Below are positions 1 through 64,000 of a DNA stretch of 64,000 nt, piece after piece; within the stretch, counting starts at the first letter, position 1, and the number at the start of each line of letters is the position of its first letter. Both the position numbers and the translations under genes were made by a program. The notes under the pieces were generated by a model. That model had not been told where the DNA came from and made no database searches. It saw only the letters and a list, made by a program, of their open reading frames with translations. Origin of the DNA: Spongiivirga citrea (GTDB lineage: Bacteria > Bacteroidota > Bacteroidia > Flavobacteriales > Flavobacteriaceae). The DNA lies in NCBI RefSeq assembly GCF_010671565.1, contig NZ_JAABOQ010000005.1, positions 248,001-312,000 on the forward strand, written 5' to 3'.

Positions 1-1
1 T

Positions 2-2503
2 GGTATAGAAGTTAAAGGTGTAAAAAGCTACAATACACAAACTGTTCTTACCTACACCGGGCTTCGTAAAGGAGAGGTGATAACTATTCCAGGAGAACGT
101 ATTACTGAAGTGATTAATAAGCTTTGGAAACTGGAGTTGTTTAGTGATATCGAATTTTACTTGACCGATGTACAGGGGGAAACGGCATTTCTTGAGTTGG
201 TTATTGAGGAGTTACCCACCTTGTCTGAAGTAAAATTCCAAGGCATTAAAAAACAAGGTAAGATCGATGATATCGTAAAAGAAACCGATCTTAAAAAAGG
301 AAAAAAACTAACAGAGAGTTTCCTGACAAACACCAAAAACTTTATCGATAACAAATATCGTAAAGTGGGTTATCTCAATGTAAAAACCTCATTATTCACA
401 TCAATTGATACCACAGCTACCAATGCTGTGAACATGATTGTTAATGTCGATCTTGGTGAAAAAGTAAAAATTGGGAATATCAATTTTGAAGGAAACGATG
501 TGCTGTCTGATGGTAAGTTGCGCAAGCAAATGAAAAATACCAAGAAGAAGTTTTTTGGACGTTTCTGGAAAAAATCAAAGTTTATTGAAGACGATTATAA
601 AGAGGATCTTGTAAGCGTGGTCGATAAGTATAAAGAAAAAGGATATCGCGACGCACGTATTATTACTGATACTGTAGCCTTCAATAAAGATGAAAACACC
701 TTAGATGTTACTATTAAAGTGCAGGAAGGTGATCAATATTATTTTGGAGACATTACTTACTTAGGAAACTCCTCTTACACTAATGCACAATTAAATCAGG
801 TGTTAGGTATAAAAAAGGGAGACGTTTATAATGGTGTACTCCTTAAAAAGCAGATTGCCGATGACTCGAAGCCTGATGCTAATGACCTTACCAATCTATA
901 TCAAAATAGCGGATATTTATTTTCAAGTATAAATCCTGTTGAGGTGAGTGCGGAAAATGACACTATTAACTTTGAGGTTAGAATTATTGAAGGTAAACGT
1001 GCAAAGTTTAATAAGATTACAGTTGTAGGAAATGATAAAACCAATGACCATGTAATCTACCGTGAGATTCGCACGAAACCAGGAGCCTTATATCGTAAGG
1101 ATGATGTAGTACGCTCTGTACGTGAGCTTGGACAACTAGGGTTTTTCGACCCAGAACAAGTGTCTCCAAACTTCAAGAATCCCAATCCTAATGATGGTAC
1201 AATCGATATTGAATACGGATTAGTAGAACGTGGCTCAAGCCAGATAGAACTGCAAGGTGGTTTTGGTGGCGGTGGCTTCATCGGTACGTTAGGACTATCC
1301 TTTAATAACTTCGCCGTTAAAGATCTATTTAAAAAGGAGGCATACAAACCTTTACCAATGGGCGATGGGCAAACCTTATCGCTTAGATTGCAGGCAAGTC
1401 AATTTTTTCAAACCTATAGTTTCTCATTTTCAGAACCATGGTTAGGAGGTAAGCAACCAGTATCCTTCTCGACTTCTTTGTCAAGAACAACACAATTCTT
1501 ATTCAACCAACGAACACGTCGTGCTGATAAAGATAGAAAGTTTATTATTTCTGGGATTACTGTTGGTTTAGCAAAAGTATTACAAGTGCCTGATGATAAC
1601 TTTATCTTGTCTCAATCGCTTTCATTTCAAAGTTATGAGTTCGAGAATTATCAAACAGGACTTTTCAATATCGGTGCTAATGGTACTGCAAATAACTTAG
1701 CGTATACGGTCGACCTTACAAGACAAGCATTGTCGGGTAACCTTATTTTTCCATTGTATGGCTCTAAGTTCTCTATAAACGCAAAGTTTACATTACCATA
1801 TTCATTGTGGAATGGAGTTGATTATGCAAACCTTGCTGATCAAGAAGAATTTCAACTTAAAGATGCCAATGGAAATGTTCTAACAGATAATGCGGGTATT
1901 CCGTTGCCAGACTCTGAAAAAATAGAGCAAGAAAAAGTGAATTGGCTCGAATTTTATAAAATTAAATTTAAGGGTGACTGGTATACGAGGCTAGTTGATA
2001 AATTAGTCCTTAAATCATCTGCGGAGTTTGCCTTTTTAGGAGCTTATAATCAAGATCGCGGTGTGATTCCGTTTGAACGTTTTGCACTAGGAGGCGATGG
2101 GCTTGGTCAATTTAATATTGGTGGTACTGAAGCCGTTGGTTTACGAGGGTATCCTAACCAATCATTAAATCCTATAATAACTGACCCAGTAACAGGCCAA
2201 CAATCAAACAATGATGGGGCGACGATCTACAATAAATTCTCGTTAGAACTACGATATCCACTAACTTTAAAGCCAGCTGCTTCCATTTATGGATTAACTT
2301 TTTTAGAAGCTGGAGCCGCTTTCAATAATTTTAAGGATTATAATCCGTTTGAATTACAAAGATCTGCCGGTCTTGGGGTACGTATTTTCATGCCAGCCTT
2401 TGGTTTATTGGGTATTGATTTCGGTTATGGGTTCGATCCGCTACCAGGTCAAACACAGCGAAACGGATGGGAAACGCATTTCATTATCGGACAGCAATTT
2501 TAA
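2..2503 (+). CDS. bamA: Outer membrane assembly factor BamA (5' truncated by window)
   Basis: This is the Omp85 protein that inserts beta-barrels into the outer membrane. The reading frame is open from base 2 with no stop, so the true start lies upstream. The GTG at 77 is internal, inside a POTRA-like segment (GIEVKGVKSYNTQTV at the edge). Several POTRA domains occupy roughly the first 370 residues, and a C-terminal 16-strand-type barrel follows. The loop-6 signature GLRGYPNQ lies near base 2140, and the protein ends in an aromatic residue (GQQF). Two OmpH/Skp chaperone genes follow, which is the usual BamA-Skp neighbourhood. A barrel loop carries a long hydrophilic insertion (about bases 1850-1940). 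The family call is firm; the N-terminal signal sequence cannot be seen. Confidence 0.97.
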   Translation, partial: GIEVKGVKSYNTQTVLTYTGLRKGEVITIPGERITEVINKLWKLELFSDIEFYLTDVQGETAFLELVIEELPTLSEVKFQGIKKQGKIDDIVKETDLKKGKKLTESFLTNTKNFIDNKYRKVGYLNVKTSLFTSIDTTATNAVNMIVNVDLGEKVKIGNINFEGNDVLSDGKLRKQMKNTKKKFFGRFWKKSKFIEDDYKEDLVSVVDKYKEKGYRDARIITDTVAFNKDENTLDVTIKVQEGDQYYFGDITYLGNSSYTNAQLNQVLGIKKGDVYNGVLLKKQIADDSKPDANDLTNLYQNSGYLFSSINPVEVSAENDTINFEVRIIEGKRAKFNKITVVGNDKTNDHVIYREIRTKPGALYRKDDVVRSVRELGQLGFFDPEQVSPNFKNPNPNDGTIDIEYGLVERGSSQIELQGGFGGGGFIGTLGLSFNNFAVKDLFKKEAYKPLPMGDGQTLSLRLQASQFFQTYSFSFSEPWLGGKQPVSFSTSLSRTTQFLFNQRTRRADKDRKFIISGITVGLAKVLQVPDDNFILSQSLSFQSYEFENYQTGLFNIGANGTANNLAYTVDLTRQALSGNLIFPLYGSKFSINAKFTLPYSLWNGVDYANLADQEEFQLKDANGNVLTDNAGIPLPDSEKIEQEKVNWLEFYKIKFKGDWYTRLVDKLVLKSSAEFAFLGAYNQDRGVIPFERFALGGDGLGQFNIGGTEAVGLRGYPNQSLNPIITDPVTGQQSNNDGATIYNKFSLELRYPLTLKPAASIYGLTFLEAGAAFNNFKDYNPFELQRSAGLGVRIFMPAFGLLGIDFGYGFDPLPGQTQRNGWETHFIIGQQF

Positions 2504-2590
2504 TTTTGGCACGATATTTTCTATAACCAATGCAATAGCGATTGTCGGTATTATCATTTCTCACGAAATATTCGTTTATTTGAGAAATTT

Positions 2591-2640
2591 AAAAATGACA
2601 ACATAAAGCTATTATTCAGGTTCTGAAAGTTGTCATTTTT
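2591..2640 (+). terminator. Structured element or attenuator between bamA and ompH
   Basis: Perfect 12-bp arms (AAAAATGACAAC at 2591-2602, GTTGTCATTTTT at 2629-2640) enclose a second small hairpin (TTCAG-GTT-CTGAA, 2614-2626). A separate 8-bp stem, ATTTCTCA/TGAGAAAT (2556-2563 and 2581-2588), lies just upstream with its own inner CGAA/TTCG hairpin. The T-rich 3' arm fits a terminator or attenuator that reduces bamA read-through into ompH. The function is inferred from structure only. Confidence 0.5.
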
Positions 2641-2685
2641 AAGATTGCAACAGTCAATCAAACTAATGATTAAAACACTAAGAGC

Positions 2686-3546
2686 ATGAAAGTTAAAGTT
2701 CTTTTTTTATTGACAAGCCTTGTTGCAGGCTCATTGATTACCAACGCACAACGTGGACCACGTATTGGTTATTTCGACATGGAGTACATTCTTGAAAATA
2801 TTGAAGAATATGGTCAAGCAAATACTCAACTAGATAGTAAGGTGCAAAAATGGAAAACTGAGATCGAGCAGCAACAAAGTAGTATTGAACAAATGCGACA
2901 AAACCTAAGTGTCGAGAAAGTGTTGCTTACCAAAGAATTGATCGAGGAGCGCGAAGAAGATATTTTAGTGAAAGAAAAGGAAATGCTACAGTACCAACAA
3001 GATCGATTTGGCCCCAAAGGCGATTTAATCTTGCAACGTATTCAATTAGTAAAGCCAATTCAGGACCAGGTTTTTAATGCAGTTCAGGAAATTGCGGCAA
3101 GCAAAAAGTATGATTATATTTTTGATAAATCAGCTGAAGGCAGTATGTTATTTTCCGCCAAAAAACACGATATTAGCGACCTTATTTTAAGAAGGCTTAA
3201 TCGTGATGCGAGAAAGCGTAATATCGGTAGGAAAGTTGATAGTTCAAAAGATAAGTTTGAGGATAGTACAAGTGCAAAAGACAGTAAAACGATAACAGGC
3301 GCTGGCAAGACACCTACTTCCGAAATTGACGCCCGCAAAGCAGCAAGCAATGATAAAGCTGCAGCTAGACAAAAGCTGATCGAAGAAAATAGAAAGCGAA
3401 AGCTTGCTGATCGTGAAGCGAAGAAAAAGGAATTTGAAGAACGACGTAAAAAGTTGTTGGCAGAACGTGCTGCGGCAAGAAAGAAAAAAGAAGAAGAACG
3501 TAAAAAGAAAGCCAAAGAAAAAGGCGAGGACGGAGACGGAGAATAA
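2686..3546 (+). CDS. OmpH/Skp-family periplasmic chaperone with long basic C-terminal tail
   Basis: This is a secreted Skp-like holdase expected to carry outer membrane proteins to BamA. A Sec signal peptide is visible (MKVKVLFLLTSLVAGSL...NAQ). The OmpH domain spans roughly residues 27-170 and begins with RIGYFDMEYILENI, followed by a Gln/Glu-rich coiled coil. After about residue 175 comes a highly charged Lys/Arg/Glu/Ala tail ending KGEDGDGE, making the protein 286 aa where classical Skp is about 160-170 aa. It lies downstream of bamA and 43 nt before a second, canonical-length OmpH gene. The role of the tail is unknown; interaction with peptidoglycan or acidic clients is only a guess. Confidence 0.9.
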   Translation: MKVKVLFLLTSLVAGSLITNAQRGPRIGYFDMEYILENIEEYGQANTQLDSKVQKWKTEIEQQQSSIEQMRQNLSVEKVLLTKELIEEREEDILVKEKEMLQYQQDRFGPKGDLILQRIQLVKPIQDQVFNAVQEIAASKKYDYIFDKSAEGSMLFSAKKHDISDLILRRLNRDARKRNIGRKVDSSKDKFEDSTSAKDSKTITGAGKTPTSEIDARKAASNDKAAARQKLIEENRKRKLADREAKKKEFEERRKKLLAERAAARKKKEEERKKKAKEKGEDGDGE

Positions 3547-3589
3547 ATTAGAACAACAATAACAATTAATAATAATTTTTAAGATTACC

Positions 3590-4099
3590 ATGAAACAATT
3601 CAAAACGTTATTAGTAGCTGTAGTATTATTTTTTGGCGCTACAAGCTTTGTAAATGCACAAAGTAAGGTAGCCCATATCGATACTCAAAAGTTAATAAGT
3701 GAGATGCCGGAGATGATTGCTGCTAAGAAACAATTAGAGCAAGTATCTAAAACTTTTCAAGCTGATATGAAAAGCTTAATGGATTCGTATCAAGCGAAAA
3801 TTAAGCAATATCAAGCTGAAGCTGAAACAGTAACTGCAACAATGAACGAAACACGTCAAAAAGAAGTGGCTGGAATGGAAAACAACATTCGTGAGTTTCA
3901 AGTAAATGCAGACAAGAGTTTACAACAAAAGCAACTTGATTTAATCAAGCCAATTCAGGAAAAAGCACGTCTTGCTATTCAAAAAGTAGCAAGAGCAAAA
4001 GGTGTTCAGTACGTATTAGATGCTACCGTAGGTGGCGGAGTATTACTTGCTGATGGTACTGATTTGTATGCTGATGTAAAGAAGGAATTAGGATTCTAA
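3590..4099 (+). CDS. OmpH/Skp-family periplasmic chaperone
   Basis: A 169-residue protein of normal Skp length with a signal peptide (MKQFKTLLVAVVLFFGATS...NAQ). The mature part starts SKVAHIDTQKLISEMPEM, the usual OmpH beginning, followed by a long coiled coil (about residues 40-110) and a C-terminal segment (IQKVARAKGVQYVLDATVGGG) that contributes to the trimerisation body of Skp. It is the second of two tandem paralogues after bamA and is followed by a strong hairpin terminator at 4122-4157. Membership in the OmpH family is clear; division of labour with the longer paralogue is unknown. Confidence 0.93.
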   Translation: MKQFKTLLVAVVLFFGATSFVNAQSKVAHIDTQKLISEMPEMIAAKKQLEQVSKTFQADMKSLMDSYQAKIKQYQAEAETVTATMNETRQKEVAGMENNIREFQVNADKSLQQKQLDLIKPIQEKARLAIQKVARAKGVQYVLDATVGGGVLLADGTDLYADVKKELGF

Positions 4100-4121
4100 T
4101 TCTTATTTAAAAGAATACTTT

Positions 4122-4157
4122 AAAAAAGACTGTCTCTTTTGAGGCGGTCTTTTTTTT
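4122..4157 (+). terminator. Rho-independent terminator after the bamA-ompH operon
   Basis: The stem AAAAAAGACTGTCTC / GAGGCGGTCTTTTTT has a TTTT loop, two G-T wobbles and a run of eight T residues. It lies 22 nt after the second ompH stop codon. Confidence 0.85.
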
Positions 4158-4164
4158 GTGAAAG

Positions 4165-4193
4165 TCTCCCTTGAGGGGAGATTTAGAGGGGTG
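4165..4193 (+). repeat. Dispersed palindromic repeat, copy 1
   Basis: The core CTCCCTTGAGGGGAG is self-complementary and is followed by a GAGGGGTG tail. It belongs to a family of five copies in the window. It faces copy 2 (4250-4283) in opposite orientation. Together they fill most of the 312-nt gap 4100-4411, which contains no gene that I can support. Confidence 0.75.
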
Positions 4194-4249
4194 TAATCTC
4201 CTGAAGTGCTAAAATGATTTATGTGTAGTTGGAAATTTTGGAGTATTAA

Positions 4250-4283
4250 CACCTATCCCCAACCCTTCCCTCAAGGGAAGGGA
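4250..4283 (-). repeat. Dispersed palindromic repeat, copy 2 (inverted)
   Basis: Read on the minus strand this has the same core (CCTTGAGGGAAGG) and tail (TTGGGGATAGGTG) as the other copies. It is inverted relative to copy 1, with about 56 nt between them, so the transcript could form a long composite hairpin. Confidence 0.75.
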
Positions 4284-4411
4284 GTATCATCTTTTTACTA
4301 GAAAAATAAAGAAGAGTTTGTGTAATTTCTATTATTGCATGTATACCGTAATTTGAAATTAACTCTTAAAAAAAGTTAAGGAAGTACTTCAAAATCACTT
4401 ATTTTTAGACC

Positions 4412-5191
4412 ATGAGCAAAGCACCTTTAGGTTTTTTTGATTCGGGCGTTGGCGGTACGTCAGTTTGGAGTGAAGTAATCACCCTACTGCCTAATGAAAA
4501 TTCTATTTATTTAGCTGATAGTAAGAATGCCCCTTATGGCCCTAAAGGAAAAGATCGCATTATTGAGTTGAGCATAAAAAACACCGAATTATTGCTAGAG
4601 AAAGGCTGTAAACTCATTGCAGTACCATGCAATACGGCTACCACAAATGCCATTGATATACTGCGCGAAATGTATAATGTGCCTTTTATAGGAATTGAAC
4701 CAGCAATAAAACCTGCAGCTTTAGCAACCAAAACAAATGCCGTAGGTGTTTTAGCAACCAAAGGCACACTTACAAGTGCGCTTTTTCATAAAACGAGTAG
4801 TTTACACGCTAGTGGAATTAAAGTTATAGAGCGTGTCGGGGAAGGTCTAGTTCCGCTAGTTGAGGCTGGGAAAATAAATGATAAAGAAACAATTGAACTA
4901 CTTGAAAAATATACTGAACCAATGTTGCAAGCGAACATTGATTATTTGGTATTAGGTTGCAGCCACTATCCTTATTTAATAGAGCCCTTAAGAAAGATAT
5001 TGCCTGATCATATTACTATAATCGATTCGGGTGAAGCAGTGGCAAGACAAGTACAAGCAGTTTTAGCGGAGCATGGTTTGTTAAATGATTCCTCCAAAGC
5101 TGGCGTACATCATTTTTATACGAATACTACGACTGATACTTTAAAGCAGCTATTGCCTGAACAAAAGAACATTTCTTATTTAGATTTTTAG
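4412..5191 (+). CDS. murI: Glutamate racemase
   Basis: MurI interconverts L- and D-glutamate in the cytoplasm, supplying D-Glu for peptidoglycan. The first active-site motif is FFDSGVGG near residues 8-15. The two catalytic cysteines are visible: Cys73 in VPCNTATTNA and Cys183 in LGCSHYPYL. At 259 aa the length is normal. It follows bamA-ompH-ompH, an order common in flavobacteria, but is separated from them by a terminator and a repeat pair, so it probably has its own promoter. The ATG at 4412 starts directly on the conserved N-terminal strand, so the start is well supported. Confidence 0.96.
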   Translation: MSKAPLGFFDSGVGGTSVWSEVITLLPNENSIYLADSKNAPYGPKGKDRIIELSIKNTELLLEKGCKLIAVPCNTATTNAIDILREMYNVPFIGIEPAIKPAALATKTNAVGVLATKGTLTSALFHKTSSLHASGIKVIERVGEGLVPLVEAGKINDKETIELLEKYTEPMLQANIDYLVLGCSHYPYLIEPLRKILPDHITIIDSGEAVARQVQAVLAEHGLLNDSSKAGVHHFYTNTTTDTLKQLLPEQKNISYLDF

Positions 5192-5254
5192 GCTTAGTAA
5201 GTCTAGCAGTATTTCCTTGAAACTTCCTCCTAGATTTCCGTATTTTGCTGGTTC

Positions 5255-6388
5255 ATGAAACAGCATCAAGCATACATTTCTATTGGTAGTAATTTGGGTG
5301 ACCGACATCAGCATTTAAACAGTGCTGTTGCTGCTATTAAAAAGGAAATCGGAACTATTGATGCAGTTTCTTCAGTGTATGAAACTCCTGCCTGGGGTTT
5401 TGAAGGAGCTTCTTTTTTTAACGCAGTATTACGTGTACATACGGTTTTGAACCCCGATCAATTACTTGATACTTTATTGCGAATAGAATACAAGCTTGGT
5501 CGGGTGCGCAGTGATGAAAAGGGCTATCAATCGAGAACAATCGATCTTGATATTTTGTTTTATGAAGATGAGGTGATTAAGCACGAACGCTTGCAAGTGC
5601 CACATCCACAATTACAAAATCGACTTTTCATATTGCAACCTTTAGCCGATATTGCACCTAGTAAAGTACATCCCGTAATGCATAAAACTGTACAGCAATT
5701 ATTGACTTCTTGTACTGACGAAGCTGTCCTAACAAAACTGGATATTAAATTGAATAGCACCATGCTTCAAACATCTAAATTGAATTATTTGGTGATTGAA
5801 GGTAATATTGGTGCTGGGAAAACATCACTTGCGACCAAAATCGCAAATGATTTCAATGGGAAATTGGTGTTAGAGCGTTTTGCTGACAATCCGTTTTTAC
5901 CAAAGTTTTATAAAGACCAAAGCCGATATGCTTTTCCACTAGAAATGTCTTTTTTGGCCGATCGCTATCAACAATTTTCTGATGATTTAGCGCAATTTGA
6001 TTTGTTTTCTGATTTTGTGGTTGCCGATTATGATATTTATAAATCCCTAATCTTTGCACAAGTTACATTACAGGATGAAGAATTCAGTTTATATCGAACA
6101 GTATTCAATATCATGTATAAAGAAGTGGTGAAACCGGATTTGTTCATATATCTATATCAAAATACCGAGCGATTATTGCAGAATATCAAGAAGAGAGGTC
6201 GGGGTTATGAGCAAGATATCACGCCGGAGTATTTAGTAAAGATAAATAACGGCTATCTAGATTATATTAAAACGCAAACTGAAAAAAAGGTTGAGATTAT
6301 AGACATCTCTGAAATGGACTTTTTAAGTAGTGATCATGACTATGATCACCTTTTAAAACAAATTAACAAGGCAGTACATCAACTTTAA
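5255..6388 (+). CDS. folK: HPPK (FolK) fused to a deoxynucleoside kinase
   Basis: This is a two-domain protein. Residues 1 to about 160 are 6-hydroxymethyl-7,8-dihydropterin pyrophosphokinase (folate synthesis), with YISIGSNLGDR at the start and the metal-binding motif SRTIDLDILFY. Residues about 175-377 are a deoxyadenosine/deoxyguanosine kinase-type salvage kinase, with P-loop IEGNIGAGKTS, LERFADNPFLPKFY and the ADRYQQF motif. The linker contains an in-frame ATG at 5761 (MLQTSKLNYLVIEG) that could also give a separate kinase by internal initiation. Both domains look intact. The gene converges on the methyltransferase gene with a 4-nt overlap of the 3' ends. Confidence 0.93.
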   Translation: MKQHQAYISIGSNLGDRHQHLNSAVAAIKKEIGTIDAVSSVYETPAWGFEGASFFNAVLRVHTVLNPDQLLDTLLRIEYKLGRVRSDEKGYQSRTIDLDILFYEDEVIKHERLQVPHPQLQNRLFILQPLADIAPSKVHPVMHKTVQQLLTSCTDEAVLTKLDIKLNSTMLQTSKLNYLVIEGNIGAGKTSLATKIANDFNGKLVLERFADNPFLPKFYKDQSRYAFPLEMSFLADRYQQFSDDLAQFDLFSDFVVADYDIYKSLIFAQVTLQDEEFSLYRTVFNIMYKEVVKPDLFIYLYQNTERLLQNIKKRGRGYEQDITPEYLVKINNGYLDYIKTQTEKKVEIIDISEMDFLSSDHDYDHLLKQINKAVHQL

Positions 6389-6921
6389 TTCGAGTTTAGT
6401 TTACTAAACAAATCCCAGATAACAACGCCGGCACTTACAGAAATATTTAGCGAATGTTTGGTGCCAAATTGAGGTATTTCAACAACATAATCACTCGCAG
6501 AAACTACTTCTTGATTAACTCCCTTTACTTCATTCCCAAAAACTAACGCGTACTTCTGATTACTTTCGGGCTGCAAAGCATCCAGCATAATCGCATTTTC
6601 AGCTTGTTCAATTGCAGCAACTTTTATGTTGTTTTCCTGCAATTCCTTAATTAAAGATAAGGTGTCTTTCCGGTATTCCCAATCCACTGAATCGGTCGAG
6701 CCCAATGCTGTTTTGTGAATTTCTTTATGTGGTGGTGTAGCGGTAATTCCGCACAGGTATATTTTTTCAATTAAAAATGCATCAGAGGTTCTGAAGACGG
6801 AACCAATATTATTCAAGCTTCTAATATTATCTAAAACAATGATCAAAGGTGTTTTCGTTGCCGATTTATATTCGGCCGTATTCAACCTACTCAACTCACT
6901 ATTTTTAAGTTTTCTGCTCAT
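6385..6921 (-). CDS. TrmH/SpoU-family RNA 2'-O-methyltransferase
   Basis: A SAM-dependent SPOUT methyltransferase that probably modifies a tRNA or rRNA ribose. The three SPOUT motifs are present: NIRSLNNIGSVFRTSDAF, FGNEVKGV and QFGTKHSLNISVSAG (the trefoil knot). I chose the ATG at 6921 (MSRKLKNSEL), giving 178 aa. An upstream ATG at 6945 lies inside a near-consensus promoter (CAAAAGTA on the plus strand, 6926-6933), so it cannot be the start of that transcript. The promoter ends only about 4 nt before the ATG, suggesting a leaderless or nearly leaderless mRNA. The target nucleotide is unknown. Confidence 0.9.
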   Translation of the reverse strand: MSRKLKNSELSRLNTAEYKSATKTPLIIVLDNIRSLNNIGSVFRTSDAFLIEKIYLCGITATPPHKEIHKTALGSTDSVDWEYRKDTLSLIKELQENNIKVAAIEQAENAIMLDALQPESNQKYALVFGNEVKGVNQEVVSASDYVVEIPQFGTKHSLNISVSAGVVIWDLFSKLNSN

Positions 6922-6925
6922 GTTG

Positions 6926-6956
6926 CAAAAGTATAAAGCCTTCATGTGTTGGGCAA
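6926..6956 (-). promoter_or_regulatory. Bacteroidota-type promoter of the TrmH-like gene
   Basis: On the minus strand, TTG (6956-6954), a 20-nt spacer and TACTTTTG (6933-6926) match the flavobacterial TTG-N17-23-TAnnTTTG promoter pattern exactly. The -7 box sits 4 nt before the chosen start codon. Confidence 0.7.
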
Positions 6957-7000
6957 TACAATTCTTAAATAACTCTTTTTCTATTAAATGGAATTATGCC

Positions 7001-7030
7001 TCCCTCCTTGAGGAGGGATTGAGGGAGGTG
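7001..7030 (+). repeat. Dispersed palindromic repeat, copy 3
   Basis: The palindromic core TCCCTCCTTGAGGAGGGA is followed by TTGAGGGAGGTG. It belongs to the same family as the copies at 4165, 4250, 26517 and 38054. It lies between the TrmH promoter and hemW. Confidence 0.75.
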
Positions 7031-7086
7031 TCAGAGCCAATAATTTGTTTTTTTGAGAATAACTAAAATGGCATTCAGTAACTTCG

Positions 7087-7121
7087 TAAATCATAAATCA
7101 TAAATCATAAATCATAAATCA
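7087..7121 (+). repeat. Five tandem copies of TAAATCA in the hemW leader
   Basis: Five perfect head-to-tail copies of the 7-mer TAAATCA end 3 nt before the hemW start codon. Such a short array can change copy number by slippage, so the leader length may vary between strains. Confidence 0.85.
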
Positions 7122-7124
7122 AAA

Positions 7125-8258
7125 ATGTCAGGCATATACATTCATATCCCATTTTGCAAGCAGGCCTGCCATTATTGCGATTTTCATTTCTCAACTTCTT
7201 TAGGGAAGAAAGAGGAGATGATAGGTGCGATTGAGAAGGAACTGAAACTTCGTAAAGCCGAATTGCTCACCAAAGTCGAAACTATCTATTTTGGTGGTGG
7301 AACTCCTTCCATATTAAAAGGTGAAGAGATTAATGCAATTATCGATACTGTTTATTCCGAATATGAAGTTATTGATGATCCGGAAATTACGCTAGAAGCA
7401 AATCCCGACGATCTTGATTTAGAAACTATAAAAGTACTAGCCGGATCTCGCGTAAATAGATTGAGTATTGGTATTCAATCGTTTTTAGAGGCAGATTTGA
7501 AACTTATGAATCGCGCCCATAATGCGAAAGAGGCTAAAGACTGTCTTGATCAGGCCAAGAAGTATTTTGACAACATTTCTATCGATCTTATTTATGGTAT
7601 TCCCAATATGACGAATGAGCAATGGCAGGAAAACTTAGATGTGGCAATCGCATTAAATATTCCGCATATATCTAGTTACGCTTTAACGGTTGAGCCTAAA
7701 ACAGCGTTACATTCTTTTATTGAAAAAGGCGTTATCGATCCCGTAGATGATGAAGCTGCCCAACAACATTTTAATATGTTAATCGATACCATGGAAGAAA
7801 AGGGATATGAGCATTATGAGACTTCTAATTTTGCGAAGCCAGGTTATTTCTCAAAAAATAATTCGGCTTATTGGCAAAACAAACCTTATTTGGGTGTTGG
7901 CCCTTCGGCGCACTCATTTGATAGGGAACAGCGAAGCTGGAATATTAATAATAACGCCAAGTATATAAAAGCACTCGCCAAAGACGAATTACCTATTGAA
8001 CGTGAAAGATTAAGCGCTATAGACAGATATAACGAATATGTTATGACTGGACTTCGAACGATCTGGGGAGTATCTTTAAGTAAGGTTGAGAAAGAATATG
8101 GGCAACGATTTAGAGATTATCTTTTAAAACAAAGCAAGCGATATGTTGATGAACATTTGTTGTATATTGATGATGATAAACTAATGACCTCTAAAAATGG
8201 CCGATTTTTAAGTGACGGTATTGCAGCCGATCTCTTTATGGTCGACTTTGCAAAATAA
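7125..8258 (+). CDS. hemW: Radical SAM heme chaperone HemW
   Basis: HemW is a radical SAM protein of the coproporphyrinogen III oxidase-like family that delivers heme to membrane respiratory proteins rather than oxidising coproporphyrinogen. The N-terminus YIHIPFCKQACHYCDFHF holds the cluster cysteines Cys11, Cys15 and Cys18 (CxxxCxxC). FGGGTPS at 56-62 is the SAM-binding glycine motif. True HemN has an additional cysteine and a longer N-terminal domain; neither is present here, so HemW is preferred. The length (377 aa) is typical. An 8-nt gap separates it from the following cyclase gene. Confidence 0.93.
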   Translation: MSGIYIHIPFCKQACHYCDFHFSTSLGKKEEMIGAIEKELKLRKAELLTKVETIYFGGGTPSILKGEEINAIIDTVYSEYEVIDDPEITLEANPDDLDLETIKVLAGSRVNRLSIGIQSFLEADLKLMNRAHNAKEAKDCLDQAKKYFDNISIDLIYGIPNMTNEQWQENLDVAIALNIPHISSYALTVEPKTALHSFIEKGVIDPVDDEAAQQHFNMLIDTMEEKGYEHYETSNFAKPGYFSKNNSAYWQNKPYLGVGPSAHSFDREQRSWNINNNAKYIKALAKDELPIERERLSAIDRYNEYVMTGLRTIWGVSLSKVEKEYGQRFRDYLLKQSKRYVDEHLLYIDDDKLMTSKNGRFLSDGIAADLFMVDFAK

Positions 8259-8266
8259 TACAGCAT

Positions 8267-9001
8267 ATGATCGCTGACATAACCCTAAGATCACGTAAAT
8301 ATCAGATAGACTTATTACAACCGATCGATATTTCTATTCCACTTCGCTTTTCCAAAGAGAATGTAACGGCTTGGAATGCCGAAAGCCCTCGGCTTAAACA
8401 ACTATTATCTATCGAGAATGGTGATCCTGTTAATTTTAATGAGCTAACGATCATTCCACATTCGCATGGTACTCATACGGAAAGTTTAAGTCATGTAGAT
8501 AAATCATTTTACAGTATACACGATCGGCTAAAATCTCATTTTTTTAAAACCGAATTAATTACCGTTGCTCCCGAAAAGCAAGGGGATGATTTCGTGATTT
8601 CTAAAAAGCAATTGCAGTATCATTTAAAGAATAAAAAGCCCGATGCATTGGTAATTCGCACAATGCCTAATTTTAAGGATAAGTTGACAAGGAAATACTC
8701 AGGTGAAAACCCACCTTATTTGCTTGAAAATGCAGCTACTTTTATTAATAGCCAAGACATTAAACATTTATTGATCGATTTGCCTAGTGTCGATAAAGAG
8801 AAGGATGGAGGCGAGCTATCCTCGCATAAGGCATTTTGGGGATTGCCTAATAAACCAAGGCCGGAAGCCACGATAACGGAGTTTGTTTATGTACAAAACA
8901 AGGTCGAAGATGGTTCGTATTTTTTGAATTTACAAGTAGCACCGTTTGTCAATAATGCTGCGCCTAGTAAACCGATTTTATATAAAATTATAAAGCCATG
9001 A
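8267..9001 (+). CDS. Cyclase family protein (kynurenine formamidase-like hydrolase)
   Basis: This belongs to the metal-dependent cyclase/formamidase family (PF04199 type). Early in the protein are DISIPL and then HSHGTHTESLSHVD, the metal-ligand region (canonical HxGTHxDxPxH), here with Glu in place of Asp and no proline. Later, LLIDLPSVDKEKDGG and HKAFWG resemble the family's second conserved block. The substrate cannot be read from sequence; no tryptophan-degradation gene is adjacent, so kynurenine formamidase is only one possibility. It overlaps the next gene by 4 nt (ATGA), so the two are translationally coupled. Confidence 0.85.
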   Translation: MIADITLRSRKYQIDLLQPIDISIPLRFSKENVTAWNAESPRLKQLLSIENGDPVNFNELTIIPHSHGTHTESLSHVDKSFYSIHDRLKSHFFKTELITVAPEKQGDDFVISKKQLQYHLKNKKPDALVIRTMPNFKDKLTRKYSGENPPYLLENAATFINSQDIKHLLIDLPSVDKEKDGGELSSHKAFWGLPNKPRPEATITEFVYVQNKVEDGSYFLNLQVAPFVNNAAPSKPILYKIIKP

Positions 9002-9351
9002 CTTCAATAATAAAATTAGAAGAAATAGCAATGTTTGTTTTAGCTGCCTATTTGTTTAGTCTGCTAAACTTAGCTTGGTGGTGGTTTGTAGTGTTTTTAC
9101 TTGTGCCCGATATAGGAATGTTAGGGTATGCAATTAATAGTAAGATAGGAGCAATCAGCTATAATTTATTTCATCATAAAGGGATAGCTATAGCGGTGTA
9201 TTTATTGGGTGTTTATATTGAGAATAAATGGCTTCTTTTTGCTGGTATTATCTTATTTGCGCATTCATGTTTCGATAGGATTTTGGGATATGGACTTAAA
9301 TATTCCGACGATTTTAAAAACACTCACCTAGGAAGAATTGGGAGGTCATAA
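8998..9351 (+). CDS. DUF4260 family small membrane protein
   Basis: A 117-residue protein with about three to four hydrophobic segments. It carries the features typical of DUF4260: WWWFVVFLLVPDIGMLGY near the N-terminus, NLFHHKG in the middle and a C-terminal FAHSCFDRILGYGLKYSD followed by HLGRIG. The conserved His, Asp and Glu/Arg residues facing the membrane hint at a functional site, but the family has no assigned role that I know of. It is coupled to the cyclase gene by a 4-nt overlap and followed 7 nt later by a DUF4230 gene. Confidence 0.85.
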   Translation: MTSIIKLEEIAMFVLAAYLFSLLNLAWWWFVVFLLVPDIGMLGYAINSKIGAISYNLFHHKGIAIAVYLLGVYIENKWLLFAGIILFAHSCFDRILGYGLKYSDDFKNTHLGRIGRS

Positions 9352-9358
9352 ATAAGGT

Positions 9359-9979
9359 ATGGAGTCAATTTTAATAGCGATTTTAAGTTTGATATTAGGC
9401 GGGGTTCTGGTGTATGCTGGATCCGTTTATATTCAGAAACAACGTAAAAACTCGATTACACATCAACAATCTGCTATTTTATTAGAAAAGATAAAGCGTG
9501 TCTGTAAGTTAATAACTGTTGAAGGCGATTTTGCAGAGATCTATCATTATGAAAATACAAAGGAGAAGTTACTAAAACTCATCTCAAGTAAAAAGAAAGC
9601 ATTAGTTATCATCAATGCAAAAGCCTATGTTGGTTTTGATCTTACGAAAATTAAGATGACTGCCAAGGACAAGAGTAAGTTAATTGTGTTGGAGTCTTTT
9701 CCGCAACCTGAAGTGTTGAGTATCGATACGAATGTGCAGTACTATGATAAAAAGGATGGTTATTTTAACAAGTTTGAGGCCGCTGATCTAACTGAATTGA
9801 ATACGGAAGCAAAAGAACACATTCGTGCTAAGGTTCCACAAAGTGGTTTGTATGGTTCCGCAGCAAAGGAAGCCTTAGATACGATATTGCTTATCGAGCA
9901 GATAGTTGAAACAATAGGTTGGAAATTGGATTACAAGGCCCTAGAACTTCCAGATGCTCAAATCAAGAAGATAGAATAA
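9359..9979 (+). CDS. DUF4230 family membrane-anchored protein
   Basis: An N-terminal hydrophobic helix (about residues 3-22, SILIAILSLILGGVLVYAG) anchors the rest outside the cytoplasm. Residues about 40-200 match the DUF4230 pattern: CKLITVEGDFAEIYHYENT, KKALVIINAKAYVGFDLTKI, then a beta-rich segment and an amphipathic C-terminus. No catalytic residues are obvious and I do not know a function. It is co-directional and closely spaced with the cyclase and DUF4260 genes. The following ATP-grasp gene starts 26 nt after its stop. Confidence 0.85.
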   Translation: MESILIAILSLILGGVLVYAGSVYIQKQRKNSITHQQSAILLEKIKRVCKLITVEGDFAEIYHYENTKEKLLKLISSKKKALVIINAKAYVGFDLTKIKMTAKDKSKLIVLESFPQPEVLSIDTNVQYYDKKDGYFNKFEAADLTELNTEAKEHIRAKVPQSGLYGSAAKEALDTILLIEQIVETIGWKLDYKALELPDAQIKKIE

Positions 9980-10005
9980 GCCAATATTATATTCCTCATG
10001 GCAAA

Positions 10006-11031
10006 ATGAAAAAACTCAACTATTTCTTAAAAGACCCCGAACGAAAGAACTTGTTTGTGGTGGTAAATGAGTTGATGTATTTATTAATAAAACAAAGGAC
10101 CGTACCATCTCATTATTTCGCCAAATATTTATATCGAAAAAGAGTTAAAAACATTAATGACTATTTAACTACGCAGGAGGTTAAAAGAGTTTCATTTTCT
10201 CGCTATTTTAATAAAGCGGCAATGTTACCTTTTTTTGAAAACAAAGTGGTGATGGCTCTGTTTTGTAAGAAAAATAGTCTGCCTCATCCTAGAATGTTGT
10301 GTAACAATTATGGTAAATGGTTTAATATAAATGGTAAGACCATTTGTATTGAAACGAAAAGTAATCTTGTTGACCTTTTAAAAGAAATAATGATCGACAA
10401 TAAACTTGATGTGCTTTTTGTAAAGGAGGTAGATAATCATGGTGGAGTAGGTTGTTTTAAAATTGAAAATAGCGAGGATTCCTTTCAACAAAAAGAAATA
10501 GGAGAGATGTTAAGCGGAAATTACTTGGTACAGGAATGTATCGAGCAACATACAGCGCTTAGCGCGCTTAACCCGAATAGCATTAATTCAATAAGAATTG
10601 ACACCTATGTAGATGAAAAAGGCGAAGGGCATATTTTGACGGCATTAATGCGGTTTGGAGTCGGGAAATCGGTGGTAGATAATGCTAGTTCAGGTGGCTT
10701 TTATGTAGGAATAGATATGGAAAAAGGAACTCTGAAGGAAATGGGGCAACAATTGTTTAGTTATGGAGGGAAGAGTTATAAAGCGCACCCAGATACCAAT
10801 ACCATTTTTAAAGACTATTCTATTCCATATTTTCAAGAGACTTGTGCATTAATTCATAAACTCATGAAATTACTTCCTGATGGATTTGTAGGTTGGGATA
10901 TTGCCATCACTTCAAATGGACCTATGATAATTGAAGGAAATACACAATCAGGAATACTAATGGCGGATATCTCTTATGGAGGATTACGGGCACACCCTAA
11001 GTTTAAAGAAATATTAAGTCGATTACCTTAA
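10006..11031 (+). CDS. Sugar-transfer-associated ATP-grasp family protein
   Basis: This resembles the ATP-grasp family found next to polysaccharide genes (PF14397 type). Visible blocks are VKEVDNHGGVGCFKI, YLVQECIEQH (ATP-binding hinge), NSINSIRIDTYVDEKG, NASSGGFYVGIDM, and the C-terminal metal and ATP site GFVGWDIAIT...IIEGNTQSG. ATP-grasp enzymes ligate a carboxylate to an amine or thiol; the substrate here is unknown. I start at the ATG at 10006 (MKKLNYFLKDPERK, 341 aa). The longer frame from 9919 overlaps the DUF4230 gene and encodes an unlikely N-terminus. A YjbR-like gene follows within 12 nt. Confidence 0.87.
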   Translation: MKKLNYFLKDPERKNLFVVVNELMYLLIKQRTVPSHYFAKYLYRKRVKNINDYLTTQEVKRVSFSRYFNKAAMLPFFENKVVMALFCKKNSLPHPRMLCNNYGKWFNINGKTICIETKSNLVDLLKEIMIDNKLDVLFVKEVDNHGGVGCFKIENSEDSFQQKEIGEMLSGNYLVQECIEQHTALSALNPNSINSIRIDTYVDEKGEGHILTALMRFGVGKSVVDNASSGGFYVGIDMEKGTLKEMGQQLFSYGGKSYKAHPDTNTIFKDYSIPYFQETCALIHKLMKLLPDGFVGWDIAITSNGPMIIEGNTQSGILMADISYGGLRAHPKFKEILSRLP

Positions 11032-11042
11032 TTTTGAAAGCT

Positions 11043-11393
11043 ATGAATGTAGAACGGTTTAGAGAATATTGTTTGGTCAAACAGCAAGTAACAGAGCATT
11101 TTCCATTTGATGAGCACACTTTGGTATTTAAAGTAGCAGGAAAAATGTTTGCACTTTGTGGAATAGAACGAATTCCTTTTCAAATTAACTTAAAATGCGA
11201 TCCCGAACGCTCTGAAGAATTAAGAGCAGAATATGATGGATTGATTATACCTGGTTATCATATGAGTAAAAAGCACTGGAATACAGTTTTTGTTCAACAA
11301 CTACCTCCTGAATTAGTAACTGATCTAATTGATCATTCGTATGAATTAGTTGTACAGAGTCTGCCTAAAAAAGTTAGAGAAACCTTCGGTTAG
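11043..11393 (+). CDS. MmcQ/YjbR family protein
   Basis: A 116-residue protein with the CyaY-like/double-wing fold signature of the MmcQ/YjbR family: EYCLVKQQVTEHFPFDEHTLVFKV, then MFALCGI, CDPERSEELRAEYDGLIIPG and KKHWNTV. Members have been proposed to bind DNA, but the biochemical role is poorly established. I prefer the ATG at 11043 (MNVERFREYC) over the TTG at 11034. It is the last gene of the plus-strand run; the next gene is convergent and begins almost immediately after its stop. Confidence 0.9.
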   Translation: MNVERFREYCLVKQQVTEHFPFDEHTLVFKVAGKMFALCGIERIPFQINLKCDPERSEELRAEYDGLIIPGYHMSKKHWNTVFVQQLPPELVTDLIDHSYELVVQSLPKKVRETFG

Positions 11394-11394
11394 A

Positions 11395-11868
11395 TTAGTC
11401 ACTTACTACAAACGTCATAGGCAATCGTAAACGAACTCGTGCTGGTTCACGCATGTGCATTCCTGGGCTTAGTTGAGGGACGGTTTCTATAATGCGCTTA
11501 ATTTCCTTATCAAAAACTTCATCTTTAGAATTGGTGCTTGAGAATTGGATTTTGCCACGTTCATTAATTAAAATGGTAATGATAATTCGGCGTTGCCCAT
11601 TAGGAGTAGCAAACAACAAAGGTTTATTAAAATCTTCACTTATTTTTTTTACCAAGGTTTGGGTTAAACAACGTCGTCCTTGAGGGTCTTCTTTGGAGTC
11701 AGTGCAGTCAGGATGCTGAGGCGCTTTATGAACAAGTTCAAAAGCAACGGTTTTAAGGGGTCTTTCCTTGATACGCTTAATCACTTCATTCTCTTCTTGT
11801 CCGAAAACTGAAGTCATTGCCATAAAAAGACAAAATAAAGTCAATAAAATGCTATGGAAATTTTTCAT
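11395..11868 (-). CDS. Secreted protein with TonB-C-like domain
   Basis: A signal peptide (MKNFHSILLTLFCLFMAMTSVFGQ) is followed by a 133-residue mature protein. The segment CLTQTLVKKISEDFNKPL and the later IIITILINERGKIQF...IKRIIETVPQLSPG resemble the C-terminal domain of TonB as found in many flavobacterial single-domain periplasmic proteins. There is no transmembrane anchor or proline-rich spacer, so it cannot act as a classical energy transducer. It has two cysteines (DCTDSKED and RRCLTQ) that could form a disulfide. The role is unknown. Confidence 0.8.
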   Translation of the reverse strand: MKNFHSILLTLFCLFMAMTSVFGQEENEVIKRIKERPLKTVAFELVHKAPQHPDCTDSKEDPQGRRCLTQTLVKKISEDFNKPLLFATPNGQRRIIITILINERGKIQFSSTNSKDEVFDKEIKRIIETVPQLSPGMHMREPARVRLRLPMTFVVSD

Positions 11869-12088
11869 CGATGCAAACTTAAGAATTAAAAGAAATTAAT
11901 GAGTGAAAACTGATTGTATTTACTTAAAACACTCATTGTCAGTTGCGTATGTAGATTTAAAAAAATCTCATACTGTTTTTTTAACATTACGGTATGGGAT
12001 TTGAATGCGATAGTATGTTATTTTACGTTTTACAATTGTTAAAAAGATCGGTTTCTATCAATTAGAAAAAGCTTAATTTGTATCACGA

Positions 12089-13024
12089 ATGAGATTAAAA
12101 TTATTTTTCTGTATTGTATTGACATTTAGTGCTTTGTCAAGAGTAAATGCCCAACAAGATGCGCAGTATACTCAGTATATGTATAATACGGTAAGTGTAA
12201 ATCCTGCTTACGCTGGCTCACGAGGGTATTTAAGTATAACAGGTTTATATCGTTCACAATGGGTTGGTTTTGATGGAGCCCCTGAAACACAAACATTGAC
12301 CTTAAATTCTCCTGTAGCGGAAAATGTTGGTTTCGGACTGTCAATTGTAAATGATAAGATAGGCCCGTCTAATGAAACCTATTTCTATGCCGATTTTGCA
12401 TATACGCTGCGAATGAATAGCGATCTAAGTCTTAATTTAGGACTAAAAGCGGGTGGAAATTTGTTAGATGTTGACTTTAGTCGTTTGGAAGGCTCTGAGA
12501 TTGATCCTAGATTTCAAAATAATATTGATAATCGATTCTCACCAAATGTAGGGGTTGGCGCTTTTTTATATGGTGAAAAAGGGTACGTCGGTGTATCAGT
12601 TCCAAATTTATTAGAGACGAACCATTTTGATGAAGGTATTTTTAATGATGATGAAGCCGTTACATTGCTCGCTAAAGAACGAGCTAATCTTTATTTAATA
12701 GGGGGCTATGTTTTTGATTTGGATTATTTTACAAAACTAAAGCCAACAATCCTGACTAAAATGGTGCAAGGTGCACCGTTGCAAGTTGACCTGTCGGTAA
12801 ATGTTCTGTTCAATGATAAAGTTAGAGCCGGTTTAGCATATCGATGGGGTGCAGCAATTAGTGGAATGGCCGGATTCCAAATAAATGATTCTTTATTAAT
12901 AGGGTATGCTTATGATGCAGAATTAACCACTTTAGGAAGCGCAAATTCTGGCTCGCACGAGATATTTCTAAGGTTCGAACTCTTTAGAAGTACCGGAGGT
13001 ACTTTGTCTCCCCGATTTTTTTAA
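12089..13024 (+). CDS. PorP/SprF family type IX secretion-associated outer membrane protein
   Basis: The protein has a signal peptide ending NAQ and begins in the family pattern QDAQYTQYMYNTVSVNPAYAGS, then LTGLYRSQWVGFDGAP (slightly varied here), with beta-barrel strands to the C-terminus (LRFELF...SPRFF). PorP/SprF proteins are outer membrane partners of type IX secretion that link particular surface adhesins to the system. Usually a giant SprB-type adhesin gene lies just upstream; here the upstream gene is a small convergent-strand protein, so this copy is an orphan. It is followed 51 nt later by an OmpA-PD40 protein, the standard companion. Confidence 0.93.
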   Translation: MRLKLFFCIVLTFSALSRVNAQQDAQYTQYMYNTVSVNPAYAGSRGYLSITGLYRSQWVGFDGAPETQTLTLNSPVAENVGFGLSIVNDKIGPSNETYFYADFAYTLRMNSDLSLNLGLKAGGNLLDVDFSRLEGSEIDPRFQNNIDNRFSPNVGVGAFLYGEKGYVGVSVPNLLETNHFDEGIFNDDEAVTLLAKERANLYLIGGYVFDLDYFTKLKPTILTKMVQGAPLQVDLSVNVLFNDKVRAGLAYRWGAAISGMAGFQINDSLLIGYAYDAELTTLGSANSGSHEIFLRFELFRSTGGTLSPRFF

Positions 13025-13075
13025 TAATTTTATAGTTGTGCAATATATGCGCTGACAAAACCAACAATCAATATC

Positions 13076-15001
13076 ATGAAACTTACTGCCTCATTAATTT
13101 TAGTTATGATAAGCCTTTTTGCTTTTGCGCAAGAACAGGAAACAGAGGCAGATAAAGCCTATGATAATTATAACTATAACAAGGCTATCAACGAGTATGA
13201 GCGAGAAGTAAAAAACGGAGAAAAATCTGTTAAGATATTTAAACGTTTAGGAGATAGTTATTATTTCAATGCTAAACTAGTGGAGGCTAATAAGTGGTAT
13301 GAACAACTAATGGCATTGAATAAGGAAATAGAGCCTGAGTATTTCTATCGCTATTCTCAAACTTTGAAATCGGTTAAAAAATACGACGAAGCGAATGTGT
13401 ATCTCCAGAAATTTACTGAGTTAAATAGCACTGACCGGCGTGCAATTCTTTATCGTGAAAATCCTGATTATCTCGAGGATATTGGCGCTCAATCAGGGAG
13501 GTATAACATTAGTGCGGTTCCATTTAATACGCCAAATGCCGATTTTTCACCTATGGTTGTTGGAGATAAGCTGATTTTTTCTTCATCACTAAACAAAAGC
13601 TTGTTTACAAAGTTTATTCACGAATGGGATGCAAAACCCTTTATCGATCTATACGAAGTTTCTTTGAATCCTGATGCCGAGGCTGGTCAAACCCCAAAAA
13701 AATTAAAAGGAAGAATTAATACAAGTTTTCATGAATCATCTACGACCTTTACTGCAGATGGTAATACCGTGTATTTTACGCGCAACAGCTTATTAAAAGA
13801 ACAAGGCGGTACACTAAATAGATTACGCTTATATAGAGCCACAAGAAAAAAAGATAGATGGGTTGAGGTAGAACCCCTTCCTTTTACTGATCATAAACAT
13901 ACCTATGCGCATCCTGCATTAAGTGCCGATGGTAAGAAACTGTATTTCGCATCTGATATGCCGGGTACAAAAGGCTATGGTGATATTTATGTTGTTGATG
14001 TTTTAGAAGATGGTGGCTTTAGTAAACCAAGGAACCTTGGTGATGTAATTAATACTGAAGGAAGAGAGACCTTTCCATATATATCAGCAGAAGGCAAGCT
14101 GTATTTTGCTTCCGATGGTCATTTAGGGCTAGGTGGATTGGATGTTTTTACAGTTCGCCTTGATGAAAATAGCGCTCCAACCACTAATGTGGTCAACGTT
14201 GGGAGTCCAGTAAATTCACCTAAAGATGATTTCAGTTTTATTATTAATGATAGTACGAAGAAGGGGTTTTTTGCATCTAACCGCGAGGGTGGAAAAGGCG
14301 ATGATGATATCTATAGTTTTGTTGAAACAAAGCCGATTGTCGAGAAGATCGATCTTATCGTTTCAGGAAGTGTAAAATCAAAGGATGAAAATGAGATAAT
14401 TGATACTGCGACAGTTCAGTTAATAGATGAAGCTGGAGTGGTGCTTGAGGAAGTTATTGTAACTAATGGTAATTATACGTTTACCACCGATGCTACGAAA
14501 AATCATTTAATTAGGGCAAAGGCGGACGATTATGTCACTAACGAGATAGTTGTTGCTAAAACGGATAAGGCAGCTACGGTAAACATTGATGTTGTTTTAG
14601 AATTTGATAAGGCCATTACCGATGTAAACGATGATTTAAGTAAGATTTTGCAACTGCAAGTAATTTATTTTGAATTTGACTCTGCAATTATTCAAGAAGG
14701 CGATTCACTAGCACAATTGGATAAAGTAGTGGAGGTAATGAATCTATATCCTCAGATAAAAATGGAGGTGCGCTCGCATACCGATAGTAGGGCTGATGAT
14801 GCTTATAATATGGCATTATCTAACAGACGTGCAGAATCTACAGTACAATATTTGATAAGTAAGGGCATTGATGCAAATCGACTTAGTGGAAAAGGTTTTG
14901 GAGAATCGCAGTTAATTAATCAATGTGCCAATGATATTCCCTGCTCTAAAGAAGATCATGAATTAAATAGACGATCAGAATTTGTAATTCTTTCTCAGTA
15001 G
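13076..15001 (+). CDS. OmpA family protein with TPR, PD40 and carboxypeptidase-regulatory domains (PorE-like)
   Basis: A signal peptide (ending AFAQ) precedes TPR-like helices (about residues 25-130), then PD40/WD40-like beta-propeller repeats (for example YAHPALSADGKKLYFASDMPG, about 150-420), a carboxypeptidase-regulatory-like fold (about 435-515), and a C-terminal OmpA peptidoglycan-binding domain (about 530-641) with VIYFEFDSAII, MEVRSHTDSRADD and LSNRRAESTVQYL. This architecture is that of PorE and relatives, which tie the type IX secretion apparatus to peptidoglycan. It is encoded directly after PorP/SprF. Length and domain order look complete. Confidence 0.92.
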   Translation: MKLTASLILVMISLFAFAQEQETEADKAYDNYNYNKAINEYEREVKNGEKSVKIFKRLGDSYYFNAKLVEANKWYEQLMALNKEIEPEYFYRYSQTLKSVKKYDEANVYLQKFTELNSTDRRAILYRENPDYLEDIGAQSGRYNISAVPFNTPNADFSPMVVGDKLIFSSSLNKSLFTKFIHEWDAKPFIDLYEVSLNPDAEAGQTPKKLKGRINTSFHESSTTFTADGNTVYFTRNSLLKEQGGTLNRLRLYRATRKKDRWVEVEPLPFTDHKHTYAHPALSADGKKLYFASDMPGTKGYGDIYVVDVLEDGGFSKPRNLGDVINTEGRETFPYISAEGKLYFASDGHLGLGGLDVFTVRLDENSAPTTNVVNVGSPVNSPKDDFSFIINDSTKKGFFASNREGGKGDDDIYSFVETKPIVEKIDLIVSGSVKSKDENEIIDTATVQLIDEAGVVLEEVIVTNGNYTFTTDATKNHLIRAKADDYVTNEIVVAKTDKAATVNIDVVLEFDKAITDVNDDLSKILQLQVIYFEFDSAIIQEGDSLAQLDKVVEVMNLYPQIKMEVRSHTDSRADDAYNMALSNRRAESTVQYLISKGIDANRLSGKGFGESQLINQCANDIPCSKEDHELNRRSEFVILSQ

Positions 15002-15040
15002 GAATGCAAGAAAAGCCTCCTTTTTTATTATGAATAGCTG

Positions 15041-16219
15041 TTATTTAAAAGCTGCATGTCCTGTAATATCCATTCCAGTAATCAATAAATGAATATCATG
15101 AGTACCCTCATAAGTAATAACCGATTCTAGGTTCATCATATGGCGCATAATACTGTACTCTCCGGTAATACCCATACCGCCTAAAACTTGTCTCGCTTCG
15201 CGCGCTATATTGATTGCCATATCTACATTATTGCGTTTTGCCATAGATATTTGAGCAGTAGTTGCTCTTCCTTCGTTTTTAAGCTGGCCTAATCTGAAAG
15301 CCAATAGTTGGGCTTTGGTGATCTCGGTGATCATTTCGGCTAATTTTTTCTGTTGAAGCTGGGTAGCTGCTATCGGTTTTCCAAATTGAATACGCTCCTT
15401 TGCATATCGTAAGGCTGTATCATAACAGTCCATTGCCGCTCCTATTGCACCCCATGAAATTCCGTATCTGGCAGAATCTAGGCACCCAAGAGGAGCTCCA
15501 AGTCCACTTTTATTAGGTAGTAAATTCTCTTTTGGCACTTTAACGTCGTTAAAAACTAACTCTCCAGTAGCTGATGCACGTAATGACCATTTATTATGAG
15601 TTTCTGGTGTCGTAAAACCTTCCATACCACGTTCTACGATTAGACCATGAATGCGCCCTTCTTCATTTTTTGCCCATACTACTGCAATATCTGCAAAGGG
15701 TGAATTTGAGATCCATAATTTGGCGCCGTTTAACAGAAAATGATCGCCTTTATCTTCGAATTTGGTTTCCATTCCACCAGGATTCGATCCGTGGTTGGGT
15801 TCTGTCAAACCAAAGCAACCCATAAATTCACCAGAAGCTAGTTTTGGTAAATATTTTTTACGCTGTTCCTCTGTTCCATAGGTGTAAATAGGGTACATTA
15901 CTAATGACGATTGCACCGATGCAGTTGAACGAACACCACTATCACCGCGCTCAATTTCTTGCATGATCAAACCATAAGAGATTTGATCTAAACCAGCGCC
16001 ACCATATTCCTCTGGAATGTAGGGGCCAAATGCGCCAATTTCAGCTAGCCCACCGATTATTTGTTTTGGGAACTCTGCCTTTTGTGCATAGTCTTCTATA
16101 ATTGGAGAAACATCCCTTTTTACCCATTGACGAGCCGCATCACGAACTAATTTATGTTCATCGTTTAATAGGTCATCAAGGTTGTAGTAATCTGGTGCTT
16201 CGAAAAGGTCTGGTTTCAT
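15041..16219 (-). CDS. Acyl-CoA dehydrogenase, glutaryl-CoA dehydrogenase-like
   Basis: An FAD-dependent acyl-CoA dehydrogenase of 392 aa. The FAD and substrate motif FMGCFGLTEPNHGSNPGGMET is intact over most of its length, as is LLNGAKLWISNSP. The catalytic base is Glu371 in TYEGTHDIH, the position used by glutaryl-CoA dehydrogenases. The overall pattern (GAPLGCLDSARYGISWGA, RIQFGKPIAATQLQQKKLA) matches that subfamily, which makes crotonyl-CoA from glutaryl-CoA in lysine and tryptophan breakdown. No other gene of that route lies nearby, so the exact substrate is inferred. It ends convergent to the OmpA gene and appears monocistronic. Confidence 0.9.
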   Translation of the reverse strand: MKPDLFEAPDYYNLDDLLNDEHKLVRDAARQWVKRDVSPIIEDYAQKAEFPKQIIGGLAEIGAFGPYIPEEYGGAGLDQISYGLIMQEIERGDSGVRSTASVQSSLVMYPIYTYGTEEQRKKYLPKLASGEFMGCFGLTEPNHGSNPGGMETKFEDKGDHFLLNGAKLWISNSPFADIAVVWAKNEEGRIHGLIVERGMEGFTTPETHNKWSLRASATGELVFNDVKVPKENLLPNKSGLGAPLGCLDSARYGISWGAIGAAMDCYDTALRYAKERIQFGKPIAATQLQQKKLAEMITEITKAQLLAFRLGQLKNEGRATTAQISMAKRNNVDMAINIAREARQVLGGMGITGEYSIMRHMMNLESVITYEGTHDIHLLITGMDITGHAAFK

Positions 16220-16289
16220 TTTGTAGCAATTTTATATGTCAAAGATAGATAAAAGAAATACAACAATTGATTGATTAATTGTTATGAAT

Positions 16290-16715
16290 TTAACAATTTC
16301 CTATTGCAGTTAATACCAACTTCCTACTTCCACCTTGATCTCGATGCTCACATAAATAGATGCCCTGCCAAGTACCTAAGTTTAATCGTCCGTTAGTAAT
16401 AGGAATTTGAACTGAAGCACCCATTAAGGATGACTTTATATGTGCTGGCATATCATCTGGTCCTTCATAGGTGTGAACATAATAAGAGGCATTTTCTGGA
16501 ACCATTTTGTTCATATGACTTTCAAAATCAGTTCGTACAGTTGGGTCGGCATTTTCGTTAATTGTAAGGCTGGCTGAAGTGTGTTTGATAAAAACCTGTA
16601 GCTGGCCAATCTTAATTTCTTTTAGTGCTGGAATAGCCTCTAAAATGATATCAGTAATCAAATGAAACCCTCTGGGATGTGCTGGCAATATGATTTCTTT
16701 TTGTAAGAATTTCAT
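16290..16715 (-). CDS. yjbQ: YjbQ family protein (UPF0047, secondary thiamine-phosphate synthase-type)
   Basis: A small 141-residue protein of the YjbQ/UPF0047 family, some members of which have weak thiamine-phosphate synthase activity. Conserved residues are visible: HTSASLTINENADPTVRTD, a His-containing YEGPDDMPAHIKSSLMG, and GTWQGIYLCEHRDQGGSRK at the C-terminus, with the His/Asp/Glu residues that form the probable metal site. It stands alone between the dehydrogenase and trmN6 genes, both on the same strand. The family is certain; the physiological role is not. Confidence 0.92.
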   Translation of the reverse strand: MKFLQKEIILPAHPRGFHLITDIILEAIPALKEIKIGQLQVFIKHTSASLTINENADPTVRTDFESHMNKMVPENASYYVHTYEGPDDMPAHIKSSLMGASVQIPITNGRLNLGTWQGIYLCEHRDQGGSRKLVLTAIGNC

Positions 16716-16791
16716 GTGTAGATGGTTTGAGGAATAAAAATAATGCCTTTATGCTAGGTTCAAATAAAACAAGGAGTCTTTTGTCCGAAAT

Positions 16792-17505
16792 TTACATTTT
16801 CATGTAGAAGTCTTTGGTCAGCGCTATGTAGTCTTCTGTATAATCATGCCTTCTTTTTTCGATTACGAGCTCGCCTTCTTCAACTATTGATTCGATTTTC
16901 GAAAATTGCAATAGACTTCTTTTTATTGAGGCTTCCTCAGTTCCTTTAACGCGAGTAATGCGTTCAGTAAAAAGCCCGTAGTTTTTTGATAATTCAATAA
17001 ACCCTTCTTCTTCATCAAACGGAATAATTACAGCAAATTTTCCCACTTCTGATAGTAGCTTAGCGGTACATGCAATTAAATGTTCAAATGGCATTGCGTC
17101 TTGAAAACGAGCTGTAGCTCGCGCTTTCTCTGTAATGGTTTCAGTTGGCTTGTAAAAAGGAGGGTTGCTAACAATTAAATCAAATTCATCATCAACTTCT
17201 TGCGCAAATTCTAATAATCCAGCGTGGTAACAGAACAAACGATCGTTCCAGGGTGAGGACTCAAAATTTCCAGCACATTGCTCATATGCATCCGAATCAA
17301 TTTCGATAGCTTCAATTACTTCCGCATGGCATCGCTGCGCCAACATCAAACTTAAAATTCCGGTGCCTGAGCCAATATCTAATATCGAAAATGGATTGTG
17401 GTCAATTCTCGCCCAAGAACCCAGCAAAACTCCATCGGTGCCAATTTTCATTGCGCACTTATCCTGTTTCACTGAAAACTGTTTGAACTGAAATGGCTTA
17501 TTCAT
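16792..17505 (-). CDS. trmN6: tRNA1(Val) (adenine37-N6)-methyltransferase-like protein
   Basis: A Rossmann-fold, SAM-dependent methyltransferase that in E. coli (YfiC) makes m6A37 in tRNA-Val. Visible motifs: KQFSVKQDKCAMKIGTDGVLLGSW at the N-terminus, ILDIGSGTGILSLMLAQR (SAM site), IEAIEIDSDAYEQC, and the N6-methylase motif DLIVSNPPFYKP. I start at the ATG at 17505 (MNKPFQFKQ); the longer frame to 17529 runs into AT-rich repeat-like DNA next to the four-helix-bundle gene. Gene order rpsP-rimM-trmN is conserved in related genomes but is interrupted here. Confidence 0.88.
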   Translation of the reverse strand: MNKPFQFKQFSVKQDKCAMKIGTDGVLLGSWARIDHNPFSILDIGSGTGILSLMLAQRCHAEVIEAIEIDSDAYEQCAGNFESSPWNDRLFCYHAGLLEFAQEVDDEFDLIVSNPPFYKPTETITEKARATARFQDAMPFEHLIACTAKLLSEVGKFAVIIPFDEEEGFIELSKNYGLFTERITRVKGTEEASIKRSLLQFSKIESIVEEGELVIEKRRHDYTEDYIALTKDFYMKM

Positions 17506-17520
17506 AAATTCCAATGATTG

Positions 17521-17539
17521 AAATTCCAAATCCCAAAAA
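17521..17539. repeat. Left flank repeat of the four-helix-bundle insert
   Basis: AAATTCCAAATCCCAAAAA lies between the trmN6 start and the four-helix-bundle gene. Its reverse complement resembles the TTGGGATTTTGGATTT stretch on the other side of the gene (17971-17986). Confidence 0.4.
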
Positions 17540-17541
17540 AA

Positions 17542-17886
17542 TTAGGATTTATTAAGTATAGCTGATAAGATTTTTCTTAGTTCATCCGCCTCATTATATA
17601 ATGGGTTGATAAACTCTTTAAGTTTTGGATTCTGCGTTTCTAATAGGCGAAGCCACAATTTACTTTCTTTTGCTTCTTTTCTTGCAATTTTAACTCGAAA
17701 AACAAAGTCCTTATCTCCTAATTTTTCATTGGCTTCAATATAGTTTGCTGCAACAGAACCCGAAGATCTTACCAATTGTTTTCCATCCTCTATATTTTGA
17801 ATAGTTTTTGGAAGTTTGGCTATAAGAAATCTACAATTGCGAGCAAATTCATAGGTACGTTCCTCAAGATTATATGTTTTGGTCAT
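17542..17886 (-). CDS. Four-helix-bundle protein (S23/23S intervening-sequence family)
   Basis: A 114-residue all-helical protein of the family first seen encoded in 23S rRNA intervening sequences. Hallmarks are LEERTYEFARNCRFLIAKLP, the central RSSGSVAANYIEANEK, then DFVFRVKIARKEAKESKLWLRLLE. The function is unknown; members pentamerise and may bind nucleic acid. Here it is a free-standing gene lodged between rimM and trmN6, flanked on both sides by AT-rich TTGGGATTT-type repeats, so it looks like an insertion into an otherwise conserved operon. No rRNA is present. Confidence 0.88.
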   Translation of the reverse strand: MTKTYNLEERTYEFARNCRFLIAKLPKTIQNIEDGKQLVRSSGSVAANYIEANEKLGDKDFVFRVKIARKEAKESKLWLRLLETQNPKLKEFINPLYNEADELRKILSAILNKS

Positions 17887-17970
17887 TCAAAAGGTGGTTT
17901 ACTTAAAGCTACAAATTTTTAGACCAATGAATTTAGAAACTAAGATCTTGTATTAACGACATCAAGAAAA

Positions 17971-18000
17971 TTGGGATTTTGGATTTGAGTATTGGGATTT
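17971..18000. repeat. Right flank repeat of the four-helix-bundle insert
   Basis: Two copies of TTGGGATTT (17971-17979 and 17992-18000) separated by TTGGATTTGAGTA abut the rimM stop codon. They are inverted relative to the left flank at 17521-17539. Confidence 0.4.
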
Positions 18001-18526
18001 AACTAAGATATAATTCTATCAAACCCTCAGGAACATCAACTTTGATAACCTTATCTTCTCGATTCACTTCCAAAATAAAATCATCATTTATAGGAATAAG
18101 AATCTCCTTGCCGTCCTTATCTATTTCAAAAAGTGCTTGTGAGGTCGTGTCGTTTACTCCAGTTATAGTGCCAACAGCACCGAAACGTTCGTCTTGGACC
18201 GAAAAACCGATAATTTCGTGAAAGTAAAACTGATTTCCTTCTAGTTTAGGTAAAAAATCAAGGGGAAGGTAAAGTTCGGATTTTAAAAGCGATTCAGCAT
18301 CAGCCTCATCATTTACATCTTCGAACTTAACGCGAAGTAAACTACTTTTTTGTAATGAACATCGTTCAATAAAAAAAGGAACCAGATTATTACCAAGGGC
18401 AATAAAAACTGATTCCAATTTACTGTAAGCTTCTGGTTCGTCTGTATCTAGTTTGACTAGTAACTCCCCTTTAAAACTGAATTTAGAAACGATGGTACCG
18501 AGGTAGAAGCAATCTTCTTTTCTCAT
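17999..18526 (-). CDS. rimM: 16S rRNA processing protein RimM
   Basis: RimM binds ribosomal protein S19 in the 30S head and helps its maturation. The N-terminal barrel shows YLGTIVSKFSFKGELLVKLDTDEPEAY-type sequence, and the PRC-barrel domain begins near FHEIIGFSV with ILIPINDDFILEVN and a C-terminal VPEGLIELYL. At 175 aa it has normal length. It starts 16 nt after the rpsP stop on the same strand, so the two are almost certainly one transcript. Confidence 0.95.
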   Translation of the reverse strand: MRKEDCFYLGTIVSKFSFKGELLVKLDTDEPEAYSKLESVFIALGNNLVPFFIERCSLQKSSLLRVKFEDVNDEADAESLLKSELYLPLDFLPKLEGNQFYFHEIIGFSVQDERFGAVGTITGVNDTTSQALFEIDKDGKEILIPINDDFILEVNREDKVIKVDVPEGLIELYLS

Positions 18527-18542
18527 CTCATCGTTATTTTAA

Positions 18543-19181
18543 TTATTCAGCTGCTTCTTCTTTTGTTTCTTCTGCGCTTGCTTCAGCTTCAGGAGCAGCT
18601 TCTTCAGCAGGAGCCTCTTCAGTCGCTGGTGCTTCTTCAACTGCAGGAGCTTCTTCGGCAGCAGTCTCTTCAACTACAGCTTCAGTTGCTTCCTCTGCTA
18701 CAGCTTCGGTTGCTTCTTCAACAGGAGCTTCTTCTTCTACAGCTACAGCATTACGCTTTTCATTAACTTCTTTTTCTGCAGCTAGGGCAACAGCTTTTGC
18801 TTCTTCCTGAGCTTTAGTTAATCCGTCTTTCTTAGCGTTAATTTTAGCTTCTTTTTCTGCTAACCAAGCATTGAATTTTTCTTCAGCTTGCTCTTCAGTT
18901 AAAGCGCCTTTTGCTACGCCACCAGCTAAGTGTTTTTTTAGCATCACACCTTTATACGACAAAATTGCTTTTGCAGTATCTGTTGGTTGTGCTCCGTTTT
19001 GCAACCATTTTACTGAGTTGTCAACGTTTACTTCAATCGTTGCAGGATTCGTATTAGGATTATAAATTCCTAATTTCTCCAAGAAACGACCATCTCTTTT
19101 TGCACGCGCATCGGCGGCTACGATCCAGTAAAAAGGTTTTCCTTTTTTACCGTGTCTTTGTAATCTAATTTTAACAGGCAT
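18543..19181 (-). CDS. rpsP: 30S ribosomal protein S16 with acidic Ala/Glu tail
   Basis: The S16 core is clear: [38 protein letters not shown] and [13 protein letters not shown]. The core ends near residue 80. About 130 further residues follow: a charged helical part ([19 protein letters not shown]) and then a low-complexity tail of Ala-Glu-Pro-Val. Canonical S16 is about 80-90 aa; longer acidic tails are common in Bacteroidota. It is the first gene of the rpsP-rimM transcript. The antisense frame of the tail reads as a Leu/Gln-rich open frame and is not a gene. Confidence 0.95.
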
Positions 19182-19282
19182 ATGCTATTAATTGTGGGGT
19201 ACTCGACCCCTGTTATTAATTAAGGGCGCAAAGATACCCAAATTAATTAGTTTACAGCCAAATAAAACATGCTTTTTTGCGT

Positions 19283-19290
19283 TATATTTG
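19283..19290 (+). promoter_or_regulatory. Candidate -7 box for the DUF6252-like lipoprotein gene
   Basis: TATATTTG matches the flavobacterial TAnnTTTG -7 consensus, 30 nt before the ATG at 19321. No good -33 TTG is seen at the right distance, so this is tentative. Confidence 0.4.
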
Positions 19291-19320
19291 AGGTTTAGAA
19301 TCCAAATCTAACTTAAACAA

Positions 19321-19791
19321 ATGAAAAAACTAATCTACTTATTTGTACTTCTAGGAGCTATGGTTAGCTGCGAAGATGATATCGATGACAACACACCGGC
19401 CTTTCAAGGTACGATTGATGGTGAATTTTTTAGGGCAACTCAGCTCGGCGTAACGCCGGGTGAAGACGATGTATGGATACTTGAGGGTACCATGACTGTT
19501 GAGAAAATCACTCTACAAATTGTCGACTTGAATACGGGAATTTACGGCTTAGGTGAGAACCTGAGAAACACAGGAACGTATACAAAAGAAGGTGACGGTA
19601 CTTTCTTTACTGGTGAAACGGGAAATACTGGTAACGTAACAATTTCTGAATATAATACGGAAGAGAATTTTATATCAGGAGTATTTAAATTTACCGCAAA
19701 TAACGAAGATGGATCAGTAAATGTGCAAGACGGTATTTTTTATAGAGTACCAATTATAGGAACTCCTCCTGCACCGGTGCCAATGCCATAA
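19321..19791 (+). CDS. Small lipoprotein, DUF6252-like
   Basis: A predicted outer-envelope lipoprotein: MKKLIYLFVLLGAMVSC forms a lipoprotein signal with Cys17, followed by an acidic EDDIDDN stretch typical of flavobacterial surface-exposed lipoproteins. The mature part (FQGTIDGEFFRAT..., YGLGENLRNTGTYTKEGDGTFFTG, ISGVFKFTANN) is a beta-rich fold resembling DUF6252. It appears monocistronic, with its own terminator at 19811-19837. The family assignment is from pattern memory, and the function is unknown. Confidence 0.75.
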   Translation: MKKLIYLFVLLGAMVSCEDDIDDNTPAFQGTIDGEFFRATQLGVTPGEDDVWILEGTMTVEKITLQIVDLNTGIYGLGENLRNTGTYTKEGDGTFFTGETGNTGNVTISEYNTEENFISGVFKFTANNEDGSVNVQDGIFYRVPIIGTPPAPVPMP

Positions 19792-19810
19792 AAGAATAAA
19801 ATAGTAATTT

Positions 19811-19837
19811 AAAGCCTCCAATATTGGGGGCTTTTTT
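19811..19837 (+). terminator. Rho-independent terminator
   Basis: AAAGCCTCCAA / TTGGGGGCTTTTTT forms a hairpin with a 3-nt loop and a T-run 20 nt after the lipoprotein stop. It also rules out the ATG-like start at 19824 for the next gene, which lies within the hairpin. Confidence 0.8.
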
Positions 19838-19850
19838 AGTTTTAATAAGT

Positions 19851-20381
19851 ATGCAAACATATATCGCTTTGTTAAGGGGAATAAATGTAAGTGGCCAAAA
19901 GAAAATTTTGATGGCTGACCTTAGAGCTATTTTAGAAGAAAACGGACTTAGCAATGTGCATACCTATATCCAAAGCGGGAATGTTGTTTTTCAATCTAGA
20001 GAAATAAAAACGAATGAGCTGGCTTGGAAGATCAAGCAATGTATTTTATCACGTTATGGTTTTGAAGTACCAGTTTTAGTAAGAACTAAAGAACAGTTAG
20101 AGACCATTTTAACTAACTGCCCTTTTAAGAAAGAAAAACTAGGAAAAAGTTATTTCACCATTTTGCATACGCCTCCCGATAGTTTGCTAATTAATGAAGT
20201 AACTACTTTAAGTTACGAAAAAGAAGAATTTACCATCACCAATGAGTGCGTTTATTTCTTTTGTGAAGCGGGTTACGGGAAAGCAAAGTTTAACAACAAC
20301 TTTTTTGAAAAGAAATTAAAAGTAGCAGCAACCACGCGTAATTATAAAACGATGGTCAAATTGATTGAGATGGTGGGTTAA
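19851..20381 (+). CDS. DUF1697 family protein
   Basis: A cytoplasmic protein of 176 aa with the DUF1697 signature: YIALLRGINVSGQKKILMAD at the N-terminus, LENGLSNVHTYIQSGNVVFQS-type sequence, and the C-terminal TTRNYKTMVKLIEM. The fold is related to small alpha/beta domains; no enzymatic role is established. I chose the ATG at 19851 because the upstream in-frame start at 19824 falls inside a terminator hairpin. It lies alone between the lipoprotein gene and the convergent TspO gene. Confidence 0.9.
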   Translation: MQTYIALLRGINVSGQKKILMADLRAILEENGLSNVHTYIQSGNVVFQSREIKTNELAWKIKQCILSRYGFEVPVLVRTKEQLETILTNCPFKKEKLGKSYFTILHTPPDSLLINEVTTLSYEKEEFTITNECVYFFCEAGYGKAKFNNNFFEKKLKVAATTRNYKTMVKLIEMVG

Positions 20382-20430
20382 CCTATAGCGTAGGAAAAAT
20401 TATGCCTTTTTGGAATTTGGAGTTTCCACC

Positions 20431-20904
20431 TTAATTAAGTTGCCAAATACTAAAATTCAAAATAGTGGCAAAGAGTACCCAAGCTAAATAAGGATACATT
20501 AAATAAGCTGCACGTTTATCAACTACCTTAAACCAGCGTATTGTGAGAATAATCATAACAATTAAAGCAATGATGACAAGTAGTCCTATAAAAGGTTTAC
20601 GCAAACCAAAAAAAGTAATGCTCCACATCCCATTTAATAACAATTGAAATCCGAAATGATAAAGCGCGGTTTTCACCCATTTGTGATAAAATCCACGTTG
20701 CCAAACTAATCCAGCGGCAATGCCCATCATTACATAAAGCACAACCCAAACAGGGCCAAAAATTTCGTTAGGTGGATTAAAACTTGGTTTGTTAAGTGAT
20801 ACATACCAATCGTTGATGGATGACTGTGTAGCGAAGCCCGACATGAAGCCAATAATAAGGCAAACGGAAATGGCGGTGAAAATTTTTACGATATTATCCT
20901 TCAT
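20431..20904 (-). CDS. TspO/MBR family membrane protein
   Basis: A five-helix membrane protein of 157 aa. The family pattern is present: NDWYVSLNKPSFNPPNEIFGPVW (in part), VLYVMMGIAAGLVW, a Trp-rich GMWSITFFGLRKP, and the C-terminal MYPYLAWVLFATILNFSIW. TspO binds porphyrins and cholesterol-like ligands and responds to oxidative or light stress in some bacteria; the ligand here is unknown. It is transcribed alone, divergently from the mevalonate genes. Confidence 0.93.
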   Translation of the reverse strand: MKDNIVKIFTAISVCLIIGFMSGFATQSSINDWYVSLNKPSFNPPNEIFGPVWVVLYVMMGIAAGLVWQRGFYHKWVKTALYHFGFQLLLNGMWSITFFGLRKPFIGLLVIIALIVMIILTIRWFKVVDKRAAYLMYPYLAWVLFATILNFSIWQLN

Positions 20905-20983
20905 CTGGCTGGTAGTTAGTCACTAAAATAGGAATTAATTTGAATTGTGAAAATGTTAATTTCAACATACATTGAATAAGTGC

Positions 20984-20991
20984 TACCTTTG
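20984..20991 (+). promoter_or_regulatory. Candidate -7 box for the mevalonate operon
   Basis: TACCTTTG is an exact TAnnTTTG match 19 nt before the TTG start of the decarboxylase gene. A clear -33 TTG at the proper spacing is not visible. Confidence 0.45.
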
Positions 20992-21010
20992 TTAAAAATA
21001 ATTTAGTTTT

Positions 21011-22093
21011 TTGAGACAATTTATTCCTTCATCCTATAAAAACGAAGTAGAAAACGGTGTTGTAGGCTGGCAGTCACCAAGTAATATAGCTCTAGTAAAG
21101 TATTGGGGTAAACGTGACCCTCAACTCCCAGAAAACCCATCGATAAGTTTTACCCTAGACGCTTGTCGCACGAAAACAAAAATGTACTATTCGCCCAAGA
21201 TTTACCCTGGTAATTCGCTGTCGTTTGATGTGTATTTTGAAGGTGAGAAGAACGAAGCTTTTAAGCCCAAAATCTTCAAGTTTTTCGAGCGTATTGAAGA
21301 GTACTGTCCATTTGTTCGCAATTTCCATTTCAAAATAGAAACAGAAAACACATTTCCACATAGTAGTGGTATAGCCTCTTCTGCAAGCGGCATGAGTGCG
21401 TTGGCATTGTGCCTAATGAGTGTTGAAAAAGAATTAGTTGGAGATATGACCGAGGAGTTCTTCAACAAAAAAGCATCTTTTTTAGCGCGTTTAGGGTCGG
21501 GTAGTGCTTGCCGAAGCATTGAAGGCGATTTAATTGTTTGGGGAGAACATGATCATATCAAAGGAAGTAATGATCTTTTCGGAATTCAATATCCTGATAC
21601 GGTACACCCCAATTTCAAAAACTACCACGATACAATCCTACTTATTGATAAAGGTGAAAAACAAGTGAGTAGTACTGTTGGTCATGATTTAATGCATGGA
21701 CATCCTTTCGCTAAAAATAGATTTTTGCAAGCGCATGAAAATTTGAGTAAGCTAAGAACGATTTTAAAGGAAGGTGACTTGGAAGGATTCATCAATATCA
21801 TGGAAAGTGAGGCCTTAACATTACATGCGATGATGATGACTTCTAACCCTTATTTTATTTTGATGAAACCCAATACATTAAAGGTCATAAATAAGATTTG
21901 GGAGTTTAGAAAAGAAACCGGATTACCAATAGGTTTTACCTTAGATGCAGGAGCGAATGTTCATATTTTGTATCCCGAAAACGATTCAGTACGTATTTTT
22001 CAGTTTATTAAAGATCAATTAGTTGAATACTGCCAAAATGGGCATTATATTTGCGACCGAGTAGGGGCTGGTGCCTCGAGATTGAAAGTCTGA
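21011..22093 (+). CDS. mvaD: Diphosphomevalonate decarboxylase-family protein
   Basis: A GHMP-superfamily enzyme making isopentenyl diphosphate in the mevalonate pathway. Visible motifs: SNIALVKYWGKRDPQLPENPS near residues 23-43 (in part), the ATP loop PHSSGIASSASGMSALAL, and SGSACRSIEGDLIVWGEH. The only plausible start is TTG at 21011 (MRQFIPSSYKN), preceded by a TACCTTTG -7 box. The gene leads a mevalonate/prenyl-lipid operon with the kinase and the UbiA enzyme downstream. Related proteins can be mevalonate-3,5-bisphosphate decarboxylases, so exact substrate phosphorylation is inferred. Confidence 0.9.
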   Translation: MRQFIPSSYKNEVENGVVGWQSPSNIALVKYWGKRDPQLPENPSISFTLDACRTKTKMYYSPKIYPGNSLSFDVYFEGEKNEAFKPKIFKFFERIEEYCPFVRNFHFKIETENTFPHSSGIASSASGMSALALCLMSVEKELVGDMTEEFFNKKASFLARLGSGSACRSIEGDLIVWGEHDHIKGSNDLFGIQYPDTVHPNFKNYHDTILLIDKGEKQVSSTVGHDLMHGHPFAKNRFLQAHENLSKLRTILKEGDLEGFINIMESEALTLHAMMMTSNPYFILMKPNTLKVINKIWEFRKETGLPIGFTLDAGANVHILYPENDSVRIFQFIKDQLVEYCQNGHYICDRVGAGASRLKV

Positions 22094-22206
22094 GATTAGA
22101 TAAATTAACTTTTGTTTATCAATATATAAATTGCTTTAAACAAAATTTATTTCTTATCTTTCAATATAATAGAAATTAGCTCTTAAGTCTAAATGACAAT
22201 AAATAA

Positions 22207-23145
22207 ATGAAAGGACCCCTGTTTTATTCAAAAATACTTCTCTTTGGGGAATATGGAATTATTAAAGATTCTAAAGGACTTTCTATCCCTTATAACTTTT
22301 TTAAAGGCGCTTTAAAATGGGATGAAGAGTTGACAGATCACGCTGCCAAATCGAATAAAAGTTTAATTTCATTTGCTAGTTATTTAGAAGAATTTCAAAG
22401 CAACAATCCCAATTTAGTCGAGTTCGATATCGATCGTTTAAAGAAAGATGTTAACTCAGGGATGTATTTTGATAGTAGTATTCCGCAAGGATATGGCGTG
22501 GGAAGTAGCGGGGCATTGGTTGCTGCTATTTATGATAAATATGCGACCAATAAAATCACAGTTTTAGAGAATCTTACACGAGACAAACTTTTAATTCTAA
22601 AAGGGATTTTTGCTGGAATGGAGTCTTTTTTTCATGGCAAATCTTCAGGCTTAGATCCACTAAACAGCTATTTAAGCTTACCGATTTTAATCAACTCAAA
22701 AGATAATATAGAACCAACAGGCATACCTTCACAAAACACTAACGGAAAAGGCGCTGTTTTTTTATTAGATAGTGGAATCGTAGGAGAAACTGCTCCTATG
22801 GTAAACTTATTTATGGAGCGCATGAAACAAGAAGGTTTCCGTAATATGCTTAAGGATAAGTTTGTAAAATATACCGACTCTTGTGTTGAAGATTTCTTAG
22901 CAGGAGATTTTAAGTCGCTGTTTGGAAATATCAAGCACTTATCTAATGTGGTTTTTGATAATTTTAAACCAATGATACCAAAGCAGTTTCATGCACTTTG
23001 GAAAAAAGGTATTGAAACTAACGATTATTACTTAAAATTATGCGGCTCGGGCGGAGGTGGTTATATTCTTGGTTTTACTGAGGATATTGACAAGGCCAAA
23101 GCAGCATTAAAAGATCATAAATTAGAGGTGGTTTACAACTTCTAA
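22207..23145 (+). CDS. Mevalonate kinase-like GHMP kinase
   Basis: The N-terminus KILLFGEYGIIKDSKGLSIP and the glycine-rich ATP loop IPQGYGVGSSGALVAAIY are those of GHMP kinases, and CGSGGGGYILGF is the C-terminal GHMP motif. GLDPLN near residue 158 matches the mevalonate kinase catalytic Asp region. It is the middle gene of the mevalonate operon (113 nt after mvaD, 13 nt before the UbiA gene). Mevalonate kinase is the best reading; phosphomevalonate kinase is the alternative, since no other kinase of the pathway is in the window. Confidence 0.87.
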   Translation: MKGPLFYSKILLFGEYGIIKDSKGLSIPYNFFKGALKWDEELTDHAAKSNKSLISFASYLEEFQSNNPNLVEFDIDRLKKDVNSGMYFDSSIPQGYGVGSSGALVAAIYDKYATNKITVLENLTRDKLLILKGIFAGMESFFHGKSSGLDPLNSYLSLPILINSKDNIEPTGIPSQNTNGKGAVFLLDSGIVGETAPMVNLFMERMKQEGFRNMLKDKFVKYTDSCVEDFLAGDFKSLFGNIKHLSNVVFDNFKPMIPKQFHALWKKGIETNDYYLKLCGSGGGGYILGFTEDIDKAKAALKDHKLEVVYNF

Positions 23146-23158
23146 TTATTCTACCAAC

Positions 23159-24064
23159 ATGTTTTCTCGCAAGAATAAACTACTGCTTTTAAAGTTTGTA
23201 AGTTTATTTTCAGTGGTCAGAGGCTATAATATTCTGATTATTACTCTTGCTCAGTATCTAAGTTCCATTTATATACTAGCACCTAATAAACCGCTTGGTC
23301 AAGTGGTTTTCGATCTTAATTTGTTTATGTTGGTTACGGCAACAGCACTGGCAATTGCTGGTGGCTATATCATCAATAATTTTTACGATGCCGAAAAGGA
23401 CCTTATAAATAGACCTAAAAAGTCGATGCTCGATCGATTGGTAAGTCAGCGGACGAAACTTACCACTTATTTTGTATTAAACTTTGGTTCTATATTTTTT
23501 GCCAGCTATGTGTCGTTTCGGGCGGTAGTATTTTTTGCCTTCTATATTTTCGGGATTTGGTGGTATTCTCACCGACTTAAAAAAATCCCATTTCTAGGCA
23601 ATTTGATTTCTGCATTATTGGCAATTACACCATTTTTTGCAGTATTCATTTATTACAAAAATTTCGAAACGGTCATTTTCGTACACGCCACTTTCTTATT
23701 CTTGGTAATTGCAATGCGTGAGTTGGTAAAGGATTTAGAAAATTTAAAGGGGGACTTAGCCCAAAATTATAAGACCATTCCTGTTTTGTTTGGGGAACGA
23801 ATGTCAAAAGGCCTGATTACATTCTTAGTAGTTTTAACCTTAGTGCCTATTTTCTTGCTGGCAAAGTATTTCGATTTAGGATTGATGCACTATTATTTTT
23901 ATGCCAGTGTAATTTTACTGCTAGTTTTTCTACTACTACTTTTTAGAGCAGGTAGCCGAAATCATTATTTGCTGCTACATAATATCTTAAAGTTCGTAAT
24001 CGTATCAGGAGTGTTTAGTATTTTGCTGTTGGATATTGATCTTGTACTAAGCAGGATACTATAA
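23159..24064 (+). CDS. UbiA-family prenyltransferase, geranylgeranylglyceryl-phosphate synthase-like
   Basis: An integral membrane enzyme with about eight to nine helices. The first Mg-diphosphate motif is NNFYDAEKDLINRPKKSM (NxxxDxxxD, about residues 77-94) and the second is MRELVKDLENLKGDLAQNYK (DxxNxxxD-like). In Bacteroidota this type is annotated geranylgeranylglycerol-phosphate geranylgeranyltransferase. Direct linkage to mvaD and the mevalonate kinase supports use of a polyprenyl diphosphate made by this pathway. Menaquinone or other prenyl acceptors are alternatives. Confidence 0.88.
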   Translation: MFSRKNKLLLLKFVSLFSVVRGYNILIITLAQYLSSIYILAPNKPLGQVVFDLNLFMLVTATALAIAGGYIINNFYDAEKDLINRPKKSMLDRLVSQRTKLTTYFVLNFGSIFFASYVSFRAVVFFAFYIFGIWWYSHRLKKIPFLGNLISALLAITPFFAVFIYYKNFETVIFVHATFLFLVIAMRELVKDLENLKGDLAQNYKTIPVLFGERMSKGLITFLVVLTLVPIFLLAKYFDLGLMHYYFYASVILLLVFLLLLFRAGSRNHYLLLHNILKFVIVSGVFSILLLDIDLVLSRIL

Positions 24065-24085
24065 TTCCAAAAACATAAATTCAAA

Positions 24086-25042
24086 ATGAGCAAACCAAAC
24101 CATCTAAAAGTAGCTCTTGCCCAAATAAGTCCTGTATGGCTTAATAAAGAAGCAAGTCTTCAAAAAGTAAAAGATCATATTGAAGAAGCGGCCAATAACC
24201 AAGCTGAATTAGTAGTTTTTGGTGAAGCGCATTTACCTGGTTATCCATACTGGTTGGCATTAACAGGAGGTGCCGAATGGGATAAAAAAGTCAATAAAGA
24301 AATTCATGGCCATTATGTTCGCAATTCAATTCAAATAGAAGCAGGCGAATTAGATAGTGTATGCGAATTAGCGAAAAAACATAAAATCGCTATTTACTTA
24401 GGCATGATGGAACGTGCTGCTGATCGTGGGGGACATAGTATTTATTGCTCCTTAGTCTATATTGATCAAAATGGAATTATCAAATCAGTTCACCGAAAAT
24501 TGCAGCCTACTTACGATGAACGCTTAACATGGGCTCCAGGAGATGGAAATGGATTGAAGGTGCATCCTCTAAAGCAATTCACCGTGGGTGGATTAAATTG
24601 CTGGGAAAATTGGATGCCTTTACCACGTGCTGCTATGTATGCTCAAGGTGAAAATTTGCATGTTGCTGTTTGGCCAGGAAGTGATCATAATACAAAAGAT
24701 ATTACCCGTTTTATAGCAAGAGAATCGCGAAGTTATGTGCTATCGGTTTCAAGTATAATGCGAAAAGAAGATTTCCCGAAGGACACGCCTCATTTAGATC
24801 AAATACTTGTTAAATCTCCCGATGTTTTATCAAATGGAGGATCATGTATCGCTGGCCCTGATGGTGAGTTTATTATCGAACCCGATATGACTACTGATGG
24901 ACTTATTTATGAGACCTTAGATTTCAACAGAGTTTATGAAGAGCGGCAAAATTTCGATCCTGTAGGTCATTATTCGCGCCCTGATGTCACGCAACTGCAT
25001 GTAAATCGAGAAAGACAAAGTACTGCGAGGTTTGAAGACTAA
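24086..25042 (+). CDS. Nitrilase (carbon-nitrogen hydrolase)
   Basis: A true-nitrilase-branch enzyme of 318 aa. The catalytic Glu47 is in VFGEAHLPGYPYW, Lys138 in HRKLQPTYDERLTWAPGDG and the nucleophile Cys172 in GGLNCWENWMPL. The CWEN motif and the following MYAQGENLHVAVWPGSD are typical of aliphatic or arylacetonitrilases that turn R-CN into a carboxylate and ammonia. It sits 22 nt after the UbiA gene in the mevalonate operon, although no chemical link to isoprenoid synthesis is obvious. The substrate is unknown. Confidence 0.92.
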   Translation: MSKPNHLKVALAQISPVWLNKEASLQKVKDHIEEAANNQAELVVFGEAHLPGYPYWLALTGGAEWDKKVNKEIHGHYVRNSIQIEAGELDSVCELAKKHKIAIYLGMMERAADRGGHSIYCSLVYIDQNGIIKSVHRKLQPTYDERLTWAPGDGNGLKVHPLKQFTVGGLNCWENWMPLPRAAMYAQGENLHVAVWPGSDHNTKDITRFIARESRSYVLSVSSIMRKEDFPKDTPHLDQILVKSPDVLSNGGSCIAGPDGEFIIEPDMTTDGLIYETLDFNRVYEERQNFDPVGHYSRPDVTQLHVNRERQSTARFED

Positions 25043-25120
25043 AACCCTTAATTATTCCAATGTCTGGTAGGGCAGAGTCAAGACCTCCTTGTAGGTTTGC
25101 GACATATCCCACTTACCGCA

Positions 25121-25151
25121 TTGAATATCCATTTATTGGACTTACTTTTGC
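25121..25151 (+). promoter_or_regulatory. Flavobacterial promoter of the pseudouridine-synthase-like gene
   Basis: TTG (25121-25123), a 20-nt spacer and TACTTTTG (25144-25151) match TTG-N17-23-TAnnTTTG exactly. It lies 13 nt before the ATG at 25165 and inside the longer frame starting at 25060, which decides the start. Confidence 0.7.
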
Positions 25152-25164
25152 AAAAATTTTCAGG

Positions 25165-25953
25165 ATGAGTAATCAAAGACGAAACCGACCTAATAGAAAA
25201 GGAAACATGCCGAAACCAGGTGCGCAGAAAAAGAAGGTTTCTAACCCAAATGAAATGCGATTAAACAAATACATTGCCAACGCCGGTATTTGTTCAAGAC
25301 GTGATGCCGATATGCATATTCAAATTGGCAGCGTTACGGTAAATGGTCAGGTGATTACCGAAATGGGGTATAAGGTAAAGCTAACCGATGAAGTTCGCTT
25401 TGATGGTGCTCGAATTAATCCAGAAAAACCACACTATATTCTGCTAAACAAACCCAAGGGATTTTTGGTAACGACAAAACAAGATGAATCAAAATCTGTA
25501 TTCGACTTAGTTAAAAATGTAGTTAGCGAAAAAACGATACCTGTGGGCAAGTTAGAAAAACAGGGAATGGGATTACTTCTTTTAACCAATGATGGGGATC
25601 TTTCTAAAAAACTTAATAGCAATAATCATAAGATAAGAGTGATTTATCAGGTGAGCCTTGATAAACCTTTAAAAAATGAGGATTTAGAAAAGATAAAAGA
25701 AGGAATCAATATACGTGGTAAAAAAACATCAGTAGTTGATATATCCTATATCGATGACAAACCACATACTGAAGTTGGTATTCATGTATATACTGCTAAA
25801 GGAGAATTGGTTCATAATATTTTTAACCATCTAGATTATAAAATAACATTGTTAGACCGCGTTTCTTACGGTGGACTTACCAAAAAAGATCTACCTCGTG
25901 GTAAATATCGTACTTTAACAGAGCTAGAGGTTAGTAATTTGAAAATGCTGTAG
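25165..25953 (+). CDS. RsuA/RluB-family pseudouridine-synthase-like protein with substituted catalytic Asp
   Basis: An N-terminal S4 RNA-binding domain (EMRLNKYIANAGICSRRDADMHI) precedes a pseudouridine synthase fold with YILLNKPKGFLVT and LLLLTNDGDLSKKL. In active enzymes the catalytic motif is GRLDxxxxGLLL; here it reads GKLEKQGMGLLL, so the essential Asp is Glu and the Arg is Lys. The later NREVRR-type motif is also replaced (KGELVHNIFNHL). The C-terminal LTKKDLPRGKYRTLTE is normal. It probably no longer isomerises uridine, or does so unusually. The start at 25165 follows a promoter at 25121-25151. Confidence 0.85.
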   Translation: MSNQRRNRPNRKGNMPKPGAQKKKVSNPNEMRLNKYIANAGICSRRDADMHIQIGSVTVNGQVITEMGYKVKLTDEVRFDGARINPEKPHYILLNKPKGFLVTTKQDESKSVFDLVKNVVSEKTIPVGKLEKQGMGLLLLTNDGDLSKKLNSNNHKIRVIYQVSLDKPLKNEDLEKIKEGINIRGKKTSVVDISYIDDKPHTEVGIHVYTAKGELVHNIFNHLDYKITLLDRVSYGGLTKKDLPRGKYRTLTELEVSNLKML

Positions 25954-27376
25954 TTTCTATTTTTCGGGTAGTCTTAAAAAACACTTCCCAAATAAAGAAA
26001 CCATAAACAATGATATATTCAGCACCCACAAACCAAAGATTTTCTTTAAAGTTATCATTAGCATAAGCGGTATAGCTGAAAATAACCACGAAGCTCCATA
26101 CTAGCGGGAAACGATATTTTGTAAAGACACTTAAAATCAACAATGTAGCTACATACCAAGGATGCACGGTGGTAGAAATAAAGAAGTAGCAACTTAGTGC
26201 TAACAACATTCCCGTAATCAGATTTTTCATGCTGATGTTATTTCTAACAAATGTGATTAGCAAAACAATTGCTATTATAATAGGGGGAATGTACTTACCG
26301 ATAATCTTTATTTCATTGTATCCTCGAAATGCGTATCCAATTTCTCTAGCGATATAGTACAAGCTCGCATTAAACTCAAAATTGCTAAACCAAAGCCTAA
26401 TTGTTTGCTGGTAATTACTGATAAATTCTGATGAAAAAAATGGGATAAATAAAGCGATAATGGTCATTAGGATTATCAAATAAAAACCAACAAGTGAAGT
26501 TAGTCGTTTTAAAAAACTCCCTTCTCCTTGAGGAGAAGGGTTGGGGATGAGGTGTTTCTTGCTAAATGGGTTTTTAAGTGTGTCGAGAACCTTTTGTTGC
26601 GTAAAAAACTGAAAGAAAACAGGAAGCAATATCAACGGAATAAGCTTGACAGATATAGAAGCGGCAATTGCGATTCCCGCCCAAATCCATTTTTTGTTAT
26701 GTAATAGATATAACCCCAAAATAAGAAAGAAGATCATCACTCCTTCAAAATGAAGGTTTCCTGTGAGTTCGATAATAATAAAGGGATTTAATGCGTACCA
26801 AAAAATGCGATCTACAGGAATATTTAATTTCTCAAGTAATTTTTTCCCTATCAGGATGGTTCCGATATCGGCTGCTATGATCAATATTCTTAAGATGACT
26901 GTAGCCCCAACTACGCTTTTACCTGCTAGCAATCCAGCAATTGCAAAACACAATTGATTAATGGGAGGGTAGTTGGTGTAATTTCGTGAACTTAAACTTC
27001 CCATGCCGTTAAATAATTCCTGCGCATCTGCGATAGGTGCGGTTCCTGTCGCTATCAACTCTTTTGGTAGATATAAATAGGGATTGTAGCCCGCGACAAG
27101 CACTCTACCGTCCCAAATAAAGCGATAAAAGTCTTGTGATAAATTGGGTGTGGCTGCCAGAAATACTAAACGCAGTAAAATGGCAAAACCTAGGAGTAGT
27201 TTAAAGTCGACTTTAGCTGCTTGTAATATTTTATAAAAGAAGACAAATAATGCTGTGTACAAGCTAAATAGCTTGACAAGATCAGATCGCTCTAGATCAT
27301 AAGCAAAAACTACATAAAACAGCACCGAAAGTAGTGCATAGAGAATAGGAAGTTTATGCAACCTCCACAACTTCAT
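25931..27376 (-). CDS. GT-C family polyprenol-linked mannosyltransferase-like membrane protein
   Basis: A polytopic membrane protein of 481 aa with about 11-12 helices. The first extracytoplasmic loop carries PNLSQDFYRFIWDGRVLVAG, the acidic GT-C motif, followed by YNPYLYLP. Such enzymes use a polyprenyl-phosphate sugar donor. Between two membrane segments (about residues 273-287) it contains LIPNPSPQGEGS, encoded by an inserted dispersed repeat (26517-26554). Its start codon overlaps the stop of the upstream GT2 gene by 1 nt, and its 3' end overlaps the convergent pseudouridine-synthase-like gene by 23 nt. The exact sugar and acceptor are unknown. Confidence 0.85.
   Translation of the reverse strand: MKLWRLHKLPILYALLSVLFYVVFAYDLERSDLVKLFSLYTALFVFFYKILQAAKVDFKLLLGFAILLRLVFLAATPNLSQDFYRFIWDGRVLVAGYNPYLYLPKELIATGTAPIADAQELFNGMGSLSSRNYTNYPPINQLCFAIAGLLAGKSVVGATVILRILIIAADIGTILIGKKLLEKLNIPVDRIFWYALNPFIIIELTGNLHFEGVMIFFLILGLYLLHNKKWIWAGIAIAASISVKLIPLILLPVFFQFFTQQKVLDTLKNPFSKKHLIPNPSPQGEGSFLKRLTSLVGFYLIILMTIIALFIPFFSSEFISNYQQTIRLWFSNFEFNASLYYIAREIGYAFRGYNEIKIIGKYIPPIIIAIVLLITFVRNNISMKNLITGMLLALSCYFFISTTVHPWYVATLLILSVFTKYRFPLVWSFVVIFSYTAYANDNFKENLWFVGAEYIIVYGFFIWEVFFKTTRKIETTAFSNY
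26517..26554 (-). repeat. Dispersed palindromic repeat, copy 4 (in frame inside the GT-C gene)
   Basis: CTCCCTTCTCCTTGAGGAGAAGGG followed by TTGGGGATGAGGTG belongs to the family seen at 4165, 4250, 7001 and 38054. It is in frame within the GT-C coding sequence and encodes LIPNPSPQGEGS without disrupting the protein. Confidence 0.85.
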
Positions 27377-28917
27377 TAGGCCTTAGATGTAATCGATTTA
27401 AAGAATACATAACCGAAACCTATAAACAACATTAAATGAAATGGGAATAATCCAAAATCATAATGAAGACTAGGATCTAGTTTATCTTCACCAATGAAAG
27501 CGACCAAGTATGAGCTTATCATACCAAAGGCGAAGTAAAGTGCTAAGGCACCTTCAATAATCACATTAGCCGATGGTCGTTTACGAAGGTATTTGTTTCC
27601 TTTCCATGAATCCGTTAAGTTTTTGATATTGAATTTTGGTGTTCGAACGAACTCACTTCGTTTGCGAATATGCCCTTCAATTACAGCAATAGAGTTGTGT
27701 AAAGAAAAGCCCATTGCTACCGAGAAGAAGGTAAAGAACATCTGTATATATTCAATAAAACGGCTAAAACCACCCCCACCTTTAATATTTTTATACATCA
27801 CCCAATAACAAATAAAGAAGATGATTGTGCTAATAATAAAGAAACTCATCGCAATAAAATAGCCCTGTAAATCAGCAAAATAATTTTTTACATATAGCAT
27901 TGGGATACTTAAAACCGCAACGATAAATACGTTTAAGAACATGGTGCTGTTTAGCAAGTGTAAAATGCCATGTACTTTTGTTTTAAATGAGATATTTTTC
28001 GAGTGAATTACCTCGCGAAGCATCTTTTGAAAGTTCTCTGCTCCACCCTTATTCCAACGGAATTGCTGCGTGCGTGCTGCACTAATTACTACGGGTAATT
28101 CGGCTGGAGTTTCAACATCTTCAAGATATTTAAACTTCCAGTTATTAAGTTGAGCACGGTAACTAAGATCAAGATCTTCAGTAAGTGTATCACCTTGCCA
28201 GTTGCCTGCGTCAATAATACATTCTTTTCTCCAGATACCTGCTGTACCATTAAAGTTGATAAAATGGCCTTGGCTATTTCTACCTACTTGCTCTAGTGTG
28301 AAATGTGCATCTAGAGCGAATGCTTGTACTTTGGTAAGCAGTGAATATTCGCGATTAATATGAGACCAGCGGGTTTGTACAACACCAATTTCAGGATCTT
28401 TAAAATGAGGTACTGTGCGCTTTAACCAATCCTCTTCAGGTAGGAAATCGGCATCAAAAATGGCAACATACTCACCTTTAGCAGTAATTAAGCCTTCTTT
28501 TAATGCTCCAGCTTTAAAACCTTCACGATTGGTGCGTTGTATATGTTGAATATCGAGACCTTGTTTTTGTAATTCAGCAACTTGATCAGCCGCAATTTTT
28601 ACCGCTTCATCATCAGTACTATCATCTAATACCTGAATCTCAAGCTTGTCTTTCGGATAATCTATTTTGGCAATGTTTTGAAGTAATCGTTCTGTTACAT
28701 ACAGCTCATTAAAAAGAGGCAACTGAATGGTTACAATCGGCACTTCTTCCTTATTGGCAAGGTCGAATTTTTCGCCTTTGTCTTCCTTCTTTTTAGAACG
28801 CAAATAATTGAACAACAGATTGAGTTGTGCCAATGCATAACAAAAGATTAGTATTAATGATATTAAGTAGATCACCAATAGGAGGAAACTAATCGAATAT
28901 ATGGTGTCGTCTGACAT
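27376..28917 (-). CDS. Membrane GT2 glycosyltransferase, cellulose-synthase-like
   Basis: A 513-residue processive-type GT2. One N-terminal transmembrane helix precedes a catalytic domain with VTIQLPLFNELYVTERLL, IQVLDDSTDDEAV, AIFDADFLPEEDWL (DxD) and LTEDLDLSYRAQLNNWKF, then QQFRWNKGG (the Q/RxxRW motif), and four to five C-terminal helices. It resembles bacterial glucomannan/cellulose synthase-like (CslA-type) enzymes. It is coupled by 1-nt overlaps to the GT2 gene upstream and the GT-C gene downstream. The product polymer or glycolipid is not predictable from sequence. Confidence 0.9.
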   Translation of the reverse strand: MSDDTIYSISFLLLVIYLISLILIFCYALAQLNLLFNYLRSKKKEDKGEKFDLANKEEVPIVTIQLPLFNELYVTERLLQNIAKIDYPKDKLEIQVLDDSTDDEAVKIAADQVAELQKQGLDIQHIQRTNREGFKAGALKEGLITAKGEYVAIFDADFLPEEDWLKRTVPHFKDPEIGVVQTRWSHINREYSLLTKVQAFALDAHFTLEQVGRNSQGHFINFNGTAGIWRKECIIDAGNWQGDTLTEDLDLSYRAQLNNWKFKYLEDVETPAELPVVISAARTQQFRWNKGGAENFQKMLREVIHSKNISFKTKVHGILHLLNSTMFLNVFIVAVLSIPMLYVKNYFADLQGYFIAMSFFIISTIIFFICYWVMYKNIKGGGGFSRFIEYIQMFFTFFSVAMGFSLHNSIAVIEGHIRKRSEFVRTPKFNIKNLTDSWKGNKYLRKRPSANVIIEGALALYFAFGMISSYLVAFIGEDKLDPSLHYDFGLFPFHLMLFIGFGYVFFKSITSKA

Positions 28918-29606
28918 TATTTTAAACTGTATTTAAAGATCCAACCCAGGATTTTTACGCCTGCAAATATAGCACCTTTTATGGTTCCTGAAACTTTTGA
29001 GACTCCTATTCGTCTTTTATATCGCACAGGCACTTCAACATAGCTTAGTTTTTGCTTCAGCGCCTTTAATTGCATCTCTACGGTCCATCCGTATGTTTTA
29101 TCCTCCATTTGCAGCGCTATCAATTTATCATATTTAATTGCGCGAAACGGCCCAAGGTCCGTAAACCGGGCCCTAAACAAGATTTTCATTAAAAAAGTAG
29201 CAAGCCAATTGCCAAAATGTTGTTGTGGAGTCATCGACCCCTTTTCTTGTAATGTTTTTTTTCGTGCACCAATTACAAAATCTATATCATCATCAATAAT
29301 AGGAGCAACTATTTTATCCAACTCTTCTGGATAATCAGAATAGTCTCCATCAATAAATACGAGAATATCGGGTTGGTTAGACTGTTCTGCGATATATTGC
29401 ATCCCTTTTAGGCATGCATAGCCATAGCCTTTGTTGTTTTCTGTAAGCACTGTCGCCCCAGCTTTCTCTGCATTAGCAACCGTATCATCTGTCGAAGCAT
29501 TGTTTACCACAATTACTTCATTAACATGATTAGGAATTTCGTTTATAACGCTTCCAATTGAGTCAGCTTCATTATATGCAGGAATAATGACTTTAATATG
29601 TGTCAT
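28917..29606 (-). CDS. GT2 glycosyltransferase, dolichyl/polyprenyl-phosphate mannose synthase-like
   Basis: A soluble GT2 of 229 aa with VIIPAYNEADSIGSVINEI at the N-terminus, VVNNASTDDTV, and FIDGDYSDYPEELDKI carrying the metal-binding acidic motif. RARFTDLGPFRAIKYDKL and the C-terminal YKRRIGVSKVSG match DPM1-type polyprenyl-phosphate sugar synthases without membrane helices. Its likely role is to charge a polyprenyl phosphate with sugar for the GT-C enzyme two genes downstream. It overlaps the preceding YwqK-like gene by 4 nt and the next GT2 gene by 1 nt, so all four are one transcript. Confidence 0.88.
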   Translation of the reverse strand: MTHIKVIIPAYNEADSIGSVINEIPNHVNEVIVVNNASTDDTVANAEKAGATVLTENNKGYGYACLKGMQYIAEQSNQPDILVFIDGDYSDYPEELDKIVAPIIDDDIDFVIGARKKTLQEKGSMTPQQHFGNWLATFLMKILFRARFTDLGPFRAIKYDKLIALQMEDKTYGWTVEMQLKALKQKLSYVEVPVRYKRRIGVSKVSGTIKGAIFAGVKILGWIFKYSLK

Positions 29607-30076
29607 TTAAGATCGGATAAGTTGTTGTCGCGCTTAAAGCTCTTAAAATCATACCATTCATTTATTTTTTTACCCTGCTTGTACTTTCTAGCAGAAACAA
29701 TCTTCTTTTTTTTATACATCAAACAATACCCATTTTTAATGCCATTTTTTAATTGGCATTTGTGGATTAAAATTCCGCTGGCATCATAAAAAGACCACCA
29801 GTTAGTGGCTTGGTCATTTACGAAGTGACCTTCTTTTTCTTTTGTGCCTTCGGGTTGGTAAAAATACCAATAGTTTTGTTTTTTATTGTTTTTATAATGG
29901 CCTTCACTAGCAATTTGACCATTTGGGTGATAATATTTCCAATAGCGAATTTTAGAATCGCCCATTTTCCAGCCTTCTTCTTTTATATTGCCATTCTCAA
30001 AATATACTTTTTCGTAATTAGTAGTAGATCCAAGGCTGGATACAAATAAGATTAGTAAGGCGATTTTTTGAAACAT
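29603..30076 (-). CDS. Secreted YwqK/MORN-repeat protein
   Basis: A signal peptide (MFQKIALLILFVSSLGST) is followed by about five repeats of the YwqK/MORN-variant type: YFENGNIKEEGWKMG, YYHPNGQIASEGHYKNN, YQPEGTKEKEGHFVND, YDASGILIHKCQLKNG, YKKKKIVSARKYKQG. The family is often labelled a toxin-antitoxin YwqK antitoxin, but there is no toxin partner here and the protein is exported, so that label is misleading. It is the first gene of the glycosyltransferase operon (4-nt overlap). A structural or binding role at the envelope is the most one can infer. Confidence 0.82.
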   Translation of the reverse strand: MFQKIALLILFVSSLGSTTNYEKVYFENGNIKEEGWKMGDSKIRYWKYYHPNGQIASEGHYKNNKKQNYWYFYQPEGTKEKEGHFVNDQATNWWSFYDASGILIHKCQLKNGIKNGYCLMYKKKKIVSARKYKQGKKINEWYDFKSFKRDNNLSDLK

Positions 30077-30159
30077 GGTCGTTAATTAAGCTAATGCCTG
30101 TTTAGACGAAACACTTGCTATTAACCTAACAGGAATTTTAAAGTTTCTTATTTTTAAGA

Positions 30160-30534
30160 ATGAATGAGACACAACTTGTACTGCTTCATTATTTCTTTCT
30201 GAGTTTTCATAGTCTCTTTATCCTTTTCAATTTGTTTGGATGGATTTGGAGGAAGACTCGAAAATGGAATTTTATTACCTTAATGCTTACCCTATTCTCT
30301 TGGGTTGTTTTAGGAATATGGAGGGGTTTTGGTTATTGTTTTTTAACCGATTGGCATTATGACGTACTGAATAAGTTAGGCGAAACCGACCTCCCGAGAA
30401 GTTATATTGCTTATTTGGTATTTAAAATTTCTGGCTGGTTGCCCAATGGTAATTTAGTGGATACGGCCACAATTATCGGAATTACATTAGCTGTATTAGC
30501 TTCAGTTTATATAAATTTTTTAAAAAAGAAATAA
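30160..30534 (+). CDS. DUF2784 family membrane protein
   Basis: A 124-residue membrane protein with about four helices and the DUF2784 pattern: LLHYFFLSFHSLFILFNLFGWIWRK, then LTLFSWVVLGIWRGFGYCFLTDWHYDV and a C-terminal helix before KKK. The invariant Cys-Leu-Thr-Asp-Trp-His segment suggests a functional site near the membrane surface, but no biochemical role is known to me. It is monocistronic, divergent from the glycosyltransferase operon, and ends at a bidirectional terminator. Confidence 0.88.
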   Translation: MNETQLVLLHYFFLSFHSLFILFNLFGWIWRKTRKWNFITLMLTLFSWVVLGIWRGFGYCFLTDWHYDVLNKLGETDLPRSYIAYLVFKISGWLPNGNLVDTATIIGITLAVLASVYINFLKKK

Positions 30535-30637
30535 AAAGAGGTAGGGTAAATCCCCTTTTAGTTGTTTTATAAACATACGACCCCAAATCGTAAATTACTT
30601 TGAATTAGCCTACAAGGTATTGTTATGGATACGGAAC

Positions 30638-30673
30638 AAAAAAGCTCATAAGTTTGCTCTTATGAGCTTTTTT
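30638..30673 (+). terminator. Bidirectional Rho-independent terminator
   Basis: A perfect stem AAAAAAGCTCATAAG / CTTATGAGCTTTTTT with a 6-nt loop lies between the convergent DUF2784 and nucleotidase genes. The A-run on one side and T-run on the other let it serve both strands. Confidence 0.9.
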
Positions 30674-30697
30674 AATTTGAACAAATTATAAAATCTT

Positions 30698-31231
30698 CTA
30701 TTTTTCAATTGATTTGATGAACTGATAGGCCTCGTCCCAGTTATTTGCTCTTGGAAAACTGTTTTCATAAATATTATGCGGTGAAGTAAAAAGTAGGGAA
30801 TGGCCATTAAACGCTTTTAGATTATAAGCCCGATCATCGATAAGTAAGTCGCCTTTTAAAATGAATTTATTGCCACATAAGATCCGGTTTTTCCAATGGA
30901 TGAATGGGAAATACTCATCTAGCCAATCCGACTTTTCTTTAAGTGAATTAGGAAACTCCATCGCTGCCGATGCAATATAGACTTCATGTTCTTTGCAAAG
31001 TTGCTCAAGTACATCTTGACTATTTCCGATAGGTTTAAAACTTCTGAAAAAACCATCTGTATAAAGATATTTGCGCATTTGCTTTTTTCGATCTTGGGGA
31101 ATGATCTCCCATGCTTCGGCTCCTTTAAAATCTTCAATCGTAAGGTTTTCGTTAAAATCGGTATTGTAGTTTGTGATGAATGCTTCGTAGGCATCTGCAA
31201 TCACTTCGTCCATATCGATAAAAATGGTCAT
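30698..31231 (-). CDS. 5'(3')-deoxyribonucleotidase-like HAD hydrolase
   Basis: A HAD-superfamily phosphatase of 177 aa (NT5C type). MTIFIDMDEVIADAYEAF holds the nucleophile Asp6 and acid/base Asp8 (DxDEV, as in deoxyribonucleotidases). IASAAMEF supplies the motif II Ser region and LLIDDRAYNLKAF the motif IV aspartates. The likely reaction is dephosphorylation of deoxyribonucleoside monophosphates in the cytoplasm, balancing salvage such as that of the kinase domain at 5255. It is transcribed alone. Confidence 0.9.
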   Translation of the reverse strand: MTIFIDMDEVIADAYEAFITNYNTDFNENLTIEDFKGAEAWEIIPQDRKKQMRKYLYTDGFFRSFKPIGNSQDVLEQLCKEHEVYIASAAMEFPNSLKEKSDWLDEYFPFIHWKNRILCGNKFILKGDLLIDDRAYNLKAFNGHSLLFTSPHNIYENSFPRANNWDEAYQFIKSIEK

Positions 31232-31434
31232 ATGCTTTATTTTAAGTTCCGAAAGTTAAAACATGAAATGCCAAAATTGATAATCTATGTATGATTATTC
31301 TGTGATATTTAGACTACTATATTGTGTATCTTATAGATATAGCCTAGGTTACTAAATAATTAAAAAACAGATTTATAGTAATTATTTGGAACTTTTGGTG
31401 CATCTTTGTAACTTAATTAATATAATATTTTACC

Positions 31435-31626
31435 ATGAGTAAAGGAACAGTAAAGTTCTTCAATGACACCAAAGGTTTTGGTTTTATCACTGAAGAAGGA
31501 TCTGGAAAAGAGCACTTCGTTCACATTTCTGGATTAATCGACGAGATTCGCGAAGGCGATGAAGTTGAATTCGATTTAAAAGAAGGCAAAAAAGGTTTAA
31601 ACGCAGTAAACGTAAAAGTACTATAA
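31435..31626 (+). CDS. Cold-shock-domain protein (CspA family)
   Basis: A 63-residue single OB-fold RNA/DNA chaperone. MSKGTVKFFNDTKGFGFIT contains RNP1 (KGFGFIT), and EHFVHISGLI contains RNP2. The 203-nt region before it (31232-31434) is AT-rich and holds no gene, so it probably contains the promoter and a leader. A strong terminator follows at 31651-31681, so the transcript is monocistronic. Confidence 0.97.
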   Translation: MSKGTVKFFNDTKGFGFITEEGSGKEHFVHISGLIDEIREGDEVEFDLKEGKKGLNAVNVKVL

Positions 31627-31650
31627 TATTACTTTCAGTCTTTAAAAAAC

Positions 31651-31681
31651 AAAGCCCGGACAATTTTGTCTGGGCTTTTTT
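31651..31681 (+). terminator. Rho-independent terminator of the cold-shock gene
   Basis: AAAGCCCGGACA / TGTCTGGGCTTTTTT forms a stable hairpin with one G-T wobble 24 nt after the csp stop. It lies 19 nt before the convergent Fe-S protein gene. Confidence 0.9.
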
Positions 31682-31699
31682 ATGTTATAAAGCTTTTTC

Positions 31700-33289
31700 T
31701 TATTTATTATTAACCAAGTCCATTAAATCTACGTCGTTACCTAACAACACTTGAGTTGGATTTATGCGACCCGCTTCAGGACCATTTTCTAATTTTAATA
31801 CACCTCTAGGGCAAACTGCAGAACAAACACCACAACCCACACAACTAGATCGAATGATATTCTCTCCTTTTTGAGCATAGGCGCGCACATCGATTCCTTG
31901 TTCGCAATATGTAGAGCAGTTTCCACATGAAATACATTGTCCGCCGTTCGTTGTAATTCTAAAACGAGATTTAAAACGCTGCACGAATCCTAAGTAAGCT
32001 GCTAAAGGGCAACCAAAACGACACCATACCCTGTTTCCGAATATGGGATAAAACCCAGTTCCGATCACACCGGCAAATACGGCACCAATTAATAAACTAT
32101 AAGTATTCATTACGGCCTGCACTTTAATTCCTAATACAGTTCTTGTTTCTGCAAAAAAGCCATATAATGTCATCGCTGTCATCAATATTGCAAAGACTAA
32201 GACAGCGTGTATTAGCCAGCGTTCTACTTTCCAAGAGAAAAGCGATTTGCTAGAGTGTTGACGATACGGATCTCCGAGTGTTTCAGCTAAACCGCCGCAA
32301 CCACATACCCAGCTGCAATACCATCTTTTTCCGAAAAAATAGACCATTACCGGTACTATTACTAAGGTTAAAACAATTCCCCATACCAAAATAAATAGAC
32401 CTAACCCACCTCCATCAATCAGCTCTTTCAAATTCCACGAGAAAAAGAAGTCATAATCTAATGGAAATGCATTTTTAAAATCATACCCTTTGTTATAACT
32501 ACCTTGAAGTCTTCCCATTAATTCAGGAATCAAAAAAGCAAACACTATTTGGAAAAATAACACCGAAGTTGTTCTTACAACTTGGTACATATTATGACGA
32601 TACTTAATATACATTCTAACCGCCATTACGGTCATTACTGTACAATACATAAAGCCATATACAAACCAATGCCCTGCAGGATTTCCGCTTAATGTTTTGC
32701 TAATAGGATCTACTAAATAGGTCCAGTTTACTGCATATTGAGGTGCAAAGTATAATACCAGGTAAAAACTAACCAGAAATATAAATACTAGCCAAGCAAT
32801 CCAGCCTCTATTGGTAGCACTTTCAAGATAAATACCATTATTCTTAATCCCTTTTCTGCCAAGTAGAATGACATTAGGTAAAATAAACATGAGTGCTCCT
32901 AGAATACCCAGTCCGAAAGTGAGCAACCACATAATACCTTTATTGTTTGTTATAAAGCCAGAGCCAGCGGGTTTTCCAAGCGCAGCTGCCATATCACGTG
33001 GTTTGCTGAAAATGCGTTTACCCCATTCTTTATTTTTGATATGTTGTGCATTTGCAGTTTCCAAAGCTTGTGCAATAACCGGAGATAAAGCAAACATGCC
33101 ATTAAACTCTTTTCCTACTACATCTTTATTAATTGCATCGATAAACAATTCACTTTTGATATTATTGTTTTTGACGTATTCATCAAAAGTCGATTGCTCT
33201 AATTTAAATGTACCGACAAATACTACTGCCGTGAATATTGATAAGCCTGCTAAGAATATAACAAGGCCGATATTTTTAATTACTTTCAT
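31700..33289 (-). CDS. NapH/NosR-like membrane 4Fe-4S protein
   Basis: A 529-residue membrane protein with an N-terminal anchor and about six further helices. Cytoplasmic or membrane-interface cysteines occur as YCSWVCGCGGLAE and WCRFGCPLAAYLG (NapH/NosR-type pairs). Two ferredoxin-like 4Fe-4S motifs follow at the C-terminus, CISCGNCSTYC and CVGCGVCSAVCP. Such proteins move electrons from quinol or a reductase. Its 3' partner 12 nt upstream on the transcript is an FAD/NAD(P) oxidoreductase, so the pair probably forms an electron-transfer module. The terminal acceptor is unknown; nos, nap or nrf genes are not in the window. Confidence 0.87.
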   Translation of the reverse strand: MKVIKNIGLVIFLAGLSIFTAVVFVGTFKLEQSTFDEYVKNNNIKSELFIDAINKDVVGKEFNGMFALSPVIAQALETANAQHIKNKEWGKRIFSKPRDMAAALGKPAGSGFITNNKGIMWLLTFGLGILGALMFILPNVILLGRKGIKNNGIYLESATNRGWIAWLVFIFLVSFYLVLYFAPQYAVNWTYLVDPISKTLSGNPAGHWFVYGFMYCTVMTVMAVRMYIKYRHNMYQVVRTTSVLFFQIVFAFLIPELMGRLQGSYNKGYDFKNAFPLDYDFFFSWNLKELIDGGGLGLFILVWGIVLTLVIVPVMVYFFGKRWYCSWVCGCGGLAETLGDPYRQHSSKSLFSWKVERWLIHAVLVFAILMTAMTLYGFFAETRTVLGIKVQAVMNTYSLLIGAVFAGVIGTGFYPIFGNRVWCRFGCPLAAYLGFVQRFKSRFRITTNGGQCISCGNCSTYCEQGIDVRAYAQKGENIIRSSCVGCGVCSAVCPRGVLKLENGPEAGRINPTQVLLGNDVDLMDLVNNK

Positions 33290-33300
33290 TTTTCTTTTTG

Positions 33301-34647
33301 TTAGGCGTTGCTAAAAATTCTTTTCCAACTCTTTTTCTTGACCTGGATATTAGTACCGTTTTCGGCATTAAATTGTGAAACTATTTCCTTTTCATATTGT
33401 GAGTAAAATTCCGGATCAAAATTGGCATCCTTTAAATGCTCCATAACATAATTCACGTCTCTTTTTTCAGTGAGCCAGCGATCAAATATTTCATGACGCA
33501 TTCTAATCCCGAATGTATTAATGCCAACAAATTCTTTGGTGTCTTTGTTAAAAGCGACTGTAATGCATTTGTCATCATCTTTATGTATCCAATGAAAATT
33601 TGCATCACAATCAGGACAAGCTCTTGTGCTAAATACCCAACCATAAGTTTGATATTCAATATCAAAAAACTTAGCACTATTAAACCAATGTCCTGGTTTA
33701 TACTCTAATCTATTACCACAAATGGTCTGGGCTACTGTTTCACCCATCATTCGGCCAGTATACCAAACAGCTTCAATAGGGCGACGATTTCCAATAGGTT
33801 CATGTTGCTCAGCACAATCGCCAATAGCATATATGTTTGGAATATTGGTTTCAAGATGGCGATTTACCTTAATACCGCGACCTAATTCGATACCACTTTC
33901 TTTTAAGAAGTCAATATTTGGAGATACTCCAGGAGTAAGTCCGACGATATCACACTCAATGGTATCTCCTTTGTCAGTAGTAACAGCCCTAGCTTTTCCG
34001 TTTTCATCTGCTAAAATTTCAACAAGATTGGTGCTTAATCGTAAGTCAATATGGTTTCGCTCTATTTCTCTATTTATCATACCCGATTCGCCATCCGGTA
34101 ATACACCATTCCAAAAACTTTCTTCACGTACTAGAAAAGTGACCGGAATATTCCTTGAATGAAACATCTCTGCCATTTCAATACCAATTAAACCACCACC
34201 GACTATAACCGCTCTTTTGCAAACCTTGTTGTTTGGGGCGTATTGCTCCATTAAATCAACATCCTGTTTTGCATACAAGCCTTGTACACCATCAAGATCT
34301 TGACCAGGCCAACCAAACTTATTGGGTTTAGAACCAACAGCTAGAATGAGTTTGTCATAGCTCATTGTTGAGCCATCAGCAAAAACCAATTGATTGTTTT
34401 GATGGTCTACAGTTTGTACAAATGCGTTCTTAAGTTCGATTCGGTTCTTTTTCCAGAACCAATCTTCATAAGGCTTGGTATGTTCGTACTTCATATGTCC
34501 CATATAAATGTACATGAGCGCGGTACGAGAAAAGAAATGATCGGTTTCTGCCGATATTATTGTAATTCTCTTATCTGATAATTTCCGTATATGTCTAGCC
34601 GCCGCAACGCCAGAAATACCATTACCAATGATTACAATGTGTTCCAT
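33301..34647 (-). CDS. FAD/NAD(P)-dependent oxidoreductase
   Basis: A pyridine nucleotide-disulfide-type flavoprotein of 448 aa: FAD-binding VIIGNGISGVAAARHI at the N-terminus, NAD(P)-binding RAVIVGGGLIGIEMAE near 147-160, and IYAIGDCAEQ binding FAD near 272. It resembles rubredoxin/nitrite reductase large-subunit-like reductases. Unusually, the C-terminal part carries ACPDCDANFHW, a CxxC pair that could be redox-active or metal-binding. It precedes the NapH-like gene by 12 nt on the same transcript and likely feeds electrons to or from it. Confidence 0.88.
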   Translation of the reverse strand: MEHIVIIGNGISGVAAARHIRKLSDKRITIISAETDHFFSRTALMYIYMGHMKYEHTKPYEDWFWKKNRIELKNAFVQTVDHQNNQLVFADGSTMSYDKLILAVGSKPNKFGWPGQDLDGVQGLYAKQDVDLMEQYAPNNKVCKRAVIVGGGLIGIEMAEMFHSRNIPVTFLVREESFWNGVLPDGESGMINREIERNHIDLRLSTNLVEILADENGKARAVTTDKGDTIECDIVGLTPGVSPNIDFLKESGIELGRGIKVNRHLETNIPNIYAIGDCAEQHEPIGNRRPIEAVWYTGRMMGETVAQTICGNRLEYKPGHWFNSAKFFDIEYQTYGWVFSTRACPDCDANFHWIHKDDDKCITVAFNKDTKEFVGINTFGIRMRHEIFDRWLTEKRDVNYVMEHLKDANFDPEFYSQYEKEIVSQFNAENGTNIQVKKKSWKRIFSNA

Positions 34648-34919
34648 ATTAGTTGGTGTATTTAATGGTTAGAATTGAAAGACTAACCTAGTTCGATGAC
34701 CCTTGTGTCGAAACTAAAGATAAGAACTTTACGCTTGACTCAACTATTTAGAATAATTACAAATAAAGGATGTAAGTGTAAGGAAATCAACTTGATTACG
34801 AGCAGCTGCGTATTTACTACAGAAATACTTTTTTTCTTAAAATAATCAAATTTTTTTGTAAGCCCGTTAGGGTAAGCTTCGACATAGCTGTTGTTAAAAA
34901 AAATGAAAACCACATCAAA

Positions 34920-35633
34920 ATGAAACTATATAAACTTTTAATAATAGGTATGCTAGTAAGTACTACTGGTATCGCTCAAAATACAGATGCCTTTTTCACC
35001 AAGGCAGATACCTTCTTTGGTAAGCATGTGACTAATGGCAAGGTGAATTACAAAGCAATTAAGGCAGATCCAGCTGATTTAAATGAGCTCGTAGAGCTCG
35101 CAAAGGGAATTACGGTAAGTAAAAGTGACGCCAAAACATACCAAGCTTTTTGGATTAACGGATACAATCTTTCCGTTATAAATGGAATAATAAAAAAATA
35201 TCCAACAAAGTCACCTCTAAATATTAATGGCTTTTTTGATAAGACAAAACATGATATAGGGGGTAAGCAGATCACATTAAATGATATTGAAAACAAATTG
35301 CTAAGAGGTAATTTCAAATCAGAACCACGCTTTCACTTTGTATTAGTATGTGCCGGTTTAGGATGTCCTCCTATTATAAATGAAGCATATACACCTGCAA
35401 AACTGGAAGCGCAATTACAACGTCAGACAGAAATTGCATTAAACAATCCATCCTTCATAAAAGTAAAGGGTAAAAAAGTACAGATCTCTCAAATTTTTGA
35501 ATGGTACAAAGGCGACTTTACCCAAAATGGATCAGAGGTAGATTACATCAATAAATTTAGAAAAGAACCAATTGATACAAAGGCTAGAATTTCATACTAT
35601 CCTTACGATTGGAAACTGAATGATACCAAATAA
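34920..35633 (+). CDS. DUF547 secreted protein
   Basis: A signal peptide (MKLYKLLIIGMLVSTTGIAQ) precedes a complete DUF547 domain: YQAFWINGYNLSVINGII, LNDIENKLLRGNF, FHFVLVCAGLGCPPI with the conserved CxxxxCP, and the C-terminal YYPYDWKLND. DUF547 proteins are periplasmic or exported and of unknown activity, though the invariant Cys and His suggest a hydrolase-like site. It begins a co-directional set with a barrel protein (78 nt later) and an Omp85-like protein. A paralogue with an acidic N-terminal extension lies at 44802-45701. Confidence 0.9.
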   Translation: MKLYKLLIIGMLVSTTGIAQNTDAFFTKADTFFGKHVTNGKVNYKAIKADPADLNELVELAKGITVSKSDAKTYQAFWINGYNLSVINGIIKKYPTKSPLNINGFFDKTKHDIGGKQITLNDIENKLLRGNFKSEPRFHFVLVCAGLGCPPIINEAYTPAKLEAQLQRQTEIALNNPSFIKVKGKKVQISQIFEWYKGDFTQNGSEVDYINKFRKEPIDTKARISYYPYDWKLNDTK

Positions 35634-35711
35634 AAAATCAATTAAAACACTTTATAAACAACTCCGGCCTTAGTTGAAAAATTGGACTAGGGTAGGGCAA
35701 ATACAATTAAA

Positions 35712-36608
35712 ATGAAACGATTACACAAAATACTAGCACTAAGTTTATTATTAGCAACATCGTTTGCTTTTGGTCAAGATGACACAGATAATGATGATGA
35801 TCAAGGATCGGTAATTCAAACACTAACACCGTCGAAGCTTATTGCTAAAGGACAATATGACATTAAATGGTTTAATAATTTATATACAGAAACTCGGGAT
35901 CTTTTTGGACCTGATGGAGCGGAAAGAGATATCCCGCGAAATACATTTTTTACCTCTACAGTAGAAGCCTATACAGGAGTGTCAGAAAACAAACGAGTCA
36001 ATTTAGGGGTTATTCTTGAGTTTAGATCGAACGTAATCGGAGGTAGAGATGCCTTGGATGTATTCAAATTCGATGGAGAATCTGGAAGTGCGCGTAGCGG
36101 ATTTACATCTATTGCGCCATCTGTCAAGTTTGTACCATTTAAAAATGTGGGTAACTTCTCTATTCAGTCGTCATTATTTATCCCTTTAGTAGATAATGAA
36201 GTAGAACAAGGTGTCTTCCTAGATCAAAACGGATTTATTTGGCAAAACCGTTTCTTTTACGATTACACATTCCCTGGAAATAAATGGCAAATTTTTACTG
36301 AAATCAATTCTGAAGCGAACTTTGGTAAGGAAGAAGATAGTTTTGCAAATAACAGTTTACGTTTGACTCCTGGAGTATTCTTAAGTTACTTTCCAAGTTC
36401 GAAGTTTACGGTGTTGGGTCTAGTACAACATTCACAATTAATCGATTTAGGGAATGACTTTTCACAAGACTTTACAGCAGTTGGTGGTGGTGCGAAATAC
36501 CAACTTACCAACGAACTAAATATAGAGGCTTTATATACCAATTTTGTAAGAGGTACTGATACTGGTTTAGGACAAACCTTCAACTTAGGGTTGAGAGCTG
36601 TCTTTTAG
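35712..36608 (+). CDS. Predicted outer membrane beta-barrel protein, unknown function
   Basis: The signal peptide (MKRLHKILALSLLLATSFAFGQ) is followed by an acidic DDTDNDDDQG stretch and then alternating amphipathic beta strands through residue 298, ending in an aromatic residue (LGLRAVF), the usual outer membrane C-terminus. No homologue is recognised. Its gene lies 78 nt after the DUF547 gene and is followed by a strong terminator (36629-36672) directly before the Omp85-like gene. A transporter or scaffold role is a guess. Confidence 0.75.
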   Translation: MKRLHKILALSLLLATSFAFGQDDTDNDDDQGSVIQTLTPSKLIAKGQYDIKWFNNLYTETRDLFGPDGAERDIPRNTFFTSTVEAYTGVSENKRVNLGVILEFRSNVIGGRDALDVFKFDGESGSARSGFTSIAPSVKFVPFKNVGNFSIQSSLFIPLVDNEVEQGVFLDQNGFIWQNRFFYDYTFPGNKWQIFTEINSEANFGKEEDSFANNSLRLTPGVFLSYFPSSKFTVLGLVQHSQLIDLGNDFSQDFTAVGGGAKYQLTNELNIEALYTNFVRGTDTGLGQTFNLGLRAVF

Positions 36609-36628
36609 AATAAAATATGAATTAGCTG

Positions 36629-36672
36629 GCAGGATAGTATATGAAATAACATAAACTATCCTGCTTTTTTTT
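36629..36672 (+). terminator. Rho-independent terminator immediately before the Omp85-like gene
   Basis: A perfect 10-bp stem, GCAGGATAGT / ACTATCCTGC, has a 16-nt loop and a run of eight T residues. It ends 7 nt before the ATG at 36680, so it can act as an attenuator of the next gene. Confidence 0.85.
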
Positions 36673-36679
36673 GATTGTT

Positions 36680-37957
36680 ATGAAAAGATTGATTGTTATA
36701 ATGCTGCTGTTTTGCGCTTCAATTACTACTGCGCAAGAGGCCAGTATCACCAATATAAATATTGAAGGACTAAAGCGGACTGATGAAGGTTTTCTTAGAA
36801 GATTGATAAAAGTAAAGCCAGCATCTATGTACGATTCTATTAAGATTGCTACTGATGTTGAAAAGCTAAATCGACTTCCGGGTATTGCAAAAGCGACCTC
36901 TAAATTGGAAAAAGATGCAAGTGGTAATTATCAACTTACCTATGAAATTGTTGAGGCGTTTACCATAATACCGGGAGTGCGAATAGCAACTGATAACAAT
37001 GACGAATTCTCATACAGACTATCAGCTTTTGAGTTTAATTTATTTGGAAAAAACCAGTTAATAGGTGGTTTCTATCAAAACGATGAGTTCAACTCGTATG
37101 GTTTCTTTTGGGAAGCCCCCTACCTATTTACAAACAAATTTGGTTTTGGAGTCAATTATCAGAATAATGTCAATCAAGAACCTGTGTTTTTTCCTGAACA
37201 GGAGTTGAATTATCGATTTGATAGTAAGGCTTTTGAAGTCTTGTTTACTTATGAATTTAATTTTTATCACAATGCGCAAATAGGTGCCATCATTTCTAAA
37301 GAAGAATACTCTTTTTTACCAGAACAAAGTGAAGGCGACCTTCCAGCGGATAAACCGGCAAATTTGAGCGCAGACCGTATTACTTTTCGAGGAGAATATG
37401 AATATAATGACATAGATATCGATTACCAATATGTTTCTGGTTTTAGAACCCTGTTAGATGTTCGTTTGGTATCTGGTGATGAAAGCGAAGCATTCTTAGA
37501 TAGCTTTTTTATTGGCCGAAATGATTTTGAATATTTTCAACGTGTAGGAGAAAAAGGAAACTGGGCAAACAGACTTCGTGTTGCCTACGCTTCGAATAAT
37601 GATAATCCGTTCGCGCCTTTTACATTAGATAATCAACTTAATATTCGTGGCGTGGGTAATACTGTCGATCGCGGTACTGCTGCACTTACCTTAAATACGG
37701 AATACAGACATACATTTATTGAAAAAGGTTGGTTTGTACTTCAAGGCAATGCATTTATCGATGCAGGAACATGGCGAAATCCAGGTCAAGATATCTCGCA
37801 ATTATTTGACGGTACATCAACTAGATTATATCCAGGTCTTGGCGTTCGGTTTATTCATAAGCGCATTTTTAATGCCGTCTTTCGGTTAGATTATGGTTTT
37901 GGTGTTGGTGATGATGCAACACAAGGATTAGTTTTTGGTATTGGGCAGTATTTCTAA
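36680..37957 (+). CDS. Short Omp85-like protein (BamA/TamA family), paralogue 1
   Basis: The signal peptide (MKRLIVIMLLFCASITTAQ) precedes one POTRA-like domain (about residues 20-95, INIEGLKRTDEGFLRRLI) and a beta-barrel of about 330 residues ending in FGIGQYF. The loop-6 segment NIRGVGNTVDRGTAALTL corresponds to the RGF/Y signature of Omp85. Full BamA has five POTRAs; this has one, so it is probably a specialised translocon or insertase. The start is the ATG at 36680, not the TTG at 36671, which lies in the terminator T-run. A close paralogue is at 39991-41256, with GH113 and lipoprotein genes between. Confidence 0.85.
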   Translation: MKRLIVIMLLFCASITTAQEASITNINIEGLKRTDEGFLRRLIKVKPASMYDSIKIATDVEKLNRLPGIAKATSKLEKDASGNYQLTYEIVEAFTIIPGVRIATDNNDEFSYRLSAFEFNLFGKNQLIGGFYQNDEFNSYGFFWEAPYLFTNKFGFGVNYQNNVNQEPVFFPEQELNYRFDSKAFEVLFTYEFNFYHNAQIGAIISKEEYSFLPEQSEGDLPADKPANLSADRITFRGEYEYNDIDIDYQYVSGFRTLLDVRLVSGDESEAFLDSFFIGRNDFEYFQRVGEKGNWANRLRVAYASNNDNPFAPFTLDNQLNIRGVGNTVDRGTAALTLNTEYRHTFIEKGWFVLQGNAFIDAGTWRNPGQDISQLFDGTSTRLYPGLGVRFIHKRIFNAVFRLDYGFGVGDDATQGLVFGIGQYF

Positions 37958-38053
37958 AGATTGAAGTAAGAGTCAAGAAGCAAGAAAAAAGACCAAAGAG
38001 AAGAGAAGGCAGAAGCTCGTTTCTGTATTAAGCTAAATGATGTTTAAATTTAT

Positions 38054-38090
38054 TCCCTCTCCTAGGGGAGAGGGCTAGGGTGAGGGGTTT
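38054..38090 (+). repeat. Dispersed palindromic repeat, copy 5
   Basis: The core TCCCTCTCCTAGGGGAGAGGG and tail CTAGGGTGAGGGG lie in the 299-nt gap between the Omp85-like and GH113-like genes. The rest of the gap (37958-38256) is AT-rich, with no gene that I can support. Confidence 0.75.
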
Positions 38091-38256
38091 CAACTCGACA
38101 ATCTTCATTCAAAATATTGTTATGCAAAATGCTTACTGCAAACTGTCCCTATACTACAGTTTCTCTTTAATCTTGTTTCTATTTTCTAGCAGCGCAGCGG
38201 TCTTTTTTTAACACATATTTAGAAAGGGTTTTTAAAATGCATGTTAAATTAGCAAC

Positions 38257-39264
38257 ATGCAGAGATTCCTTTTACTCGTTTTTATTGTATTTCACTTAAT
38301 GTCTTGTGAAGCACAAAAAGAAAAAATAAATGGCATTAGTTTCGTTGGCGGACCTAATGTCGTGACTGAAAAACAAATTCAACCTGTACTTAATGTCAAT
38401 GCCAATTGGGTGTGTTTAATGCCATTTGGTTTTATGCGAAGTATTGATGGTACTAGCGTAGTACATAATACAGAAAGACAATGGTGGGGCGAAAAAAGAC
38501 TTGGCGTTGGTAAGACTGCCAATCTTTATAAAAAAGAAGGCGTAAAAATCATGATCAAGCCGCAAATTTGGGTTCGAAATGGTGAATTTACGGGTACCAT
38601 TACCATGAAAAGTGAAGAAGATTGGCTTAAATTTGAAAAGTCCTACGAAGCTTTTATTATGGAATATGCTGATCTGGCGGCCGAATTGGAAGCCGAGGTT
38701 TTATGCATTGGGACAGAATTGAACAAATTTGTTAGTGCCCGACCGAAATTTTGGAGCAGTTTAATCGACAAAATAAGAAGTGTCTATAAAGGAGAACTTA
38801 CGTACGCTGAAAATTGGGATACTTTTGCTGATGTTCCTTTTTGGAATGAGCTTGATTATATAGGTGTAGATGCATATTTTCCGCTATGTGAAAAACAAAC
38901 ACCAACCATGGAAACTTTAAAAGCTGGTTGGAAAACTCACAAGCCTAAAATAAAAGCACTACATGAAAAAGTAGATAAGCCAGTTTTATTTACAGAGTAT
39001 GGATATCGCAGTGTGGATTACTCTGGTAAACGCCCGTGGGATTATAGCCGGGAAATGCAAGATGTTAATCTTGTAGCCCAAGAAAACGCTTTAAAAGCCA
39101 TTTATGACGAGTTTTGGTCAGAAGATTGGTTTGCTGGCGGCTTCCTATGGAAATGGTTTGACAAACATGAAAAGGTAGGTGGCGTTGAGAATGCTCAATT
39201 TACACCGCAAAATAAACCAGCAGAAGAGCTGATACGGAAGTTTTATAAAAACGGAGCATATTAA
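38257..39264 (+). CDS. GH113-like glycoside hydrolase lipoprotein
   Basis: A lipoprotein signal (MQRFLLLVFIVFHLMSC, Cys17) precedes a TIM-barrel hydrolase resembling GH113 beta-mannanases. The likely acid/base Glu154 is in LCIGTELNKF and the nucleophile Glu247 in FTEYGYRS; NANWVCLMPFGFMR and GVDAYFPL match the family. Predicted substrates are beta-mannose-containing glycans, inferred from the family only. It lies between two Omp85-like paralogues; its stop codon overlaps a downstream lipoprotein frame that begins at a non-AUG codon. Confidence 0.85.
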   Translation: MQRFLLLVFIVFHLMSCEAQKEKINGISFVGGPNVVTEKQIQPVLNVNANWVCLMPFGFMRSIDGTSVVHNTERQWWGEKRLGVGKTANLYKKEGVKIMIKPQIWVRNGEFTGTITMKSEEDWLKFEKSYEAFIMEYADLAAELEAEVLCIGTELNKFVSARPKFWSSLIDKIRSVYKGELTYAENWDTFADVPFWNELDYIGVDAYFPLCEKQTPTMETLKAGWKTHKPKIKALHEKVDKPVLFTEYGYRSVDYSGKRPWDYSREMQDVNLVAQENALKAIYDEFWSEDWFAGGFLWKWFDKHEKVGGVENAQFTPQNKPAEELIRKFYKNGAY

Positions 39265-39991
39265 AAAATTAGTCATCATATTATCAATTATCATGTTGGG
39301 CTGTTCGCCCGATGTTGAGGTCGCATTTGACAATTTAAGTGCTGACATCGAAGCCTCAGGATTAACCGTAGTTAGGGATAATGTGATTGCTTGTGCTGCA
39401 AGCAGCCCTGATGATCCAAATGAAGTATTTGTTTTTGCTTATTTAAGACCAGGTGCTACTAATCTAAAATTATATGCATCCATTGATACTAGTATTGAAG
39501 ATAAAAATGACTTTAGTAATTATCAATTTACTGGGGAAGGTGGTATAAATGACTTTTTCAATGGATTTCTGAAACAGTATATTCTCGAGTTACAAGAAGA
39601 AATTTGGGTTATTGTAAGTTTTGAAGAAGACGGACAAATTCATACATCAACACCAATACGATTAAAGCAGTTAGAAAAACCAACTGTTTGGAGTGATCAG
39701 ATCACGGTCGATCAATCAGAATCATTAATGCCCGAATTTTCATGGGATGTAATTAATGACTCAACCATTTATTTTCATGTGGTTTCCGATATAAGTGATA
39801 ATGCGTTATCAGGAACCTACACAACAGATACTACCTTTCAATACTATAAACTAGACAACGTTGTACTTAATGTAACAATTGGGACACCTCCAGCACTTAT
39901 ACCAAACGATCCATATCAAATTACGGTAATGGGTGTTAGTGGTGACAATTGGGTAGGCGCAGTACAGCAAAAGGTATTTACCGCCGAATAA
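39260..39991 (+). CDS. Lipoprotein of unknown function, probable AUU start
   Basis: The first ATG (39293) would give MLGCSPDV, which lacks the basic and hydrophobic signal segment. Reading back in frame gives IKKLVIILSIIMLGCS, a textbook lipoprotein signal with Cys15, beginning at an ATT (39260) that overlaps the GH113 stop codon. No ATG, GTG or TTG exists between that point and an in-frame TGA upstream. The mature protein (about 228 aa) is beta-rich and acidic; no family is recognised. Its TAA overlaps the ATG of the second Omp85-like gene (TAATG). The start is an inference. Confidence 0.7.
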   Translation: MKKLVIILSIIMLGCSPDVEVAFDNLSADIEASGLTVVRDNVIACAASSPDDPNEVFVFAYLRPGATNLKLYASIDTSIEDKNDFSNYQFTGEGGINDFFNGFLKQYILELQEEIWVIVSFEEDGQIHTSTPIRLKQLEKPTVWSDQITVDQSESLMPEFSWDVINDSTIYFHVVSDISDNALSGTYTTDTTFQYYKLDNVVLNVTIGTPPALIPNDPYQITVMGVSGDNWVGAVQQKVFTAE

Positions 39992-41256
39992 TGAGATTAA
40001 AAACCCTACTTGCTTTGCTTTTTATCGGGTATTGCTTTATTGCCACCGCACAGGAGGGTAATACTATTCGTGAGCTAGTTTTTGAGGGAAATAAAAAAAC
40101 CAAAACATCTTTTCTTGAAAAACTAATTAAGGTAAAAGTTGGGCATAAAATTGATTCGACTAAGCTAGATGCCGATGTCCTTAAACTTAGGCGTCTTGAT
40201 GGAATTGTACATGCAACTTATGAAATAGAAAATACGCTTGCTGGTGCTAAAGTGACCTATGAAGTAAACGAGAATTTTACCATAATTCCCAACCTGAATT
40301 TATGGACCGTAAATGATCAAGAAGTTGCTTATCGAATTGGTTTAACCGACTTTAATTTTTTGGGACGAAACATTTCTATTGGTGGTTTTTATCAAAATAA
40401 CGGCTTCAATTCCTACGGACTTAGTTTTAGAGCCCCCTACTTATTTACAAATAAAATTGGATTAGAATTAAACCATTTAAACTGGTCGAGTAGAGAACCC
40501 TTGTTTTTTGAAAACGGATCAGCCCAATATAAATACACCAATAAATCGTTTGAAGCTCTTGGTTTATATGAGCTAAATTTTAATAATAATTTTAAAGTAG
40601 GTCTTAACTATTTTTCGGAGACTTATAATTACTTGGAAGGGCAAACCAATCCACGAGTGCCGAGGTCCTTAAAGATCGATAAGTGGTTAGTTAAACTAAA
40701 TTATGAGTTTAATAATGTGGTATATGATTACTATCATCTTTCCGGAATTAAGAATCAGGTTTTCCTGCAATTTGTAACTTCTACGAATGAGTTTCAAGAA
40801 GATTTTGTAATCGCTTGGAATGACTTTTTCTACTATAAACGAATCGGTAAAAAAGGAAACTGGGCAAACCGTTTTCGCTTTGGTGTGGCTAGCAATGAAG
40901 ACAGTCCGTTTGCGCCATTTTCAGTTGATAATAATTTAAACATTCGCGGTGTAGGTAATATTATCGATCGAGGTACTGCTTCATTAGTTTTAAATACGGA
41001 GTACCGACAAACTTTAATCGAGAAGGGCTGGTTTATTTTACAAGGTAATGCTTTTGTCGACGCTGGCTCTTGGCGTAACCCTGGAGGTGATTTTAGTGAT
41101 TTTTGGGATGTAGATAACGTTCGTGTTTATCCAGGTGTTGGACTCAGATTCATTCACAAACGCATCTACAATGCCATTTTTCGTATTGACTATGGTTATG
41201 GTATTACCGAAGGTGCATCAAGAGGTATTGTATTTGGTATCGGGCAATATTTCTAA
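39991..41256 (+). CDS. Short Omp85-like protein (BamA/TamA family), paralogue 2
   Basis: The signal peptide MRLKTLLALLFIGYCFIATAQ is followed by a single POTRA-like domain (IRELVFEGNKKTKTSFLEKL) and a barrel ending FGIGQYF. Its C-terminal half is very similar to paralogue 1 (NIRGVGNIIDRGTASLVL; EKGWFILQGNAFVDAGSW). I start at the ATG at 39991, which overlaps the lipoprotein stop; the longer frame to 39949 lies within that gene. It converges on the YceI gene with a 4-nt overlap. Function is inferred to be outer membrane insertion or translocation of a partner. Confidence 0.85.
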   Translation: MRLKTLLALLFIGYCFIATAQEGNTIRELVFEGNKKTKTSFLEKLIKVKVGHKIDSTKLDADVLKLRRLDGIVHATYEIENTLAGAKVTYEVNENFTIIPNLNLWTVNDQEVAYRIGLTDFNFLGRNISIGGFYQNNGFNSYGLSFRAPYLFTNKIGLELNHLNWSSREPLFFENGSAQYKYTNKSFEALGLYELNFNNNFKVGLNYFSETYNYLEGQTNPRVPRSLKIDKWLVKLNYEFNNVVYDYYHLSGIKNQVFLQFVTSTNEFQEDFVIAWNDFFYYKRIGKKGNWANRFRFGVASNEDSPFAPFSVDNNLNIRGVGNIIDRGTASLVLNTEYRQTLIEKGWFILQGNAFVDAGSWRNPGGDFSDFWDVDNVRVYPGVGLRFIHKRIYNAIFRIDYGYGITEGASRGIVFGIGQYF

Positions 41257-41822
41257 TTGTCTTTCTTGAACTCTAGCTTTCCTTTTAAACTAAACTCATC
41301 AGCTATGGCATTTTGTTTTAGGCTCTTAAAAAAGCTAGGCGAATTGTATTTAATACCATAGGTAGTACGATCCATAGTATGATCAAATGAAAGTGTAATC
41401 GTATTCTCACTACGCGAGATAATCACTTCAATGTTTTCCCCATGGGTTTTCTCCTTAATAGTCATCATTCCTGCAAGTACGGAGCTCTCCTTATCTAAAC
41501 TAACCGGTTTTGATAGTCTAAATGCTGCTTTTTTGTATCGATTGACATTAAAAAAGTCTGCACCACGTAAATGAGATTTTAAATCGCCATTATCGTGATC
41601 TAAACTTTTCATATTTACCACGATTTCAAGCTTTGTGATGGTGTTGTCTGTTATTTTAATGGTTCCTTTTTCAACATTAAGGGTACCGGTTAACGAATAA
41701 GCCTTAAACGCTGCTTTTCCTGTCCATTCAAGTTGCTGTTTTTTATTTTTAAGATCGAATGTTTGTGCTTTGCTTGAATGAGCAAGCAGTAAGGCTATAA
41801 GTGCTGTTATTAGATATTTCAT
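41253..41822 (-). CDS. YceI family periplasmic protein
   Basis: Signal peptide MKYLITALIALLLAHSSKA, then the YceI lipocalin-like barrel: LEWTGKAAFKAYSLTGTLNVEKG, LKSHLRGADFFNVNRYKKAAF and LTIKEKTHGENIEV-type sequence. YceI proteins bind long-chain isoprenoids such as polyisoprenyl lipids, so a role in isoprenoid or quinone handling is plausible. The 3 nt to the next gene on the same strand indicate one transcript with the two secreted proteins upstream. At 189 aa it is full length. Confidence 0.92.
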   Translation of the reverse strand: MKYLITALIALLLAHSSKAQTFDLKNKKQQLEWTGKAAFKAYSLTGTLNVEKGTIKITDNTITKLEIVVNMKSLDHDNGDLKSHLRGADFFNVNRYKKAAFRLSKPVSLDKESSVLAGMMTIKEKTHGENIEVIISRSENTITLSFDHTMDRTTYGIKYNSPSFFKSLKQNAIADEFSLKGKLEFKKDN

Positions 41823-41825
41823 TTC

Positions 41826-42320
41826 TTATTTGTTTAAAAGATTATTGGTGGTATTGATGGTTTCGTAACCACAAACAGCTTTGCCATTGCTATCCGTTCC
41901 TATAAAATACCACATAGCCCAACCCCCAAATAGATTGGTGTCGACACGCCAATTTTTGGCCCATGTATAAGGCTCTGCTTGTTTCATTTTTTGTTTTTTG
42001 GTGCCGAAGGTTTTATCTAGTTCTTTTAACGGATAGGATTTTCTAAGATTCCATTTCCCATTGTAAAACAAATAGGCGCCATACTCAGTAATGATTATGT
42101 CACTTTGTTTACATAAAATTGAGGTCATGTGTTTCCAGTAGTATGCATTGTCAATCTTGATAGGGTCATTCTGTTTAGGAAAGTGAATGACATCTATATT
42201 TCTTTCTAGACCTTGAAGTTTTTTAGGCAAAGGTTCACCCCCGGTCGGTCCCGACCAATCTCTTTGAGCGTTTAGGGTGCAACCTAAAAACATTGCCGTT
42301 ATTAAAATTAGTATTCTCAT
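41826..42320 (-). CDS. Secreted protein of unknown function
   Basis: A 164-residue protein with signal peptide MRILILITAMFLGCTLNAQ. The mature part has aromatic-rich segments (YYWKHMTSILCKQSDIII, WNLRKSYPLKEL, WRVDTNLFGGWAMWYFIG) but no family I recognise. Its start overlaps the stop of the preceding gene by 4 nt, and it is 3 nt from the YceI gene, so the three are co-transcribed and translationally coupled. Confidence 0.8.
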   Translation of the reverse strand: MRILILITAMFLGCTLNAQRDWSGPTGGEPLPKKLQGLERNIDVIHFPKQNDPIKIDNAYYWKHMTSILCKQSDIIITEYGAYLFYNGKWNLRKSYPLKELDKTFGTKKQKMKQAEPYTWAKNWRVDTNLFGGWAMWYFIGTDSNGKAVCGYETINTTNNLLNK

Positions 42321-42721
42321 TTTTTTGATTGTTTAGTTGCTGTCCAAACGGCTAAAAAATCCTTTTTTAAGGAATGAGTGCTACCATATAGGACGCCATT
42401 TTTTAAATAAAAACTAGTATTATAATCACCGCTATTATCTCCTGACACCAAGGCGCCATATATAATACCTCGTTGGGTGTTTATTCGTGCTTCCTTAATT
42501 GGAACTCCTTCTCGATAAAAAACACCATCAAAAGAGCTCTTATTGATTTTGTCGATACGCATCATAGCGAAATTGCTATCTGTTTTGTCTTGAGGACTCA
42601 TGTCTAGTTTCCAGGTCCCAATAAGTTCGTTAGTATTAATGTTCTTTTTTTGAGCTGTTGCACATTGAATGGCAACAAAGGATATTAATAAGATTACTAG
42701 TTTACTTGATACATGTTTCAT
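42317..42721 (-). CDS. Small secreted lipocalin-like protein
   Basis: Signal peptide MKHVSSKLVILLISFVAIQCATAQ, then a 110-residue mature protein opening NTNELIGTWKLDMSP, a common start of lipocalin-like folds in Bacteroidota. The rest is beta-rich (GVFYREGVPIKEARI, SFYLKNGVLYGSTHS). No enzyme motif is visible. It is the first gene of the three-gene unit ending with YceI. A ligand-binding role is an inference from the fold pattern only. Confidence 0.75.
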   Translation of the reverse strand: MKHVSSKLVILLISFVAIQCATAQKKNINTNELIGTWKLDMSPQDKTDSNFAMMRIDKINKSSFDGVFYREGVPIKEARINTQRGIIYGALVSGDNSGDYNTSFYLKNGVLYGSTHSLKKDFLAVWTATKQSKK

Positions 42722-42839
42722 TTTTTGATTTTTTAAATGTTGAGTTCAAATATCAAATAGAAACAACAGGAAATCGTCCCATTTATAAAAATGAAACCTT
42801 TTTTAAGTCGAGAATTGGTGTCAATTAGCTAAATGAGAC

Positions 42840-43976
42840 CTAGAGGTTGGACTTAAGAAAACTTGGAGATTTTCCTGTAATCTTTTTGACAGCGCGGTTA
42901 AAAGAGGCTTTAGAATTAAAACCTGCTTCATGCGCTAATGCAAGTAGGGTGTAATTTTGATTTTTAGAATCTTGAAGTAATCTTTTTACTTCTTCAATAC
43001 GTAATTCGTTAATGTAGTCAGTAAATTTCTTTTCAAGAACCGTACTTAGTGTTTTGGTCAATAAATAAGGCTTAACATCGAGCGCTTTTGACAGTTTATT
43101 TAGGGTCAGATCAGGATCTTTGTATAGCGCTTCTTCGGACATCAGCTTACTTAATTTGGTAGCTATGTCATCTAGTTGGTTGCGTTTTTCATCGGAAAGT
43201 TCTTCTTTAATAATAAGTCCTTTATGGTCTTTTCTTTTATACCCTTCGATACCGATCCAGTAGGTAAGTATGGAGATTCCTATAAAAAACGGATAGTAAT
43301 AGAATCGCACAAAATAGAAATAGTTCATCGTTCCTTTTCCAAAGAAAGTGTTGACGATAAAATCGACCAAAAGAACAATCATCATCAAAATAAAATAGAC
43401 TTTAAATGCGAGTACGATTTTTTTGATCCATTTAATTCGGTCTATATCAATTTTAAAATTTAGAGGAGCCGTTGTTAGTAGTTTTTGGGCTTTAAAAGAA
43501 TAAATAACAATGAGCAAACTAGCTACAAAGTAAATGGTGGCATTGTTCATCCATACAACATAACCCCAGTAACCTAGCCAACTCAGACTTTCTCGTGTTC
43601 CTTCCCAGTATAAATTCTGTAATCTAACGAAAATGCTAAACCCTATTTGAATAACTAAAGGAATAAAATGAATAAGGTGTTTTCTATTCATTTTAAAATT
43701 AGGTGTAATTAATGCCTTTATATAAAAGAAGAGTAAAGGTCCGATAGCCCAGTTGAGGTCTATGAGTACGTAATAAAAATTATCATAACGGCCATAGCCA
43801 AAAAAGCGTAGAATTTGTACAATCAACCTATAGGAAAGCAAAAACAAAATCGCTGCAAGTAGTTGGTTAGCAACCTTGTTTTCTGTTTTACTTTTAAGTA
43901 ACCCGATTCCAAATACGATACCCTGTGCTGCCCCGATTGATAGTAGGATGGCAATTAGGACTTCGGCGGTGTTCAT
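42840..43976 (-). CDS. AraC-type transcriptional regulator with N-terminal membrane domain
   Basis: The first 240 residues form about seven transmembrane helices (for example VLIAILLSIGAAQGIVFGIG), and the C-terminal 110 residues form an AraC/HTH_18 DNA-binding domain with LNKLSKALDVKPYLLTKTL and ALAHEAGFNSKASFNRAVKKITGKSPS. Such membrane-bound AraC proteins are frequent in flavobacteria and may sense a membrane or periplasmic signal. It lies between the secreted-protein operon and the arsenosugar glycosyltransferase, on the same strand, so it may control either. The target is unknown. Confidence 0.9.
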   Translation of the reverse strand: MNTAEVLIAILLSIGAAQGIVFGIGLLKSKTENKVANQLLAAILFLLSYRLIVQILRFFGYGRYDNFYYVLIDLNWAIGPLLFFYIKALITPNFKMNRKHLIHFIPLVIQIGFSIFVRLQNLYWEGTRESLSWLGYWGYVVWMNNATIYFVASLLIVIYSFKAQKLLTTAPLNFKIDIDRIKWIKKIVLAFKVYFILMMIVLLVDFIVNTFFGKGTMNYFYFVRFYYYPFFIGISILTYWIGIEGYKRKDHKGLIIKEELSDEKRNQLDDIATKLSKLMSEEALYKDPDLTLNKLSKALDVKPYLLTKTLSTVLEKKFTDYINELRIEEVKRLLQDSKNQNYTLLALAHEAGFNSKASFNRAVKKITGKSPSFLKSNL

Positions 43977-44041
43977 TTAGTGTACTATTCAATATTGAAA
44001 TTTGAATATACTAAAAATTAGTTGGTAAATAGATGCTTTAT

Positions 44042-44809
44042 CTAGGAAGCAATATTTCGTTTGTAATACTGATAAAGTTGGTTAGGAGAAGCACCGAAAA
44101 ACTTCTTTAAATGTATGACCGTGAAGTGATACTGCAATCGCCAAGTTCCGTTGGCATCATACCGTCTTGATGAGGTAGTCACATAATCTGGAATGACGGT
44201 GAATTCTCCTTGATCATAAAGTCTCCCAATAAATTCAGAGTCCTCATAAATTATATAGTCCTCATTAAAGCCATTAAGTGTATCAAACAACTCCCTTTTA
44301 ATAAATAAGGATTGATCTCCCCCACGACAACCTCTTAAATTAAAACGAGTAAACCATTGACTAAATTTGAGTACAAGGTGATCGTTGTCAAACTTCATAC
44401 GAAAACAACCTGCACTTGCATTGTCATTTGCCGCATCAATAATTGCTTTGTCAAAGTTTCTAGGTGGGATCGAATCTGCATGTAAGAAATACAAAAGCTC
44501 ACCTTTAGCCTTTTTAGCACCAACATTCATCTGGCGTGCTCGACCTTTTTTTGAATGTAATAATATTATATCGAGACCCTTTTCTTGAGTTAATCGTTTA
44601 ATTATTTCCTGCGACCCATCCGTACTTCCTCCATCCACGATTAAAATCTCTTTAATATTTGTTGCAGAAGAGTTTTCATACAAATACTCGAGAAGCTGGA
44701 CAATATTGTCCGCTTCGTTGAGTATCGGGATGATGATGCTTATTTTCAATTTTATTTTTTTTGTGATTTGGAATTTGTTTTTTTGAAAATTGCCTTCAGG
44801 CCTATTCAT
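44042..44809 (-). CDS. TIGR04283 family arsenosugar-type glycosyltransferase
   Basis: A GT2-family enzyme that co-occurs with ArsM and ArsS in arsenosugar clusters. Visible blocks: SIIIPILNEADNIVQLLEYL, ILIVDGGSTDGSQEI, LLYFLHADSIPP, and GCRGGDQSLFIKRELF. Two starts are possible: the ATG at 44809, overlapping the DUF547 stop, or a TTG at 44749 directly before KISIIIPILNE. The first gives 255 aa with an atypical basic N-terminus, so the second may be right. It is separated from the rest of the arsenosugar genes by the plus-strand island at 45820-49578. The acceptor is unknown. Confidence 0.88.
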   Translation of the reverse strand: MNRPEGNFQKNKFQITKKIKLKISIIIPILNEADNIVQLLEYLYENSSATNIKEILIVDGGSTDGSQEIIKRLTQEKGLDIILLHSKKGRARQMNVGAKKAKGELLYFLHADSIPPRNFDKAIIDAANDNASAGCFRMKFDNDHLVLKFSQWFTRFNLRGCRGGDQSLFIKRELFDTLNGFNEDYIIYEDSEFIGRLYDQGEFTVIPDYVTTSSRRYDANGTWRLQYHFTVIHLKKFFGASPNQLYQYYKRNIAS

Positions 44810-45701
44810 TCAAATTCCAATCGTAATCCATATAGCTTAGCTTGGCTTTATTTGAAATTGCCACTTCACTATACTTATTTAAAAAGTCTATTAAGTTGCC
44901 ATCTTTTTTGAAATCTTTACTGAACCACTTGAATATCTTAGAAACTTTTATACTATTTGCGGTTAACTCATTTCTAGATGTGTCAGATAAAAATACTTTT
45001 GTGGCCGTTGTAAGTTGCTCTTCCAAAGTGTCAGCTTTAAAGGCTTCGTTAAAAAGTTGCGGACAAGAAACCGATGCGCAGTTAATAGCAAAATGAATAC
45101 GCGGTTCATCCATTTTACGAAGAATTTGATGTTCTATCTCATTTAAATTATACCATTTTTTGCCGAGTTTAAAGAAACGCGCTCCCCAAGGATCTTTAAT
45201 GTCTTTAATACTTTTTGTGGGATAATTATCGATGATGAGCTTTATAGTAAATGCGTTATAGGCGTTTATCCAATAGGCTAATACATCTTCACGTTTCCAA
45301 TCATCTTTGGGCATATTATTAGATAGTGACGTTAAATATGTTTTTAGCTCAGTGCGATCGGCTTTAAAGGCTTTGTAGTTTACATTACCTTGGTCGGTAA
45401 CGTGCTTTTTTAGCAAGGCATCAAAAACATCATGATCAAAGGCAGTTTCGATTGCTTCTAAGCTTGTTTCTGTTACTTCAATATCATTGTCTTCAGGCAT
45501 CTCTTCAACAACATCTTCAATAACCTCCTCAACAACTTCTTCCTTCATTTCTTCTTGTACCTCTGGTTCTTCCTGAACAGTTTCGACTATTTCAACCACA
45601 GTTTCTTCATTTGTTGCTCTGGTGTCCACTACTTTCTTTGAACTTCCGCATGCAGAAAGCATTATGGCTATAAGTATAATTTGGGCTATTTTCATTTTCA
45701 A
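44802..45701 (-). CDS. DUF547 lipoprotein with acidic linker
   Basis: Signal MKMKIAQIILIAIMLSAC gives a lipoprotein at Cys18. A highly acidic Glu/Val-rich linker spans about residues 30-85, followed by the DUF547 domain: LAYWINAYNAFTIKLII, YNLNEIEHQILRKMDEP, IHFAINCASVSCPQLF and YMDYDWNLNE. The key Cys and Trp positions match the paralogue at 34920. Its stop overlaps the start of the TIGR04283 glycosyltransferase gene, suggesting co-production. The acidic linker probably extends the domain away from the membrane. Function is unknown. Confidence 0.9.
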   Translation of the reverse strand: MKMKIAQIILIAIMLSACGSSKKVVDTRATNEETVVEIVETVQEEPEVQEEMKEEVVEEVIEDVVEEMPEDNDIEVTETSLEAIETAFDHDVFDALLKKHVTDQGNVNYKAFKADRTELKTYLTSLSNNMPKDDWKREDVLAYWINAYNAFTIKLIIDNYPTKSIKDIKDPWGARFFKLGKKWYNLNEIEHQILRKMDEPRIHFAINCASVSCPQLFNEAFKADTLEEQLTTATKVFLSDTSRNELTANSIKVSKIFKWFSKDFKKDGNLIDFLNKYSEVAISNKAKLSYMDYDWNLNE

Positions 45702-45819
45702 TTTTTATTTCTCTATAAGTCTAACAAGCAAAATTTTCCTTACAATTTGCATTGCTAATATTAGTACGTAAATTAGGGAACTAGAGTTCATTTTTAACTG
45801 CAGATAAATAAAAACTATC

Positions 45820-46704
45820 TTGAAATTATCAACATGGCGCGATAGCGGTCAGCATTTTACTTATAAAAATTATCCCATTTTTTATCAGGAAACTACTAGT
45901 GAAAAAGAAGTGTTACTGCTACTTCATGGTTTTCCTACTTCGAGCTGGGACTGGAACAAAATATGGCAACCACTCTCCCAAAAATTTCATTTAATCGCTC
46001 CAGATTATATCGGCTTTGGATTTTCTGCAAAACCCAAAAAATACAATTATACTATTGGTGATCAAGCTTCTTTGGTTGAGCAACTTTTAAGCCTAAAAGG
46101 TATTGATAAGGTACATGTTTTAGCACATGATTTTGGGGATACCGTATTGCAGGAGTTATTGGCGAGATATATCGAACGATTACACGGGAAAGAGTATGGA
46201 TTAGAAATTAAGTCTATCACCTTATTAAATGGAGGTATTATTGCAGGTGTGCACAGGCCTCTACCCATTCAAAAAGCACTAATGAGTCCGATAGGATTAT
46301 TTATTACTCCCTTTTTAAATAAATCAAAACTTCGAAAATCCTTTCAAAATATTTTTGGAAGTAAAACACAACCAACGGAACAAGAAATAGATGAGTTTTA
46401 TAGCTTGATGGAATACAACCGAGGAAAATATGTGTTTCATAAGCTAATAAGATATATGGCAGAACGAGTGGAATATAGAGATCGTTGGGTTGGAGCTTTA
46501 CAGCATTGTCCAGTTCCTTTAGAATTAATCGACGGAAATGAAGACCCAATTTCAGGGGCTCATTTATCAGAAGCCGTTCGTAAACTAATACCAAATTGCG
46601 AAGTTGTAGATTTAACTGAAATCGGTCACTACCCGCAAACGGAAGCACCGGATCTGGTGTTAGAACATTTTTTCAACTTTCATCAAAGACATTTCCCTTC
46701 ATAG
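45820..46704 (+). CDS. Alpha/beta hydrolase, predicted epoxide hydrolase or haloalkane dehalogenase type
   Basis: A 294-residue alpha/beta hydrolase. The oxyanion motif LLLHGFPTSSWDW is near 34-46, the nucleophile is Asp104 in LAHDFGDTV (Asp rather than Ser), and His270 in EIGHYPQTEAPD completes the triad with an acid Asp in the GNEDPI region. An Asp nucleophile is typical of epoxide hydrolases and haloalkane dehalogenases. The start is TTG at 45820 (MKLSTWRDSGQHF); no ATG is available in frame. It leads a plus-strand three-gene operon, with the GMC oxidoreductase 3 nt later, inserted inside the arsenosugar region. Confidence 0.88.
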   Translation: MKLSTWRDSGQHFTYKNYPIFYQETTSEKEVLLLLHGFPTSSWDWNKIWQPLSQKFHLIAPDYIGFGFSAKPKKYNYTIGDQASLVEQLLSLKGIDKVHVLAHDFGDTVLQELLARYIERLHGKEYGLEIKSITLLNGGIIAGVHRPLPIQKALMSPIGLFITPFLNKSKLRKSFQNIFGSKTQPTEQEIDEFYSLMEYNRGKYVFHKLIRYMAERVEYRDRWVGALQHCPVPLELIDGNEDPISGAHLSEAVRKLIPNCEVVDLTEIGHYPQTEAPDLVLEHFFNFHQRHFPS

Positions 46705-46707
46705 CAA

Positions 46708-48342
46708 ATGCAAAACACTTTTGATTATATAATTATTGGTGCTGGGTCGGCCGGTTGTGTGTTAGCCAATAGACTTTCGGAAAACCCTGCTAATTCAGTT
46801 TTGCTAATAGAAGCGGGAGGCAAGGATACCAGCAGTAAAATACATATCCCGGGGGCTTTTGGCGAACTTCATAAAACCAAATTTAATTATGGATTTTATA
46901 CAGAACCACAGCCTTTTGTTAACAATCGTAAAATGCATGTTCCAAGAGGTAAGGTGCTAGGCGGTTGCAGCTCGACCAACGCGATGGCTTATGTTAGGGG
47001 TAATAAAGAAGATTATAATGATTGGGAAAAATTGGGAAATAAAGGTTGGTCTTATGACGACGTCTTACCTTATTTCGTAAAATCAGAACACTTTGATCAA
47101 ATTGAAAAGGTCGATGCTGGTTTTCATCAGCAAGGTGGGGAGTTGCATATTAGTTTTCCTAAGAAGTATAAAAGTCCCTTTTCGAGAGCTTTTATTGCGG
47201 CTGCAGAAAAATCGGGAATTCCTTTTAATGCCGATTATAATGGAAAAAACCAACTGGGAGTTGGCGATTTTCAAATGAATATTAATAATGGAAAACGATG
47301 GAGTACGGCTCAGGGCTTTTTGAAACCAATCTTGAAGAGATCAAACTTAAAGGTTATCACTAATGTACAGGTTTCAAGAATAATCATAAAAAATGATAAG
47401 GCGGTTGGTGTTGAATTTTTATATAAAGGAAGCCCCACAACAATTACCGTTGTTAAGGAAGTAATCTTATCTGCAGGAGCAATTAATTCACCACAAGTTT
47501 TAATGTTGTCGGGTGTTGGTGACAAAGATGAATTGAGCAAGCATAACATTCAGCTAAAAATCGAATTACCAGGGGTTGGAAGGAACCTACACGATCATTT
47601 AATGTGTTTTGTAAGCTGTAAGGCAACTCAACAAAAAGGTCTAAATCACGTGTTGAAGCCAATGAACAAATTAAAAGAATTGGCGAAGTATATGATTAAT
47701 AAGTCTGGCGCTTTAACGATCGGTCCGTTAGAGTCCTATGCATTCTTTAATGCAAATGATATTGAAGATCGAGTTAATTTTCAATTTCAATTTACCCCAT
47801 TTCATATGGGGGCTGGGGATAATGCCAATATGTATGACACCAAAACGCTCCCGACCTGGGACGGCTATACTATTTTACCATGCTTACTAAAACCTAAAAG
47901 CAGAGGTGAAATTAGTTTGAGAAATAATGACCCACATTCACCGCCTATCATACAACCTAATTTTTTGAGTGAAGAAGAGGACTTATTGCAGCTGATCAAA
48001 GGAAGTAAAAAAGCGATCGAAGTAATGCAGCAGGATGAATTTACTAAACACAATGCAGGCTTTTTAGGCATAAATGAACACAGTAGTGATGATGATATCG
48101 CTGCGCACATTAAGAAATATGTAGAGACCATTTACCACCCAGTAAGCACTTGTAAAATGGGAAATGATGAAATGAGCGTTGTCGATGATCAATTGAGAGT
48201 GCATGGTATAGAAAGCTTAAGAGTGGTAGACGCTTCTATAATGCCTGAAATCACTACAGGTAATACCAATGCACCTGTGATAATGATTGCTGAGAAGGCT
48301 GCAGATATGATATTAAATGAGAACAAGCAAGTTGCTAAATAA
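46708..48342 (+). CDS. GMC-family FAD oxidoreductase
   Basis: A 544-residue GMC oxidoreductase (choline dehydrogenase/alcohol oxidase-like). The N-terminal FAD motif is YIIIGAGSAGCVLANRLSE, PRGKVLGGCSSTNAMAYVRG is the GMC signature 1, and AGAINSPQVLMLSGVG is signature 2. The catalytic His is in YHPVSTCKMG and the Asn in TGNTNAPVIMIAEKAADMI. It oxidises an alcohol substrate of unknown identity. It is coupled to the hydrolase (3-nt gap) and the flavin reductase (9-nt gap) in one operon. Confidence 0.92.
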   Translation: MQNTFDYIIIGAGSAGCVLANRLSENPANSVLLIEAGGKDTSSKIHIPGAFGELHKTKFNYGFYTEPQPFVNNRKMHVPRGKVLGGCSSTNAMAYVRGNKEDYNDWEKLGNKGWSYDDVLPYFVKSEHFDQIEKVDAGFHQQGGELHISFPKKYKSPFSRAFIAAAEKSGIPFNADYNGKNQLGVGDFQMNINNGKRWSTAQGFLKPILKRSNLKVITNVQVSRIIIKNDKAVGVEFLYKGSPTTITVVKEVILSAGAINSPQVLMLSGVGDKDELSKHNIQLKIELPGVGRNLHDHLMCFVSCKATQQKGLNHVLKPMNKLKELAKYMINKSGALTIGPLESYAFFNANDIEDRVNFQFQFTPFHMGAGDNANMYDTKTLPTWDGYTILPCLLKPKSRGEISLRNNDPHSPPIIQPNFLSEEEDLLQLIKGSKKAIEVMQQDEFTKHNAGFLGINEHSSDDDIAAHIKKYVETIYHPVSTCKMGNDEMSVVDDQLRVHGIESLRVVDASIMPEITTGNTNAPVIMIAEKAADMILNENKQVAK

Positions 48343-48351
48343 GGATACTAT

Positions 48352-49578
48352 ATGCTGAACAAAAATCTAGAACTGCCTTGTGGTGCGATCCTAAAAAACC
48401 GTTTGGTGAAATCGGCAATGACCGAGCGTATTAGCAATAAGAATTATCAGCCAACAAATGGACATGAGCGACTTTACAGCGATTGGGCAGATACCGGAGC
48501 TGGACTTTTAATTACGGGTAATGTAGTTATAGATAAAAAACATATGGAGTCGGCTGGCAATGTGGTTTTTGATGAAGAAAAGATGCTTCCTAAGCTTAAA
48601 ACATGGGCTAAAAGCGCTGTCAAAAATGGGAATCATTGCTGGGTTCAGATATCACATTCTGGAAGACAAACCAACCGATTTGTTACAGGAAAACCACTAG
48701 CTCCTTCGGCGGTGCAACTTAAAAAAATGGGATTGTTTGCTAAGCCAAAAGCAATGTCCGAGAATCAAGTTAAAGAAGTAATTGAAGGTTTTGTCAATGC
48801 TGCTAAATTGGCAAAACAGGCAGGATTTACAGGAGTGCAAATTCACTCAGCACATGGGTATTTATTAAGTCAGTTTTTGTCACCCAATACCAATCTTCGA
48901 AACGACCATTGGGGTGGGAGTTTAGAAAACAGAAGCCGGCTTTTGCTTCAAATAGTTAAGGAAGTGAGGGCAGTAGTAGGTGATCGCTTTCCCATTTCGG
49001 TAAAACTTAATTCAGCTGATTTTCAAAGAGGTGGTTTCACTGAGGAAGAATCAATTGAAGTCGTTAAATTATTAGATAAAGCTGGAATTGATTTACTTGA
49101 AATTTCTGGAGGTACTTATGAAAAACTGGCTTTCTTTTTATTAAATGAAGAAGGGAATGATATGCCAGAAGTTAAAGAGAGTACTAAGCGTAGAGAAGCC
49201 TATTTTATTGATTTTGCTAAAAAGATCAGAGCAGTTTCTAAGCTTCCATTGTTGGTGACAGGTGGATTCCGATCATATGATTTTTGTAATGAGGTTTTAG
49301 AGAAGGGTGAAGTTGATCTAATAGGGATGGCTAGACCATTTATTACCAATAAGGATGATATCTCTGGGTTTTTAGATGGCAAGATATCTCAACTTGAAAA
49401 CAAAGTATTACGAACCGGAATTGCACAATTTGAAGACAGTGCTGAAGGTGGTTTTTATGCCAGAAATATTATTCGCATGTCGAAAGGGAAAGCGTTTAAA
49501 TTGAACATGAATCCCGTTTGGTGCAGTATGTTTTTAATATTGCATGAATTTAGGAAGGCGATGATTAAAAAAATCTAA
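48352..49578 (+). CDS. NADH:flavin oxidoreductase, old yellow enzyme family
   Basis: An FMN-dependent TIM-barrel reductase of 408 aa. LKNRLVKSAMTERISNKN at the start, HCWVQISHSGRQTNRF, and GVQIHSAHGYLLSQFLSP contain the FMN and active-site residues, and LLVTGGFRSYD with IGMARPFI completes the FMN phosphate site. It resembles the single-domain OYE group; there is no extra Fe-S domain. It is the last gene of the hydrolase-GMC-OYE operon. The three could work in sequence on an oxygenated or unsaturated substrate; the substrate is unknown. Confidence 0.92.
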   Translation: MLNKNLELPCGAILKNRLVKSAMTERISNKNYQPTNGHERLYSDWADTGAGLLITGNVVIDKKHMESAGNVVFDEEKMLPKLKTWAKSAVKNGNHCWVQISHSGRQTNRFVTGKPLAPSAVQLKKMGLFAKPKAMSENQVKEVIEGFVNAAKLAKQAGFTGVQIHSAHGYLLSQFLSPNTNLRNDHWGGSLENRSRLLLQIVKEVRAVVGDRFPISVKLNSADFQRGGFTEEESIEVVKLLDKAGIDLLEISGGTYEKLAFFLLNEEGNDMPEVKESTKRREAYFIDFAKKIRAVSKLPLLVTGGFRSYDFCNEVLEKGEVDLIGMARPFITNKDDISGFLDGKISQLENKVLRTGIAQFEDSAEGGFYARNIIRMSKGKAFKLNMNPVWCSMFLILHEFRKAMIKKI

Positions 49579-49609
49579 TAGCGGCGTTCTCAACGCTTTC
49601 TGCGCTTTG

Positions 49610-49650
49610 TTGAAAAAATAAAGAGCTACCATTTCATCAATGATAGCTCT
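49610..49650 (-). terminator. Terminator of the arsM-containing transcript
   Basis: On the minus strand AGAGCTATCATT / AATGGTAGCTCT, with a 5-nt loop, is followed by TTTATTTTTTC. It lies 24 nt beyond the arsM stop codon and faces the convergent flavin reductase gene. Confidence 0.75.
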
Positions 49651-49673
49651 AATTCATTTGTAAAGGGATTCAA

Positions 49674-50642
49674 CTAGCAGCAACCACCACCATCATAATG
49701 ATACGTACTCTCGCTGATATAAACATCTTCTCTTCCTAAGGCTGCGATATTTGCCGCTGTCTTATCGCATATAGCCAAAGGCTGATTTTTTAGCATTATA
49801 TGCCCGTTTTTGTCATCTAAATATTCGTCTTTACCAAAATAGATTGCTGCTTTACCCGTAAACACGCAAGGACCATCAGCTGGCATTGGATCTTTGATCG
49901 CTGCGACTTCGATAGATTCGATGTAGATTAACTCATCCGTCTCATAATTTGCAGGATCAAGAATACGGTATGGTTTACGTGCACGAATTTCAATGGTTCC
50001 AAAACCAGCATCGGTAAGCATTTTTACATACTCTTTTATTGGTAAACTTCCACTAAGACATAACGCTCTTAGTCGATCATCATTTCTTAGTGCATCATTC
50101 ATTGGTTGTTCGCAAGTGGGATCACTCATTACCAAACAACCGTGTGGTTTTAAGACACGATACATTTCTTTGATGGCTTTTCGTAAATCTTCTTCTTTAA
50201 ATATGTTGAACAAGCAATTTTGTGCTGCTACGTCAATGCTGTTATCTTCAACAGGCAGATTCATTGCATCACCTTTTTTAAGGTCGACAAATTCTGACTT
50301 AAACCAGTCGTTTTCTTCTTCAGCAATTTTGAAGTTATCTCTAGATGCAGTCAGCATTTCATCAACTACATCTATACCAACAACACCGCCTTTTTGTCTT
50401 GAAAAATATGAGAATTGCAACAGCTCCATACCACCGCCAACACCGACATATAATACTTTAGGGTTGTTTACAAGATCACGAGCATGAACGGTGCTACCGC
50501 AGCCATAATTCATTTCTTGCATAATTTTCGGAATTTTTAATCCCGGTAATTCCCATATTGGGTTGGTTGTACAGCATAATCCAACATCTGGGGTTAAAGC
50601 TGCTTCGCGGTATACATCTACAGTAGCATCTAAATAACTCAT
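49674..50642 (-). CDS. arsM: Arsenite S-adenosylmethyltransferase ArsM, arsenosugar type
   Basis: The enzyme methylates arsenite with SAM. An N-terminal Cys pair (Cys23-Cys24 in VGLCCTTNP), Cys48 in NYGCGSTV, the SAM motif VLYVGVGGGMELLQFSYF, VGIDVVDEM, and later cysteines in AQNCLFNIF and SDPTCEQP provide arsenic ligands. The C-terminus ends in GGGCC. This is the longer ArsM form (322 aa) found next to ArsS in arsenosugar clusters. It is the last gene of the minus-strand operon and is followed by a terminator. Confidence 0.92.
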   Translation of the reverse strand: MSYLDATVDVYREAALTPDVGLCCTTNPIWELPGLKIPKIMQEMNYGCGSTVHARDLVNNPKVLYVGVGGGMELLQFSYFSRQKGGVVGIDVVDEMLTASRDNFKIAEEENDWFKSEFVDLKKGDAMNLPVEDNSIDVAAQNCLFNIFKEEDLRKAIKEMYRVLKPHGCLVMSDPTCEQPMNDALRNDDRLRALCLSGSLPIKEYVKMLTDAGFGTIEIRARKPYRILDPANYETDELIYIESIEVAAIKDPMPADGPCVFTGKAAIYFGKDEYLDDKNGHIMLKNQPLAICDKTAANIAALGREDVYISESTYHYDGGGCC

Positions 50643-50706
50643 ATTCTTTTTTTTGCGTTTGTTCTTTCTGAAAGAAAGTTAAGATTGAAAAGACAATCTT
50701 CTAACG

Positions 50707-51519
50707 TTATAATTGTTTAATTAACTCTTTAAATAATGTGATCATGTGAGGTTCAGCTTTTGCAGCCATCGCTATAATCTCATTAATATCTATCGGTTTT
50801 AAGTTATCTGGGTCGCATTCATCAGTCAAAACTGACAATGCGAGCACTTTTAATTTTAAGTGATTTGCAACAATAACCTCTGGAACAGTACTCATACCCA
50901 CAGCATCGGCACCAATGGTTTTTAAATAGCGATACTCGGCCCTAGTTTCTAATTGCGGACCAACAACCGAAGCATAAACACCTTTATGAATATCGATGCT
51001 ATTATCTGTTGCAATTTTCTCGACTTTTTTGATCAAATCTTGATCGTATGGTGCACTCATATCAACAAAACGCTCACCGTATTTTTCAACACCATGAAAA
51101 GCAAGTGGTGAGCCACCTTGTAAATTAATATGATCGTCTATGATCATAATCTCCCCCTTATTAAAGTTGAGATCGATTGCTCCAGCAGCATTGGATACTA
51201 ACAAGGACTTAATGCCAAGTTGTTCCATAACTCTTACTGGATAGGTAACATCTAGTAGGCTGTAACCTTCATAAACATGAAATCGACCTTGCATAACCAC
51301 AACTTTTTTACCTGCCAACGAACCGTAGACAAGTTTTCCTTTATGGAACTCTACAGTTGCTGTTGGGAAATTAGGTATGTGATTATAACTTACTTCCTGC
51401 TCAATTTCAACTTCATTGATAAGTTGTCCCAGTCCAGTGCCTAATATGATACCAACTTCAGGATTTTCGAAACCTTTATTTTTTAAGTAGTCAACCGTAT
51501 CGGTTAAGTATTTTATCAT
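50707..51519 (-). CDS. Purine-nucleoside phosphorylase
   Basis: A trimeric-type PNP of 270 aa: GIILGTGLGQLINEV (phosphate site), MQGRFHVYEGYSLLDVTYPV, LLVSNAAGAIDLNF, and VGMSTVPEVIVANHL. It phosphorolyses purine nucleosides. Its place between ArsM and the TIGR04282 glycosyltransferase suggests it removes adenine from the deoxyadenosyl-arsenical made by ArsS; this is inferred from context. General purine salvage is the alternative. It starts 12 nt after the upstream glycosyltransferase stop codon. Confidence 0.93.
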   Translation of the reverse strand: MIKYLTDTVDYLKNKGFENPEVGIILGTGLGQLINEVEIEQEVSYNHIPNFPTATVEFHKGKLVYGSLAGKKVVVMQGRFHVYEGYSLLDVTYPVRVMEQLGIKSLLVSNAAGAIDLNFNKGEIMIIDDHINLQGGSPLAFHGVEKYGERFVDMSAPYDQDLIKKVEKIATDNSIDIHKGVYASVVGPQLETRAEYRYLKTIGADAVGMSTVPEVIVANHLKLKVLALSVLTDECDPDNLKPIDINEIIAMAAKAEPHMITLFKELIKQL

Positions 51520-51531
51520 AAATCGTAATTC

Positions 51532-52170
51532 TTATATAAACTGATTGAAGATGTCAATATCTTTAATGTCATCATATACATCTACATCATTTTTAGGGTT
51601 TAAAAGTAGGTATTTTTTATCTTGTACGTTGGCTAAAGTATCGTTAAAAACAGTACTGGTTCCCCATGCTTTATCTTCGAAAATTTCTGGTATCATAGTG
51701 GTTAAACCTAATAGGTAATAACCGCCATCTGTTGCTGGGCCAATTACCACTTGATTAGTATCTAATCTATCGAATGCTTCAGAAATGTCTTGAGTTGATA
51801 GATCGTATAAGTCGCTTCCTATAATAACCACCTTGTTATATCCTTCGTTAAACGCATCCTGAAAGGCCTTAGCCATTCGTTTACCTAAATCTTCACCTTT
51901 TTGAAGTCGTTTGTTGTATGTAGCCGCATCCCAAATATCATTCTCTCTAATCTTTACGGAATAATGAACTTGTTTATCTACTTCAATGGTTTGTGTTACT
52001 TTTTTGGTATGCTCCAATAGAAACTTATAAATATTGAGAGCAGCTTCATTACCAATAGTTTTGGCAAGTCGCGTTTTTACTTTCCCAAGTTCTGGGTTAC
52101 GGGTAAATATGAGGAGTAAATTTTTTGATTTTTGTTTCAAATTAAAGTCGTTTGAAGGTTCTCGATACAT
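51532..52170 (-). CDS. TIGR04282 family arsenosugar-type glycosyltransferase
   Basis: A 212-residue GT-A fold nucleotidyl/glycosyl transferase-like protein: LLIFTRNPELGKVKTRLA at the N-terminus, KVVIIGSDLYDLSTQD with the metal-binding acidic pair, and VIGPATDGGYYLLGL. The family is a standard member of ArsM/ArsS clusters. Its start is the ATG at 52170 (MYREPSND). It lies between the rhodanese and PNP genes on the same transcript. The activated sugar and acceptor remain unassigned; cofC-like nucleotidylyltransferase activity is an alternative. Confidence 0.9.
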   Translation of the reverse strand: MYREPSNDFNLKQKSKNLLLIFTRNPELGKVKTRLAKTIGNEAALNIYKFLLEHTKKVTQTIEVDKQVHYSVKIRENDIWDAATYNKRLQKGEDLGKRMAKAFQDAFNEGYNKVVIIGSDLYDLSTQDISEAFDRLDTNQVVIGPATDGGYYLLGLTTMIPEIFEDKAWGTSTVFNDTLANVQDKKYLLLNPKNDVDVYDDIKDIDIFNQFI

Positions 52171-52225
52171 TTTTTCTTTCGTGCCTTAGAAAAAACACTC
52201 GAACTGACAGATTGTTAAGTGTAGA

Positions 52226-52711
52226 TTAGTAAACGGGAATTCCCTTTTTAGCATACTGGCCCCATTCTTTTGAGAATACGTGAATGCTATCGGTTTTTAG
52301 TTTTTGATTGTTATAAATAGGATTTCCTTTGTTTTTCCATTCGAAAATACCACCGTATAAATTGTAGACGTTAGTATATCCAGCTTTTTTGAGTTTATAT
52401 GCAATATGTTCTGATCGGACGCCAAGCGAACAATAGACAACTATTTTTTGATCTTTGTCAACTAAAGATTTTTTCGTTTTTCGTAAGTTGAATTGATCAT
52501 AACCAACATACACAGCATTTTCAATTCGGCTTACTAAAAACTCACTTTCTTCTCTAGCATCCAATAATATGGCATCCTGATTCTTTGCTAATGAGTCGAT
52601 AGTCATGTATGGAACGTTTTGCTTATTCAACTTCTGCAATAGGCTATCTAGTGATTGGGCATTGCCAACAATCACAAATAGAAACAGCGCTATGCTTAGG
52701 AAGTTTTTCAT
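52226..52711 (-). CDS. Exported single-domain rhodanese
   Basis: A secreted rhodanese of 161 aa: signal peptide MKNFLSIALFLFVIVGNAQS, then the rhodanese domain with AILLDAREESEFLVSRI and the active loop VVYCSLGVRSEHIAYKL with the catalytic Cys, and GGIFEWKNKGNPIY. The ATG at 52711 is chosen because it starts the signal peptide and lies 1 nt downstream of the arsS stop on this strand. A longer frame to 52762 overlaps arsS. A periplasmic sulfur-transfer or arsenate-reduction-like role is possible but unproven. Confidence 0.87.
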   Translation of the reverse strand: MKNFLSIALFLFVIVGNAQSLDSLLQKLNKQNVPYMTIDSLAKNQDAILLDAREESEFLVSRIENAVYVGYDQFNLRKTKKSLVDKDQKIVVYCSLGVRSEHIAYKLKKAGYTNVYNLYGGIFEWKNKGNPIYNNQKLKTDSIHVFSKEWGQYAKKGIPVY

Positions 52712-52712
52712 A

Positions 52713-53768
52713 TTAGGCAACTGTACCTTGACAACTACTGCCAGCTCCAGCTGTACAGCCATAACAATGCTGCGAAATGATAATATCTCTATTTCGAATT
52801 ACTTCTTCGTTATACTCACTAATATGCTTAACCTTACTTGCTACTTTTAAATCGAGCATTTGGTTAAAATCGCAATCATACAACCAACCATCCCAACTAA
52901 CCGAAATAGTGTTGGTGCACATTACATTTTGTACCGCAGAAGGGTTATACGCTTCTACTAGAGCATACATATAATCTTCATAATTTTCTGACGCTATAAG
53001 ATAATCTAGAAAACGACTAATAGGTAAATTTGTGATTGCAAAAAGATTGTGGAATGAGATTCCGAAATCTTCCATTAATCCTTTTTTAAAGTCGGCCTCT
53101 AATGCCATTTGATCTCCTGGTAAAAAGGCTCCAGACGGATTGTATACCAAGTCGAGTCGTAAATCACTATCCGGCATACCATAACCAACAGCATTCAATT
53201 CTTGAAGTGCTTTTATCGACTTGTCGAAAACCCCGTCACCACGTTGTTTATCTGTTTTACCACGGGTCCAGTGCGGCATAGATGATACAACATGAACATT
53301 GTGTTTTTTAAAGAATTCAGGTAAATCGTAATATTTCTTATTGGCTCGAATGATCGTCAAGTTTGATCGTACGATAAAATCTTTAATTCCGGCTTTGCTT
53401 GCTTCTTCAACAAACCAACGGAAATTAGGATTCATTTCGGGTGCACCACCAGTTAAATCTAGTGTATGCGCTCCAGTATTTTTAATTACTTCTAAGCATT
53501 GCTTCATTGTTTCAACCGTCATGATCTCCTTACGATCAGGACCGGCATCGACATGGCAATGCTCGCATACTTGGTTGCACATGTATCCTACATTAATTTG
53601 TAGAATTTCGAGCTTTCTAGGGCGAAGTGGAAATTGACCAGTTTGGGTAATTTTATCTTTGAAAGTTGGCAACTCACCATCAGCAAAAATTCCGTTCGAA
53701 AGAATTTCAAGTTGACGATTAGCATTTGCTAACTCATTGTTTCTTTTTAATAGCGACTTTGTAGCCAT
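52713..53768 (-). CDS. arsS: Arsenosugar radical SAM protein ArsS
   Basis: ArsS transfers a 5'-deoxyadenosyl group to dimethylarsenite, forming the arsenosugar precursor. The radical SAM motif is MCNQVCEHCHVDAGP (Cys64, Cys68, Cys71). LDLTGGAPEMN is the SAM GGE-like motif, here GGAPE. A Cys-rich C-terminus (MCTN, DCDFNQML, HCYGCTAGAGSSCQG) matches the auxiliary-cluster domain of this family. The gene is followed 1 nt later by the rhodanese and preceded by the peroxidase-like gene, all on one strand. Length (351 aa) is normal. Confidence 0.94.
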   Translation of the reverse strand: MATKSLLKRNNELANANRQLEILSNGIFADGELPTFKDKITQTGQFPLRPRKLEILQINVGYMCNQVCEHCHVDAGPDRKEIMTVETMKQCLEVIKNTGAHTLDLTGGAPEMNPNFRWFVEEASKAGIKDFIVRSNLTIIRANKKYYDLPEFFKKHNVHVVSSMPHWTRGKTDKQRGDGVFDKSIKALQELNAVGYGMPDSDLRLDLVYNPSGAFLPGDQMALEADFKKGLMEDFGISFHNLFAITNLPISRFLDYLIASENYEDYMYALVEAYNPSAVQNVMCTNTISVSWDGWLYDCDFNQMLDLKVASKVKHISEYNEEVIRNRDIIISQHCYGCTAGAGSSCQGTVA

Positions 53769-53838
53769 ATAGGGATTTTAAATTTACGATTTAGGAATAA
53801 CGAATTTTTATCCGTTTCTCATCTATCCTTAATCGTAA

Positions 53839-54174
53839 TTACATACTCAATTTTTCGTATTTGTTCATCATTTGAACGCCATGTACCAAAGATGCTCCAG
53901 CCTCAATTGCGGCACCTGCATGTACGGCTTCCATCATTTCTTCTTTGGTAATGCCTCTTTGTAGGCCATCCTTGGTATAAGCATCAATGCAATAAGGGCA
54001 TTTTACTACGTGTGAAACGGCTAAAGCTATCAATGACTTTTCTCTTGCACTTAATGCTCCTTCTTGAAATACTTTGCCGTAATAATCGAAAAATGAAGTA
54101 CCTAATTCTTCACTCCATTCGGTTATTTTTCCAAATTTTCTCAGGTCAGCAGGATCGTAGTATGATTTAGACAT
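53839..54174 (-). CDS. Arsenosugar-associated peroxidase/CMD-like protein
   Basis: A 111-residue carboxymuconolactone decarboxylase-fold protein of the AhpD-like group known to accompany ArsS. The redox pair is Cys59-Cys62 in HVVKCPYCIDAYT, and the helical remainder includes TKEEMMEAVHAGAAIEAGASLVHG in part. It is the first gene of the minus-strand operon, 70 nt before arsS. It could reduce an oxidised arsenical or protect ArsS clusters. The role is inferred from association, not known. Confidence 0.9.
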   Translation of the reverse strand: MSKSYYDPADLRKFGKITEWSEELGTSFFDYYGKVFQEGALSAREKSLIALAVSHVVKCPYCIDAYTKDGLQRGITKEEMMEAVHAGAAIEAGASLVHGVQMMNKYEKLSM

Positions 54175-54356
54175 TATTATATAGTTTTTAGTTCGGTAAA
54201 TATACAGTATTCATCAAGATAACTGAATCCACCAATAGGTGGTCGAAACCTATACGTAGTTCTTACACAAAAGGTTCATTTTAAAGTAGAATTTTGTCAA
54301 ATATCCGCTTGTGATAATAATTATACTATTTTTATAAGATACTCTATTAACCATTT

Positions 54357-56180
54357 ATGAAACTTTCTTCTTTAGACTATAGCCTAATTATAGGGCTCTT
54401 TAGTATTATTTTATTTGTAGGTATCTACGTTTCTCGTAAATCTGGCAAAAACACCTCAGAGTACTTTTTATCTGGTAGGAATATGCCATGGTGGCTGCTT
54501 GGTTTATCAATGGTTGCTACAACTTTTTCTACTGATACGCCAAATTTAGTAACCGATATTGTTCGAACGAATGGAGTCTCAGGAAACTGGGTTTGGTGGG
54601 CCTTTTTGCTTACTGGCTTATTAACCGTTTTTGTGTATGCAAAGCTTTGGCGTAAATCGAATGTAAATACAGATATGGAATTTTACGAGCTTCGTTACGG
54701 AGGATCACCTGCGCGATTTTTGCGCGGATTTCGATCGGTTTATCTTGGGATAATCTTTAACATAATGGCGATGTCTGCCGTTACCTTAGCAGCTATTAAA
54801 ATAGGGCAAGTAATGCTTGGGTTAACTCCTGTTGAAACTGTTTTAATAGGTGGTGTTGTCACCGTAATTTTTAGCGCAGTTGGTGGATTTAAAGGCGTAG
54901 TATATACTGATTTTTTATTGTTTTTCGTTGCAATGGCAGGGGCTATAGGAGCGGCTTATTTTTTAGTGAATATTCCCGAAGTAGGAGGGTTATCTAACTT
55001 ATTAGATCATGAAAACGTATCTGGAAAACTGTCAATTTTACCAGATATGGATGATAAAGAAGCGCTTATCATGATATTTATTATCCCAATCGCCGTGCAA
55101 TGGTGGAGTGCTTGGTACCCGGGGGCAGAGCCCGGCGGAGGTGGATATGTAGCACAGCGAATGCTAGCAGCAAAAGATGAAAATCATGCCATAGGAGCGA
55201 CCTTCTTTTTTAATGTAATGCATTATGCCCTTCGTCCATGGCCATGGATCTTAGTTGCATTGGCATCTTTAGTAGTTTTTCCTGATTTGGCAAGTATAAA
55301 AGAGGCCTTTCCGAATATAGAAGAAGGTAAACTAGGTCAAGATCTGGCATATTCTGCAATGTTGACAAAACTCCCATCTGGTCTTTTAGGTCTTGTGCTG
55401 GCATCATTAGGAGCGGCATATATGAGTACTATATCTACACATTTGAATTGGGGAGCATCGTATATCGTAAATGATTTTTATAAAACTCAGGTTAACAAAG
55501 AAGCTTCTGAAAAGGAGATGGTGAATGTCGGGCGAATTTCAACAGTATTACTAATGGTAGTTAGTGCAGTTTTGGCATTATCACTAACCAATGCCCTGCA
55601 GGTTTTCAATTTGATATTGATGTTTGGGGCAGGAACTGGTATCATCTTTATTCTACGATGGTTTTGGTGGCGAATTAATGCATGGGCAGAAATATCTGCA
55701 ATGTTTTCTTCGGGAATTATTTCGTTAATATTCACCTATACTTCATTTGGGGTATATTTGTTCGGGGCATCTGGTCCAGTTGAGACAGAAGGTATTATGC
55801 CTGGATGGGCACAGTTCCCGTTGATAGTTTTGATCACTTCTATTGTATGGATTATTACGATGTTTTTGACCAAACCAGAAGAGCAAGCTGTCTTAGAGCG
55901 GTTTTACAAGCAAACGCAACCTGGAGGTCCGGGTTGGAAACGAATGTTGGCATTATCGGATAAAAGAGAAACAATTATTGAGAAAAATGAGAAGTGGTCA
56001 GTTCCAAATGGGATTTTAGCTATGCTTTTAGGTTGCGTCTTTGTATATGGTTGTTTGTTTAGTGCTGGAAATTGGATTTATGGAAATACTCAAAAAGCGG
56101 CAATATTAACGGTAATGACAGTTTTAGCAGGGTTTTTATTAGTGCGTGTCTGGAAGAAAATGAAAAATACTATTCTATAG
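54357..56180 (+). CDS. Sodium:solute symporter (SSS family)
   Basis: An integral membrane symporter of 607 aa with about 13 helices. It begins LDYSLIIGLFSIILFVGIYVSRK, with SEYFLSGRNMPWWLLGLSMVATTFSTDTPN, the usual SSS N-terminal region, and ends with a long C-terminal cytoplasmic part (EEQAVLERFYKQTQPGGPGWKR). It is divergent from the arsenosugar operon, separated by a 182-nt promoter region (54175-54356). It could import a sugar, glycerol or related precursor, or export an arsenical product. No residue predicts the solute. Confidence 0.9.
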   Translation: MKLSSLDYSLIIGLFSIILFVGIYVSRKSGKNTSEYFLSGRNMPWWLLGLSMVATTFSTDTPNLVTDIVRTNGVSGNWVWWAFLLTGLLTVFVYAKLWRKSNVNTDMEFYELRYGGSPARFLRGFRSVYLGIIFNIMAMSAVTLAAIKIGQVMLGLTPVETVLIGGVVTVIFSAVGGFKGVVYTDFLLFFVAMAGAIGAAYFLVNIPEVGGLSNLLDHENVSGKLSILPDMDDKEALIMIFIIPIAVQWWSAWYPGAEPGGGGYVAQRMLAAKDENHAIGATFFFNVMHYALRPWPWILVALASLVVFPDLASIKEAFPNIEEGKLGQDLAYSAMLTKLPSGLLGLVLASLGAAYMSTISTHLNWGASYIVNDFYKTQVNKEASEKEMVNVGRISTVLLMVVSAVLALSLTNALQVFNLILMFGAGTGIIFILRWFWWRINAWAEISAMFSSGIISLIFTYTSFGVYLFGASGPVETEGIMPGWAQFPLIVLITSIVWIITMFLTKPEEQAVLERFYKQTQPGGPGWKRMLALSDKRETIIEKNEKWSVPNGILAMLLGCVFVYGCLFSAGNWIYGNTQKAAILTVMTVLAGFLLVRVWKKMKNTIL

Positions 56181-56314
56181 AAGCCAGTTTTTGCTTGTGT
56201 TTTCTGTCTAAATACAACAAATAGGGATAAGCTACTTTTGTTAATAAGTTAAAGTAGGGTTTTAAAGAATTTGTTTGTTTTAATAATAAGCAACTAACCC
56301 CAAATACTTTAACC

Positions 56315-56731
56315 ATGAATTTAGTATTACGTTCAAAAAGGTTTTTTGAGACCGTTGAAATCAATAAACTCTTAAGGCATGCATCAAGAGATATTTTTCA
56401 ATCTAATTCGAGTTTCGAAGCAATTGTAGAAAGATATGTAGGTCGGAAAAAAGAAGAGCAGGCTTTAATGGCATTTTGTGCTTTGGAAATTGCATGTGAC
56501 GACACGATTCACTTTCTGCAAGACAAACGAAAAAAGGTCTTTGTTAGGTATGAAGAAGTACGAAGTAAGCTAGGAAAGACTAGATCGCTGCAACCAGTTA
56601 TCGATCTTCAAGAAATTACGGCTAAAATTGAATTTATGTTAGCTCGTTTGAGAGTTGAAAAAGAACAAACTCAAGTAAATGAGCCGTATTCCTTTCGCAG
56701 AAGGTCTAAAAATACCATTGCAACACACTAA
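56315..56731 (+). CDS. Small protein of unknown function
   Basis: A 138-residue cytoplasmic protein with no signal peptide and no recognised domain. It is helical and Arg/Lys/Glu-rich (FETVEINKLLRHASRDIF, EIACDDTIHFLQDKRKKVFV, LEITAKIEFMLARLRVEK-like regions). The C-terminus ends in RRRSKNTIATH, a basic tail. It is 134 nt after the symporter on the same strand and overlaps the convergent FkbM gene by 4 nt. A coiled-coil or nucleic-acid-binding role would be speculation. Confidence 0.7.
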   Translation: MNLVLRSKRFFETVEINKLLRHASRDIFQSNSSFEAIVERYVGRKKEEQALMAFCALEIACDDTIHFLQDKRKKVFVRYEEVRSKLGKTRSLQPVIDLQEITAKIEFMLARLRVEKEQTQVNEPYSFRRRSKNTIATH

Positions 56732-57534
56732 TTAATTTTTAGTCGAAACTTAGAGTCATTGTGATAGGTTGTTAAAAGAGAACAGTCTTTCTTATATGGC
56801 ATGTTAATCTCCTCCAATTTTTTCGGTGGGTATAAGTTGTTCGATCCTATAACCTTATTCATAAAATGAGATTTCGGTTTAAAAAAGTTAGTGTAACCGA
56901 GTGTATTTAGTAGTTTGATAATCTCATTTTTTTGATCGCGATTATATTCAAATGAAATAATAGGCTTATACTTTTCAATGGTTTTTTTCATGCCTTCAAT
57001 TACATCAACTTCGTTACCCTCAACATCGATTTTTACAAAGGCAATTTCTTCGTCAAATTCATCGTCGTATACTTTTAACTCTATGTTCTCAGTATAAAAA
57101 TGTTTTTCTGAAGGTAAAGCTACATGAGAGCCTCCGCCTGAATTTGCGAAGGGGATATTCAATGTGAACTCACCAGGAGAAGATGAAAGTCCAAAATTAT
57201 AGACATTTACATTGTCATAATGTTCGGTATTTAGTGTCAATATTTTAAAAGTACGTTTCTGCGGCTCAAACCCGCTTACCTTTTTAAAGTGATCTTTAAA
57301 TTGAACCGCGTGATTTCCAATATTACAACCTACATCAAGGCAATTATAATTACTAGGATCGAAATCGAACGCATTAAAAATGGTAGATACTAGATCTTTT
57401 TCATAATAACCATTTAAAATGATGCTTTGCCCAATTAGATCGTTGGTCATAACCATCGGTAATACACCTTTTGTAGGTTTTACACGGTTTTTTATAAAAA
57501 GTTTTCTGGCAATATACTTGCTAATGCTTCCCAT
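56728..57534 (-). CDS. FkbM family methyltransferase
   Basis: A 268-residue SAM-dependent O-methyltransferase-like protein. The SAM motif YNCLDVGCNIGNHAVQF and VSGFEPQKRTFKILTL form the Rossmann core; IAFVKIDVEGNEVDVIEGM is the FkbM hallmark that places a catalytic Asp/Glu. Such proteins modify sugars or polyketides, often in surface glycan loci. No glycan genes lie beside it except at a distance. It overlaps the preceding convergent gene by 4 nt. The substrate is unknown. Confidence 0.88.
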   Translation of the reverse strand: MGSISKYIARKLFIKNRVKPTKGVLPMVMTNDLIGQSIILNGYYEKDLVSTIFNAFDFDPSNYNCLDVGCNIGNHAVQFKDHFKKVSGFEPQKRTFKILTLNTEHYDNVNVYNFGLSSSPGEFTLNIPFANSGGGSHVALPSEKHFYTENIELKVYDDEFDEEIAFVKIDVEGNEVDVIEGMKKTIEKYKPIISFEYNRDQKNEIIKLLNTLGYTNFFKPKSHFMNKVIGSNNLYPPKKLEEINMPYKKDCSLLTTYHNDSKFRLKIN

Positions 57535-57714
57535 AGCTGGTTGTTAAATGGCGTAATATTACTACAATTTATTAAGATGGAATAAGATGGCAGGTTCATA
57601 ATGATTGAAAAAAGCGTATTGATGAAATTCCTTTTTATTTAAGTAAGATATTTTATTGAAATTGTTTTGTGTTAATCAAAAAAGCAAATTATATTTGCAC
57701 CCGCTTAACAGCAT

Positions 57715-57787
<73 letters not shown>

Positions 57788-57791
57788 CTTT

Positions 57792-57822
57792 AAAACCTTT
57801 CTCTTCTGAGGAAGGTTTTTTT
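57792..57822 (+). terminator. Terminator of tRNA-Phe
   Basis: AAAACCTTTC / GAAGGTTTT forms a hairpin followed by a T-run directly after the tRNA-Phe gene. Confidence 0.75.
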
Positions 57823-57920
57823 GTTTTCAAGAGTTTTCATTTTTTTAGAAGTTATACCTCTAAATCTCTCAATAGCTATTGGATGTGAGTATTGTAATAA
57901 GCTCATTTCCGATAGTAAAT

Positions 57921-59024
57921 TTACCATCGCTTATTTCGAAACGCTCGCTCTTTAGCATAAGCCACTGTATGCTCTAAATAATCTACCGTATCATATAACG
58001 GTATTGGCAGTATAGACTCTAGTAAACGAGTGTCGTACTCGTAAGGCGTTGATGTTAAATAAGGCTCTAAATGAATGCCAATACTATTGTAATACAATGT
58101 CTCCAATTTGCTAGAAAAACTTTCTAAAATATTCAGGGAGGGTGAAACAATCTCCAACTTTTTGAAATTAACCGTTTCCGCAATACGTTGAATCCCGTTG
58201 AATAGATTCGTGCTAGTTGAGTGCACTATATTCAACTCTTTGATATTCATAGTAAAGGCTTTTTCAATAATCGACGCGGCATAGTCAACAGGAATAATAT
58301 TGAGCCCGGTATTTTTATTAATAGCTATACGTATCGAGTCATTTACAAAAGGATTATTGTGAAAAAACTTTGCCAACAAATAATACACCATATACTTAGA
58401 AATGAAATATTGAGAGTTTTCAAAAATATTGCCTCCTAAAACACTAGGTCTTAAAATTTGCAACTGTATGTTAGCGGTTTTGGCATTCTTTAATAAGTAC
58501 TGTTCGGCCAAATACTTCGATTCTTCATAAAAGTTTCGAAAATTGGGTTTTGCATTTTTTGTGTGAAATGTATTTGGAATAAGCCCACCTATATCACCAA
58601 TGCTATATGCGGTGCTTATATAAACAAACTTTGAGACATAGGGTTTAAAACACTCGAATATTCGCTTTGTAAAATCAAAATTTTCACTAAAAATTTCGTC
58701 TTTATGAGCCTTATTGGTCGACAAGTTGACAAAACCAGCAGAATGAATACAAAAGATTTCTGCTGAAGTGTCAATATAATTTTCAGGTTTAAAAAATTCG
58801 TCTGAATTGAATACAGCTATTTTGTGCAACTGCTTTTGTATGGAGTTCCTTATTTCTTTTGGCGCGGTTTTGGATGATAGTATTTTGGTGAGCCGCGCTT
58901 TGGCTGTAGTTCCTTTTTTATCTCGTACCAAAAGATATAATTTTTCAATATCCTCTCTAAGTAAGAGTTTGTATAATAGGTTGGATCCTAAAGTTCCAGT
59001 AGCTCCTGTTAAAAGTATGTTCAT
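57921..59024 (-). CDS. SDR/thioester-reductase-like NAD-binding protein
   Basis: A 367-residue NAD(P)-dependent reductase of the male-sterility/thioester reductase type (NAD_binding_4). The N-terminal NAD motif is ILLTGATGTLGSNLLYKLL, KFVYISTAYSIGDIGG gives the catalytic Ser-Tyr region, and FYEESKYLAEQYLL the YxxxK motif. These enzymes reduce acyl-CoA or acyl-carrier thioesters. I start at the ATG at 59024 (MNILLTGATG); the frame to 59084 includes a promoter box (59042-59049). It appears monocistronic. The substrate is unknown. Confidence 0.88.
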   Translation of the reverse strand: MNILLTGATGTLGSNLLYKLLLREDIEKLYLLVRDKKGTTAKARLTKILSSKTAPKEIRNSIQKQLHKIAVFNSDEFFKPENYIDTSAEIFCIHSAGFVNLSTNKAHKDEIFSENFDFTKRIFECFKPYVSKFVYISTAYSIGDIGGLIPNTFHTKNAKPNFRNFYEESKYLAEQYLLKNAKTANIQLQILRPSVLGGNIFENSQYFISKYMVYYLLAKFFHNNPFVNDSIRIAINKNTGLNIIPVDYAASIIEKAFTMNIKELNIVHSTSTNLFNGIQRIAETVNFKKLEIVSPSLNILESFSSKLETLYYNSIGIHLEPYLTSTPYEYDTRLLESILPIPLYDTVDYLEHTVAYAKERAFRNKRW

Positions 59025-59041
59025 GGTTGATAAATAGAGTG

Positions 59042-59049
59042 CAAAAGTA
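59042..59049 (-). promoter_or_regulatory. Candidate -7 box for the SDR gene
   Basis: Minus-strand TACTTTTG (plus strand CAAAAGTA, 59042-59049) is an exact TAnnTTTG match 17 nt before the chosen ATG at 59024. It lies within the longer open frame, so it supports the shorter start. No clear -33 TTG is seen. Confidence 0.45.
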
Positions 59050-59234
59050 GTTGGTTTTTGGGAATGACCTTGATTTAGTATCAAAACAAATTCTTAAAAT
59101 ATTTAGTTTAATTTAAGATCAAAGCCTTGAATATAAGATTGAAAGCGTTCAAAATTTAAATCCTTCTTAATTTTAGAGCGTTTGTTACTATGGTTTGATC
59201 AGTATTTGTACATTAGGCCAATTTTCTACCTAAA

Positions 59235-59966
59235 ATGAATTTAATTGTTGATGCGGGAAATACAAGGCCTAAGCTAGCAGTATTTGATAAGGATCGAATT
59301 CTTATTAAAGAGCATGCATCATACGACTCGCTCAAAAACGAGATTGAAACCATTCTTTCTGCTCATCCTACTATTGGTCAGGGAATTGTTTCGTCGGTTA
59401 CGCAACTTGAAGATTCTTTGATTGATTGGCTTAATGCTAAAATACCTATTAGCGTGTTAACGCATGAAAGTAAGCTCAATTTTACCAACTTATACGATAC
59501 TCCTAGCACATTAGGAGTAGATCGCATTGCTTTAATAAGTGCTGCGGCTAAGTATTTTCAATATCAAAATGTATTGGTTATTGATGCTGGCACCTGCGTA
59601 ACTTATGATTTTAAGGATAATCAAAATCAATATATAGGCGGAGCTATTTCTCCTGGTCTACAAATACGATATAAGTCCTTAAATGACTATACAGCCAATT
59701 TGCCCAAGTTGGCACCTGAAAAATTAAACTCTTTTATTGGGACCTCTACTGAAACATCTATTCATTCAGGAGTTATGAATGGTTTGGTGCAAGAGATTGA
59801 TGGGGTGATAAACCAATATAGCCAACGCTATAAACATTTAACAGTTATTTTAACAGGGGGTGATGCGAAAATCTTTGCAGAATACCTAAAAAATAGCATA
59901 TTTGCGGATTCTAATTTTCTTTTGAAGGGATTAAATACCATTCTTGAGTGTAATAAAAATCAATGA
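59235..59966 (+). CDS. coaX: Type III pantothenate kinase
   Basis: CoaX phosphorylates pantothenate, the first step of CoA synthesis. MNLIVDAGNTRPKLAVF is the phosphate-1 motif, DAGTCVTYDFKDN the phosphate-2 region, and LGVDRIALISAAAKYF the substrate site; TGGDAKIFAEYL is the C-terminal ATP motif. At 243 aa it is normal. It is the first gene of a tight operon; its stop overlaps the start of the next gene (ATGA). Confidence 0.95.
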   Translation: MNLIVDAGNTRPKLAVFDKDRILIKEHASYDSLKNEIETILSAHPTIGQGIVSSVTQLEDSLIDWLNAKIPISVLTHESKLNFTNLYDTPSTLGVDRIALISAAAKYFQYQNVLVIDAGTCVTYDFKDNQNQYIGGAISPGLQIRYKSLNDYTANLPKLAPEKLNSFIGTSTETSIHSGVMNGLVQEIDGVINQYSQRYKHLTVILTGGDAKIFAEYLKNSIFADSNFLLKGLNTILECNKNQ

Positions 59967-61219
59967 TTAGACGACTATTTGTAATTGTAGCCATGATGGC
60001 TTGTGCTTCTACCTTTGCACAAAATAATGCTGCTTCACCTTATTCTTTTTTTGGCATTGGTGATGTACAATTTAAAGGCACAGTAGAAAACAGAGCTATG
60101 GGGGGCTTAGGGGTCTTTTCTGATAGTATTCACTTAAACCTTAATAATCCTGCTTCTTTAGGTAAGCTGAAGCTTACTACTTTTGGTGTAGCTGGCGGTC
60201 AGAATTTTTTCAATTTAGAAAATGATACTACAAAAGAAGATGCCACTAGTACGACACTAAATTATTTGACCTTGGGTATACCACTAAATAAATTAGGTGC
60301 ATTTAGTTTTGGTGTAATGCCATATTCATCTGTTGGGTATCGTATTGAAGATGTTAATGAAACTAGTACTTCTGTAAACCGCTTTAATGGAGAAGGAGGG
60401 GTCAATCGCGCCTTTTTTGCATATGGTATAGACCTTTTTAAAGGCTTTTCAGCTGGGGCGACAGCCCACTATAATTTTGGAAAGATCACCAATTCCCAAA
60501 CTGGAATTACCGAAGGAGTTCAATTTGCAACTAAACAAGATAAAGAGTCTTCAATATCAGGTCTAAGCGTTGATTTAGCCCTTAATTACGAGCTCTCATT
60601 TAAAAACGATTATAAGTTATACTCCTCTTTTGTCTTTAGACCAGAGGCGGAGCTAACTTCTAAGAATACACAAGAAATTTCGACCATAACATTTAATGCA
60701 GTTGGAAGTGAAATTCCTGTAGAAACAGTAACTTCAGACTTGGGAGCAAATGCTGAAACGATTAGTAAATTGCCTCAAAATATGACTTTTGGTCTCGGAT
60801 TTGGAAAAGAAAAAAAGTGGTTTCTTGGTGCAGAGTATAGTATTTTAGATAATGAAGAGTTAGGGAATCCGTTTAATCGTGTAGGTAATGAGGTTTATGA
60901 AGATGGTAGTCGTTTTTCTGCGGGAGGATTCTTTATACCTAATTATAGTAGTATTACAAGTTATTGGGATCGTGTGGTATATCGTGCTGGAGTGCGCTAT
61001 GAAGAATTAGGCTTAAGGCTTAATAATATAGGGACTTACGACTTTGGCATGTCTTTTGGAGTAGGACTACCGGTAAGGAATTTTTCTAATGTTAACGTAG
61101 CCATTGAATACGGACAAAGAGGAACGACTTTCCAAAAAAGAATAAAAGAAAATTATTTTAACATAAATATCAGTTTATCTTTGAATGATAAATGGTTTGT
61201 TAGAAGAAAGTACAATTAA
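59963..61219 (+). CDS. Outer membrane beta-barrel protein
   Basis: Signal peptide MIRRLFVIVAMMACASTFA, then a barrel of about 400 residues with repeated amphipathic strands (YSFFGIGDVQFKGTVENRAMGGLG, LNNPASLGKLKLTTFGVAGG, LGAFSFGVMPYSSVGYRI in parts) and an aromatic-rich C-terminus. The NNPASLG motif resembles FadL/OMPP1-family N-terminal regions. A porin or long-chain substrate transporter is possible. It is coupled to coaX (4-nt overlap) and precedes a TPR protein, an order seen in other flavobacteria. Confidence 0.82.
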   Translation: MIRRLFVIVAMMACASTFAQNNAASPYSFFGIGDVQFKGTVENRAMGGLGVFSDSIHLNLNNPASLGKLKLTTFGVAGGQNFFNLENDTTKEDATSTTLNYLTLGIPLNKLGAFSFGVMPYSSVGYRIEDVNETSTSVNRFNGEGGVNRAFFAYGIDLFKGFSAGATAHYNFGKITNSQTGITEGVQFATKQDKESSISGLSVDLALNYELSFKNDYKLYSSFVFRPEAELTSKNTQEISTITFNAVGSEIPVETVTSDLGANAETISKLPQNMTFGLGFGKEKKWFLGAEYSILDNEELGNPFNRVGNEVYEDGSRFSAGGFFIPNYSSITSYWDRVVYRAGVRYEELGLRLNNIGTYDFGMSFGVGLPVRNFSNVNVAIEYGQRGTTFQKRIKENYFNINISLSLNDKWFVRRKYN

Positions 61220-61245
61220 AACAAAACGTAACTACTAAAATTTTT

Positions 61246-62625
61246 ATGATGAAGGCGAAAATGTCATTATTTGTTCTTGGGTTATTAGCAATGGTTCAGT
61301 TTACCAGTGCCCAAGGCAATGTTGAAGAGTGTAAAACATCTCTATCAATCTTTAGCGAACACTATAAAGTGAAAAACTACAAGGCGGCTTATGAACCTTG
61401 GAAAAAGGTATATACTGAGTGTCCTGATCTACACGTAGCGACATATTCCTATGGTCCTAAGATTATAGAGGATAAGATTAAGAACTCTACTGGTGCAGAG
61501 CAAGAGGCATTGAAAAAGGAGTTGATGCAGGTATATGATGATAGAATGAAGTATTTTCCTTCTAAGACAAAAATGGGAGATGTTAAATCTAAGGCGGCGG
61601 ATGCTATGATTAAGCATAAAATGGGTACTCCTGTGGAGATCATAACCGTTTATGATGAAGCATTTACAAAAGATAAAAAGAACTTCAAAAACCCAAGAAG
61701 TTTATATAACTATTTCGATTTAGTATATAAGCAACATGAGGCTGGTAAAGTCTCGTTAGAAGATCTTTTTACAAAGTATGAAGAACTTTCTGAAAAGTTT
61801 GAGGAAGAAAGCAAGTCATTGGCTAGTCAATTAAAAACAATCTTGCAAAAAGAAGATGCGAATACTCCATTGACTACTAAAGAGAAAAGAACTAAAAAGA
61901 GAGCGGAAACAAATGTGAAGGCCATTGGTATTTTCTCAGGTAATCTTGACGCCTTAATTGCTAGTAAGGCAACTTGTGAAAACTTGATTCCTTTATATCA
62001 AAAGAACTTTGACAGCAAAAAAGGTGATGCGGTTTGGTTAAAAAGGGCAGCTGGTCGTATGGACAGTAAAGAATGTACTGAAGACCCTATGTTCTTTAAG
62101 TTAGTAGAAGCCTTAAACGTTGTTGAGCCTTCCGCTAGATCAGCATTCTATTTAGGTAGGTTAGCTGAAAAACAAAAGAAATATACTGATGCTGAAAAGT
62201 ATTACCAACAATCAGCCGACATGTATACTGATAGTTTCGATAAGTCGAAAGTATTCCTAGTAATGGCAAATCTTGCTAAGAAAAGAGGTCAAAAAGGAAA
62301 ATCGAGAGGTTTATGTAATAAAGCATTAGCTGAAAACCCATCAAACGGTAAAGCATATTTATTAATTGCTACTTTATATGGTTCTAGTGCGAATCAGTGT
62401 GGTACTGATACTTTTGAAAAGAAAGCAGTATACTGGTTAGCAGCTTCGACTGCAAGGAAAGCTGGTTCTGTAGATGCAGCGTTAAGATCTAGAGCTAATA
62501 AATTGGCTAAATCTTATGAAGCAAGAGTTCCTACTAAGTCAGAGATATTCAATAAAGGTATGGGCGGTAAGTCATTACCTATTGGATGTTGGATTGGGAG
62601 AACGGTAAAAGTACCGAACTTATAA
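61246..62625 (+). CDS. Exported TPR protein
   Basis: Signal peptide MMKAKMSLFVLGLLAMVQFTSA, then a 435-residue helical protein with TPR-like repeats (YKVKNYKAAYEPWKKVY, AFYLGRLAEKQKKYTDAEKY, KSRGLCNKALAENPSNGKAY in part). It probably scaffolds an envelope complex from the periplasm. It lies between the barrel protein gene and lptC in one operon, so a link to lipopolysaccharide export or outer membrane building is plausible but inferred. Confidence 0.85.
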   Translation: MMKAKMSLFVLGLLAMVQFTSAQGNVEECKTSLSIFSEHYKVKNYKAAYEPWKKVYTECPDLHVATYSYGPKIIEDKIKNSTGAEQEALKKELMQVYDDRMKYFPSKTKMGDVKSKAADAMIKHKMGTPVEIITVYDEAFTKDKKNFKNPRSLYNYFDLVYKQHEAGKVSLEDLFTKYEELSEKFEEESKSLASQLKTILQKEDANTPLTTKEKRTKKRAETNVKAIGIFSGNLDALIASKATCENLIPLYQKNFDSKKGDAVWLKRAAGRMDSKECTEDPMFFKLVEALNVVEPSARSAFYLGRLAEKQKKYTDAEKYYQQSADMYTDSFDKSKVFLVMANLAKKRGQKGKSRGLCNKALAENPSNGKAYLLIATLYGSSANQCGTDTFEKKAVYWLAASTARKAGSVDAALRSRANKLAKSYEARVPTKSEIFNKGMGGKSLPIGCWIGRTVKVPNL

Positions 62626-62626
62626 G

Positions 62627-63205
62627 ATGCGATTTCGCATATCATATTATATAAAATCGAGTGTCATAGTTATTACTATGGCACTCTTTTTTTCTTGTAA
62701 AAATGATTTTAAAGAGGTCGAAGCGCTTTCAAAATCATCAAAATTTCCTTCAGGCGAGGGTAAAAATATCCGACTTACCTATACCGATTCTGGTAAGGTG
62801 GTTGTTGTGCTTCGTAGTCCATTGAGTCTTGACTATTCCAATCAATCTTTTCGATATCGTGAGTTTCCTGAAGGGATTCATTTAGAGTTTTATGATGATG
62901 CTAAAAATAAAAGCGAAGTCACTAGCGATTATGCCATTTTGTACGATGCGACAAGCTTGATCGATCTGCAAGGCAATGTAGAAATCAAAACACATGATGG
63001 CGGACTTCTTAAAACCTCGCAACTATATTGGGATCAGAACAATCAATGGATGTTTACTAAAAAAAGGTTTACCTTTGAAAGCGAAGAGGGACCACTTTCG
63101 GGAACTGGTTTAGATGCCGATCGGAATTTCAAAAAAATCCACCTTGGCGATATCGATGGTGGCGAGATACCGATAGGTGAAATTGATAAAGAAGAAGAAC
63201 ATTAA
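62627..63205 (+). CDS. lptC: LptC-like LPS export protein
   Basis: A 192-residue protein with a lipoprotein-like signal (ITMALFFSCKND) and the LptC/OstA-like beta-jellyroll: LTYTDSGKVVVVLRSP, YREFPEGIHLEFYDD, KSEVTSDYAILYD, LIDLQGNVEIKTHDGG, LLKTSQLYWDQNNQ. LptC passes LPS from the inner membrane transporter towards LptA. The Cys-anchored form, rather than a transmembrane helix, is typical in flavobacteria. It is 1 nt after the TPR gene and adjacent to a small membrane protein gene. Confidence 0.88.
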   Translation: MRFRISYYIKSSVIVITMALFFSCKNDFKEVEALSKSSKFPSGEGKNIRLTYTDSGKVVVVLRSPLSLDYSNQSFRYREFPEGIHLEFYDDAKNKSEVTSDYAILYDATSLIDLQGNVEIKTHDGGLLKTSQLYWDQNNQWMFTKKRFTFESEEGPLSGTGLDADRNFKKIHLGDIDGGEIPIGEIDKEEEH

Positions 63206-63400
63206 ATGAAATATTACAAGTATTTTCAATTTGCGTATTTGGCGTTTGCAGCCTTATTTATTTACGAGGGTATTGGTGTTTGGAATAGTGATCGTACGCG
63301 ATCGTACACACTGCTATTTTTGGCAGCAATTGCAGTTTTTGTGTTCTTTTTTAAACGCCGCTTTGCCAAAAAACTTCAAGACAGAAACAACCAACGATAA
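63206..63400 (+). CDS. Small two-helix membrane protein
   Basis: A 64-residue protein with two hydrophobic helices (about 8-26 and 34-50) and a basic, Lys/Arg-rich C-terminus (FKRRFAKKLQDRNNQR). It starts directly at the lptC stop codon and is immediately followed by the CNNM-type gene, so it is co-transcribed with them. It matches a small protein often found between lptC and the CNNM-type gene in flavobacteria. No function is known. Confidence 0.8.
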   Translation: MKYYKYFQFAYLAFAALFIYEGIGVWNSDRTRSYTLLFLAAIAVFVFFFKRRFAKKLQDRNNQR

Positions 63401-64000
63401 ATGGATTATCAGTTATTGATAATTAGTATTGCTCTTATTTTTTCCGCTTTTTTTTCAGGTATGGAAATAGCCTATGTTTCGGCTAATAAGATCCATATTG
63501 AAATTGAAAAAAAGCAAGCAGGCTTACTTTCTAGTATTCTTCATAAAATTACCAAACGACCTTCCAAGTTTATTGCAACCATGCTAGTAGGTAATAATAT
63601 TTCGTTGGTAATTTATGGTTTTTATATGGGTGATGTGTTGATGGATTTCATCACACAACAATATTCCACGCTCAATGCTCCGACTAGTTTACTTATTCAA
63701 ACGGCTATTTCAACCTTGATTATTTTACTGACAGCTGAGTTTCTTCCAAAAGTATTTTTTCAAATTTATGCCAACACTTTAGTCAAGGTTTTTGCATTAC
63801 CTGCATATCTATTCTATCTCATTTTTTCACCGATTTCAGAGTTTGTTCTTTGGATATCGAATATCGTCCTGAAAAACTTTTTTAAGACTGAAGGAGATCA
63901 GGTTCAGTTAGCATTTAGCAAGGTTGAATTGGGTGATTATATAACTGAGCAAATGGAAACCGTTAATGAGCATGATGATGTCGATAGCGAAATCCAAATA
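63401..64000 (+). CDS. CNNM/hemolysin-C family transporter (3' truncated by window)
   Basis: The N-terminal 200 codons of a DUF21-type membrane protein, with ALIFSAFFSGMEIAYVSANK, MLVGNNISLVIYGFYMG and TAEFLPKVFFQIYANTL as the three or four helix-containing parts of the CNNM domain. The CBS and CorC_HlyC domains should follow beyond the window. Members transport Mg or Co, or regulate the metal balance. It starts directly after the small membrane protein stop. The gene is cut at base 64000. Confidence 0.93.
   Translation, partial: MDYQLLIISIALIFSAFFSGMEIAYVSANKIHIEIEKKQAGLLSSILHKITKRPSKFIATMLVGNNISLVIYGFYMGDVLMDFITQQYSTLNAPTSLLIQTAISTLIILLTAEFLPKVFFQIYANTLVKVFALPAYLFYLIFSPISEFVLWISNIVLKNFFKTEGDQVQLAFSKVELGDYITEQMETVNEHDDVDSEIQI

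Follow-up and report, generated by a model that had tools for sequence, protein, structure and literature searches.

What two small Omp85-like proteins do among lipoprotein genes is the question raised by one locus of Spongiivirga citrea, which we analyzed within a 64,000-nucleotide stretch of contig NZ_JAABOQ010000005.1 (positions 248,001 to 312,000; hereafter the window). The original prediction described six co-directional genes here as an envelope module, suggestive of dedicated surface delivery or glycan handling. Open reading frames and HMM searches recovered all six on the + strand, spanning 34920-41256, most with domain or fold evidence: in order, a secreted DUF547 protein (DUF547a), an outer-membrane barrel (BRL), Omp85-like 1, a GH113-like lipoprotein, a lipoprotein of unknown family (LIPO), and Omp85-like 2. 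Across other genomes, 33 loci combine the same six genes, which supports the module itself; the exact order does not carry over, since the Omp85 pair lies in tandem at the end of those loci, as the two genes do in all 36 other loci having two Omp85 genes, the barrel, and GH113. Copy 1 sits between the barrel and GH113 in this window only, and the order seen here is a rearrangement.

We detected a single POTRA domain (PF07244) in both Omp85-like 1 (type a; ATG 36680 to 37957, + strand; 1e-5) and Omp85-like 2 (type b, the copy kept in position; ATG 39991 to 41256, + strand; 7.6e-7), the count coming from the HMM for both copies and from an AlphaFold (AF2) model for copy 1 only. That model places one POTRA before a 16-strand C-terminal barrel of the BamA/TamA type (pLDDT 85.7, pTM 0.81), and fold comparison gave Z 29.2 to BamA 9ccg (26-29 across BamA structures), ~24.5 to TamA, and ~22 to FhaC. 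A phmmer search of the PDB returned no real match for Omp85 or DUF547, leaving fold comparison as the only informative route, and a search of viral contigs found no relatives. R323 and G324 of the loop-6 R-G motif were invariant across 55 Omp85-like sequences; together with the POTRA and the barrel modeled for copy 1, this motif identifies members of the Omp85 superfamily. The predicted one-POTRA architecture therefore held, with the copy 1 model showing an Omp85-type barrel and its POTRA rather than an unrelated barrel.

Several characterized classes were excluded. Canonical BamA carries five POTRAs, against one here, and TIGR03303 scored 46.7 and 33.7 bits against a cutoff of 297; TamL, with a lipidated N-terminus and three POTRAs, is likewise out, as the signal ends in ...TTAQ/E without a lipobox cysteine (judged by eye). 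Membership in TpsB/FhaC was rejected because PF07244 was the sole POTRA-type match up to E 1, with no POTRA_2/TpsB HMM, and no TpsA-like partner was recognized among the neighboring genes. Heinz and Lithgow (2014) described a BamA-like Omp85 subfamily with 1-3 POTRAs that is always found beside BamA (PMC4104836), and both copies resemble it: each has one PF07244 POTRA, is distinct from BamA, shares the BamA-type barrel modeled for copy 1, and lies in a genome with larger Omp85 proteins, namely two further large PF01103 proteins in frames of 895 and 867 aa. The accessible part of that report names no partner or locus for the subfamily, whereas here the proteins accompany a DUF547-channel and an arsenosugar/glycosyltransferase supercluster.

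The two copies had been read as products of duplication on the strength of near-identical loop-6 and C-terminal segments. Paralogy by duplication stands, with full-length identity of 48-50%, but these segments are no sign of it: copies 1 and 2 are 78% identical in loop 6 and 68% in the C-terminus, close to the mean values for a-versus-b comparisons across the family (72% and 71%), which marks them as conserved parts of the family rather than traces of a recent event. With OMPa clade support of 1.0 in the tree, this rules out a recent local duplication; the a/b split is old. The types also differ in company. The barrel accompanies type b Omp85 in 51 of 52 operon loci and type a alone in 0 of 11 (p 2e-11 without phylogenetic correction) and is carried only by type b loci; type b tracks the DUF547-channel. 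Type a stands alone in 29 loci or occurs with GH113 only. Neighbors of solo type a genes, judged by eye from their N-termini, were mostly housekeeping genes and offered no functional hint. Both Omp85-like proteins could instead be general accessory BamA-like assembly factors serving many outer-membrane proteins, with the neighborhood kept for expression reasons only, as the constant presence of BamA beside the published subfamily (PMC4104836), the 29 solo loci, and the two large PF01103 proteins would allow. We consider this rather unlikely, as type b nearly always adjoins the DUF547-channel, including in three other family-level groups with differing surroundings.

The proposed client is encoded at the start of the operon. 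BRL (35712 to 36608, + strand) was modeled by AF2 as a barrel of 12 strands (pLDDT 84.3, pTM 0.79), the fold of COG4313 and FapF channels, with Z 23.4 to the COG4313 channel 4rl8 and Z 22.0 to FapF; sequence searches gave only a weak PF13505 match, and the barrel profile found no PDB chain. Unlike the COG4313 channel and the amyloid exporter FapF, to which its identity is ~10%, BRL has DUF547 encoded upstream or fused to it, and no amyloid genes were seen. DUF547a (34920 to 35633, + strand; PF04784 2.7e-25) is 38% identical to a second DUF547 protein in the window, DUF547b, and residues N80, Y82, N83, R137, H139, and C144 are 99-100% conserved in 119 DUF547a, DUF547b, and fused proteins. In 7 loci of distant relatives, DUF547 and the barrel form one protein. 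This fusion directly adjoins a single Omp85 in L127-L130, which represent three other family-level groups, mostly amid housekeeping genes, so the DUF547-channel and a one-POTRA Omp85 look like an ancestral two-part cassette. A literature search for DUF547 with arsenosugar or the outer membrane found nothing useful.

The GH113-like lipoprotein (38257 to 39264, + strand; PF22612 153.6 bits, 9e-45) has the TIM barrel and both catalytic Glu residues, which are conserved in alignment with solved PDB mannanases; the catalytic motifs are kept in 53/62 and 58/62 homologues. Available portions of a GH113 study place Bacteroidetes proteins of unknown function in a clade 5 whose members were inactive on all substrates tested, note Bacteroidetes GH113 genes close to GT2 genes, and propose biofilm or storage glycan remodeling (PMC9032380). 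The window's protein shares the phylum, a signal peptide, both Glu residues, and nearby GT2 genes with that clade and probably belongs to it, a placement made by these likenesses rather than from the published tree; the context of Omp85, DUF547-channel, and arsenosugar genes differs from the clade as described in those portions. LIPO, + strand, ends at 39991 and matched nothing in Pfam or NCBIfam. Its in-frame upstream sequence, IKKLVIILSIIMLGC|S, supports a start before 39293, and the probable start is ATT 39260, as the mechanical ATG 39293 would truncate the signal peptide of this lipoprotein N-terminus.

Of the dedicated role first suggested for the locus, the glycan connection survived, whereas surface lipoprotein delivery found no direct support: GH113 N-termini carry no acidic export signal, and Omp85 is widely found without either lipoprotein. 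LIPO homologues do have C-S-S-D-D-D/N-like N-termini, acidic at +4 to +6, but the usual signal-directed export of lipoproteins would explain these residues. Among Omp85 proteins, those of the FhaC and PlpD kinds export a partner or fused domain. The acidic residues of LIPO homologues, as in surface lipoproteins, and the FhaC match in fold comparison would suit a rival reading in which both copies are themselves exporters, TpsB/PlpD-like translocons carrying the lipoproteins or the DUF547 protein through the outer membrane. We regard such exporters as doubtful: the POTRA was matched by PF07244 but by no TpsB model, BamA outranks FhaC as structural match, the fusion partner of DUF547 is another barrel and not Omp85, and LIPO is often missing where Omp85 occurs.

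The operon is flanked, in a conserved arrangement, by an arsenosugar cluster on one side and by glycosyltransferases and a FAD/Fe-S pair on the other, all on the - strand in the window. A FAD/NAD(P)H oxidoreductase (33301 to 34647; PF07992 3.7e-50) is the divergent partner of the operon, followed by a membrane NapH/NosR-like 4Fe-4S protein (31700 to 33289; TIGR02163 5.9e-17, below cutoff, and supercluster linkage), a polyprenyl-phosphate sugar synthase-like GT2 (28917 to 29606; PF00535; AglJ-like 1.3e-34, below cutoff), a PgaC/BcsA-like processive GT2 (GT2p, 27376 to 28917; TIGR03937 6e-34, below cutoff), and an MptB/GT87-like polyprenol-phosphate-dependent transferase (GTC, 25931 to 27376; TIGR03459 1e-13 and PF09594 4e-4, both below cutoff). 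On the other side we found a TIGR04283 arsenosugar-type glycosyltransferase (44042 to 44809; 234 bits versus a cutoff of 182), the DUF547b lipoprotein (44802 to 45701; PF04784 7.6e-27), and an arsenosugar core of ArsM, PNP, TIGR04282, rhodanese, ArsS, and TIGR04169 (49674 to 54174). Here NF038099, TIGR04282, TIGR04167, and TIGR04169 exceeded their NCBIfam cutoffs, rhodanese was identified by PF00581, and PNP was named by sequence and cluster position, not by HMM. ArsM, ArsS, TIGR04282/04283, and TIGR04169 thus occur together, the complete set of known arsenosugar clusters; unlike most ArsS loci outside the family, this one is joined to polyprenyl-phosphate transferases, the FAD/FeS pair, and an outer-membrane module.

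Counted without correction for shared ancestry, TIGR04283 and DUF547b lie within 10 kb in 41/49 operon loci versus 1/31 solo loci, and at least 2 FAD/FeS/GT genes in 45/49 versus 0/31. ArsS, GH113, and Omp85 are confined to genomes carrying an orthologue of the FAD oxidoreductase, while co-occurrence of ArsS with Omp85 within the family is modest (p 0.014). This linkage and co-occurrence would accord with a possible part for the Omp85 operon in the arsenosugar pathway. Arsenosugar cannot be the sole substrate, because G001 retains the operon without ArsS, G018 has ArsS remnants only, and the cassette also occurs in genomes of other classes where no ArsS was found. A phylum-wide link between the FAD/FeS/GT genes and ArsS was also ruled out: outside the family, 19 genomes have ArsS, and only L160 among them shows both FAD and FeS. 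A polysaccharide utilization locus is not favored, as no SusC/D-type genes were recognized in the operon. Retention in G001 and G018, the resemblances of GT2p and GTC, and the remodeling role proposed for GH113 (PMC9032380) would also accord with an arsenic-unrelated envelope system in which GT2, GT-C, GH113, channel, and Omp85 build and export a glycan, mannan-like or otherwise, with the arsenosugar genes simply lying nearby. This is a serious alternative, if somewhat unlikely: in two genomes without Omp85 (L131, L133), GT, FeS, FAD, and arsenosugar genes form one continuous same-direction run, and among 60 relatives ArsS is present in 25/29 genomes with the FAD gene versus 0/31 without it.

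Both the supercluster and the DUF547-channel fusion, missed in the original prediction, favor a channel with its insertase over lipoprotein delivery. We tentatively propose, as a plausible reading, that the locus is the outer-membrane part of a flavobacterial supercluster for an envelope glycoconjugate and that it encodes a private BamA-type insertase for the DUF547-channel. The copy 1 fold, the fusion, the conserved linkage, the co-occurrence, and the history of the paralogues are observed, whereas the insertase role, the client, the substrate, and the transport direction are inferred. Type b Omp85 would fold the channel into the outer membrane and possibly move the DUF547 part too, and the channel would pass a glycoconjugate produced by the adjacent genes, most likely arsenosugar-bearing or a related glycan built by the TIGR04283/TIGR04282 and polyprenyl-phosphate/processive transferases. 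A periplasmic-side GH113 lipoprotein may trim or release this product, LIPO may sit on the cell surface, and type a would be an old paralogue able to work with GH113 alone or solo. Like TamL/TamA-TamB of Bacteroidota (PMC12045153), the proteins have an Omp85 superfamily barrel, but with one POTRA, an apparent non-lipoprotein signal, and no TamB adjoining. The fullest version envisages a new kind of machine in the outer membrane, with a small Omp85 dedicated to assembling one specific DUF547-gated 12-strand channel; in marine Flavobacteriaceae the machine would export or display an arsenosugar-containing glycoconjugate trimmed by the orphan GH113 clade. This version is speculative and on balance improbable.

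New here are the DUF547-channel fusion and the apparent ancestral cassette, the tracking of the channel by type b, the conserved supercluster, and the probable GH113 clade placement. Marine flavobacteria carry a conserved outer-membrane set of one or two mini-BamA proteins, DUF547 with its channel, and a GH113 lipoprotein beside arsenosugar and glycan-synthesis genes, and the supercluster linkage suggests where to seek the role of small BamA-like proteins. Two questions become testable: the substrate of the Bacteroidetes GH113 clade and what small BamA-like proteins assemble. An Omp85 with one client, if real, would be a simple system in which to study barrel insertion. If the arsenosugar link is true, arsenosugar metabolism in marine Flavobacteriaceae would include a stage at the envelope, bearing on arsenic cycling.

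The six co-directional genes predicted from the sequence were all confirmed on the forward strand: DUF547a (34920-35633), a barrel (35712-36608), Omp85-like 1 (type a, most likely starting at ATG 36680 and ending at 37957), GH113 (38257-39264), a lipoprotein, and Omp85-like 2 (type b, most likely starting at ATG 39991 and ending at 41256). The two Omp85-like proteins share 48-50% full-length identity and each contains one PF07244 POTRA domain, though a whole-genome search with PF01103 at E 0.001 reached neither, matching two larger Omp85 proteins instead. An AlphaFold2 model of Omp85-like 1 from a 55-sequence alignment (mean pLDDT 85.7, pTM 0.81) places a beta-alpha-alpha-beta-beta POTRA at residues 22-92, followed by 16 barrel strands at residues 96-421, excluding a barrel without POTRA; given its 50% identity, copy 2 was assumed to fold in the same way. 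The nearest solved structures were BamA (Z 29.2 for Fusobacterium, 26-28 for E. coli), with TamA (about 24.5) next and FhaC (about 22) after it, and these small proteins belong to a BamA-like kind already described in PMC4104836.

The original prediction took shared loop-6 and C-terminal segments as the mark of duplication. Paralogy holds, but the identities between the copies (78% and 68%) resemble the family-wide type a versus b means (72% and 71%), so these are conserved family parts. In a 142-sequence tree, copy 1 sits in the type a clade (support 1.0) and copy 2 groups with the other sequences, those of type b, which branch earlier and whose deeper nodes are weakly supported; the a/b duplication is older than many genera. 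Scanning 84,980 genomes with a profile yielded 561 relatives, and gene neighbourhoods (up to 10 kb flanks) of the best 80, nearly all Flavobacteriaceae according to record titles, contained 49 operon loci. Counting also loci from whole genomes, all six genes occurred in 33 loci in the order DUF547a-barrel-GH113-lipoprotein-Omp85a-Omp85b, and the Omp85 genes were tandem in all 36 loci with two of them plus barrel and GH113. Conservation therefore extends to gene content but not to the exact order predicted, since no other locus compared has copy 1 between barrel and GH113; the window's order is a local rearrangement. We also observed a GGGGAGAGGGCTAGGGTGAGGGG-type repeat at 38050-38095, in the 300-base gap that separates Omp85-like 1, the displaced copy, from GH113, with five genome copies at up to 3 mismatches, each on its contig's forward strand. 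Separately, one locus (L032:7668-8945) carries an apparently decaying Omp85 copy with one in-frame stop and lacks DUF547a and a recognisable barrel.

DUF547 and the barrel form a single polypeptide of 503-555 residues in seven distant loci. Four of these (L127-L130; family-level groups f19, f21, and f59) place the fusion beside one Omp85 without GH113, an arrangement that looks like the ancestral cassette; L130 also has the lipoprotein. Nameable neighbours of these four loci are mostly housekeeping genes (PurE/PurK, peptidyl-prolyl isomerase, and aminotransferase among them). The barrel alone is a predicted 12-strand channel (pLDDT 84.3, pTM 0.79), closest in fold to the COG4313 channel (Z 23.4), followed by the amyloid exporter FapF (22.0) and autotransporter beta domains (18-20). 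Cys144 and His139 are invariant across 119 DUF547 sequences (types a, b, and fused), which is compatible with an enzyme role. Of 52 intact operon loci with type b Omp85, 51 also have the barrel, versus 0 of 11 a-only operon loci, mostly Winogradskyella (p 2e-11, uncorrected for shared ancestry). Type a Omp85 occurs alone in 29 loci, mostly amid housekeeping genes, which fits the rival reading of a general assembly factor. The analysis establishes fold, fusion, linkage, and co-occurrence, and these are read most economically as a channel served by a dedicated insertase, in which type b Omp85 would fold the DUF547-channel, the channel would pass the product of adjacent glycosyltransferase/arsenosugar genes, and GH113 would trim it; insertase role, client, substrate, and transport direction are what we infer. 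Because this reading and its rivals overlap, our confidences in them need not add up to one.

Both GH113 catalytic glutamates align with those of solved mannanases and are kept in most homologues. Phylum and similarity suggest that this GH113 belongs to Bacteroidetes clade 5, for which PMC9032380 reports soluble enzymes all inactive on every substrate tried, rare PUL location, and nearby GT2 genes. For the lipoprotein, the mechanical ATG at 39293 leaves only MLGC. Reading in frame from an ATT at 39260, which overlaps the stop of GH113, yields a complete signal peptide (IKKLVIILSIIMLGC); the gene therefore probably starts at this ATT and is translationally coupled. The acidic export signal described in PMC5080379 is absent from the N-termini of GH113 homologues. 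In the family of the second lipoprotein, by contrast, acidic residues are common at +4 to +6, a pattern that the window's own copy (C-S-P-D-V-E) matches only loosely; the family pattern would suit a translocon role for the Omp85 proteins, one of the rival readings.

The operon lies within a supercluster. To its right is a complete arsenosugar set (TIGR04283, ArsM, TIGR04282, ArsS, and TIGR04169, all above NCBIfam cutoffs) with purine nucleoside phosphorylase (PNP), rhodanese, and a second DUF547 lipoprotein (DUF547b); divergently to its left are an FAD oxidoreductase, a NapH/NosR-like Fe-S membrane protein, polyprenyl-phosphate-sugar-synthase-like and PgaC/BcsA-like GT2s, and an MptB-like transferase, their finer names coming from matches below cutoffs. 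TIGR04283 with DUF547b occurs at 41 of 49 operon loci versus 1 of 31 solo loci. An arsenic-unrelated glycan system is the rival here: direct ArsS-Omp85 association inside Flavobacteriaceae is modest (p 0.014), G001 keeps the operon without ArsS, and G018 has ArsS remnants (G018:C7:79733-80042) although its operon is intact, indicating that the operon outlives arsenosugar synthesis. DUF547 proteins are also recurrent neighbours of ArsS clusters in Bacteroidota where the Omp85 operon is absent (L145, L148, L151, L156, and L164). As far as searches of open-licence literature show, the DUF547-channel partnership, a/b specialisation, and supercluster context are new.

ArsS was present in 25 of 29 genomes with the FAD orthologue versus 0 of 31 without it, and none of these 60 genomes had GH113 or Omp85 without that orthologue. 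In genomes lacking Omp85, the left-hand genes continue into arsenosugar genes in one direction (L131, L133), or FAD and Fe-S genes follow ArsS-TIGR04282-PNP-ArsM (L132). Outside Flavobacteriaceae, ArsS clusters usually contain TIGR04169 and often TIGR04282, TIGR04283, or DUF547, with FAD and Fe-S genes in 1 of 19 genomes; there (L160, distant family f39) they adjoin TIGR04282-ArsS-TIGR04169. Within Flavobacteriaceae, the nearly perfect tracking of ArsS by the FAD oxidoreductase, with its linked NapH/NosR-like Fe-S protein (the two genes together spanning 31700-34647), suggests an unrecognised redox step in that family's arsenosugar metabolism.
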